Positions 1 through 36,720 of a stretch of DNA of 36,720 nucleotides are shown piece by piece (within the stretch, counting starts at the first letter, position 1; the number at the start of each line of letters is the position of its first letter). The position numbers and the translations under genes were made by a program. Where the stretch lies: assembly GCA_012840485.1 (NCBI GenBank), contig DULG01000008.1, positions 1-36,720 on the forward strand, given 5' to 3'. Origin of the DNA: Clostridia bacterium (GTDB lineage: Bacteria > Bacillota > Thermoanaerobacteria > Thermoanaerobacterales > Thermoanaerobacteraceae). The notes under the pieces were generated by a model. It saw nothing but the letters and a program-made list of their open reading frames with translations, had not been told where the DNA came from and searched no databases.

Positions 1-1480
1 CATGGCAATCTCCTTCAAATCCTCCAACATCTGCTCCTGCAAACGGTTGTCCAGATAAACCTATGTTCATTATCATTGGCATCATCATAAGAAGATGCTC
101 ATACAAGCTTCTGTTGTCTCCTGTCCAAATTGCAGCATACTTTTGTATGCCTGAAAAAGCGGCTCTTGTCAAAACAAAAGGCCTTTCATTAGGTCTTATC
201 CTTAGAAAACCATCTCTTGTGGCCATTGCCATGTAATTTGCATAGACATTGTGGGCTTCCTTGTGAAGTATCTTTTCCCCATCTAAAACATGGATATTAT
301 CTTCTGGCATAGTTTTTGTAGGAGTTTCAAAAACAGCCGGTTCATTCATATCATTCCATATGCCATCAATTCCGTCCTTCACAAAATTTATAATTTTTTC
401 TCCCCACCAATGTCTTACTCTTTCCTTCAAAAAGTCAGGAAAACAAGCTTCTCCTGGCCATACTTTTCCAACATAGGTTATGCCGTACTTATCCTTTACA
501 AAATAATCATTTTCAATTCCTTCTCTATAAACATGATAGTCATAATCTCTTTTAACTCCCGGGTCTACAATTGTCACTACTTTAAATCCCATTTGTTTCA
601 GCTGTTTTAGCATTCCCTCGTAATCCTTAAAGGTCTCTTTATTCCATGTAAAAACTCTATACCCTTCCATGTAATCTATGTCTAGGTATATCACATCGCA
701 AGGAATGTCCTTTTCTCTAAAAGTTTTTGCAACCTCTAATACTCTTTCTTGAGGAGTATAACTGTATCTGCTTTGTTGATTTCCTAACACCCATAATGGC
801 GGAAGATTTATCCTTCCCGTAAGATATGTATAATTTTCTACAACTTCCTTTATATCTTTTCCGTATATGAAATAGTAGTTCATCTGTCCGCCATAAGCTC
901 CAAAGTAGTAATAATCTTGGCTTTCCTCTCCCATATTAAAAAAGGACCTAAAACTATTGTCTAAAAATATCCCGTAAGTGTGACAGTCATTCATTCCTAT
1001 GAAAAAAGGATAAGACTCATACAATAATTTTGTGGTCTGATTATGAGTCATAAATTCATCAGTATTCCACATCTCTAGCTTTTCACCTTTTTTGTCGAGA
1101 TATCCCGCTTTTTCTCCAAAGCCATAAAAATGGTCTTCTCTTAATTTTTTATAACACCTTATATCTGTATCGTTAAATTTCACCCCACCTTCATAATCTT
1201 CATTAATCATATCTCCATTTTTATCTAAAAAACTTATAGAAATATCACTTTTCCTTACTTTTATCTTTAAGGAATTTGTCTCAATCACTATATACTCCAA
1301 CTCTTCTCTTAAATCAAAAGTTGGAACCATATACTCCTTCTTTTCTATTGCAATTGTATCTTTTCTCTTTCCTTCTCTATCACTTACAAAGACATTAATT
1401 ATATTGCCAGTTAACACCCTAACCTCTACCCTTTTATCGCTATTTTTTATAATGATTCCTTCTGACGTTTTATGATACAA
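1..1480 (-). CDS. GH31 family alpha-glucosidase (3' part outside the window)
   Basis: Glycoside hydrolase family 31, likely an alpha-glucosidase or alpha-xylosidase releasing sugars from oligosaccharide ends; no signal peptide is visible, so probably cytoplasmic. About 493 residues are present. The family nucleophile motif WNDMNEP lies near residue 378 and the acid/base motif IWTGDN near residue 453. The N-terminal beta-sandwich precedes them (YGFGEK near residue 116). The start is the TTG at 1480-1478, preceded by GGGAGGAG at normal spacing; no better upstream start fits because remB ends only 12 bases before. That short gap suggests cotranscription with remB and the dnaA-side operon. The place often held by gyrB/gyrA after remB is taken here by this sugar gene. 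The family is sure; substrate specificity is inferred only. Confidence 0.93.
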   Translation of the reverse strand, partial: MYHKTSEGIIIKNSDKRVEVRVLTGNIINVFVSDREGKRKDTIAIEKKEYMVPTFDLREELEYIVIETNSLKIKVRKSDISISFLDKNGDMINEDYEGGVKFNDTDIRCYKKLREDHFYGFGEKAGYLDKKGEKLEMWNTDEFMTHNQTTKLLYESYPFFIGMNDCHTYGIFLDNSFRSFFNMGEESQDYYYFGAYGGQMNYYFIYGKDIKEVVENYTYLTGRINLPPLWVLGNQQSRYSYTPQERVLEVAKTFREKDIPCDVIYLDIDYMEGYRVFTWNKETFKDYEGMLKQLKQMGFKVVTIVDPGVKRDYDYHVYREGIENDYFVKDKYGITYVGKVWPGEACFPDFLKERVRHWWGEKIINFVKDGIDGIWNDMNEPAVFETPTKTMPEDNIHVLDGEKILHKEAHNVYANYMAMATRDGFLRIRPNERPFVLTRAAFSGIQKYAAIWTGDNRSLYEHLLMMMPMIMNIGLSGQPFAGADVGGFEGDCH

Positions 1481-1492
1481 TTTAACTCCTCC

Positions 1493-1750
1493 CTATTCTT
1501 CTATTTTTTGCGTTCTTCTTATAAGAGTAAAAGTCGAAATTGGAGATAAATAGATGATACTTTTTTTATCCCTTTCTGTTAATATAAAGGACTTTGGTTT
1601 TTCCTCAGAAATTTTCACAACAAACCCCTCTTCCTCCGCTATTTTTAAAAATTGAATAGTAGCAGAAGAAGTAGATACAATATTCATATCAAAAATACCT
1701 ATAATTTCTCTGTCAGGTACTACTATGCTGCCACCTAAATGAACATACAT
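1493..1750 (-). CDS. remB: RemB-like DUF370 regulatory protein (YaaB)
   Basis: Small 85-residue DUF370 protein matching B. subtilis YaaB/RemB, which sits in the same place after recF. Members of this family are DNA-binding regulators linked to extracellular matrix genes in Bacillus; the target here is unknown. The N-terminus MYVHLGGSIVVPDREIIGIF is typical of the family, with a beta-rich core and a charged C-terminal tail. An AGGGGG ribosome site precedes the ATG. The gene begins 11 bases after the recF stop and is followed 12 bases later by the GH31 gene, so it probably lies in one operon with both. Confidence 0.85.
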   Translation of the reverse strand: MYVHLGGSIVVPDREIIGIFDMNIVSTSSATIQFLKIAEEEGFVVKISEEKPKSFILTERDKKSIIYLSPISTFTLIRRTQKIEE

Positions 1751-1761
1751 TCAAAAACCCC

Positions 1762-2853
1762 CTATTCTTTAGTCACAATTCCACTAAATATATTAAAGTA
1801 GCAATCTCCTATTAAATCTTTCTTGGTAGTATGAGTTATAAAAGTCTGAAATCCTTCTAATTTTCTTAAAATATATTTTTTTCTGTTTTCGTCTAACTCT
1901 GACATCACATCATCTAAAAGTAAGATGGGCTTTTCACCTGTTTCCTTTTTTAAAATTTCAAATTCTGATAATTTAAGGCATAAAGCTCCCGTCCGCTGTT
2001 GGCCTTGAGAAGAGTATATCCTTGAATCATAACCATTTATAATGATTTTAAAATCCTCCCTATGAGGACCTGTTTGTGTAGTAAGAAACTTTAAATCTAG
2101 ATCTAAGTTCTTTTCCAGTCTTTCCTTTAATCTTTTTTTAATAATTGCTTCCTCAAATGCTTCCTTTAATCCAACACTGTTTATATATATTATCTCTACC
2201 TTTTCATTAGAAATCTCTCTTAGAAAACTTTTCATATAGCTTTCCATATTCTTTAAGTAATTTTGCCTCATCACAATTATCTTTGACCCGTATCCTATAA
2301 GTTGTTCATCAAAAATTTCTAATAGACTTTTTTTGCTTCTATCTTCTTTTATATCTTTTAATAATTTATTTCTATTTACTAAAACCTTATTGTACTGCAT
2401 TAGATTGTAAAGGTAATTTTTATCAATCACAGAAATACAAGAATCCAAGTACTTTCTCCGATAGGAAGGTCCTTCTTTTATTATGTTTAAATCCTCAGGC
2501 GAAAAAATAACTGTCAGAAGATGTCCTAAAAGATCTGAAATCGATTTTATCTTATTTCCATTTACCTTAATAACTTTATTGCCATTACTCCTATAACCAA
2601 ATTCTATTCTTTTATCTCCTTCTTGTAATTTTATAAATATTCTTACATAAAAATAATCCTCTCCAAATCTTATAAGTTCTGAAGTTCTACTCCCTCTAAA
2701 GGACCTTCCCATACTCAAAATCCTTATACTTTCAAGCAAATTGCTCTTTCCCTGCGCATTTAAACCGTAAATTATGTTTATTCCCTCGCAAAATTCTATT
2801 CTTTGTTTTTGTAAATTTCTAAAATTATCTAAGAATAACTCCTTTACATACAA
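1762..2853 (-). CDS. recF: DNA replication and repair protein RecF
   Basis: RecF, an SMC-like ATPase that helps load RecA at single-strand gaps through RecFOR. It is 363 residues, the usual size. Walker A GLNAQGKSN is near residue 30-38, the ABC-type signature SSQGQQRTGA near 285, and Walker B ILLLDDVMSELD near 310. The start codon is TTG (2853-2851) with GAGG eight bases upstream; that ribosome site lies in the 10 bases separating it from the yaaA stop, so translation may be coupled. The order dnaA-dnaN-yaaA-recF-remB matches Bacillus. Confidence 0.97.
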   Translation of the reverse strand: MYVKELFLDNFRNLQKQRIEFCEGINIIYGLNAQGKSNLLESIRILSMGRSFRGSRTSELIRFGEDYFYVRIFIKLQEGDKRIEFGYRSNGNKVIKVNGNKIKSISDLLGHLLTVIFSPEDLNIIKEGPSYRRKYLDSCISVIDKNYLYNLMQYNKVLVNRNKLLKDIKEDRSKKSLLEIFDEQLIGYGSKIIVMRQNYLKNMESYMKSFLREISNEKVEIIYINSVGLKEAFEEAIIKKRLKERLEKNLDLDLKFLTTQTGPHREDFKIIINGYDSRIYSSQGQQRTGALCLKLSEFEILKKETGEKPILLLDDVMSELDENRKKYILRKLEGFQTFITHTTKKDLIGDCYFNIFSGIVTKE

Positions 2854-2863
2854 GTTAAATTCC

Positions 2864-3070
2864 TCACTTTATTATATAGGTTATGCCTTCTACTTCAATT
2901 ATATCATTTTTGCGAAGTTTTTTACCCCTTTTTAGTTCTATCACATTATTTACTTTAACTCTTCCTTCTAAGATCAATTGCTTTGCTTGTCCTCCTGTTT
3001 GACATATCTTCATGTACTTTAAAAACTGTCCTAAGGTTATGTATTCAGTGTTTATAGGAACCTTTACCAT
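2864..3070 (-). CDS. yaaA: S4-domain RNA-binding protein YaaA (RlbA)
   Basis: A 68-residue S4-domain protein, the small RNA-binding fold also found in ribosomal protein S4 and pseudouridine synthases. The motif GGQAKQLILEGRVKVNN carries the S4 signature. It matches YaaA/RlbA, which in Bacillus is linked to large-subunit ribosome assembly. I chose the ATG at 3070 (MVKVPINTEY) over the in-frame GTG nine bases upstream because that GTG overlaps the AGAGG ribosome site. It lies between dnaN (14 bases upstream) and recF, in the leftward origin operon. Confidence 0.9.
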   Translation of the reverse strand: MVKVPINTEYITLGQFLKYMKICQTGGQAKQLILEGRVKVNNVIELKRGKKLRKNDIIEVEGITYIIK

Positions 3071-3084
3071 TAAAAACACCTCTA

Positions 3085-4197
3085 TCAGTTGAGTTTTACA
3101 GGAAGTATCATATAAAGATAATCTTTACTTCCTATTGGTTTTATTATTAACGGATTTATGCTATTTATGAAATAGAGTTTTACTTCATTTTCATCTATAG
3201 CCCTTAAAGAATCTAATAAATACCTTGAATTAAAAGCAATTTCAAGAAACATACCTTTTACATCTACTTCTATCTTTTCTACCATTTTACCCTTTTCTGA
3301 ATTAGAAGAAACAGTAATAAACTTATCGCCAATTTCAAACTTAATCAAATTATTTTTGCTCTCTGCAATCAGTGAAGCTCTTTCAATACTTTCAGTTAAA
3401 ACTTCCCTTTTTACCACCACTTCGGTCTTGTAATCTCTTGGTAACACTGCATTGTAGTTTATAAAACTTCCCTCCAAAAGTCTTGATATTACTTTTGTAT
3501 TTTCAATTTGAAACAGGACTTGATTAGCAGTGTGGTATATCTCTATGTCTGTTTCTTCGTCTTTTAAGATTTTGTATATTTCTTCTAAAGTTTTACCTGG
3601 AATTACTATAGAATATTTTTCTATATCCTCGTCAAAGAATTTTTCCTCACTTTGGTAAGAATATATGGCCATTCTAAATCCATCTAAAGCCACTGCCTTA
3701 ATTTCATTTTGAAAAATTTCAAACAAAACTCCTGTCAAAATAGGTCTTGTTTGTTCCTGAGCAATACAGAATACCGTTTTTCTTATCAAGTCCTTTAAAA
3801 TATTTTGTGTCAGCTTAAAAGAATTTTCCTTTAATATCTGAGGTATCTCAGGAAACTCTATAGGGTCATTCCCTGCTAACGAAAAATCTATACTGTCACA
3901 AAACACTCTTACTATATTTTGTAAATCACTTTCTACCGTCACTTCACCTTCTGGAAGTTTTCTGACCAATTCAGAAAAAATTTTTGCGGGTACCACTATT
4001 TCCCCTTCCTCTTCTACAACTGCAGGAATTTGACATTCTATTCCTATATCCAAGTCAGTCCCAGAAAAATTAACTTGTCCCTTCGAAGCGGAAATTTTTA
4101 TACCTTGCAGAATAGGAAGGGTAGTTCGTGAAGATACCCCCCTTACTGCAATATTTGTTCCTTCGAATAATAAATTTTTGTCACATACAAATTTCAT
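3085..4197 (-). CDS. dnaN: DNA polymerase III beta subunit (sliding clamp)
   Basis: The ring-shaped clamp that holds the replicative polymerase on DNA. It is 370 residues in three clamp repeats, as usual. The N-terminus MKFVCDKNLLFEG and the following RGVSSRTTLPILQGIKI match bacterial DnaN closely, and the C-terminal MILPVKLN resembles the conserved end of the clamp. The ATG at 4197 is preferred over the in-frame GTG at 4206 because GGGAG then sits eight bases upstream. The gene follows dnaA after a 233-base gap carrying DnaA boxes, so it may have its own promoter as well as read-through from dnaA. Confidence 0.98.
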   Translation of the reverse strand: MKFVCDKNLLFEGTNIAVRGVSSRTTLPILQGIKISASKGQVNFSGTDLDIGIECQIPAVVEEEGEIVVPAKIFSELVRKLPEGEVTVESDLQNIVRVFCDSIDFSLAGNDPIEFPEIPQILKENSFKLTQNILKDLIRKTVFCIAQEQTRPILTGVLFEIFQNEIKAVALDGFRMAIYSYQSEEKFFDEDIEKYSIVIPGKTLEEIYKILKDEETDIEIYHTANQVLFQIENTKVISRLLEGSFINYNAVLPRDYKTEVVVKREVLTESIERASLIAESKNNLIKFEIGDKFITVSSNSEKGKMVEKIEVDVKGMFLEIAFNSRYLLDSLRAIDENEVKLYFINSINPLIIKPIGSKDYLYMILPVKLN

Positions 4198-4400
4198 TTT
4201 TTTCACTCCCGTTTTTGGAATATTTTTTTAACCGAATACATATAATAATAAGATAATACTTTAGTAGTCGTAGTATTAGATACTGTTATTTTGTTAGTAA
4301 GGTATTGTTAAATATAGAAAAGGTCAATATTTGTCTGTTAATAATTTTTGGACAACCTCTTTGAATTATCAACAATATTCACAAAGAAAAAATTTTAAAA
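4198..4400. other. dnaA-dnaN intergenic region with second DnaA-box cluster
   Basis: No gene. On the plus strand there are DnaA-box-like 9-mers TTATCAACA (4366-4374) and ATATTCACA (4375-4383), directly abutting, and TGTTAATAA (4336-4344). At 4262-4279 the plus strand reads TAG TAG TCG TAG TAT TAG, a trinucleotide pattern like the DnaA-trio used for strand opening. Bacillus has its unwinding region in this same gap, so this is likely the second half of a bipartite origin. The roughly 57 bases between the nearest box and the trios is more than in Bacillus, so the trio assignment is tentative. Confidence 0.55.
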
Positions 4401-4432
4401 CATATAAACAGGGTTATCCCTGTTTATATGTT
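4399..4432 (-). terminator. Perfect hairpin at the 3' end of dnaA
   Basis: Perfect inverted repeat with 15-bp arms (4399-4413 and 4418-4432; core CATATAAACAGGG) around the loop TTAT. It overlaps the dnaA stop codon. On the minus strand it is followed by TTTTAAAATTTTTT, so it fits a terminator or attenuator between dnaA and dnaN. Because it sits beside DnaA boxes it could also serve as an origin structure. Confidence 0.7.
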
Positions 4433-5762
4433 AAAAACCTTTTATTCGCTTTTTAAGTTCTTCAATTTGCCTTAAGAGAAGGTCATCTTGTTTTATCTCA
4501 TTAGAAATTTTTTCATAAGCATGTATTACCGTAGTATGGTCTTTTCCAAATTCTTCTCCTATTTTGGGAAGAGATAAATCCGTTAGTTCTCTTGCCAAAT
4601 ACATAGCGATTTGGCGTGGGTAAGCTATGTTTTTTGTTCTCTTTCGTGATCTAAAATCTTCAAGTTTTATGTTGTAGTATTTGCAAACCTCTTCTTGTAT
4701 AAGCTTCACAGTTATTTCTCTTGTTTTGTTAGATACAATCTCTTTTAAGGCATGCTTGGTCAATTCTAAATCTATATTGGACTTTGTAAGGGTTGAAAAT
4801 GCCACAATTCTTATTAGAGCTCCTTCTAGCTCTCTTATATTTGATTGAATTTTTTCTGCCACGTAGGCTAAGACTTCATCAGGGATGTTTAAATTTTCTG
4901 ATTGAGCTTTTTTCTTCAATATTGCTATTCTCGTTTCATAGTCTGGTGGTTGTATATCTGCGATTAAGCCCCATTCGAATCTTGACCTTAATCTTTCTTC
5001 TAAAGTTGGAATTTCTTTAGGGGGTCTGTCACTGGAGATGACTATTTGCTTGTTAGCTTCATAAAGAGTATTGAAAGTATGGAAAAATTCTTCTTGAGTT
5101 CGTTCTTTTTTAGCTATGAATTGAATATCATCTATTAATAGGACATCAATATTTCTGTATTTGTTTCTAAATTCTTCATTTTTGTCATCTTTTATGGAGT
5201 TTACTAATTCATTTGTAAAAGTTTCTGATGTCACATACATTATTTTGTAACCGCTTTGGTGTTTATTAATAAAATGGCCTATTGCATGCATTAAATGAGT
5301 TTTTCCTAATCCTACTCCTCCGTAAATGAATAAGGGATTGTAAGCTTTTGCTGGAGCTTGAGCTACAGCCAAACAAGCAGCATGAGCAAGCTTATTGCTG
5401 TTTCCTACTACAAAAGTGTCAAAAGTGTACTTTGGATTTAAAGTAGGCAAAGTAGCTATTTCGTTGAGGTTTTCTTTTTCAAGGGATTCTTTGATTTCTT
5501 TGTATTCATCTTCATCTTCTGAAAGTATTTTTATTTCATATAATTTATTTGTAGCTTTTGAAGCGGCATTGTAAATGATATTTATGTATCTTCCATTTAT
5601 TATATTTTTTGTGAAGGTATTAGGGGTACTTAAAAATAATGTATCATCTATTATTGCTAAAGGTTTTATATGAACTAACCAAGTATTGTAACTGGTGGGG
5701 GTAAGATCACTTTTTATAACTTCTACTATTCTGTCCCATATTTGGCGATAATCTCCATACAT
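4431..5762 (-). CDS. dnaA: Chromosomal replication initiator protein DnaA
   Basis: DnaA binds DnaA boxes and opens the origin in its ATP form. It is 443 residues with all four domains: N-terminal helicase-interacting domain, variable linker (about 85-110), AAA+ domain with Walker [11 protein letters not shown] near residue 150 and Walker B LLIDDIQF near 210, and the C-terminal DNA-binding domain with signature [13 protein letters not shown]. The start is the ATG at 5762 ([10 protein letters not shown]), preceded by AGGAGGTCATAAG; an in-frame codon 24 bases upstream lacks support. A DnaA box (5792-5800) lies in the leader and another overlaps the candidate -35, suggesting self-regulation. Confidence 0.98.
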
Positions 5763-5824
5763 CTTATGACCTCCTAAGCAAAACAATAAAATGTGGATAA
5801 CTTATTAAAAGGGTGGCAAAATAT

Positions 5825-5853
5825 ATTATCGGGTATAATTTATTTGTTGATAA
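5825..5853 (-). promoter_or_regulatory. Candidate dnaA promoter overlapping a DnaA box
   Basis: On the minus strand TTATCA (5853-5848) is followed after 17 bases by GATAAT (5830-5825). The -35 is part of the DnaA box TTATCAACA (5845-5853). This is the best-spaced sigma-A-like pair upstream of dnaA, but both hexamers are imperfect, so the assignment is tentative. Confidence 0.35.
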
Positions 5854-6004
5854 GTTAAATTTAGTTTTGTGAATTTTTTATTTTGTTATATTCAAGAAAA
5901 ACACCTACTAAAATGTTGTTAGTAAAAATGTTTTGGAAAATAGATTGCAAAAAAACATTTAAAAAGCTAAAATATAAATATAATGAATAAAAAATTTAAC
6001 ATGT

Positions 6005-6057
6005 AAATAACAACTTATTCACAAAATTATCAACAGATTGTGAATAAGTTGTTATTT
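6005..6057. repeat. Perfect 20-bp inverted repeat in oriC carrying three DnaA boxes
   Basis: Arms 6005-6024 and 6038-6057 are exact reverse complements (core AACAACTTATTCACAA) separated by 13 bases. Each arm holds one TTATTCACA box and the spacer holds TTATCAACA (6027-6035). Box starts are 12 bases apart (6015, 6027, 6039). It could bind a DnaA assembly symmetrically or form a cruciform. Confidence 0.9.
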
Positions 6058-6207
6058 TTATGGTTACCATTTATTTAAGTTATCAACAGTTTAATTTTAT
6101 AATACCAGATTATTAACAGATTATCAATAAAAAAAATAAATTTATCTACAGGTTTTTGTGGCTAGAATATAGGATGTTGATAATTTTCAGCATTTTAAAA
6201 AGTCTTG

Positions 6208-6236
6208 TTGACATCTTCTTTAATTAACGTTATAAT
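6208..6236 (+). promoter_or_regulatory. Consensus sigma-A promoter for rpmH-rnpA
   Basis: TTGACA (6208-6213) and TATAAT (6231-6236) are both perfect and separated by exactly 17 bases. The rpmH start codon is 36 bases after the -10. A perfect promoter fits the high output expected for a ribosomal protein. A DnaA-box-like 9-mer ends 24 bases upstream of the -35. Confidence 0.92.
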
Positions 6237-6272
6237 TTTTATAGCATTTTTTAGGTTTTAGGAGGTGTGGCA

Positions 6273-6407
6273 ATGCTTCGCACTTATCAACCCAAAAAAA
6301 GACATAGAAAAAAAGTTCACGGTTTTAGAAGGAGGATGTCTAATAAAAGTGGGAGAAATGTTTTAAAGAGGAGGAGACTTAAAGGTAGACATAGACTGAC
6401 AGTGTAA
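6273..6407 (+). CDS. rpmH: 50S ribosomal protein L34
   Basis: A 44-residue, very basic protein of the large ribosomal subunit. It begins [18 protein letters not shown] and ends with KGRHRLTV, the standard L34 pattern. An AGGAGGTG ribosome site precedes the ATG. It follows the consensus promoter at 6208-6236 and precedes rnpA, the near-universal pairing beside bacterial origins. Confidence 0.97.
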
Positions 6408-6426
6408 GGCCATAGAGGCCTTTTTT
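6406..6426 (+). terminator. Short hairpin with T-run overlapping the rpmH stop
   Basis: AAGGCC (6406-6411), loop of five, GGCCTT (6417-6422), then a run of six T. It starts inside the rpmH stop codon and lies just before rnpA. It probably reduces read-through, so L34 is made in excess over RnpA. Confidence 0.7.
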
Positions 6427-6443
6427 ACAATGTGGAGGTATCA

Positions 6444-6794
6444 ATGGGTAATAAAATTATAAAAATTAAAAAAACTTACGAATTTAAAAAAATTTATTCA
6501 AATGGCAAGTCAATTGCTAATCAGTTTGTAGTTATATACTATATACCCAATAATTTGCATTTTAATAGAGTGGGGTATTCGGTAAGCAAAAAGATTGGAA
6601 AGAGCGTAGTGAGAAATAGGGTTAGAAGGCTTTTACATGAGAGTTTTAGGCTATTGGAGGCGGAGATAAAAAAAGGCTTTGATATAGTTTTTGTTGCGAG
6701 AGGGAAGATTGTGGAGGCTGATTTTAATACTTTACAAAATTCCATAAAAAAATTGATTGTGAAAACACCTATGTATGTGGGGAATGAAAAATGA
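6444..6794 (+). CDS. rnpA: Ribonuclease P protein component
   Basis: Protein subunit that helps the RNase P RNA cut 5' leaders from precursor tRNAs. It is 116 residues. The hallmark basic helix [16 protein letters not shown] is present, as is the N-terminal [15 protein letters not shown]. The ATG at 6444 is chosen because GGAGG (6434-6438) lies five bases upstream; an in-frame GTG at 6432 overlaps that site. Its end overlaps yidD by four bases (ATGA), indicating coupling. Confidence 0.96.
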
Positions 6795-7000
6795 AAAATA
6801 TAGTTATTTTTTTAATTAGGTTATATCAAAGATACATTTCACCCATGAAACCTCGCACTTGCAGATTTTATCCTACTTGTTCTCAATATTCCATAGAAGC
6901 AATTTCTAAGTATGGAATCTTAAAAGGAGGGCTTATTTCTATATGGAGAATTTTAAGATGCAATCCCTTCAATCCTGGGGGATATGACCCTGTAAAATAA
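6791..7000 (+). CDS. yidD: Membrane protein insertion efficiency factor YidD
   Basis: A 69-residue YidD family protein, a small membrane-associated factor that assists YidC-dependent insertion. The conserved cysteine pattern [15 protein letters not shown] and the ending [12 protein letters not shown] are unmistakable. An amphipathic N-terminal helix ([15 protein letters not shown]) is the likely membrane contact. It overlaps rnpA by four bases and precedes yidC by 17. Confidence 0.96.
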
Positions 7001-7017
7001 AATAGTGGAGGTATATT

Positions 7018-7638
7018 ATGGCAACTATTGCTATGTATTTAGGACAATTGTTAGAATTTATATATCATTATGTAGGAAATTATGGAGTAGCTATCATTAT
7101 TTTTACTATTTTAATAAGGATACTTCTTTTGCCTTTTTATATACAGCAAATGAGTACAATGAAAAAGATGAAAGAAATACAACCTCTTGTGCAGGAGCTT
7201 CAGAAGAAGTATGCTAAAGACCCTCAAAAATTAAATATGGAAACAATGAAATTATATCAAGAGAAGAAAGTAAATCCCTTTGGTGGATGTTTACCTATGC
7301 TTTTGCCTTTGATAATATTGTGGCCGCTTTTTATGATGCTTAGAACTTATCCGGCTTTTTCAACTGCTTCTTTTTTATGGATGCATAGTCTTGCGCAAAA
7401 GGACCCTTATTATATAATTCCTATTTTAGCTACTGTGACTACTTATATATCCTCTGCAATGGTAGCAACAGACAAGAGTCAAAACTCTATGAATATAATG
7501 ATGTCAATTTTTATGGGATGGGTAACTGTTTCTTTGCCGGCAGGGGTAGGAATATATTGGGTTACAAGCAATATATTCCAGATAGTACAGCAGTATATTT
7601 TTATGAAAGAGACCAATACTGCTAAGGGGGAATCATGA
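7018..7638 (+). CDS. yidC: Membrane protein insertase YidC (SpoIIIJ type)
   Basis: YidC/Oxa1/Alb3 insertase that places membrane proteins in the lipid bilayer. It is 206 residues, the short Gram-positive form without a large external domain. Five hydrophobic segments are visible. The conserved positive residue of the substrate groove is the arginine in FTILIRILLLP near residue 34, followed by the cytoplasmic coiled-coil loop (about 47-85) and KKVNPFGGCLPML. No lipobox or signal peptide is evident, unlike B. subtilis SpoIIIJ. It lies in the standard rpmH-rnpA-yidD-yidC-khpB order. In sporeformers this gene is also needed for forespore development. Confidence 0.96.
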   Translation: MATIAMYLGQLLEFIYHYVGNYGVAIIIFTILIRILLLPFYIQQMSTMKKMKEIQPLVQELQKKYAKDPQKLNMETMKLYQEKKVNPFGGCLPMLLPLIILWPLFMMLRTYPAFSTASFLWMHSLAQKDPYYIIPILATVTTYISSAMVATDKSQNSMNIMMSIFMGWVTVSLPAGVGIYWVTSNIFQIVQQYIFMKETNTAKGES

Positions 7639-7639
7639 G

Positions 7640-8263
7640 GTGAAAGAAATCATAAGGACAGGAAAGACAGTAGAGGAAGCTGTCAATCTTGCTTTACAGG
7701 ATTTAGGAGTACCAAGGGAAATGGTAGAGGTAGAAGTGCTAGATGAGGGAGGTAAAGGTTTTCTAGGTCTTATAAGCAAACAGGCAATAGTGAAAGTTAT
7801 TTTGAAAGATGTGATAAAGGAAAGTGCAAAAAATTTTTTACAGCAAGTTATTGAAGCGATGAACTTAGATGTTAAATTTAACGTAGAAGAAGAAGAGGGA
7901 GATATTATAAAATTTAATTTATACGGGAAAAATGTAGGCATTTTAATAGGCCACAGAGGAGAAACATTGGATTCTTTGCAATATCTTGTCAATGTAGTTG
8001 CTAGTAAATATAGGAAATATGACAGATATAGAAGAATTATTTTAGATGCGCAAAATTACCGAAAGAGAAGAGAAGAGACCCTGATTAGGCTTGCAAAAAA
8101 ATTGGCAAAACAAGTGATAGAGACAAAAGAAAGTGTTGAATTGGAACCTATGAGTCCTAATGAAAGGAGAATAATTCACATGGCTCTACAGGATCATCCT
8201 TATGTAGAGACTTATAGTGAAGGAGAAGAGCCTAATAGGAGAGTTATAATAGCTTTGAAATGA
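7640..8263 (+). CDS. khpB: RNA-binding protein KhpB (Jag/EloR)
   Basis: KhpB/Jag, an RNA-binding regulator linked to cell elongation in streptococci. Three domains are seen in 207 residues: Jag_N (about 1-50, RTGKTVEEAVNLAL), a KH domain with the loop ILIGHRGETLDSLQYL near residue 97, and an R3H domain (about 145-207) ending NRRVIIALK. The start is GTG at 7640, one base after the yidC stop, with AAGGGGG eight bases upstream. It closes the rpmH operon; a weak hairpin follows. Confidence 0.94.
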   Translation: MKEIIRTGKTVEEAVNLALQDLGVPREMVEVEVLDEGGKGFLGLISKQAIVKVILKDVIKESAKNFLQQVIEAMNLDVKFNVEEEEGDIIKFNLYGKNVGILIGHRGETLDSLQYLVNVVASKYRKYDRYRRIILDAQNYRKRREETLIRLAKKLAKQVIETKESVELEPMSPNERRIIHMALQDHPYVETYSEGEEPNRRVIIALK

Positions 8264-8264
8264 T

Positions 8265-8285
8265 ACCCTGATAAAGGGTTTTTTG
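8265..8285 (+). terminator. Weak hairpin terminator after khpB
   Basis: ACCCT (8265-8269), loop GATAA, AGGGT (8275-8279), followed by a T-run. The stem is short, so termination may be partial. Confidence 0.6.
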
Positions 8286-8295
8286 TATTTTATGA

Positions 8296-8324
8296 TTGAA
8301 AACTTAAAAAGGATGGTATATTAT
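8296..8324 (+). promoter_or_regulatory. Candidate promoter for mnmE-mnmG-rsmG
   Basis: TTGAAA (8296-8301) is followed by TATTAT (8319-8324) after 17 bases. An overlapping extended -10, TGGTATATT, is at 8314-8322. It sits directly after the khpB terminator and before mnmE. Confidence 0.5.
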
Positions 8325-8355
8325 TTTATAAGATGATTTTTGGTTGGTGATGGAA

Positions 8356-9738
8356 ATGATTTTTGATACGATTGCAGCTATTTCAACTTCTCCAGGAGAA
8401 GCAGGGATTGGAATAGTTAGGATGAGTGGAGAGGAAGCATTAAATATAATTTCAAAAATTTTCAAACCTTATAGGGCAAAAGACATAAAAAAGGTAAAAA
8501 GCCATACTTTACACTATGGACACATAATAGATCCAGAGACAGAGGAAATATACGATGAAGTTTTAGTTTCCGTTATGAAAAAACCCCATACTTATACAAG
8601 AGAGGATATAGTAGAAATAAATTGTCACGGTGGGATAGTTGTCACTTCTAAAATTTTAGAATTAATTTTAAAGCAAGGGGCTCGTTTAGCTGAACCGGGA
8701 GAATTTACAAAAAGAGCTTTTTTCAATGGAAGAATTGACTTATCTCAAGCAGAAGCAATCATAGATATAATTACTGCTAAGACTATGCTTGCCAATAGAT
8801 ATGCTCAAAAGCAGTTATCAGGCTATACAGGACAAAGGATGAAAGAGTTAAAAGACAAAATGATAGGATTGTTAGCCCATCTCTTGGCGTTGATAGATTT
8901 TCCAGAAGAAGATGTGGAAGAATTAGAGAGAAATGAAATGTTAAAAATTGCACGGGAAATAGTAAAAGATATAGAAAAGCTTATAGCATCTTCTGAGAGT
9001 GGAAGAATTATAAGAGAAGGGTTAAGGACAGCCATAATCGGAAAACCAAATGTTGGAAAATCATCTCTTTTAAATGCTTTGTTAAAAGAAAATAGGGCTA
9101 TTGTTACGGATATACCAGGTACTACAAGGGATATTATTGAGGAATATGTAAATGTGAGAGGAATTCCAATAAAACTTATTGACACGGCAGGAATTAGAGA
9201 TACAGATGAATTGGTAGAGAAAATAGGAGTTGAGAGGAGTAAAGAGGTTTTATCTGAAGCAGACCTTATTTTATTTGTATTAGATGCTTCAAGAGAATTG
9301 ACAAAAGAGGATTATGAAATTTTTGATATTTTGACGAGGAAAAATACAATTTTTGTGCTGAATAAGATTGATTTGCCCAAAAAAATTGATGAAAAAGAAT
9401 TAAAAAATCTTACCAAAGATGGTATAATGATAGAGGTTTCTACGATAAAAAAAATTGGCCTAGACCAATTAGAGAATACTATATATAATTTGGTTTTTAG
9501 AGGGGATGTAAATATTAAGGAGGAAGAATTGATTACAAATTCTAGGCACAAAGAAGCTCTTATCAATGCAAAAAAATATATGAAAAGTGTAATTGAAGGA
9601 ATTGAGAGGGGGTATAGTGAAGACTTAATTACAATAGATTTGAATGGTGCCCTTGAACAAATAGGAAAAATCACTGGAGAGACAGCGACAGAAGATGTGA
9701 TAGATCAAATTTTTGAGAGATTTTGTGTGGGAAAGTAG
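8356..9738 (+). CDS. mnmE: tRNA modification GTPase MnmE
   Basis: MnmE, with MnmG, adds the 5-carboxymethylaminomethyl (or aminomethyl) group to wobble uridine 34 of certain tRNAs. About 460 residues. The N-terminal folate-binding domain starts [20 protein letters not shown]. The GTPase domain has G1 [10 protein letters not shown]3 DTAG and G4 NKID, and the C-terminus ends in CVGK, the expected catalytic cysteine motif. In-frame starts also exist at 8344 and 8350; 8356 gives the usual family length and has GGTGAT just upstream. It overlaps the preferred mnmG start region by nothing but is only eight bases away. Confidence 0.95.
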
Positions 9739-9746
9739 GTGAGAAT

Positions 9747-11648
9747 ATGAGATTTGTTGCTGGAGAATATGACGTGGCAGTTGTTGGGTTGGGACATGCT
9801 GGCAGTGAAGCAGCTCTTGCCAGCGCTAGACTTGGTCTTCAGACTGTAGGCTTTGCTACTAATTTGGATGCGATTGCTCTGATGGCTTGCAATCCCTCTA
9901 TTGGTGGTCCTGCTAAAGCTCAATTGGTAAGGGAGATAGACGCTTTAGGAGGAGAAATGGCTATAAATACGGATAAATCTTTATTGCAAATTCGCACTTT
10001 AAATACTAGTAAAGGACCTGCGGTTAGGTCTTTAAGAGCACAAGTTGACAAAAAACTTTATCAAATGAATATGAAGCACACTTTAGAAAGACAAAAAAAT
10101 CTCGATATAAAGCAGGCAGAAATTGTAGATATCTTGGTAGAAGACAATAAAGTGACAGGTGTTGTGACAAAATTAGGTGCCATATACAAGTGCAAAGCTT
10201 GCATTATCACTACCGGGACCTTTTTAAAAGGAAGAGTAATCATTGGAGAAATAAGTTTTGGCAGCGGTCCCAGTGGCCTTTTTCCTGCAAATGAGCTTTC
10301 AGAAACTTTAAAAAGATTGGGTTTTATATTGATGAGATTTAAGACAGGGACTCCGGCGAGAGTTGATAAAAGAAGTATTGATTTCTCTAAGATGGAGATA
10401 CAGCCAGGAGATGAAGTAGTCACTCCTTTTTCCTATATGCATGACAAACTTGAAATAGAACAATTGCCCTGCTGGCTTACCTATACAAATAATAGAACCC
10501 ACGAGATAATAATGGCAAATATTGACCGTTCTCCTCTTTTTAGTGGGAATATAACAGGTATTGGAGTAAGATATTGTCCCTCCATTGAAGATAAAGTTGT
10601 AAAATTTCCTCATAAAGAGAGGCATCAAATTTTTATTGAACCAGAAGGGCGAGATACTTATGAAATGTATGTCCAAGGTATGTCTTCCAGCTTACCTGAA
10701 GATGTACAGTTAGAATTTTTAAGAACAGTTCCAGGACTTGAAAACGTCAGAGTTATGAGACCTGCTTATGCTATTGAATATGACTGCATTGACCCAACTC
10801 AATTAAATGCTACATTAGAGTCTAAGAAAATTGAAGGGCTGTATTTTGCTGGACAGGTCAACGGCACTTCCGGATATGAAGAGGCAGCTGCTCAGGGGTT
10901 GATGGCAGGAATAAATGCTGCTATGAAAATTTTAAAAAAGCCTCCAGTGGTATTAGACAGGTCTCAAGCTTATGTTGGCATATTAATTGACGATTTAGTT
11001 ACAAAGGGAACAAATGAACCTTACAGAATGTTGACATCCCGATCTGAATATAGGCTGTTGTTAAGGCAGGATAATGCAGATTTGAGATTGACTGAATTAG
11101 GCCGTGATATTGGACTCGTGACAGAAGAAAGATATGAAAAGTTTTTAAAAAAGAAAATTCAATTAGAAAGAGAAATGCAAAGACTTCCAGGTGTGATGGT
11201 TAAACCAACTGATGAGGTTAATAACTTTCTTGTTTCAAAAGGAAGCACACCTTTGGTGACAGGAGTAGATTTGTATACCTTATTAAGAAGGCCAGAAATC
11301 GATTATAAATCCTCCAAGTTTTTAGATCCGAAAAGACCTGATGATATTTTGGATAGTGTTGCAGAGCAAATAGATATAAATATTAAATATGAAGGATATA
11401 TTCTAAAACAATTAAGGCAGGTAGAACATTTTAAGGCACTGGAGAATAAAAAGATTCCTGAAGATATTGATTACTATCAAATTCATGGTTTAAGCAATGA
11501 AGCCAAAGAAAAATTGACAAAAATAAAGCCTACTTCAATTGGACAGGCTTCTCGTATTTCAGGTGTTTCTCCTGCAGATATTTCTGTACTTTTAATTTAC
11601 TTACAACAGTTAAGGAGAAGCAGAGAAAATGATGAACAAATCGGTTGA
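9747..11648 (+). CDS. mnmG: tRNA uridine 5-carboxymethylaminomethyl modification enzyme MnmG (GidA)
   Basis: FAD-dependent partner of MnmE in wobble-uridine modification. 633 residues, as usual. The FAD-binding motif [10 protein letters not shown] is near residue 13, followed by the family sequence [21 protein letters not shown] second family block, [14 protein letters not shown], is near residue 370, and the C-terminal helical domain contacts MnmE and tRNA. The start is the ATG at 9747 with AGGTGAG upstream; an in-frame ATG at 9723 would overlap the mnmE end. The last 20 bases overlap rsmG. Confidence 0.97.
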
Positions 11649-12351
11649 AATTTTGGTTAAAGGAGCAGAGGAATTAGGGATATTTTTGGAAATGTTCCAT
11701 GTGGAACATTTCCAAAAATATTATTCTCTTTTGCTGGAATGGAATCAAAAAATGAATTTGACTGCAATTACTGAGGAAAAAGAAATTGTCATAAAACATT
11801 TTTTAGATAGCCTTTTTGTGATTAAAAGTGGCAAAATAAAAGGCAATGAAAAGATTATAGATGTAGGTACAGGGGCTGGTTTTCCGGCTATTCCATTAAA
11901 AATTGTATTTCCAGACTTAAAAGCTACCCTTTTGGATTCTTTGCAAAAAAGAATTAACTTTTTAGAAAGAGTTGCGAGTGAGTTAAATCTTAGGGAAATA
12001 GAATTGGTGCATGGTAGAGCAGAAGAATTAGGAAAGAACTTTGCATATAGAGAAAAATTTGACATTGCTACTGCCAGAGCGGTAGCTCCTTTAAACATTT
12101 TATTGGAATATGCTCTTCCATTTGTAAAAGTAGGTGGTTATTTTATTGCTTTAAAAGGAAAAGAAATAGAGGAAGAAGTCAAAAATAGTGGAAAATCTTT
12201 GAAAGAACTAAATGGAAAAATTGAAGAAATAATTCAAATTCCTCTTCCTTTCAGCGATATAATTCATCACCTAATAATTATAGAAAAGGAAGGAACTTGC
12301 CCTTTAAAATATCCTAGAAGATCAAATGTCATAAAAAGAACACCTTTATGA
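11629..12351 (+). CDS. rsmG: 16S rRNA (guanine527-N7)-methyltransferase RsmG
   Basis: RsmG (GidB) uses S-adenosylmethionine to methylate G527 of 16S rRNA. 240 residues. The AdoMet motif [13 protein letters not shown] is near residue 80 and the conserved [14 protein letters not shown] near 145. The start overlaps mnmG by 20 bases; ATG at 11629 or 11632 is possible. An oddity is the stretch MFHVEHF near residue 22: its DNA is a parS-like palindrome (11693-11708), so this part of the N-terminus serves both as protein and as a partition site. A long hairpin follows the gene. Confidence 0.95.
11693..11708. promoter_or_regulatory. parS: parS-like ParB/Spo0J binding site inside rsmG
   Basis: TGTTCCATGTGGAACA differs from the ideal palindrome of the parS family (TGTTNCACGTGAAACA type) only at centre and arm variants. 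The symmetry extends to 11681-11720: all 20 base pairs except the central one match. The same 16-mer recurs at 14186. ParB is encoded at 15074. Confidence 0.85.
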
Positions 12352-12352
12352 T

Positions 12353-12416
12353 AGTCTTCACTTTTATAGCAAGTCCTGTGAAAAACTCATTTACTCATAA
12401 AAGTAGAAGACTTTTT
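12353..12416 (+). terminator. Long hairpin after rsmG
   Basis: Arm AGTCTTCACTTTTAT (12353-12367) pairs with ATAAAAGTAGAAGACT (12397-12412), with one bulged base and a loop of about 29 bases, followed by TTTTTATTTTT. Likely the terminator of mnmE-mnmG-rsmG. The remainder of the gap up to 12540 shows nothing else convincing. Confidence 0.7.
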
Positions 12417-12542
12417 ATTTTTGAGAGGTTGATCGCTAGTTTAGACTGTAAAATTATTAGTTCAAGCTATACAAAACATCACCAACCTATTAAGTTTTGA
12501 CACATATTTATTACAAAAGAAACGGATTTAGAAAAGAATTTA

Positions 12543-12551
12543 TGATATAAT
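12543..12551 (+). promoter_or_regulatory. Extended -10 promoter for the Nudix gene
   Basis: TGATATAAT is a perfect extended -10, 33 bases before the start codon. No good -35 is at the right distance, which is common for extended -10 promoters. Confidence 0.5.
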
Positions 12552-12584
12552 TTTTATATATAAAATTGGAATGAGGGAAATAAA

Positions 12585-13031
12585 ATGACAAACTTTAGAG
12601 CGAGCTTTTTAGTAGCTAGAGTTGTTATTGTGGAAGATGGAAAGGTTCTTTTAGTAAAGCATCAGCAGGGAGATAAGATAGCATGGGTTTTTCCTGGCGG
12701 AAGGGTAGAGGAAAATGAGTCGGTAGCAGCTGCTGCTATAAGGGAGTGTAAGGAAGAAACAGGTTATGATGTAGAATTACACGGAGTGTGTTACATTCAA
12801 GAGTACGATATTTTTTATGTGACATATTTTTATTCTTCTATTATTGGGGGGAAATTAGCTTTAGGGAGAGATCCAGAATTACCGGAGGGGAAGCAGATTT
12901 TAAAAGAAGTAAAATGGGTACCTTTTAAAGAATTGACGAACTATCCAGTTTATCCTCAAAAACTGGTACAGCTCATTCAAAATAAAAGTTTTTTGGAATG
13001 TTTTATTCCTATTCCTGAAAGTTTTTTATAA
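12585..13031 (+). CDS. Nudix hydrolase
   Basis: Nudix hydrolase, cleaving a nucleoside diphosphate linked to some group; the substrate cannot be told. 148 residues. The Nudix box is complete at about residues 44-67: GGRVEENES...RECKEETGY fits GX5EX7REUXEEXGU. The rest is the usual beta-grasp-like fold with VKWVPFKEL near residue 110. The ATG follows GAGGG. The gene stands alone between the rsmG terminator and noc, and is not part of the standard Bacillus origin order. An NTP-sanitising role is only a guess. Confidence 0.9.
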   Translation: MTNFRASFLVARVVIVEDGKVLLVKHQQGDKIAWVFPGGRVEENESVAAAAIRECKEETGYDVELHGVCYIQEYDIFYVTYFYSSIIGGKLALGRDPELPEGKQILKEVKWVPFKELTNYPVYPQKLVQLIQNKSFLECFIPIPESFL

Positions 13032-13123
13032 TTCTAACAATATATTTGAATTTAAGGAGGATTTTTACATTATTTGTCGAATATATTATGTAGGTGATAA
13101 TAGGGATTTAAAAAGCGGGGTGC

Positions 13124-13939
13124 ATGAAAGTGTTGTCCAGTAAAATACAAGAGATTTTTTATTTGCCAATCGACTCTATTAGACCGAATCCATATCAGCC
13201 TAGAAAAAATTTTGACATAAAAAATCTGCAAGAATTAGCAGAATCGATTAAGGCTTATGGGGTATTGCAGCCTATTACTGTAAGAATGCTAAATAACAAT
13301 TCATATGAATTAGTAGCTGGAGAAAGAAGATTGAAGGCTTCAAAATTAGCTGGACTTACAGAAATACCGGCAATAATTGTGAATGCTCAAGAGGAAGACG
13401 CTGCTATCTTAGCTTTAATTGAAAATTTGCAGAGAGAAAATTTAAATTTTATTGAAGAAGCAGAAGGATATTATAATTTAATAAATGACCACCATTTGAC
13501 CCAGGAACAACTGGCTAAAATGTTAGGGAAAAGCCAATCCACAATTGCTAATAAGTTAAGGATTTTGAAACTGAGCCGGGAAATAAAAGAACAGCTGTTA
13601 GAAAATGATTTAACAGAAAGACATGCAAGAGCTCTTTTGAGGCTTCCTGACGAAGAATTGCAGAAAAAAGCATTGGAGACTATCATAAAGAAAAAATTAA
13701 ATGTGAGCCAAACAGAAAAATTAGTACAAGGTATAATTGATAAAATCACTAAGCAGCAAGAGGAGGCAAAAAAAGTTAACAAAAAGACAATGATGAAATT
13801 TTATAAGGATATGCGAATTTTTGTCAATACGGTAAAACAGGCGGTAGACCTCATGAAAAAATCTGGTGTGCCAGCAGAATATGTAGAAAATGAAAGTGAA
13901 GAATACCTTGAGTTTGTTATAAAGATCCCTAAAATGTAA
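13124..13939 (+). CDS. noc: Nucleoid occlusion protein Noc (ParB paralogue)
   Basis: A ParB-family DNA-binding CTPase of 271 residues. It has the ParB N-terminal domain with VAGERRLKASKLAGL (the box that holds CTP in the family), the ENLQRENLNFIEEAEGY segment and a central helix-turn-helix (LTQEQLAKMLGKSQSTIANKL). I call it Noc rather than ParB because it lies directly before soj-parB, as in B. subtilis, and lacks the KKGLGRGLQALIP N-terminus that ParB carries to contact Soj. Noc stops division over the nucleoid. No clear Noc-binding palindrome was found nearby. The start follows a weak GGGGTG site. Confidence 0.88.
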   Translation: MKVLSSKIQEIFYLPIDSIRPNPYQPRKNFDIKNLQELAESIKAYGVLQPITVRMLNNNSYELVAGERRLKASKLAGLTEIPAIIVNAQEEDAAILALIENLQRENLNFIEEAEGYYNLINDHHLTQEQLAKMLGKSQSTIANKLRILKLSREIKEQLLENDLTERHARALLRLPDEELQKKALETIIKKKLNVSQTEKLVQGIIDKITKQQEEAKKVNKKTMMKFYKDMRIFVNTVKQAVDLMKKSGVPAEYVENESEEYLEFVIKIPKM

Positions 13940-14185
13940 AGTTACCGCCCAACTCAGATTCTGCTAGGGTTCTTGGTTCCTTAAGCCTTACTTCAGAGGT
14001 CAGCCTTAGAATCTTTGTTTCCGACCCCCTACATCTTTTGTTTTTTTAATTTTTTCAGTACTTAAATAACGATGTTATATAAAAAGCAAAGAAATAATAG
14101 TAAGTTTATTTGAGTACCAGGTACTCCAGTACTGAGCTTTATTAGAATGTCAGCAACCTATAAAGTTTTATATATACCCTCTTAA
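13940..14185. other. noc-soj intergenic region with structured sequence
   Basis: No gene. Two structures stand out. Within 13950-14030, AGATTCT near 13956 pairs with AGAATCT near 14008 around a GC-richer middle with GGTTCTTGGTTCC, and T-rich sequence follows (14035-14056), which could be a terminator or a small structured RNA. At 14112-14126 GAGTACC-A-GGTACTC is a perfect 15-bp odd palindrome that may be an operator. I recognise neither as a known family. Confidence 0.35.
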
Positions 14186-14201
14186 TGTTCCATGTGGAAC
14201 A
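14186..14201. promoter_or_regulatory. parS: parS-like site overlapping the soj promoter
   Basis: TGTTCCATGTGGAACA is identical to the site within rsmG. It covers the position where a -35 would lie for the extended -10 at 14215-14223, so ParB bound here should repress its own operon as well as take part in segregation. Confidence 0.85.
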
Positions 14202-14214
14202 ATGCCATAAAGAA

Positions 14215-14223
14215 TGGTATAAT
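14215..14223 (+). promoter_or_regulatory. Extended -10 promoter for soj-parB
   Basis: TGGTATAAT is a perfect extended -10. The -35 position (14195-14200) reads TGGAAC and lies inside the parS-like palindrome. The soj start is 59 bases downstream. Confidence 0.65.
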
Positions 14224-14282
14224 AAACATATAAATTCTTAACCTTTTCATAGATGACGCATATTATAAAAGGGGGTGGAAAA

Positions 14283-15050
14283 ATGGGCAAAATCGTTGCC
14301 ATAACAAATCAAAAGGGTGGGGTAGGTAAAACAACTACTACTATTAATTTGGGATATTCATTGGCTCTACAAGGGAAAAAAGTCTTATGTGTAGATATTG
14401 ATCCTCAAAGCAATATGACAAGTGGCTTTGGAATAAATCCATCTTCTCTAAAGCATACGATCTATACAGTTTTGATAGATGAAGAAGACATTAAAAGTGC
14501 AATAATACATTTAGAAGATATAAATGTCTCAATCGTCCCTTCTAGCATTCAGCTAGCAGGTGCGGAGATTGAATTAGTTCCTATGCTTTCACGAGAATAC
14601 AAATTAAAAAATGCTTTACTTCCAATTAAAGAAGAATATGATTATATTTTAATAGATTGTCCTCCTTCTCTTGGCCTCTTGACTATAAATGCTCTTACAG
14701 CGGCTGACTCGGTGATCGTTCCAATTCAGTGTGAATATTATGCATTGGAAGGACTTACCCAACTTATGAATACTATTAATCTTGTAAAAAAGAGTTTAAA
14801 TTCAGCGTTAGAAATAGAAGGCGTTGTTCTTACGATGTTTAATGCGCGAACAAATCTCTCTATACAGGTAGTAGATGAAGTAAAAAAATTTTTCAAAGAT
14901 AAAGTTTATAAAACCATAATACCGAGGAATATTCGATTAGGGGAAGCACCAAGTTTTGGAAAACCGATTTCGTTGTATGATCCAAATTCGAAGGGAGCAG
15001 AAGCATATGATGAATTAGCTCTAGAAGTTATTGAGAGAGCAAATATATAA
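14283..15050 (+). CDS. soj: Chromosome partitioning ATPase Soj (ParA)
   Basis: ParA-type ATPase acting with ParB at parS to segregate origins and, in Bacillus, to control DnaA. 255 residues. It carries the deviant Walker A KGGVGKTTTT near residue 12, the DIDPQSNMT motif near 40 and DYILIDCPPSLGLLT near 117. The ATG at 14283 follows a strong GGGGGTGG site; an in-frame ATG at 14253 lacks one and would add unrelated residues. parB follows after 23 bases in the same operon. Confidence 0.97.
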   Translation: MGKIVAITNQKGGVGKTTTTINLGYSLALQGKKVLCVDIDPQSNMTSGFGINPSSLKHTIYTVLIDEEDIKSAIIHLEDINVSIVPSSIQLAGAEIELVPMLSREYKLKNALLPIKEEYDYILIDCPPSLGLLTINALTAADSVIVPIQCEYYALEGLTQLMNTINLVKKSLNSALEIEGVVLTMFNARTNLSIQVVDEVKKFFKDKVYKTIIPRNIRLGEAPSFGKPISLYDPNSKGAEAYDELALEVIERANI

Positions 15051-15073
15051 GTAATCTAAAAGGTGGTGAGGAA

Positions 15074-15934
15074 ATGGCTTCTAAAAAGGGATTAGGAAGA
15101 GGTTTGCAAGCACTTATACCTGAGTATCAAACAGAAGAAATCGGCAGTATAGAAACTTTAAATATCGCAGATATATTTCCAAATCAGTACCAACCGAGAA
15201 AAAACTTCGATGAAGAGAGCCTAAATGAATTGGCTGAATCTATAAAAGAACACGGAATTATTCAACCTATCATAGTGAGAAGATCACAAGATAGATATGA
15301 AATAGTAGCAGGAGAAAGGCGATGGAGAGCGGCCAAAATAGCGGGTCTTTCAGAAATACCTGCCATCGTTAAGGATTTTGATGACCTCAAAGTTATGGAA
15401 ATAGCTTTGATTGAAAATTTGCAGAGAGAAGATTTGAATCCTATAGAAGAAGCTAGAGCTTATAAAGCTTTGATGGAGCAGTTTAATTTGACGCAAGAAG
15501 AAATTTCCAAAAGAGTTGGAAAAAGCCGGTCTTCAATTGCCAACAGTATAAGGCTATTAAATCTTGAGGACAAAGTACAAGAAATGGTAGCAAGAGGGGA
15601 TATAACTATAGGCCATGCAAAAGTTATTCTTGCCTTAGATAATAAGGCTTTACAATATGAAGCAGCTAAAAAAATTGTTACAGAATCCTTAAATGTGAGA
15701 GATACAGAAAATTTAGTAAAAAATCTCTTAAATAAAGGAGCAAAGGTTCCTAAAAAACAAAGAGCGGATAGATTGCAAGCATATTTTAAGGAAATTGAAG
15801 AAAATCTATGTAGGTTTTTTGGCACTAAAGTAAAAATTATACAAAGAAATAAAGAGAAGGGTTTAATTCAAATTGAGTATTATAATGAAGAAGATCTAAC
15901 AAGAATTTTGGATATAATTTATGAGAAAGAATAA
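15074..15934 (+). CDS. parB: Chromosome partitioning protein ParB (Spo0J)
   Basis: ParB CTPase that loads at parS and slides or bridges along DNA. 286 residues. The N-terminal KKGLGRGLQALIP is the Soj-contact motif. The CTP-binding box VAGERRWRAAKIAGL is near residue 80, ENLQREDLNPIEEARAY near 115 and the parS-reading helix-turn-helix LTQEEISKRVGKSRSSIANS near 142. A C-terminal dimer domain follows. The ATG follows AGGTGGTGAGG. Two matching sites at 11693 and 14186 are its likely targets. A long hairpin follows. Confidence 0.97.
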   Translation: MASKKGLGRGLQALIPEYQTEEIGSIETLNIADIFPNQYQPRKNFDEESLNELAESIKEHGIIQPIIVRRSQDRYEIVAGERRWRAAKIAGLSEIPAIVKDFDDLKVMEIALIENLQREDLNPIEEARAYKALMEQFNLTQEEISKRVGKSRSSIANSIRLLNLEDKVQEMVARGDITIGHAKVILALDNKALQYEAAKKIVTESLNVRDTENLVKNLLNKGAKVPKKQRADRLQAYFKEIEENLCRFFGTKVKIIQRNKEKGLIQIEYYNEEDLTRILDIIYEKE

Positions 15935-15941
15935 AAACAAT

Positions 15942-16015
15942 GTCTCTGCTTTTATAGGGAAATAGATGCGGAACTCTCAGAAAAAGGTTCCAAATCTATA
16001 AAAGCAGGGACTTTT
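15942..16015 (+). terminator. Long branched hairpin after parB
   Basis: GTCTCTGCTTTTATAG (15942-15957) pairs with CTATAAAAGCAGGGAC (15996-16011) with a single G-U pair. Inside, GGAAC (15970-15974) pairs with GTTCC (15987-15991). TTTT follows. Most likely the soj-parB terminator, but the inner stem is more than a terminator needs. Confidence 0.7.
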
Positions 16016-16173
16016 AAATTATGCTTTAAGTTTTTCTGGAAAATAAAAGTTTTAGTAAGTTTTTTGTTGCTAATGGTGAAAAATAAATATAAAATATAGT
16101 TAGGAGCACGAATACCAGGATTGAATAATAATATAGTTAAAGAAGGAATATAGAAGAAGAGGAGATAAAAATT

Positions 16174-17316
16174 ATGATTTATTTTGACAATGCTGCTACT
16201 TCTTGGCCTAAGCCTGAGGCAGTGTACAAAGAGGTGGGAAAGGTTTTAAGAAACTGCGGGAATCCTGGAAGAGGTGGTCACAAATTGTCTTTAGAATCAG
16301 GGAGAGTTATTTTTGAAGCTCGCCAAGAGATATGTAGCATGTTCAATATTAAAAATTTTCTAAGAGTAGTATTTACCTCCAATACAACAGAAGCATTAAA
16401 TATAGCCTTAAAAGGAATTTTAAAAGAAGGAGACCATGTAATAACTTCTAGTATGGAACACAATTCTATGATAAGACCCCTTATGGCTTTAAAAGATAAG
16501 GGAGTAGAAGTGACACTTGTACAAGGAGATATAGAAGGGAAAATTGACCCAGAAGATATAAAAAAATCTATAAAAAAAAATACAAAAATGATTGCAATAA
16601 CCCATGCTTCAAACGTTACGGGGACAATAATGCCTGTTGAGGAAATAGGAAATATTGCCCGGGAAATGAATTTAATTTTTTTAGTAGATGCTGCTCAGAC
16701 GGCAGGAGTTTTGCCAATAGATGTCGAAAAATATAATATAGATCTTTTGGCATTTGCAGGACACAAGGGACTTTATGGCCCACAGGGTACAGGAGGATTA
16801 TATGTAAGAGAAGGACTTGAGGTTTTTCCTCTTAAAGAAGGAGGAACAGGTAGCAAGTCAGAGTCTATTTATCAACCAGATTTAATGCCTGACAAACTTG
16901 AAAGTGGTACTCCGAATACACCGGGGATTGCAGGGTTAAAAGAAGGAGTAAGATTTATAAAAAGTGTAGGAATAGATGCTGTATATCGTCATGAAAAAAA
17001 GCTTACCCAAATGTTGATTGATGGGTTAAAAGAAATAAAGGGTATCAAAATTTATGGTCCTCACAAGATAGAAGATAGAGTAGGAGTAGTATCAATAACT
17101 TTAGAAGATAGAGATGTAGGGGAAATAAGCTATATTTTAGATAGGAATTTTGATATAGCAACGAGAGCAGGTCTGCATTGCGCTGCAGTAGCCCATTCTA
17201 CAATTGGAACGATAAAAAGTGGGACTTTAAGATTTGGAATAGGGTATTTCAATACGGAAGATGAGGTGCAAAAAGTCATAAAAGCTATGGAGATGATTTC
17301 ACAAAATACTTTGTGA
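16174..17316 (+). CDS. Cysteine desulfurase-like PLP enzyme (NifS/SufS family)
   Basis: Class-V aminotransferase fold enzyme of 380 residues, of the cysteine desulfurase/selenocysteine lyase type. MIYFDNAATSWPKP starts it, the PLP-binding lysine is in FAGHKGLYGPQGTGG near residue 200, and the likely persulfide cysteine is in RAGLHCAAVAHSTIGT near 337. The histidine in TSSMEHNSMIRP (near 97) also fits. This matches the subfamily found alone in clostridia, without an adjacent IscU/SufU scaffold gene, so the sulfur acceptor is unknown. An AGAGGAG site precedes the ATG. It stands 18 bases before the DUF4446 gene. Confidence 0.9.
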   Translation: MIYFDNAATSWPKPEAVYKEVGKVLRNCGNPGRGGHKLSLESGRVIFEARQEICSMFNIKNFLRVVFTSNTTEALNIALKGILKEGDHVITSSMEHNSMIRPLMALKDKGVEVTLVQGDIEGKIDPEDIKKSIKKNTKMIAITHASNVTGTIMPVEEIGNIAREMNLIFLVDAAQTAGVLPIDVEKYNIDLLAFAGHKGLYGPQGTGGLYVREGLEVFPLKEGGTGSKSESIYQPDLMPDKLESGTPNTPGIAGLKEGVRFIKSVGIDAVYRHEKKLTQMLIDGLKEIKGIKIYGPHKIEDRVGVVSITLEDRDVGEISYILDRNFDIATRAGLHCAAVAHSTIGTIKSGTLRFGIGYFNTEDEVQKVIKAMEMISQNTL

Positions 17317-17334
17317 CAATTGGAGGAGAGTTAT

Positions 17335-17838
17335 ATGCAAAATCTGTTAGAGTTTATATTGCGTAATTCTTCGTTTATGATTTTAATATTGATGTTTTTA
17401 GTTATTGTAGAATTAGCTTTTATTCTCATTATCAATTCCAAGTTTTTGAAATTGAATAGAACTTATAATAGATTAATTAAATCGTTAGAAAAGGAAGATG
17501 TTTTTGATATTTTTTCAAAAATTCTTGCAGATAATGAAGAAATGAAAGAAAGGTTAAATAAATTAAATATGGGATTAACTGCTCTAGACAAAGAAACAAA
17601 AACAGCAATTAAAAAAGTAGGAATGGTAAGATATAATGCTTTCCCAGATGTAGGTTCTGATTTAAGTTTTTCTATTGCATTATTGGATAGCAATGACAAT
17701 GGCATTGTACTATCAGGAATATACGGCAGAAATGAGACAGCTACTTTTGCGAAGCCCATTGAAAAAGGACATTCTACGTATCCTCTTTCTGCTGAAGAGG
17801 TACAAGCTATAGAGAGAGCAAAAAGGAAAGCTTTATAA
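17335..17838 (+). CDS. DUF4446 family membrane-anchored protein
   Basis: Function unknown. 167 residues. One hydrophobic segment at about residues 12-34 anchors it, followed by a coiled-coil-like stretch (about 40-90) and a compact C-terminal domain with the family block VGMVRYNAFPDVGSDLSFSI and a HSTYPLSAEEVQAI near the end. I choose ATG at 17335 with GGAGGAG upstream over an in-frame TTG at 17320. The family is common near parB in clostridia. It lies between the desulfurase-like gene and the lipid kinase, probably cotranscribed. Confidence 0.85.
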   Translation: MQNLLEFILRNSSFMILILMFLVIVELAFILIINSKFLKLNRTYNRLIKSLEKEDVFDIFSKILADNEEMKERLNKLNMGLTALDKETKTAIKKVGMVRYNAFPDVGSDLSFSIALLDSNDNGIVLSGIYGRNETATFAKPIEKGHSTYPLSAEEVQAIERAKRKAL

Positions 17839-17856
17839 AAACAAGGAGTGATTACC

Positions 17857-18732
17857 TTGATTGCGTTTATTGTTAATCCGGTGGCAGGCGGTGGAAGAGC
17901 CTACCGAAAAATTCCGGAAATAAGAAGAATTATGAAGAAGAGATTAATCGATTACAGAATATATATAACAAAATATGCAGGAGAGGGTAAAATCTTAGCA
18001 AGAAAGGCTGCTCTCAATGGATTTAAAGTTGTAGCGGCAGTGGGAGGAGATGGTACTGTACTGGAAGTGGTGAATGGGATAAAGGGTACGCAGGCAGCTT
18101 TAGGAATTATTCCAGTAGGCACGGGAAATGATTTTGCCAGATTTTTTCGCATACCTAAAAAAATAGAGAAAGCTATTGACGTACTTATAATAGGCAATAT
18201 CAAGGTCATAGATGCTGCAGTTATAAATGGGATATTAACTTTCGGGAACATAACGAGTACGGGTATTGCCTCTGAAACAGCTGCACTGGCTGTTCGGTTT
18301 AAGAAATTTTTGTCAGGAATATTGGTGTATTTGACCGCTCTTTTAAATGTTCTTTTTAAGTACAAGCCTTATTCGGTAAAAATAAAAGTGGACGATAAAG
18401 AGATAGACAGAGAAATAACAATTTTTGCTGCGGGAGTTTTAAGCTATTATGGCGGTGGCATAAGACTTTTGCCGGGGGCTGACCCAAATGATGGTTACCT
18501 GGATGTGATGATCGTTGGCAATATAAATAAAGTAAAAATATTCATGTTACTTCCGTTAGTTATTTTTGGAAAACACATCAACTTTAAAAAACTTGTAGAA
18601 ATTTATAAAGCAAAAAAAGTAGAAATAGAAGCAGAAAAAGAAATACCTATTACTGTGGATGGAGAAATACTGTACGGCAAAAAGTTAGAGATAAAAGTGG
18701 AGGAAAATGCAATAAAATTATGTACACTTTAA
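17857..18732 (+). CDS. Diacylglycerol/lipid kinase family protein (YegS/BmrU type)
   Basis: Lipid kinase of the DgkB/YegS/BmrU family, phosphorylating diacylglycerol or another lipid with ATP. 291 residues. The N-terminal IVNPVAGGGRA, the VGGDGTVLEVVNG motif near residue 65 and PVGTGNDFAR near 87 are the catalytic nucleotide-binding elements. DGYLDVMIVG near 210 also fits. The TTG at 17857 is chosen since AAGGAG lies eight bases before it; the in-frame GTG at 17848 overlaps that site. The true substrate is unknown. Confidence 0.9.
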   Translation: MIAFIVNPVAGGGRAYRKIPEIRRIMKKRLIDYRIYITKYAGEGKILARKAALNGFKVVAAVGGDGTVLEVVNGIKGTQAALGIIPVGTGNDFARFFRIPKKIEKAIDVLIIGNIKVIDAAVINGILTFGNITSTGIASETAALAVRFKKFLSGILVYLTALLNVLFKYKPYSVKIKVDDKEIDREITIFAAGVLSYYGGGIRLLPGADPNDGYLDVMIVGNINKVKIFMLLPLVIFGKHINFKKLVEIYKAKKVEIEAEKEIPITVDGEILYGKKLEIKVEENAIKLCTL

Positions 18733-18748
18733 ATTTAAAAGTATATTG

Positions 18749-18800
18749 AAATAAACTCTCAGGAATAATAAATTATGAAACCTGAGAGTTTATTTATTTT
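18749..18800 (+). terminator. Perfect hairpin between lipid kinase and cphB
   Basis: AAATAAACTCTCAGG (18749-18763) and CCTGAGAGTTTATTT (18781-18795) form a perfect 15-bp stem followed by ATTTTT. Only 18 bases separate it from cphB and no promoter fits there, so it may act as an attenuator controlling the cyanophycin genes. Confidence 0.75.
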
Positions 18801-18813
18801 TGGAGGCAGGTAA

Positions 18814-19635
18814 ATGGAGGGAAGATCAAGAGGAAAACTGATTATTATCGGTGGAGCTGAGGACAAGGAAGACAAGTGCGAGATACTCAAGGAGGTTGTA
18901 AAGCTATCAGGAGGTAAAGAAAGTAAAATAGTGGTGATGACGACAGCGACAGAAAAACCTGTAGAAGTAGGTAAGATGTATATCTCTATTTTTGAAAAAT
19001 TAGGTGCAAAGGATGTAAAAGTTGTAAATATAAATTCAAGGGAAGATAAAGAAGTAAACTATGCAAGAGAAGTTCTTAAATATTGCAGCTGCGTTTTTTT
19101 TACAGGGGGTGACCAGTTGAGAATAACGAGTATTTTAGGAGGAAGCGGGATAGATGAATTGTTAAAACAATTGCACAGAAAAGGAGTTTTGATTGTGGGA
19201 ACTAGTGCAGGTGCTTCTGTCATGTCCCAAACTATGATCGTGGAGGGAAATGATGAAGATTCTCCCAGGAAATGCACTATCAAAATGGCTCCTGGATTAG
19301 GTTTATTAAAAGACGTAATAATTGACCAACATTTTGCACAAAGAGGGCGCATTGGAAGGCTTCTTGCAGCGATTGCCCAAAACCCCAACAATCTTGGCAT
19401 AGGCATTGATGAAGATACAGGAATTATTGTAGATGAAAATGAATTTAGGGTGATAGGTTCAAATGCTGTGACAGTAGTAGATGGAAGAAAACTAAAACAT
19501 TCTAATGTTTCAGAATCAAGTCCTGATGAAATTTTGGTGCTTACTAATGTTATATTACATATATTGCCTTCCGGCTATGGATATGATTTTAAAAATTGGA
19601 AGCCAATGCTTAAAATCAAGGAGGATAAAGTATGA
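18814..19635 (+). CDS. cphB: Cyanophycinase
   Basis: Serine-type exopeptidase of family S51 that breaks cyanophycin (arginine-aspartate polymer) into beta-Asp-Arg dipeptides. 273 residues. The nucleophile serine is in GTSAGASVMS near residue 132, FFTGGDQLRI near 93 and the DQHFAQRGRIGRL block near 171 all match the family. No signal peptide, so it acts in the cytoplasm. It overlaps cphA by four bases (ATGA), so degradation and synthesis are coupled in one operon. Confidence 0.95.
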   Translation: MEGRSRGKLIIIGGAEDKEDKCEILKEVVKLSGGKESKIVVMTTATEKPVEVGKMYISIFEKLGAKDVKVVNINSREDKEVNYAREVLKYCSCVFFTGGDQLRITSILGGSGIDELLKQLHRKGVLIVGTSAGASVMSQTMIVEGNDEDSPRKCTIKMAPGLGLLKDVIIDQHFAQRGRIGRLLAAIAQNPNNLGIGIDEDTGIIVDENEFRVIGSNAVTVVDGRKLKHSNVSESSPDEILVLTNVILHILPSGYGYDFKNWKPMLKIKEDKV

Positions 19636-22262
19636 TAATTAGAGATATAAGGGTATATCGCGGAAGAAACATATACAGCCACAAACCTGCGATAAGAATG
19701 ATAATAGACGTAGAAGGAATGAACATTCCAACAAAAGATATACCCCAATTTAATGAAAGGTTAATAAAACTACTTCCAGGTTTATCAAAGCACACTTGTT
19801 CTTACGGATATGAAGGGGGATTTTTAAAAAGATTGGAGGAGGGGACTTATTTACCCCATGTGACAGAACATATAATTTTGGAGTTACAAAACATATTAGG
19901 ATATGATGTAAAATTTGGAAGAGCTAGAAATATAGAAGGAGATTTATACAATATAATTTTTGAATACGGATTAGAAGAGTGCGGCATAAGGGTAGGAAAG
20001 ATGGCTGTCGATATGATAAATAAATTTATACAAGGGGAACAATTTGACTTAGAAGAAAGATTGGAAAGGATACGCAACATAATTGCTGAAGTAGAACTAG
20101 GCCCTAGTACTATGGCCATAAAAAACGAAGCCTTAAAAAGGGGAATCCCAGTGACAAGAGTAGGAAATCGAAGCATTTTAAGACTGGGGTATGGGAAATA
20201 TCAAAAAATGATTGAAGGCACCATTTCAGAAAATACCAGTTGTATTGCAGTAGATATAGCATCAGATAAAATTCTCACAAAACAGATCTTAAAAGATCAG
20301 GGATTTCCTGTACCAGAGGGTGATGTTGCATACCATGAAGAAGAAGCCATTTCAATTGCAGAAGAGGTTGGATATCCTGTGGTCATAAAGCCTTACAATG
20401 GAAATCAAGGGAAAGGAGTTTATTTGAACATAACTAGTAGAGAAGAAATAAGCATAGCCTATAGAAATGCAAAAAACTATAGTGACCTTGTCATGGTAGA
20501 AAGACACATCAAAGGAAGGCATTATAGGGTATTAGTAGTGGGAGAAAAAGTAGTAGCAGTAGCTGAAAAGATCTCTGCCCATGTCATAGGAGATGGGATT
20601 CATACTATTGAGGAACTAGTGGAGATAGAAAATAAAAATCCATTGAGAGGGAAAGGCCATGAAAAACCCCTTACAAAAATAATGATAGACGCAATTTCAA
20701 AGATCACTCTTCAAAGGCAAGGATTTGATTTAGAAAGCATCCCTAAAAAAGGACAGAAAGTATTTTTAAGGGAAAGTGCAAATTTGAGTACAGGAGGAAT
20801 TGCGATAGATAGAACAGATGAAATTCATCCCTACAATATAGATGTTGCTGTAAGAGCGGCAAAAGCTATTGGCCTTGATATAGCTGGTATAGATATCACG
20901 ATGGAAGACATAAGAAAACCTCTGACAGAAGAAAATGGAGCTATAATAGAGATAAATGCATCGCCTGGAATAAGAATGCATCACTATCCCAGCAAAGGGA
21001 AACCGAGGAATGTAGCTAAAGCAATAGTTGATATGCTTTTCCCTAAAGGAAGCAAGGCTACCATACCTATCATATCTATTACAGGTACAAACGGGAAAAC
21101 TACAGTCACAAGGATGACAGCTCACATTTTAAAAACCTATGGATATACTGTAGGAATGACTTGTACTGATGGAATTTATATTGATGACAACTGTGTTTAT
21201 AAAGGAGATAACACAGGGCCTAAGAGTGCAAAAACCTGCCTAGCTGATAAAAATATAGACGCAGCAGTTTTAGAGACAGCGAGAGGGGGAATTATAAGAG
21301 AAGGTTTAGGTTATGACTTGGCAGATGTAGGAGTGATAACCAATATCTCAGAAGACCACCTTGGGATTGATGGAATAGAGGCTATAGAAGACTTGGCTTT
21401 TGTTAAGGCTTTAGTGGTGGAAGCGGTGAAAGAGGATGGTTACAGCGTTTTAAATGCCGATGACCCCATGACTCCTTATTTAGCTCAAAGGGCAAAAGGG
21501 AAAATAATATACTTTTCAATGTACGATAACAATCTTACAATAAAAAAACACATAGAAAATGGTGGAATAGCAGTATATGTAAAAGATGGTGTTATTGTCA
21601 TAGTGAATGGGCAAATAATTCCTGTTGTAAAAATAGAAGAAATTCCTGCATCTTTGTCAGGAAAAATTTTGTACAATGTAGAAAATGCTCTTGCAGCTAT
21701 CGCTGCCTCCTATGGAGCGAAGGTGCCTGTAAATATCATTGCAAAAGGAATAAAGACCTTTTACTGCGATATTACTCACAACCCCGGACGATTCAATCTG
21801 TTTAATGTAGGCAATTTCCGAGTATTAGTGGATTATGGCCACAACATAGCGGGAATAAAAAGTGTAATGGAAGCAGCCAAAAAACTGGATGCAAATAGAT
21901 TAATTGGGGTGATAGGAGTACCTGGAGATAGAAGAGATTCCAGCATACTAAAGGTAGGGGAAATTTGTGGCGAAGGATTCGATATTATATATATAAAGGA
22001 AGATTTAGATTTAAGGGGAAGAAAACCGGGAGAAGTAGCTAAATTATTAGAGCAAGGTGCTATAATGGGAGGATTGGACAGGAAAAAGATAAAAATTATT
22101 TTAAAAGAGACAGAAGCACTAAAGACTGCTATGTACAATGCTGAAGCAGGAGATTTAATAGTTGTCTTTTATGAAAAATATGAACCGATTATTAAAATGA
22201 TAGAGGAATTTATCAAAAATAAAGACCTAAAAAATACAGAAATAAAATTAGAAAGGGCTTGA
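19632..22262 (+). CDS. cphA: Cyanophycin synthetase
   Basis: CphA makes cyanophycin, a non-ribosomal poly-aspartate with arginine side chains, using ATP. 876 residues with the three expected parts: an N-terminal domain (1-160), an ATP-grasp domain (about 210-470, YPVVIKPYNGNQGKGVYL, INASPGIRMHHYPSKG) and a Mur-ligase-like domain (about 480-876) with P-loop SITGTNGKTTVTRM near 485 and NPGRFNLF. An AAGGAGG site precedes the ATG. The product would be a nitrogen reserve in a heterotrophic sporeformer. It ends two bases from the convergent yyaC. Confidence 0.96.
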   Translation: MIIRDIRVYRGRNIYSHKPAIRMIIDVEGMNIPTKDIPQFNERLIKLLPGLSKHTCSYGYEGGFLKRLEEGTYLPHVTEHIILELQNILGYDVKFGRARNIEGDLYNIIFEYGLEECGIRVGKMAVDMINKFIQGEQFDLEERLERIRNIIAEVELGPSTMAIKNEALKRGIPVTRVGNRSILRLGYGKYQKMIEGTISENTSCIAVDIASDKILTKQILKDQGFPVPEGDVAYHEEEAISIAEEVGYPVVIKPYNGNQGKGVYLNITSREEISIAYRNAKNYSDLVMVERHIKGRHYRVLVVGEKVVAVAEKISAHVIGDGIHTIEELVEIENKNPLRGKGHEKPLTKIMIDAISKITLQRQGFDLESIPKKGQKVFLRESANLSTGGIAIDRTDEIHPYNIDVAVRAAKAIGLDIAGIDITMEDIRKPLTEENGAIIEINASPGIRMHHYPSKGKPRNVAKAIVDMLFPKGSKATIPIISITGTNGKTTVTRMTAHILKTYGYTVGMTCTDGIYIDDNCVYKGDNTGPKSAKTCLADKNIDAAVLETARGGIIREGLGYDLADVGVITNISEDHLGIDGIEAIEDLAFVKALVVEAVKEDGYSVLNADDPMTPYLAQRAKGKIIYFSMYDNNLTIKKHIENGGIAVYVKDGVIVIVNGQIIPVVKIEEIPASLSGKILYNVENALAAIAASYGAKVPVNIIAKGIKTFYCDITHNPGRFNLFNVGNFRVLVDYGHNIAGIKSVMEAAKKLDANRLIGVIGVPGDRRDSSILKVGEICGEGFDIIYIKEDLDLRGRKPGEVAKLLEQGAIMGGLDRKKIKIILKETEALKTAMYNAEAGDLIVVFYEKYEPIIKMIEEFIKNKDLKNTEIKLERA

Positions 22263-22272
22263 ACTAAGCCCT
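22254..22272. terminator. Hairpin spanning both convergent stop codons
   Basis: AGGGCTT (22254-22260) and AAGCCCT (22266-22272) form a stem covering the ends of cphA and yyaC. T-runs on both sides are poor, so it may be a weak bidirectional terminator. Confidence 0.5.
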
Positions 22273-22821
22273 TACTCTATTTTGTTCATATATTTTGCTG
22301 ATTGCCTTGAATATTCCGATAGAAATTATATCCGCCATTTTCATTACAGTCCTAAGTCTTGTATTTTGAAGCACCATGTATTCCATAAAACCAGAGATAT
22401 TTACGATTCCTGTAACGAACATGTCTCCTACAGGAGGTAAGTCTTTTGAAACCCCTGCTCCCGGTTTTATAGGTCCCTTTCCAATGGATATGTGACCTAC
22501 ATGCTTTAAAGAGCCAAGGCAAGCATCAATTGCTATAGAAAAAGGATGGCCAAAATTTAAATCTATGTACTTTAAAACCTCCTGTATATTTTTAGCGTGT
22601 AGAGGTTCTTCTAAAGTGCCAAAGACATGAGCCTTTCCTTTGAGGAGAGAATTTAACTTATGTCCAATTAAAGGTCCCAAACTATCTCCTGTGGACCTAT
22701 CAGTTCCTATACATAGTAACACTATTTCTCTGCGGTAATCATACAAAGATGTCATATATCTATAGAAAGAGCTATAAAAGTCATTTATAGCACTTTTGTC
22801 TTCAATATTTATTAACTCCAT
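22264..22821 (-). CDS. yyaC: Spore protease YyaC (DUF1256)
   Basis: YyaC family protein, homologous to the germination protease fold and expressed in the forespore in Bacillus. 185 residues. CIGTDRSTGDSLGPLIGHKL near residue 37, AIDACLGS near 97 and IKPGAGVSKDLPPVGD near 119 are the family blocks. It is the only gene of the rightward arm on the minus strand, as a forespore gene would be regulated on its own. The ATG follows AAAGGAG. No forespore sigma promoter could be identified with certainty. Its presence supports a sporeforming host. Confidence 0.92.
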   Translation of the reverse strand: MELINIEDKSAINDFYSSFYRYMTSLYDYRREIVLLCIGTDRSTGDSLGPLIGHKLNSLLKGKAHVFGTLEEPLHAKNIQEVLKYIDLNFGHPFSIAIDACLGSLKHVGHISIGKGPIKPGAGVSKDLPPVGDMFVTGIVNISGFMEYMVLQNTRLRTVMKMADIISIGIFKAISKIYEQNRVRA

Positions 22822-22970
22822 ATACTTCTCCTTTCTTGAGTTGATAAGTCTTACAAATATATTTTTGTCAACTATGTAAAATTAAATACAGGTAATTTCC
22901 GGTTTTAATTATTGAAAAACCTTTCTTACTTGTGTAATATATAAAATATAAAGGAAATAAAGCGGGTGAT

Positions 22971-23825
22971 ATGATGGAGGCAATAGTTCAACTATACCAG
23001 AAATTTTTAAGTCTTTACGATATAAAAATATTAAAAGTAACTTTCGATATCATAAAAATTTTGGTTATAGCTTTTATAGGTATAAAAGTAGGGGACATAC
23101 TTATATCAAGGTTTTACAAATTGCATAGAAAAGCAAAAATACAGCTTCCTGAAAGAAAGATAGGCACTTTAATATCCCTTACCAAAAATATATTGAGATA
23201 TGTCATTTATTTCATAGCAGCTGCTTCAATACTAAAAATTTTCAACATAGAAATGACATCGATATTGGCGGTTGCTGGAATTGGCAGCTTGGCTATAGGT
23301 TTTGGTGCTCAAAATCTAGTCAAAGACGTGATTTCGGGGTTTTTCATAATATTTGAAGACCAATTTTCTGTAGGAGACTATGTTACGATAAATGGCATAT
23401 CTGGAACTGTAGAAGAAATTGGACTTAGAATCACGAAAATAAGGGGTTTTTCAGATGGGTTACACATAATACCAAACGGTGAAATAAAAATGGTGTCTAA
23501 CCTCACAAAAGATAGTATGATGGCTGTTGTCAACATAGGATTTCCCTTGGAAGAGGACGTGGATAAAATCATTGATGGGTTACAACAAATATGTGATGAT
23601 ATAAAAAATTCAAGAGATGATTTAATAGAAGGTCCTTCAATACTGGGGATAACAGATATGCAAGATTCAAAACTTTTAATAACGCTATATGCAAAAACAC
23701 AGCCTATGCAAAAATGGGCAGTAGAAAGGGACATAAGGTACAGAGTGAAAAAAATGTTTGATGAAAAAAATATTTCTTTTCCTTATCCCCGCACTAATAT
23801 TATCTTGACAAATAAGAAGAATTAA
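22971..23825 (+). CDS. mscS: Small-conductance mechanosensitive channel MscS
   Basis: MscS channel relieving turgor on osmotic downshock. 284 residues. Three membrane segments lie within residues 20-130; the pore helix is AVAGIGSLAIGFGAQNLVKDVISG, with small residues packing the pore. It is followed by the beta domain (FSVGDYVTINGISGTVEEIG) and the C-terminal vestibule. The sequence looks very close to TtMscS, the crystallised Caldanaerobacter channel. ATG at 22971 or 22974 follows GGGTGAT. The gene lies between yyaC and the DUF951 gene, where Bacillus has unrelated genes. Confidence 0.95.
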   Translation: MMEAIVQLYQKFLSLYDIKILKVTFDIIKILVIAFIGIKVGDILISRFYKLHRKAKIQLPERKIGTLISLTKNILRYVIYFIAAASILKIFNIEMTSILAVAGIGSLAIGFGAQNLVKDVISGFFIIFEDQFSVGDYVTINGISGTVEEIGLRITKIRGFSDGLHIIPNGEIKMVSNLTKDSMMAVVNIGFPLEEDVDKIIDGLQQICDDIKNSRDDLIEGPSILGITDMQDSKLLITLYAKTQPMQKWAVERDIRYRVKKMFDEKNISFPYPRTNIILTNKKN

Positions 23826-23839
23826 TTGAGGTGATTACT

Positions 23840-24046
23840 TTGCCAAAAGAACTCCATGTAGGAGATATTGTAAAGATGAAAAAAAAGCATCCTTGTGGTT
23901 CTGACGAATGGGAAATTTTAAGAGTAGGCATGGATATTCGCATAAAATGCCTGAAATGCGGAAGAATGGTTTTGATGCCAAGAGCTAAATTTGAAAAGAG
24001 CATCAAAAAAATTTTAAAAACAGTTGAAAATCCCTCTGGACAATGA
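23840..24046 (+). CDS. DUF951 family protein (YyzM-like)
   Basis: Small 68-residue protein of unknown function. KKKHPCGSDEWEILRVGMDI and CLKCGRMVLMPRAKFEK match the DUF951 family, including YyzM from the same part of the Bacillus chromosome. The cysteines in HPCG and CLKC suggest metal binding, which is an inference. I use the TTG at 23840 because GAGGTGAT lies just upstream and an in-frame GTG overlaps it. It sits 67 bases before rpsF. Confidence 0.85.
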   Translation: MPKELHVGDIVKMKKKHPCGSDEWEILRVGMDIRIKCLKCGRMVLMPRAKFEKSIKKILKTVENPSGQ

Positions 24047-24061
24047 TAGAATATGTGTATA

Positions 24062-24098
24062 GATTGCCGCCTTGCCCGTTTAGGGCCGTTTAGTCCAA
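24062..24098 (+). promoter_or_regulatory. Candidate S6:S18-binding leader of rpsF
   Basis: The rpsF leader contains a GCCC-GTTTA-GGGC stem-loop (24074-24086) followed by CCG, reminiscent of the conserved CCG of the ribosomal S6:S18 leader that represses rpsF operons. It is in the right place before rpsF-ssb-rpsR. Recognised by eye only. Confidence 0.35.
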
Positions 24099-24112
24099 AA
24101 GGAGGTGAAAAG

Positions 24113-24400
24113 ATGAGGTCATACGAGACAATGTACATTCTCTCTCCAGATTTAAGTGAAGAGGAAAGAAAAGGCTTAATAGAAAGATTTAAAAACCTCA
24201 TCATTGAAAATGGTGGAGAAATAACCAATTTTGATGAATGGGGTAAGAGAAAATTAGCCTATCCAATTGACAAAAAGCCTGAGGGATATTATGTACTGAT
24301 GAACTTTAATAGCGACTCAAAGGTTTCTCAGGAATTGGAGAGAGTTTATAAGATCACAGATGGCGTTTTGAGATATTTAATAATAAGAACTGACGAATGA
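24113..24400 (+). CDS. rpsF: 30S ribosomal protein S6
   Basis: S6 of the small ribosomal subunit, pairing with S18. 95 residues. [18 protein letters not shown] starts it and [20 protein letters not shown] is the typical central block. The ATG at 24113 follows GGAGGTGA; an in-frame ATG at 24053 would add 20 unrelated residues. It heads the classic rpsF-ssb-rpsR operon, probably autoregulated by S6:S18. Confidence 0.97.
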
Positions 24401-24431
24401 TCGTTTATTAATATAAAAAGGTGGGTTAAAA

Positions 24432-24884
24432 ATGTTAAATAAAGTTATTTTAATAGGCCGTCTTACAAAAGACCCGGTTATGAGATACAGTGGTAACATG
24501 GTTCCTGTTACGACTTTTACATTGGCTGTCAACAGGAATTATGTCAGTCAAAGTGGAGAAAGGCCTACAGATTTTATACCCATCGTGACATGGAGAAAAC
24601 TTGCTGAAATTTGCGCCAATAACTTAAAAAAAGGCAGATTGGTAGCTATAACTGGAAGTATTCAAACACGAACATGGGATGACAATAGCGGCAATCGACA
24701 TTGGGTTACTGAAGTAGTTGCAGACGACGTCAGATTTTTAGAGCCTAAATCCGGCTTTGGTGGAAGTGGCGGCACGGATGAAAACAAAGGATTTGATGAA
24801 GACTTGGACAGTGTATTTGAAGATATTCCAGAAGAGTTAGACGGTTTTACACCTATAGAGAGTGAAGATGATTTACCTTTCTAA
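24432..24884 (+). CDS. ssb: Single-stranded DNA-binding protein SSB
   Basis: Binds and protects single-stranded DNA and recruits repair proteins. 150 residues. The OB-fold (about 1-108) begins MLNKVILIGRLTKDP with the family pattern TTFTLAVNRN, and the acidic tail ends DDLPF, the partner-binding tip. A glycine-rich linker lies between. The ATG follows AAGGTGGG. It sits between rpsF and rpsR as in Bacillus. Confidence 0.97.
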   Translation: MLNKVILIGRLTKDPVMRYSGNMVPVTTFTLAVNRNYVSQSGERPTDFIPIVTWRKLAEICANNLKKGRLVAITGSIQTRTWDDNSGNRHWVTEVVADDVRFLEPKSGFGGSGGTDENKGFDEDLDSVFEDIPEELDGFTPIESEDDLPF

Positions 24885-24900
24885 AAAAGGAGGTTGAAGG

Positions 24901-25167
24901 ATGTCAACAGCTAATACCAGTGCAAAAGATAGTGCAGCTGCTAAAAAAAGGGGCCGAAAGACAAAAAAGAGAGTTTGTGCTTTTTGCACAGATAACATAG
25001 ATAAAATTGACTACAAAGATGTGGCAAGGCTTCGCAAATATATAACAGAGAGAGGCAAAATTTTGCCAAGAAGAATTACAGGAAATTGTGCAAGGCATCA
25101 AAGGCAGCTTACAAAAGCAATTAAAAGAGCAAGACAAATTGCACTGCTACCATATACAGTAGAATAA
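24901..25167 (+). CDS. rpsR: 30S ribosomal protein S18
   Basis: S18 of the small subunit. 88 residues, with a longer N-terminal extension than typical ([19 protein letters not shown]). The core has [10 protein letters not shown] with a CXXC pair, then [20 protein letters not shown] with a further cysteine and histidine; four such residues can bind zinc in the C+ form. The ATG follows AAGGAGG. A terminator follows at 25181. Confidence 0.96.
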
Positions 25168-25180
25168 TGGTATAATAATA

Positions 25181-25201
25181 AGAGGGCTATGCCCTCTTTT
25201 A
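25181..25201 (+). terminator. Terminator after rpsR
   Basis: AGAGGGC (25181-25187), loop TAT, GCCCTCT (25191-25197), then TTTT. A clean intrinsic terminator for rpsF-ssb-rpsR. A TGGTATAAT sequence just upstream (25168-25176) could be a second promoter. Confidence 0.85.
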
Positions 25202-25247
25202 GTTTACTATGTAAGAAAGTTTTTAATAGCAAAGGTGGAATGAAAGA

Positions 25248-25556
25248 ATGGAAAATAATTTAGAAATTGCTAAAAACATAAGAAACATTGAAAACTTAAA
25301 AATAGAAATTTTAGGGAAAATATATTCTCTTTTGAAAGCTTTTAATGAAGATGAAAGTGGAGAAGTACTGTTAGATAATCTTTGCGATATTTTAATATCT
25401 ACCTACTTGTTGGGAGAAAAATTAGGCTATGACTTTGATGAAATAGATAAAGCAGTAATGAAGAAGCTTAAGATTCAAATTATTGACAAAAATTTTAAAG
25501 AAGATTACAATTTTTCCGGATTAGAAAGATACATAAAAGGTAGAAAGAGAGAGTGA
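25248..25556 (+). CDS. MazG-like family protein
   Basis: A 102-residue, mostly helical protein. It resembles small clostridial MazG-like proteins, a fold of NTP pyrophosphohydrolases: SGEVLLDNLCDILISTYLLGEKLGY is the most family-like block, but a full set of metal-binding acidic residues is not evident, so catalytic activity is unsure. The ATG follows AAAGGTGG by nine bases. It is followed closely by the YybS-like gene, with which it is probably cotranscribed. Confidence 0.65.
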   Translation: MENNLEIAKNIRNIENLKIEILGKIYSLLKAFNEDESGEVLLDNLCDILISTYLLGEKLGYDFDEIDKAVMKKLKIQIIDKNFKEDYNFSGLERYIKGRKRE

Positions 25557-25560
25557 TTTG

Positions 25561-26469
25561 ATGAATGCTAGAAAACTTACTAATGCAGCAATGATGACGG
25601 CAATGGCTGTAGTAATGACATTAATCGGTGTTTACTTTCCTCCTTTATTCATATTATTTTTTCTTGTACCTGCCCCTATAGCAATAACCTGTGTAAGAAG
25701 TTCTGAATCTTATGCTATTGCAGCCTCTTTTGCAGTTTTTATTGTAAATGTAATTTTTACAGATATAGGTACAGCTTTTACAAGTCTATTTTTTGCTTTA
25801 CAGGGCCTTGTAATGGGATACCTTATTTCAAAAAAGAGGAAAGCCAGTGAAATAATTATAGATACTTCAATATTTTCCATATTAGGCGTTGTCATAGTAT
25901 TTTATTTATTAAAAATAGCTTTTAATGTAAACGTACTTGACCAATTTTTTAAGGCAATTGACATGACGACGAAGAACGCGCTAACTATCTATCAAGAGCA
26001 TCCTAATTTTTCTTCAATAAAAAGCAATCTATTGTCCCTTGAGAAAATGATAAAAATAACATTACCGGCCTCTATAATTATTACCATACTAGCTATAATT
26101 TGGATAAATTATATACTTATCTGTAAAATACTAAAGACTCAAAAGATTTATATGGATTCGCTTCCTCCTTTTGAAGAATGGAAAATGCCTTATATCACCG
26201 GATGGATTTTTATCATCGCATTACTTTATCAATATTTTTCAAAACAACCCAATCCGATAGCTATCAATGTTATAGCTTTGCTATCTTTAGGTTTTACTTT
26301 AAGTGGTTTGGCTTTGATAAAATACTATTTGACACGTAAATTAAAGATGAAATCAATAGGAGTAGCCTTTATTTTGATATTTTTACTCCTTTTCCCTTTA
26401 ACTTCTTGGCTTTTGGCTATAGTGGGCATTGCAGATACTAGCTTGGACTTGAGGAAATACATGAGTTAG
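25561..26469 (+). CDS. YybS-like DUF2232 membrane protein
   Basis: Integral membrane protein of unknown function, matching YybS/DUF2232 by position and character. 302 residues with about seven to eight hydrophobic segments. Large soluble loop at about 125-160. The PPFEEWKMPYITGW block near 200 is typical. B. subtilis has yybS just before the gdpP homologue yybT, as here. ATG at 25561 is used; a TTG at 25558 is also in frame. It overlaps nothing but begins only four bases after the MazG-like gene. Confidence 0.85.
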   Translation: MNARKLTNAAMMTAMAVVMTLIGVYFPPLFILFFLVPAPIAITCVRSSESYAIAASFAVFIVNVIFTDIGTAFTSLFFALQGLVMGYLISKKRKASEIIIDTSIFSILGVVIVFYLLKIAFNVNVLDQFFKAIDMTTKNALTIYQEHPNFSSIKSNLLSLEKMIKITLPASIIITILAIIWINYILICKILKTQKIYMDSLPPFEEWKMPYITGWIFIIALLYQYFSKQPNPIAINVIALLSLGFTLSGLALIKYYLTRKLKMKSIGVAFILIFLLLFPLTSWLLAIVGIADTSLDLRKYMS

Positions 26470-26485
26470 AAAAAGAGGTGTTTTT

Positions 26486-28453
26486 GTGGATAAGAAATTT
26501 TATAAAATAATTTCTTCTATCAATGTGATAAATCTCTTGCTTTCTGCTTTATTAATAGCTTTTATGTTTTACTATAATGAAATAATTGCATCTATTTCAC
26601 TGGTGGTCTTCCTTTATGTCCTTTTAAGTGAATACTATGGCATAAAGAAGAAAAGGTTAGAACTGGATAAATATATAGAAAATATATTTTTTAACGTTGA
26701 CAAAGCTTCAAAAACCGTTTTAGCGAAAATGCCACTTCCTGCTGTTATTTTAAATGACAGAGGAGAAGTCCTTTGGCACAATTCTACCTATTTGCAGATC
26801 TTCAATGAAAATGAGGAGATAAAAAAGGCAATAAAAAAATATGTCACTGCGAAATTAGAGGATAGAAAAAATCAAATAGAATTCAATGGACGATACTACT
26901 CTGTACTCAAAATAGATTCCTCTTCTAAAAAGAAAAAAGAAGGAGACCTAAGTTGCACATTATTATTCTTTGACAATACAGAATACATTCAGCTAAAAAA
27001 ATTTTTGGCATATGACAAGCCTGTCATAGGACATGTGATGATTGATAATTACGAAGAAGCGATGATGTCTGTAGAAGACATCAAAAAAGCGGTTATCTCT
27101 TCAGAGATAGAAAAAAAGCTGACAGAATGGGCTTCCTCAATAAAAGCTTTTATAAAAAAATATGATAACGATAAATATTTTATAGCCTTTAAAGAAGATG
27201 GGCTCAAAAATTTAGAAGAAAACAGATTTGAAATACTGGACAAAATAAGAGAAATTGGAGAAGATATAAAAGTTCCTTTGACCTTAAGCATAGGGATAGG
27301 GGCAGAGGCTGATGACTTTTTAACCCTAAACGAGTATGCTTCAACTGCTCTAGACTTGGCTTTAGGAAGAGGGGGCGACCAAGTTGTTGTAAAAAGAGGA
27401 GATAGGATAGCATTTTATGGAGGTAGAACACAAGCTGTTGAAAAAAGGACAAAAGTAAAGGCAAGAGTAATAGCTCATGCTTTGAGAGAACTCATAAAAG
27501 AATCTTCTACTATTTTTATAATGGGTCACAATTTTATGGACTTTGACTCCTTAGGGGCTGCAATAGGGATGTACAGAGCCTGCATGTCTTTAGGCAAAAA
27601 AGCCTATATAATCTTGGACAAATCCAATGTGTCTATAGATGAACTGGTGAAGAAAGTAAAAAGCACAAAAGGTTATGAAGATTTATTTATAAAAAGCAGT
27701 GAAGTTAAGAGCATTGTAGACCAAAACAGCCTTTTAATAGTGGTAGATACTCATAGGCCCAGTTATCTCAATTATCCTGAAATTGTCAATTTTATAGACA
27801 GAATTGTTGTGATTGACCACCACAGAAGGGGAAAAGAATTTATTGATAAGGCTATACTTGTCTATTTGGAACCTTACGCCTCTTCGGCCAGTGAATTAGT
27901 TACAGAAATTTTGCAGTATATAGTGGAGAAGATTGATTTAACTCCTATAGAAGCTGAAGCCTTAATGGCGGGAATATCAGTAGACACTAAAAATTTTACC
28001 TTTAGGACAGGTTCCAGAACCTTTGAGGCAGCGTCTTTTTTGAGAAGAAAAGGAGCAGATACCACATCAGTAAAACAGCTTTTCCAGAATGACTTAAACT
28101 CTTACATTATAAAAGCTTCTATAGTAAAAAACGCTGAAATAACAGATAATGGAATTGCAATAGCGGTAAGTCCTACAAATGCTGATAACCTCATAATAGC
28201 TCAAGCTGCCGATGAACTTCTCACTATTAAAGGAGTAAAAGCCTCTTTTGTACTTTTAGAAAGGGAAGAAGATGTGGCTATAAGTGGAAGGTCTATGGGG
28301 GACATAAATGTTCAAATAATACTTGAAAAACTTGGAGGAGGAGGGCATTTGACTGTTGCAGGAGCACAGGTCAAAAAACCCATGGAGGAAGTGCTAAAAG
28401 ACCTAAAAGAAGCTATCAAAGAATATTTTGAAGAGGAAGGTGAAGACAAGTGA
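26486..28453 (+). CDS. gdpP: Cyclic-di-AMP phosphodiesterase GdpP
   Basis: GdpP/YybT, which hydrolyses the second messenger c-di-AMP. 655 residues. Two membrane helices (about 8-48), a PAS-like domain (about 75-150), a degenerate GGDEF domain (about 175-305), the DHH domain with [15 protein letters not shown] near 350 and VVIDHHRRG near 433, and the DHHA1 domain with [11 protein letters not shown] near 620. The GGDEF signature is absent, consistent with a non-cyclase. GTG start at 26486 after AGAGGTG. Its stop overlaps the rplI GTG start. Confidence 0.95.
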
Positions 28454-28893
28454 AAGTTATATTAGTTAAAGACATAAAAAACATAGGAAAAGCAGGAGAA
28501 GTTGTAAATGTAAGCGATGGTTATGGAAGAAATTATTTAATTCCAAAAGGACTTGCCATAGAGGCAACAGAATCAAATCTCAAAATGCTTAATGAAAGGA
28601 AGAAGGCAGAAGAAAGAAAAATGCAGCAGGAATTAGAAGAGGCCCAAAAAATAGCGCAAAAACTCTCAAACTTAACTTTAGCTTTAAAAGTAAAGGCAGG
28701 AGAAAACGGCAAACTTTTTGGTTCCATAACCTCAAAAGATATAGAAGAAGCATTGAGAGGAAAGGGTTTTGAAATTGATAAAAAGAAAATAGTTCTTCCT
28801 GAGAGCATAAAGATTATAGGAACTTATTACGCTGATATAAAACTTTATCAAGGAGTTAGTGCAAAGGTAAAGATAGATGTTGTAGCAGAGTGA
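28450..28893 (+). CDS. rplI: 50S ribosomal protein L9
   Basis: L9 of the large subunit. 147 residues. The N-terminal domain with [20 protein letters not shown], the long connecting helix (about 40-75) and the C-terminal domain [15 protein letters not shown] are all present. The GTG start overlaps the gdpP stop (GTGA), a sign of coupling. dnaB follows after 23 bases. Confidence 0.97.
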
Positions 28894-28916
28894 ATAAAAT
28901 TTAAGGGGGAATGAGG

Positions 28917-30245
28917 ATGGAGTGGAGTAAAATCCCTCCCCAAAACGTAGAAGCTGAGCAATCTGTCTTAGGTTCAATGCTTTTGTCCAGAGATGCTATA
29001 ATAGAAGCTTCTGAGATACTAAGGGCAGAAGATTTTTATAAAGAATCCCACAAAAAATTGTTTGACATAATAATGGACATGTTTGAAAAGGACATTCCCG
29101 TTGACCTTGTGACAGTAGTAGATGAACTGCGAAAGCAAAACATGTTAGAGGCCGTAGGAGGAATTGATTATATAGCAAGCCTTACCTCCAGTGTGATAAC
29201 AACGGCTAATGTTTCCTACTACGCAAAACTTATAAAAGAAAAAGCCACATTGAGGAGGCTCATTGAGGTCTCTTCAGAGATTATGGAACTAAGTTACGAA
29301 GGGGATGACGTAGAAACTGTTCTTGACATAGCAGAACAAAAAATATTTGATATAGCTCAAGGAAGAAATACAACAGCTTTTTCTTCAATGAAAGATGTTT
29401 TGATGAGCACTTTTTACAAAATAGAAGAACTTTACAAAAACAAAGGCCAGCTTACGGGAATTCCCTCTGGCTTTCTTGACCTTGACTTAAAAACTGCTGG
29501 CTTTCAGCCCTCTGACTTTATTTTAGTCGCAGCAAGGCCTTCAATGGGGAAAACCTCTTTTGCTTTAAATATCGCTCAAAATGCAGCCCTTTTGACAGGC
29601 CTTCCTGTTGCCATATTTAGCCTGGAGATGTCAAAAGAGCAGCTGGTAAACAGGCTCATCTGTTCTACTGCCAATATAGATAGCCAAAAGCTTAGGACAG
29701 GAAATCTTGATGAAGACGACTGGATGAAATTGGCAGCTGCAATGACTCCTCTTTCAAAAGCTCCTATTTACATTGACGACACTCCTGGGATTGGAGTAAT
29801 GGACATAAGAGCGAAGTGCAGGCGCCTCAAACTGGAAAAAGGTTTAGGCCTGGTGATGATAGATTATCTGCAGCTTATGCAAGGGAGAGGAAAGGCAGAA
29901 AACAGGCAACAAGAAATTTCAGAAATATCGAGGTCTCTCAAAAGTTTAGCGAGAGAACTCAATGTTCCTGTAATTACCCTTTCACAGCTTTCCCGCGCAC
30001 CTGAGACAAGGTCAGACCACAGACCTATCTTGAGCGACTTAAGAGAATCTGGTGCAATAGAGCAGGACGCTGACATAGTGATGTTTTTGTACAGAGATGA
30101 TTACTATCATAAAGATTCTGAAAAGAAAAACATAGCGGAAGTCATAATTGCAAAGCACAGGAATGGCCCCACAGGAGTAGTAGAACTCCTATGGCTTGCA
30201 CAATATACAAAATTTGTAAGCCTAGATAAATATAGAACGGAATAA
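28917..30245 (+). CDS. dnaB: Replicative DNA helicase DnaB
   Basis: Hexameric helicase that unwinds the fork (DnaC in B. subtilis). 442 residues. N-terminal domain KIPPQNVEAEQSVLGSML, Walker A ARPSMGKTSFALN near residue 205, Walker B LVMIDYLQLMQG near 315 and LSDLRESGAIEQDAD near 375. The ATG at 28917 is preferred; the in-frame ATG six bases earlier abuts the AAGGGGGA site. No intein or frame disruption is seen. It lies in the usual rplI-dnaB order. Confidence 0.97.
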   Translation: MEWSKIPPQNVEAEQSVLGSMLLSRDAIIEASEILRAEDFYKESHKKLFDIIMDMFEKDIPVDLVTVVDELRKQNMLEAVGGIDYIASLTSSVITTANVSYYAKLIKEKATLRRLIEVSSEIMELSYEGDDVETVLDIAEQKIFDIAQGRNTTAFSSMKDVLMSTFYKIEELYKNKGQLTGIPSGFLDLDLKTAGFQPSDFILVAARPSMGKTSFALNIAQNAALLTGLPVAIFSLEMSKEQLVNRLICSTANIDSQKLRTGNLDEDDWMKLAAAMTPLSKAPIYIDDTPGIGVMDIRAKCRRLKLEKGLGLVMIDYLQLMQGRGKAENRQQEISEISRSLKSLARELNVPVITLSQLSRAPETRSDHRPILSDLRESGAIEQDADIVMFLYRDDYYHKDSEKKNIAEVIIAKHRNGPTGVVELLWLAQYTKFVSLDKYRTE

Positions 30246-30281
30246 TATTTAGGTTACTTGTATGAAGGGATGAAATTTATT

Positions 30282-30959
30282 ATGGGCAATTTTGATTATC
30301 TTAAAAAAGTCCCTTATTTTAATGAGCTAGAAGAAAAGCCACTTGAAGAGATACACAAGATTTCAATCATAAAATTTTTTGAAAAAGGCTCTATTATTTT
30401 TATGGAGGGGGAAAGGGGAGAGGCCATATATTTTGTAAAATCCGGCAAAGTGAAAATATCAAAAACCTCTTCTGTTGGGAAAGAACACATTATTAAAATC
30501 ATGGAAGAAGGTGACATATTTGCTGAATCTGTCCTATTTGTCGGTGGAGAATACCCTGCAACGGCAGAGGCTATAGAGGACTCCGAAGTTATTATGCTTA
30601 AAAATCAAGATATAGAAGCCTTAATAATAAAAAACAGTGAAATAGCCTTAAGTATAATAAAGCTTATGGCAAAAAGATTAAAAAATGTTTCATATATAAT
30701 AGAAAACCTTGCTTTAAGAGATTCAATAGGAAGGACTGCCTCCGTGCTTTTGACTTTTGCTAAGGAAAGAGGAGTAAATGTTAAAGAGGGGATTTTGCTA
30801 AATTTAGATTTAAACAGGCAGGATCTTGCTAATATAATAGGCACATCTAGAGAAACTGTAACAAGAGTTTTAAGCCAAATGGACAAAGAAGGGATAATTA
30901 AATTAAATAGAAATAAGATAATAATAAAAAATTTAGAGAGATTAAAAGAAATGTTGTAA
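30282..30959 (+). CDS. Crp/Fnr family transcriptional regulator
   Basis: A 225-residue regulator with the cyclic-nucleotide-binding-like sensor domain (about 8-120; FEKGSIIFMEGERGEAIYFV), a dimer helix and a winged helix-turn-helix (about 150-220; LNRQDLANIIGTSRETVTRVL). The N-terminal domain has no cysteine set for an Fnr iron-sulfur cluster, so the signal is unclear. It lies 36 bases after dnaB and directly before hcp, like HcpR regulators of nitric-oxide and hydroxylamine stress, and a Crp-type palindrome lies in the hcp promoter. Start could also be upstream (30258, 30270). The link to hcp is inferred from position and site. Confidence 0.85.
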   Translation: MGNFDYLKKVPYFNELEEKPLEEIHKISIIKFFEKGSIIFMEGERGEAIYFVKSGKVKISKTSSVGKEHIIKIMEEGDIFAESVLFVGGEYPATAEAIEDSEVIMLKNQDIEALIIKNSEIALSIIKLMAKRLKNVSYIIENLALRDSIGRTASVLLTFAKERGVNVKEGILLNLDLNRQDLANIIGTSRETVTRVLSQMDKEGIIKLNRNKIIIKNLERLKEML

Positions 30960-30966
30960 AAATTTT

Positions 30967-30999
30967 GCCTCAAATGGGTATACCTTTTGAGGCTTTTTT
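30967..30999 (+). terminator. Terminator of the regulator gene
   Basis: GCCTCAAA (30967-30974) pairs with TTTGAGGC (30986-30993) around an inner GGTATACC stem, then TTTTTT. The T-run runs into the operator at 30998. Confidence 0.85.
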
Positions 31000-31015
31000 G
31001 TGATTTTTGTCACAG
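30998..31015. promoter_or_regulatory. Crp/HcpR-type operator upstream of hcp
   Basis: TTGTGA-N6-TCACAG contains the perfect Crp-type palindrome TGTGA-N6-TCACA. Candidate -10 elements lie at 31036-31041 (TATTAT) or 31043-31048 (TATATT); the first puts the operator centre at about -41.5, the classic activator position. Likely target of the adjacent Crp/Fnr protein. Confidence 0.75.
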
Positions 31016-31079
31016 ACTATTTTAAACCTTTAGTTTATTATATATATTATGAAAAAACAATAGGGAAAGGAGTATAAAA

Positions 31080-32723
31080 ATGAGTATGTTTTGTTATCAA
31101 TGTCAGGAGACATTAAGGAATAAGGGATGTACAACAGTTGGCGTATGTGGGAAAACATCAGATGTAGCCAATTTACAAGATTTATTAATTTTTACCTTGA
31201 AAGGCATATCATTTTTAAACCTAAAGGCGAGGGAAAGTGGAGTTAATAAAGATAAAACAGATCGTTTTCTTATTGAAGGGCTATTTTCTACAATAACTAA
31301 TGTCAACTTCGATAGAAACTTCTTCATCAGAAAAATTAAAGAAGCTGTTGCATTAAGAGATGAAATAAAGGCAGACCTTAACAAAGCAGGAATGAAAGTA
31401 GATGAATCTATTGAAGCAATAAATTGGGTTTATAGTACTGATGAGGATATAGAAGCGATAGCTCAAGAAGTGGGAATTTTATCTACAAAAGATGAAGATA
31501 TAAGGTCCCTAAGGGAACTTATCACATATGGAATAAAGGGTATGGCAGCTTATACGTACCACGCATATCAGCTGGGATATAAAGATGATAATATATTTAG
31601 ATTCATGGAAAAAGCTTTAGCTAAGGTTTTAGATGACAGTTTAACTGTAGATGACTATGTGGCTTTGGCAATGGAGACAGGAAAATATGGTGTAGATACT
31701 ATGGCACTTTTAGACAAAGCTAATACATCCTCCTATGGTAATCCTGAAATAACAAAAGTAAATATTGGAGTAAGGAATAATCCGGGAATACTTATAAGCG
31801 GCCATGACTTAAAAGATTTAGAACAGCTTCTTGAGCAGACTGCTGGTACAGGAGTAGATGTGTATACTCATGGAGAAATGCTTCCAGCTCATTATTATCC
31901 TGCTTTTAAGAAATATCCTCATTTTGTAGGCAATTATGGCAATGCATGGTGGCAACAGGACAAGGAATTTGAACTATTCAACGGACCAATTTTAATGACT
32001 ACAAACTGCCTTGTACCTCCAAGAGATTCTTATAAAGACAGGGTTTACACTACAGGTGTTGTAGGATTTGAAGGTGTAAAACATATTCCTGAAGGACCGG
32101 ATGGTAAGAAAGATTTCTCAGAAATAATTGAACACGCAAAAAGGTGCAAACCTCCTATAGAGATTGAAAAAGGAGAGATAATTGGCGGTTTTGCTCACAA
32201 TCAAGTTTTGCAGTTAGCGGATAAAATTGTAGATGCTGTAAAGACAGGCGCCATAAAGAGATTCTTTGTAATGGCAGGCTGCGACGGGAGAATGAAAAGT
32301 AGAAGCTATTATACTGAGTTTGCTAAAGCCCTTCCAAAAGACACAGTAATTCTAACCGCAGGATGTGCAAAATACAGGTATAACAAGTTAAACCTTGGAG
32401 ACATAAATGGCATTCCAAGAGTATTAGATGCCGGACAGTGCAACGACTCTTATTCCCTTGCTGTAATAGCAATGAAGCTTAAAGAAGTATTCGGATTAAA
32501 CGACATAAACGAACTTCCTATTTCATATAACATTGCATGGTATGAACAAAAAGCTGTAATAGTACTTCTGGCACTACTTTATCTTGGAGTAAAAAATATT
32601 CACTTAGGCCCAACACTTCCCGCTTTCCTATCACCAAATGTGACAAAAGTATTAGTTGAGAAATTTGGTATTGGTGGCATAACAAATGTAGAAGACAACC
32701 TAAAAATGTTCTTAGGTGCATAA
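31080..32723 (+). CDS. hcp: Hybrid cluster protein Hcp (hydroxylamine reductase)
   Basis: Hcp, an iron-sulfur enzyme that reduces hydroxylamine in vitro and is linked to nitric oxide stress. 547 residues. The N-terminal [19 protein letters not shown] gives CX2CX8CX5C for the cubane cluster. Ligands of the hybrid cluster are visible in [34 protein letters not shown] and [16 protein letters not shown] precedes the ATG. It is preceded by a Crp-type operator and followed by a terminator. Confidence 0.96.
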
Positions 32724-32724
32724 T

Positions 32725-32753
32725 CAGACACCGGGGACGGTTCTTTTTGTCTG
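32725..32753. repeat. GGGGACGGTTCT repeat, copy 1
   Basis: CAGACA (32725-32730) and TGTCTG (32748-32753) flank the 12-mer GGGGACGGTTCT (32733-32744). The same 12-mer occurs reversed at 35423-35434. It resembles REP-type palindromic repeats often scattered in such genomes; the family call is from memory. Confidence 0.65.
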
Positions 32754-32756
32754 AAA

Positions 32757-32795
32757 ACAAAAAGCTCTCCAGAAGATGGGGAGCTTTTTGTTTTA
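32757..32795 (+). terminator. Terminator after hcp
   Basis: ACAAAAAGCTCTCC (32757-32770), a seven-base loop, GGGGAGCTTTTTGT (32778-32791), then TTT. One G-U pair. A strong intrinsic terminator. Confidence 0.88.
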
Positions 32796-33178
32796 TTGCC
32801 TATTAGAAGACACCATTTCATAAAAAGTGAAAACAAAAGCATTGAAAGTTTTGTAAGTATAACGTTTATAGCCACAAAAAGGGATACATAAGGAATCAAA
32901 ATAAACATATAAAGTTTAAATTTTCAGATAATTAATTTTAAACATCACTTCTTAAGCTCTGAAAAGCTTTATTTTACTGCCTTTGACGATGTTTTACAAA
33001 TTTAGCCTATTGTAACTTACAGTTACAAAATTAAAATTTTTCACTGGTAATATATGAAAAATTAAAAAGAAAGAAAAAGATGAATAACTTCGATGAAACG
33101 AAATATTGGGAAGGGTTATAAACATTTTTGCCATTTTACTGGGAGAGGTAAGAATGATAGGATAAAGTTGAAAGATAG
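32796..33178. other. Intergenic region between hcp and the decayed island
   Basis: No gene that can be supported. TTGTAACT-TAC-AGTTACAA (33010-33028) is a perfect 8-bp inverted repeat of operator type. A TGGTAATAT extended -10 follows near 33044-33052. A 13-codon reading frame (33080-33121, MNNFDETKYWEGL) lies after a purine-rich stretch and could be the start of a lost gene. The T-rich and A-rich remainder shows nothing else. Confidence 0.35.
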
Positions 33179-33466
33179 GAGGGAAAGATTGGGGATATAG
33201 CGGAGGACCTTAACTCCAGGTATGCAGAATTTCTATTCAGTATAGATAGAAAGGTAGCACGATGCTTAGAGAAAAAATGTCCATTTGTTCCTTTATGCAC
33301 CGGTGGATGTTTTTACCATGCGTATGTTGAAGCAGGCGATCTTTTTGAAACAGTGTGTTCTCAGAACTTTTATAGTGAGATATGGCTGCCGATAAAAGCA
33401 AGTATTTACCAAAGAGTAATGGAGAAATTGAGTGTTTCTAGTTTGAAAGATAAGAGTAAGGAGTAA
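33179..33466 (+). pseudogene. SPASM-domain remnant of a radical-SAM peptide maturase
   Basis: An open frame of about 95 codons without a standard start codon (in-frame TAG at 33176-33178; an ATT at 33188 after AGGAGGG is the only odd candidate). It encodes CLEKKCPFVPLCTGGCFYHAY, then VCSQNFY, the cysteine pattern of SPASM domains that carry extra iron-sulfur clusters in radical-SAM enzymes modifying peptides. The SAM-binding CXXXCXXC part is missing, so it is a 3' remnant. The ABC transporter genes that follow suit a peptide export system. Which peptide class is not knowable. Confidence 0.7.
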
Positions 33467-33474
33467 GTAAAGTC

Positions 33475-34104
33475 ATGTTGTTGGAAGTGCGAAACTTATC
33501 AAAAGTGTATAAGAAAGGTAGCCGTCAGGTTAAGGCAAATGACAATATTACCTTCTCTGTTGACCAAGGCGACGTACTGGGAATTTTGGGGCCAAACAGA
33601 GCTGGCAAGACCACTTTGATAAAACAGATTGCAACTTTGCTAATCCCTGACCAAGGGGACATCCTGTACCAGGGAGTATCGCTCGTAAGAAGGCCTGAGA
33701 TAATAAGAGGACGATTTTCTTTTCTCTGGGAAGGCACGCAAAATGTATATCATTACTTAACCGGAGAAGCCAACATTCTCTACTTTGCGTACCTTAATCA
33801 GGTTCCCTCTTCTTTAGAAGGTAAAACTGAGGACCTTAAAAACTTGAGCAAAGAAGAGGAGTATATTTTATATCTGCGAAATTCTGCAAAAGCAAGGGAA
33901 AAGTTGCGTAAATACGATCTTCAATTTGAGATTTTATCGGATGTTACTTTAAAAACAACCTTACGGTTGGGTCAAAAGGAACTGTTTTATTCGGTTTTTT
34001 CCGACCCTGATTTTGAGGTGTTAAACTTGGAGAAAAAAAGTCCGGATTTTGAGGCGATTTTCAGGAGGTTATATGGTGAGTATAGTGAAGGCAATCAAAG
34101 CTGA
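33475..34104 (+). pseudogene. ABC transporter ATPase lacking signature and Walker B motifs
   Basis: A 209-residue frame, much shorter than the usual 280-310. The N-terminal part is a normal NatA-like ATPase with Walker A GPNRAGKTTL (an arginine where glycine is usual). After YFAYLNQVPSS near residue 118 the expected LSGGQ signature, Walker B aspartate/glutamate and H-loop are all absent; a charged stretch (KTEDLKNLSKEEEYILYLR) and an ATPase-like C-terminal tail follow. I infer an internal deletion that kept the frame open. Overlaps the permease gene by 32 bases. Unlikely to hydrolyse ATP. Confidence 0.8.
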
Positions 34105-34861
34105 GTTTTTTAAGTTTTACTTTGATCTAAAGCGATACTTATTCAACTACATTGTTGGACTTATTTCAACCGCTATTTTTTTGAGTGGGCTCTACTGGGC
34201 AGTGAATGTCCTGTTTACGCAGAGTGGCCAGGCAGTAGCCTTTATTGGATTGCTGCTGTGGCTTTTTGCCCCATCTGCGTTATCTGATGCCACAAGTCAT
34301 CTTGCAGAGGAACGATACCTGGGAACGTTGGAACGCATATCTGTAACCAAGACTCCATTTATTCACATTCTGATTGCTCGCAGTATCGTGCATTGCCTGT
34401 TTACTCTGATTCCAACTGTTGTGGTTGGTGGCATTCTCTATATGGTGTTTAAGCCTGACCTAAGCTATATGTTCTCAGCATGGAAGGTATCTGCGGTGGC
34501 GGTAGTTATCGGTATGCTAATAATCCTTACGCTTTATGCCTTCGGATTTTTCATAGCATCTTTAGGTATGATTTTTAAACGGGTCGGAGCAATAACATCC
34601 ATTCTGGAATATCTTATTTTATTCTTTTCAGGAATAGTCATACCCTGGAGTACCATGCCAGCTTCACTCCGAGCTTTTTCTAATATATTGCCCATGATCT
34701 GGGGAATAAAAGCACTTGACAGCCTAATTAACGGCGGTGGTTTTCTCGGGAGTCTTGTAGGTCTAGTAATCTATACAGCATTGATTACCATAATTTCTAT
34801 CGTAACCTTCCGGTATGCCATGATAGTTGTTAAGAAAAAAGGAGAGTACGCTTTCTATTAA
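34073..34861 (+). CDS. ABC-2 type transporter permease
   Basis: A 262-residue membrane protein with six hydrophobic segments and the ABC-2 pattern (SALSDATSHLAEERYLGTLERISVTKTPFI, then LFFSGIVIPWSTMPASLRAFSNILP). AGGAGG precedes the ATG. It looks intact, but its ATPase partner is damaged, so the transporter is probably inactive unless another ATPase serves it. Base composition is richer in G+C than the origin genes. Together with the SPASM remnant it suggests a former modified-peptide export cluster. Confidence 0.85.
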   Translation: MVSIVKAIKAEFFKFYFDLKRYLFNYIVGLISTAIFLSGLYWAVNVLFTQSGQAVAFIGLLLWLFAPSALSDATSHLAEERYLGTLERISVTKTPFIHILIARSIVHCLFTLIPTVVVGGILYMVFKPDLSYMFSAWKVSAVAVVIGMLIILTLYAFGFFIASLGMIFKRVGAITSILEYLILFFSGIVIPWSTMPASLRAFSNILPMIWGIKALDSLINGGGFLGSLVGLVIYTALITIISIVTFRYAMIVVKKKGEYAFY

Positions 34862-35382
34862 AATGCTATTTACATGCCACACGTAAATTGCTATGCTGCG
34901 CTTCCTGCAGGTGAAAATCTGGGTGGAGTAGCCCAGCTCGTCCAGGTAGGTTGCAAGAACGGGGGTCAAATCTACTTGGAGGCAGGGGATTGGGACACTG
35001 GCTCTCCTGGTAGCCTTTCTGACGGAGTCCCCGAAATGAGGGGCCATTCAGACTTGTGCGAGTGATGACCTTCATAACATGGCCCGTTTTAGTTTTGCTT
35101 GTCGTAAACAAGTTTTTCAGATAAATCAAAGTCCATAGTTTCTCTGCGACCATAACCAATTCATACCTATTATATTTCCCTTGCTGGATGACTCTCACTA
35201 TTAGATCAGAAATCCTCAGGTTTTCGGCCCACTAAACAAACTACAGAGCACTCAATCCTGTCTGTCTCTGCTGTATCTTCAAAGCGTTGGGCTCAAGAAT
35301 ATTGTAGGGGTGAGTTGAGAATTGCTGGGAAAACTGGGCATTAGAATTTTAAAAATTAGGGAGTATCCATTGCAAACATCAA
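34862..35382. other. GC-rich, frame-broken block of foreign DNA
   Basis: No supportable gene. From about 34890 to 35060 the G+C content is near or above half, far above the rest. On the minus strand a frame reading RVIQQGKYNRYELVMVAEKL (about 35198-35050) seems to continue, after a frame change near 35045, into LATYLDELGYSTQIFTC (about 34950-34890). These look like real protein fragments, but I cannot name the family. Probably a decayed mobile or acquired gene. Confidence 0.4.
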
Positions 35383-35434
35383 GGACGGTTCTCTTTGTTT
35401 GATTTCCAAACTTCAAACAGAAAGAACCGTCCCC
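35383..35434. repeat. GGGGACGGTTCT repeat, copy 2 (palindromic)
   Basis: GGACGGTTCTCTTTGTTTGA (35383-35402) pairs with TCAAACAGAAAGAACCGTCC (35413-35432) at 18 of 20 positions. The right arm holds AGAACCGTCCCC (35423-35434), the exact reverse complement of the 12-mer at 32733-32744. The two copies bracket the island in opposite orientation. Confidence 0.7.
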
Positions 35435-35949
35435 TTTGTTTGCTTTGTTTGATAAATTTTAAGAGAAAAATCTCTCTAACACCCAAAATGAGAATAATAA
35501 TGGGTGTAAAAAAAGAAGAATAAGTTCAGGTAAATTCAATAAAGGATTCGAAGAATTTAATAAACTTGGGTTTATCATCTTTAAAAAAGGATTGAACATC
35601 AACGTAAATATCAGTGGGAGAAAGTTTTTTAGTTTTGGTTCTCAAAGGAATTCCTCTCTTTCTCTCCGTGATGTGGCCTTTTATATAAATTCGACGAAAA
35701 TGGAGAAATTTCTCTGAAAATGTATAACAGAATCCCTTACTTTATTGAAGAGTTTGGGATTCTGCAAAGACCTAAGTATTTCTCACAATTGGACAAGCAA
35801 AAGGGATTATAAATGAAAGATAAAAATTTAAATTTGAAAGTAATAGTTAAAAAAACACATCTCTAAAGTGACTTAAATTAAAACTTTCAAATTATATATT
35901 TCAAATTATATAAATGCTTACAAAATATAGAGATAGGAGGTGAGATAAT
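35435..35949. other. Gene-poor region with a possible transposase fragment and an inverted repeat
   Basis: The minus strand has a 39-codon frame (35645-35526, TTG start after AGAGGA) ending FFKDDKPKFIKFFESFIEF, which resembles the N-terminal part of some transposases but is far too short to assign. CAGAATCCC (35728-35736) and GGGATTCTG (35756-35764) form a 9-bp inverted repeat. Otherwise AT-rich with nothing supportable. Confidence 0.3.
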
Positions 35950-36165
35950 ATGCCTGTAGTGATCCATGAGGGGATTTATCAGATTCATTGGTGCATTCAC
36001 GGTGGGGTTGTAGCAATGCCACTTTCACTGACTAACCGAGCATTGGAAGAAGTTGCTTCAGAAATTGTTGAGAAAGGAATAATTGGTATACGGAAAGAGC
36101 AGATCTTAAAGCAGTTGTTCGCGGACAAGTTAGCATTATCAGAATCATTGTCTTGGGAAAAGTAA
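35950..36165 (+). CDS. Hypothetical protein next to the rhodanese
   Basis: A 71-residue frame with a strong AGGAGGTGAG ribosome site seven bases before the ATG. It starts MPVVIHEGIYQIHWCIHGG and continues with a helical part (ALEEVASEIVEKGIIGIRKE, then QILKQLFADKLALSE). I do not recognise the family. It lies 53 bases before the rhodanese remnant, which suggests a functional link. It may be a complete small gene or the start of a decayed one. Confidence 0.5.
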   Translation: MPVVIHEGIYQIHWCIHGGVVAMPLSLTNRALEEVASEIVEKGIIGIRKEQILKQLFADKLALSESLSWEK

Positions 36166-36188
36166 ATTCTAAAATGAGAAGATTTAAA

Positions 36189-36201
36189 CTCACTGAGTGA
36201 G
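36189..36201. repeat. Short palindrome before the rhodanese gene
   Basis: CTCACT-G-AGTGAG is a perfect 13-base odd palindrome lying between the hypothetical gene and the rhodanese ribosome site; possible operator or small hairpin. Confidence 0.4.
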
Positions 36202-36218
36202 AAAGGAGAGCATGGTAT

Positions 36219-36540
36219 ATGCAAATTGAAATGGTAACAAAAGAGGAGTTATTGACTATGCTAAGTAACCCTGACGTTATTGTACTCAACGTTCTTCCTC
36301 GCGATTGGTATGAGCGGGCTCACATTAAGGGATCGCTATCAATCCCTCTGGAGGAGTTGCCAAACCGTTTGAACTGTTTGTCTAATCATTACGTACTGTG
36401 CAAGCTACGAATGTACATCCTGTATCGGGGCAGCGGAATTGTTGGCTAACTATGGATTTAATGTAAAGGTTTATAGAGGAGGTACTAAGGAATGGATAGA
36501 AGCGGGTCTTCCAGTGTCCCCTTGTCAGGGGTTTAACTGA
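36219..36540 (+). pseudogene. Frameshifted rhodanese-domain sulfurtransferase
   Basis: The first 55 codons (from ATG 36219, after AAAGGAG) read as a rhodanese N-terminus: VIVLNVLPRDWYERAHIKGS and SIPLEELPNRL. In this frame a stop comes at 36447. In the +1 frame from about 36382 the rest of the domain appears: IITYCASYECTSCIGAAELL with the active-site cysteine, then VYRGGTKEWIEAGLPV, ending at TGA 36538-36540. A one-base change near 36375-36385 thus splits an otherwise complete, about 107-residue single-domain rhodanese. It may be real decay, a sequencing error or, less likely, programmed shifting. Confidence 0.85.
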
Positions 36541-36600
36541 GGAGCAAGTTAGAGTTTTTCCATCCAATTTACCAAAGGAAAAGGTATGAAGTAACAACAG

Positions 36601-36628
36601 TTGAAATAAACAGTAAAAATGATATAAT
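36601..36628 (+). promoter_or_regulatory. Promoter for the gene at the right edge
   Basis: TTGAAA (36601-36606) and the extended -10 TGATATAAT (36620-36628), with 16 bases between hexamers. Start codon follows 20 bases later. Confidence 0.65.
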
Positions 36629-36647
36629 TTTTATTGGGTGATAATAA

Positions 36648-36720
36648 ATGCTATTGACTATAAAAAATATTAAAGATCTGTATAATATAAGCAGAATTAC
36701 ATTAATAAACTGGGAAAAAG
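36648..36720 (+). CDS. Start of a gene with an N-terminal helix-turn-helix (cut by window edge)
   Basis: The first 24 codons read MLLTIKNIKDLYNISRITLI, then NWEK. IKDLYNISRITLINW looks like a helix-turn-helix of the sort found in MerR-type regulators and at the start of some DNA methylases. GGGTGAT precedes the ATG and a good promoter lies upstream. Too short for a firm call. Confidence 0.55.
   Translation, partial: MLLTIKNIKDLYNISRITLINWEK

Follow-up and report, generated by a model that had tools for sequence, protein, structure and literature searches.

Results

Gene content and genomic setting of the cphBA locus

The locus lies in a 36,720-nucleotide window, the whole stretch of DNA analysed here, which corresponds to one contig (C34) of a 2.65-Mb genome. 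Its central features are two genes, cphB and cphA, that encode a cyanophycinase and a cyanophycin synthetase, respectively (Table 1). As judged from sequence, both genes are intact and their products are members of the CphB and CphA1 families. CphB scores 353.5 bits against TIGR02069 (curated cut-off of 126.6) and retains its Ser, His, and Glu motifs (GTSAGA, DQHF, and GIDEDT). CphA scores 1265 bits against TIGR02068 (curated cut-off of 850), and both its ATP-grasp domain (KPYNGNQGKG, residues 253–262) and its Mur-ligase domain (P-loop GTNGKTT, residues 485–491) are intact and recognized as Pfam domains. CphA2 enzymes lack residues of one of these two domains. An N-terminal HxxEH site, which we take from the structural literature to be the primer-making site, is present as HVTEH (residues 76–80) and aligns with HIVEH of PDB entry 7lg5; in 7txv, the Glu of this site is replaced. 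As the initial annotation had described, cphB and cphA overlap by four bases (ATGA, 19632–19635), and cphB adjoins cphA in 76 of 78 loci. Elsewhere in the same genome are a gene for the isoaspartyl dipeptidase IadA, with a score over its cut-off, and two arginine deiminase genes. The second arginine deiminase match (G000:C53:15731-16927) contains an in-frame TAG.

The highest-identity named relatives of this cphB are those of Thermoanaerobacter (85–88%) and Caldanaerobacter (77%), and the genome, that of a heat-loving bacterium, is one of the Thermoanaerobacter/Caldanaerobacter group. The presence of spoIVA and of four genes for small acid-soluble spore proteins (SASPs) identifies it as the genome of a spore-forming lineage. 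Within the window, dnaA, dnaN, and recF occupy the minus strand at 1.8–5.8 kb, and the genes from rnpA to parB and onward are on the plus strand. This placement marks the window as the origin region, with a distance of about 14–16 kb between dnaA and cphBA, and thereby confirms the origin-proximal position first assigned to the gene pair. The adjacent spore gene yyaC was also correctly recognized: it converges on cphA, and the two stop codons are 1 bp apart. Because this adjacency is kept only within the organism's own order, and 50–220 kb separate the genes in the other genomes checked, it is by itself weak evidence for a functional link. A stretch upstream of yyaC, kept in the closest relatives, resembles a forespore promoter, a likeness that is suggestive only. 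Further along the window, a gene for a Crp/FNR-like regulator is followed by one for a hybrid-cluster protein (30258–32723), and an ABC transporter pair has a shortened, probably broken, ATPase gene (33475–34861).

Table 1 Features of the cphBA locus and its surroundings (window positions).
Feature	Position	Strand	Evidence or remark
dnaA	4431–5786	−	
dgk, YegS/BmrU-type lipid kinase, last gene of upstream operon	17848–18732	+	TIGR00147, E = 5.5e-56
−35 element GTATA of predicted forespore promoter	18741–18745	+	GTATATT identical in all 15 aligned genomes of the family
Hairpin 5′ arm, AAATAAACTCTCAGG	18749–18763	+	15 perfect pairs; compensatory changes at 5 pairs
Predicted −10 element, AGGAATAATA	18761–18770	+	End of 5′ arm and start of loop, mostly loop; 1 mismatch to each model
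Hairpin loop, 17 nt	18764–18780	+	
Predicted transcription start, in hairpin loop	about 18776–18779	+	Inferred from spacing to −10 element
Hairpin 3′ arm, CCTGAGAGTTTATTT (18781–18795), and T-rich tail ATTTTT (to 18801)	18781–18801	+	Read as intrinsic terminator
Ribosome binding site of cphB, GGAGG	18802–18806	+	Sequence
cphB, cyanophycinase (S51)	18814–19635	+	TIGR02069, E = 6e-106; PDB 7uqv, E = 1.4e-91
cphA, cyanophycin synthetase, CphA1 kind	19632–22262	+	TIGR02068, E = 0, 1265 bits; 7lg5 full-length, E = 1.5e-238
Terminator-like bidirectional hairpin common to cphA and yyaC	22253–22273	.	Sequence
yyaC, spore protease family, convergent with cphA	22264–22821	−	TIGR02841, E = 3e-67
Weak forespore-like promoter of yyaC (suggestive only), GTATT-N15-GACAAAAAT	22861–22889	−	2 mismatches to sigma-F model

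A conserved hairpin precedes cphB

The perfect hairpin that had been noted ahead of cphBA is well beyond chance expectation. In 2000 shuffles of the intergenic stretch, no more than 12 pairs were reached (mean of 5.7) compared with the 15 observed, and the folding z-scores relative to shuffles are −3.8 and −4.3. The element is found in all 20 family genomes that carry cphA, at a variable distance from cphB; in two genomes of a sister family of the same order, both the hairpin and the promoter motif described below are absent. Between genera, the arms differ and their pairing is kept: 95.7% of the cells in the family alignment are paired, 29 cells are changed on both sides compared with 12.1 in shuffles, and the covariation score is 0.42 compared with 0.11 or less for controls with slid partners. 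Given this compensation, the stable stem, and the T-run, the hairpin is better read as an intrinsic terminator with a predicted promoter inside it. It departs from the terminator type in two respects, as the 17-nt loop is long and the T-run is interrupted. Terminator-like hairpins also precede cphB in 18 of 76 genomes from 36 other families (0.6 expected). This excess suggests that these genes generally need to be insulated from transcription arriving from upstream and that the overlap with a promoter is the compact form of this arrangement in the organism's own family.

A predicted forespore promoter straddles the hairpin

A promoter of the sigma-F/sigma-G type is predicted to straddle the hairpin, with the −35 element just before the 5′ arm and the −10 element mostly in the loop. 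The −10 element can be read as AGGAATAAT with the sigma-F model or as AATAATA with the sigma-G model, and the site as a whole is GTATA-N15-AGGAATAAT or GTATA-N18-AATAATA, beginning at 18741. It is the only site on either strand of the window that passes both models. We take GTATA-N18-[CA]ATA[AC]TA to be the sigma-G form and GTATA-N15-AGGAATAAT, which can be read at the same place throughout the organism's own genus, to be the sigma-F form; both strings follow the Bacillus subtilis literature, and they were fixed after some of the sequences analysed here had been seen. In every family genome, the spacing from GTATATT to the 5′ arm is constant and the loop opens with [CA]ATA[AC]TA, and the predicted site is kept in the family with 0–1 mismatch to the model.

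In Clostridioides difficile, according to PMC3789822, the elements for the two sigma factors are very similar: sigma-F sites have a conserved G upstream of the −10 element, sigma-G sites have a conserved A downstream of it, and the spoVT promoter has both features. The site in the window likewise carries both the upstream G and the downstream A. It scores 17.7 bits with a matrix trained on SASP promoters, for which the training mean is 12.9 bits, and 16.0 bits with a matrix learned from cphB regions alone, from whose training set the site was absent.

Other sigma factors were considered for the same region. The spoIVA promoters of the family, which represent the sigma-E type, read CATATAT-N14-CATATAAA, whereas at the cphB site GTATATT and the −10 element are separated by 16 nt, and no match to the sigma-E model was found upstream of cphB. 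A sigma-K promoter was rejected as there is no AC at the right distance, and a sigma-A promoter as only 1 of the 76 cphB regions from other families has a site with two or fewer mismatches.

The promoter motif recurs upstream of cphB in other families

With at most one mismatch allowed, the sigma-F model matches 27 of these 76 upstream regions, compared with 1.0 expected from shuffles and with 2 matches each in the reversed and the reverse-complemented sequences. When one genome per family is taken, the mean is 12.7 matches against 0.55 expected, and the shuffles never gave more than 3. The matches concentrate 51–75 nt ahead of the start codon of cphB. In about half of the families, no site upstream of cphB has one mismatch or fewer. 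As a positive control, the sigma-G model was applied to SASP genes and matched 36 of 69 regions (3.0 expected); dnaA regions gave 0–1 of 18. In the spoIVA control, the sigma-G model had no match and the sigma-F model matched 5 of 38 regions (1.0 expected), so that the simple sigma-F pattern is not fully specific.

Because some sequences had been seen before the models were fixed, a hold-out set and a matrix trained on SASP regions only were used, which answer this objection in part. Among 22 Bacillota loci collected afterwards, with the models fixed, 14 have a match (0.84 expected), Tumebacillus among them; four loci from Sorangium and Pseudobdellovibrio had no match. The SASP matrix was derived from SASP regions of other clostridia alone, leaving out the ribosome binding site and using no prior consensus, and takes the form AGtATA-N14/15-ggnnATAcTA. 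At a 2% threshold, it recognizes 21 of the 76 cphB regions and 0 of the 38 spoIVA regions. A motif found de novo in the cphB regions alone, tGTATA-N15-GGnAAaAATA, has a log-likelihood of 149.7 compared with 4.7 for shuffled input. The cphB sites of other families lean to the sigma-F form and the SASP sites to the sigma-G form. At the level of sequence, the motif is above chance and specific, in agreement with membership of cphB in the forespore regulon.

cphA is almost restricted to genomes with spore genes

Of 398 genomes sampled from the phylum, 115 have cphA; among these, 114 have yyaC and 114 have spoIVA. The co-occurrence of cphA and yyaC has a Fisher probability of 5e-16, a value that ignores phylogeny. 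Only 1 of the 98 genomes without yyaC has a cphA match, and cphA is thus almost restricted to genomes with spore genes. This match is a fragment at a contig end (genome G409) and is the only one that lacks yyaC or spoIVA; contamination or transfer is possible. The arginine deiminase gene arcA, used as a control, is not restricted in this way (33 of 51 with yyaC). In the genomes of one genus (g7 of family f4), spoIVA was found, and yyaC and cphA were not.

Among 36 genomes that are complete or almost so, the distance between cphA and dnaA is within a tenth of the genome in 15 of 18 families. In one of the exceptions, family f121 (G330, G357, and G315), cphA is 3.7–6.2 kb from SASP genes. The initial annotation had pointed to high gene dosage near the origin; this proximity is at least equally consistent with the origin-proximal chromosome being present early in the forespore.

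Discussion

Computation revealed intact cphB and cphA genes with their motifs, a conserved promoter motif, a conserved stem, and a distribution confined almost wholly to spore-gene genomes. We infer from these features a mechanism that extends to the start site, termination, compartment, polymer, and physiological role. With a probability of roughly 70%, cphBA encodes a complete cyanophycin cycle that is transcribed mainly in the forespore, the hairpin is a terminator of upstream read-through with the −10 element of the cphBA promoter at and in its loop, and the polymer is likely deposited in the spore. During growth, transcription of the operon ending in dgk would continue through 18749–18801, where the whole hairpin would form and halt it ahead of cphB. 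In the forespore, RNA polymerase carrying sigma-F or sigma-G would start in the loop, and the transcript, beginning at about 18777, would be without the 5′ arm. In folding calculations, RNA from 18777 onward does not form the stem, and such a transcript would therefore run on into cphBA. CphA is predicted to polymerize Asp and Arg, and CphB would cut the polymer to beta-Asp-Arg, whose breakdown IadA could complete. Polymer made in the forespore would likely be drawn on during spore assembly or upon germination. The original suggestion was of a nitrogen and carbon reserve, possibly for sporulation or germination; its sporulation part gains support from the forespore-type promoter, the restriction to spore-gene genomes, and the published phenotype in Clostridium perfringens, and the reserve role is putative.

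Three other readings of the hairpin were weighed. The initial annotation had raised attenuation, in which cphBA's own mRNA would start upstream and the nitrogen or arginine supply would decide between termination and read-through. This would suit a hairpin of terminator-like form, the tail of which ends 12 nt ahead of the start codon of cphB, and a weak sigma-A-like site is present (TTGAAA-N17-TAAATT, 18746–18774). That site, however, would itself place the start of transcription within the loop or beyond it, and for the start upstream of the hairpin that attenuation needs, no support was found; the region has no more promoter-like matches than its shuffles (34 compared with 32.6). Little room is left for a leader peptide or antiterminator, neither of which was seen, and an Rfam search of the cphB leader returned no known leader RNA family at the gathering score. 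With the start predicted in the loop, the cphBA mRNA would lack the 5′ arm, and attenuation is very unlikely. The position of the hairpin directly 3′ of the dgk stop codon would also be explained if it terminated the dgk operon and were unrelated to cphBA, the promoter overlap being due to chance. This is doubtful, as the hairpin–promoter element is retained in genomes in which dgk has decayed (L014 and L015) or is missing (L025), and the spacing between GTATA and the arms is fixed in all 20 family genomes. A DNA operator, its symmetry arising from recognition by a repressor and not from RNA pairing, would account for a dyad that spans the promoter and for arms and a loop that are nearly invariant within the genus, beyond the need of a terminator. 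Between genera, however, changes in one arm are compensated in the other (CTCTCAGG to CTTCAG/CCTTCAGG), a pattern that is tolerated in a stem but usually not in an operator, and a T-run follows the 3′ arm; we consider an operator unlikely.

A further alternative concerns the purpose of the polymer. In other bacteria, cyanophycin is a nitrogen reserve, and cphBA could similarly provide a vegetative store of nitrogen and carbon, expressed from a sigma-A promoter and aided by origin gene dosage, with an incidental spore link. The arginine deiminase genes of this genome are consistent with such a store, as are the granules reported in growing cells of C. ljungdahlii, in which cphB is transcribed outside sporulation and extraction failed (PMC13241827). 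These vegetative granules and transcripts call for caution against assuming exclusive forespore expression everywhere. Against a vegetative store at this locus, a SASP-like promoter is found where a strong sigma-A site would be, and cphA is nearly confined to spore-gene genomes whereas arcA is not; we regard it as improbable.

The forespore reading can be extended to a wider proposal, for which the odds seem to us about even: that in much of the endospore-forming Clostridia and in Tumebacillus, cyanophycin is a spore reserve that the forespore makes, its genes being activated along with those of the SASP type; that these genes lie at origin-proximal loci, which are the first to enter the forespore; and that in Thermoanaerobacterales they are shut off during growth by a terminator with the promoter in its loop. 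If this is true, cyanophycin would be a provision packed for spores and not a general nitrogen store, and a non-ribosomal polymer would join the amino-acid stores of spores. Synthesis in small amounts, in one compartment, and late would also explain why extraction of the polymer from whole cultures has proved difficult. The predicted forespore promoter, which is found in many families and matched by the SASP matrix, makes the purpose of cyanophycin in heterotrophic clostridia experimentally tractable. A promoter in a terminator loop would, in addition, be a compact means of separating two neighbouring transcription programmes.

Comparison with known systems

SASPs are stores of amino acids in the spore. 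Their genes belong to the forespore regulon and share the promoter type of cphB, which is recognized by the SASP-trained matrix. SASPs and cyanophycin are in concept both amino-acid stores; the former are ribosomal proteins and the latter is a non-ribosomal Asp-Arg polymer. With the cyanobacterial CphA1 and CphB (PDB 7lg5, 7wac, and 3en0), the window proteins share full-length homology and all catalytic motifs; the differences lie in the control region and in the inferred purpose, which would be the spore and not nitrogen storage in growing cells.

The cphBA genes of C. perfringens are the same gene pair with the same spore link. Liu et al. (2016, J Bacteriol 198:1773) are said to have found fewer and smaller spores in a C. 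perfringens cphA mutant and, reportedly, cyanophycinase in the membranes of germinated spores. A possible role of this cphA in spore assembly is mentioned where PMC5532821 cites the 2016 study, and PMC13241827 also cites it. In the searchable literature, no paper was found that links cyanophycin synthetase with the forespore, and no forespore promoter, phylum-wide restriction, or promoter-in-terminator arrangement was found reported for clostridial cphBA. The spoVT promoter of C. difficile combines sigma-F and sigma-G features as the window site does; unlike the latter, it has no terminator hairpin around it in the portion of PMC3789822 that describes it. The cphBA gene pair as a kind and its clostridial spore link, from C. 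perfringens, are thus known already, and what is new is the predicted forespore promoter of cphBA and its predicted place inside a terminator.
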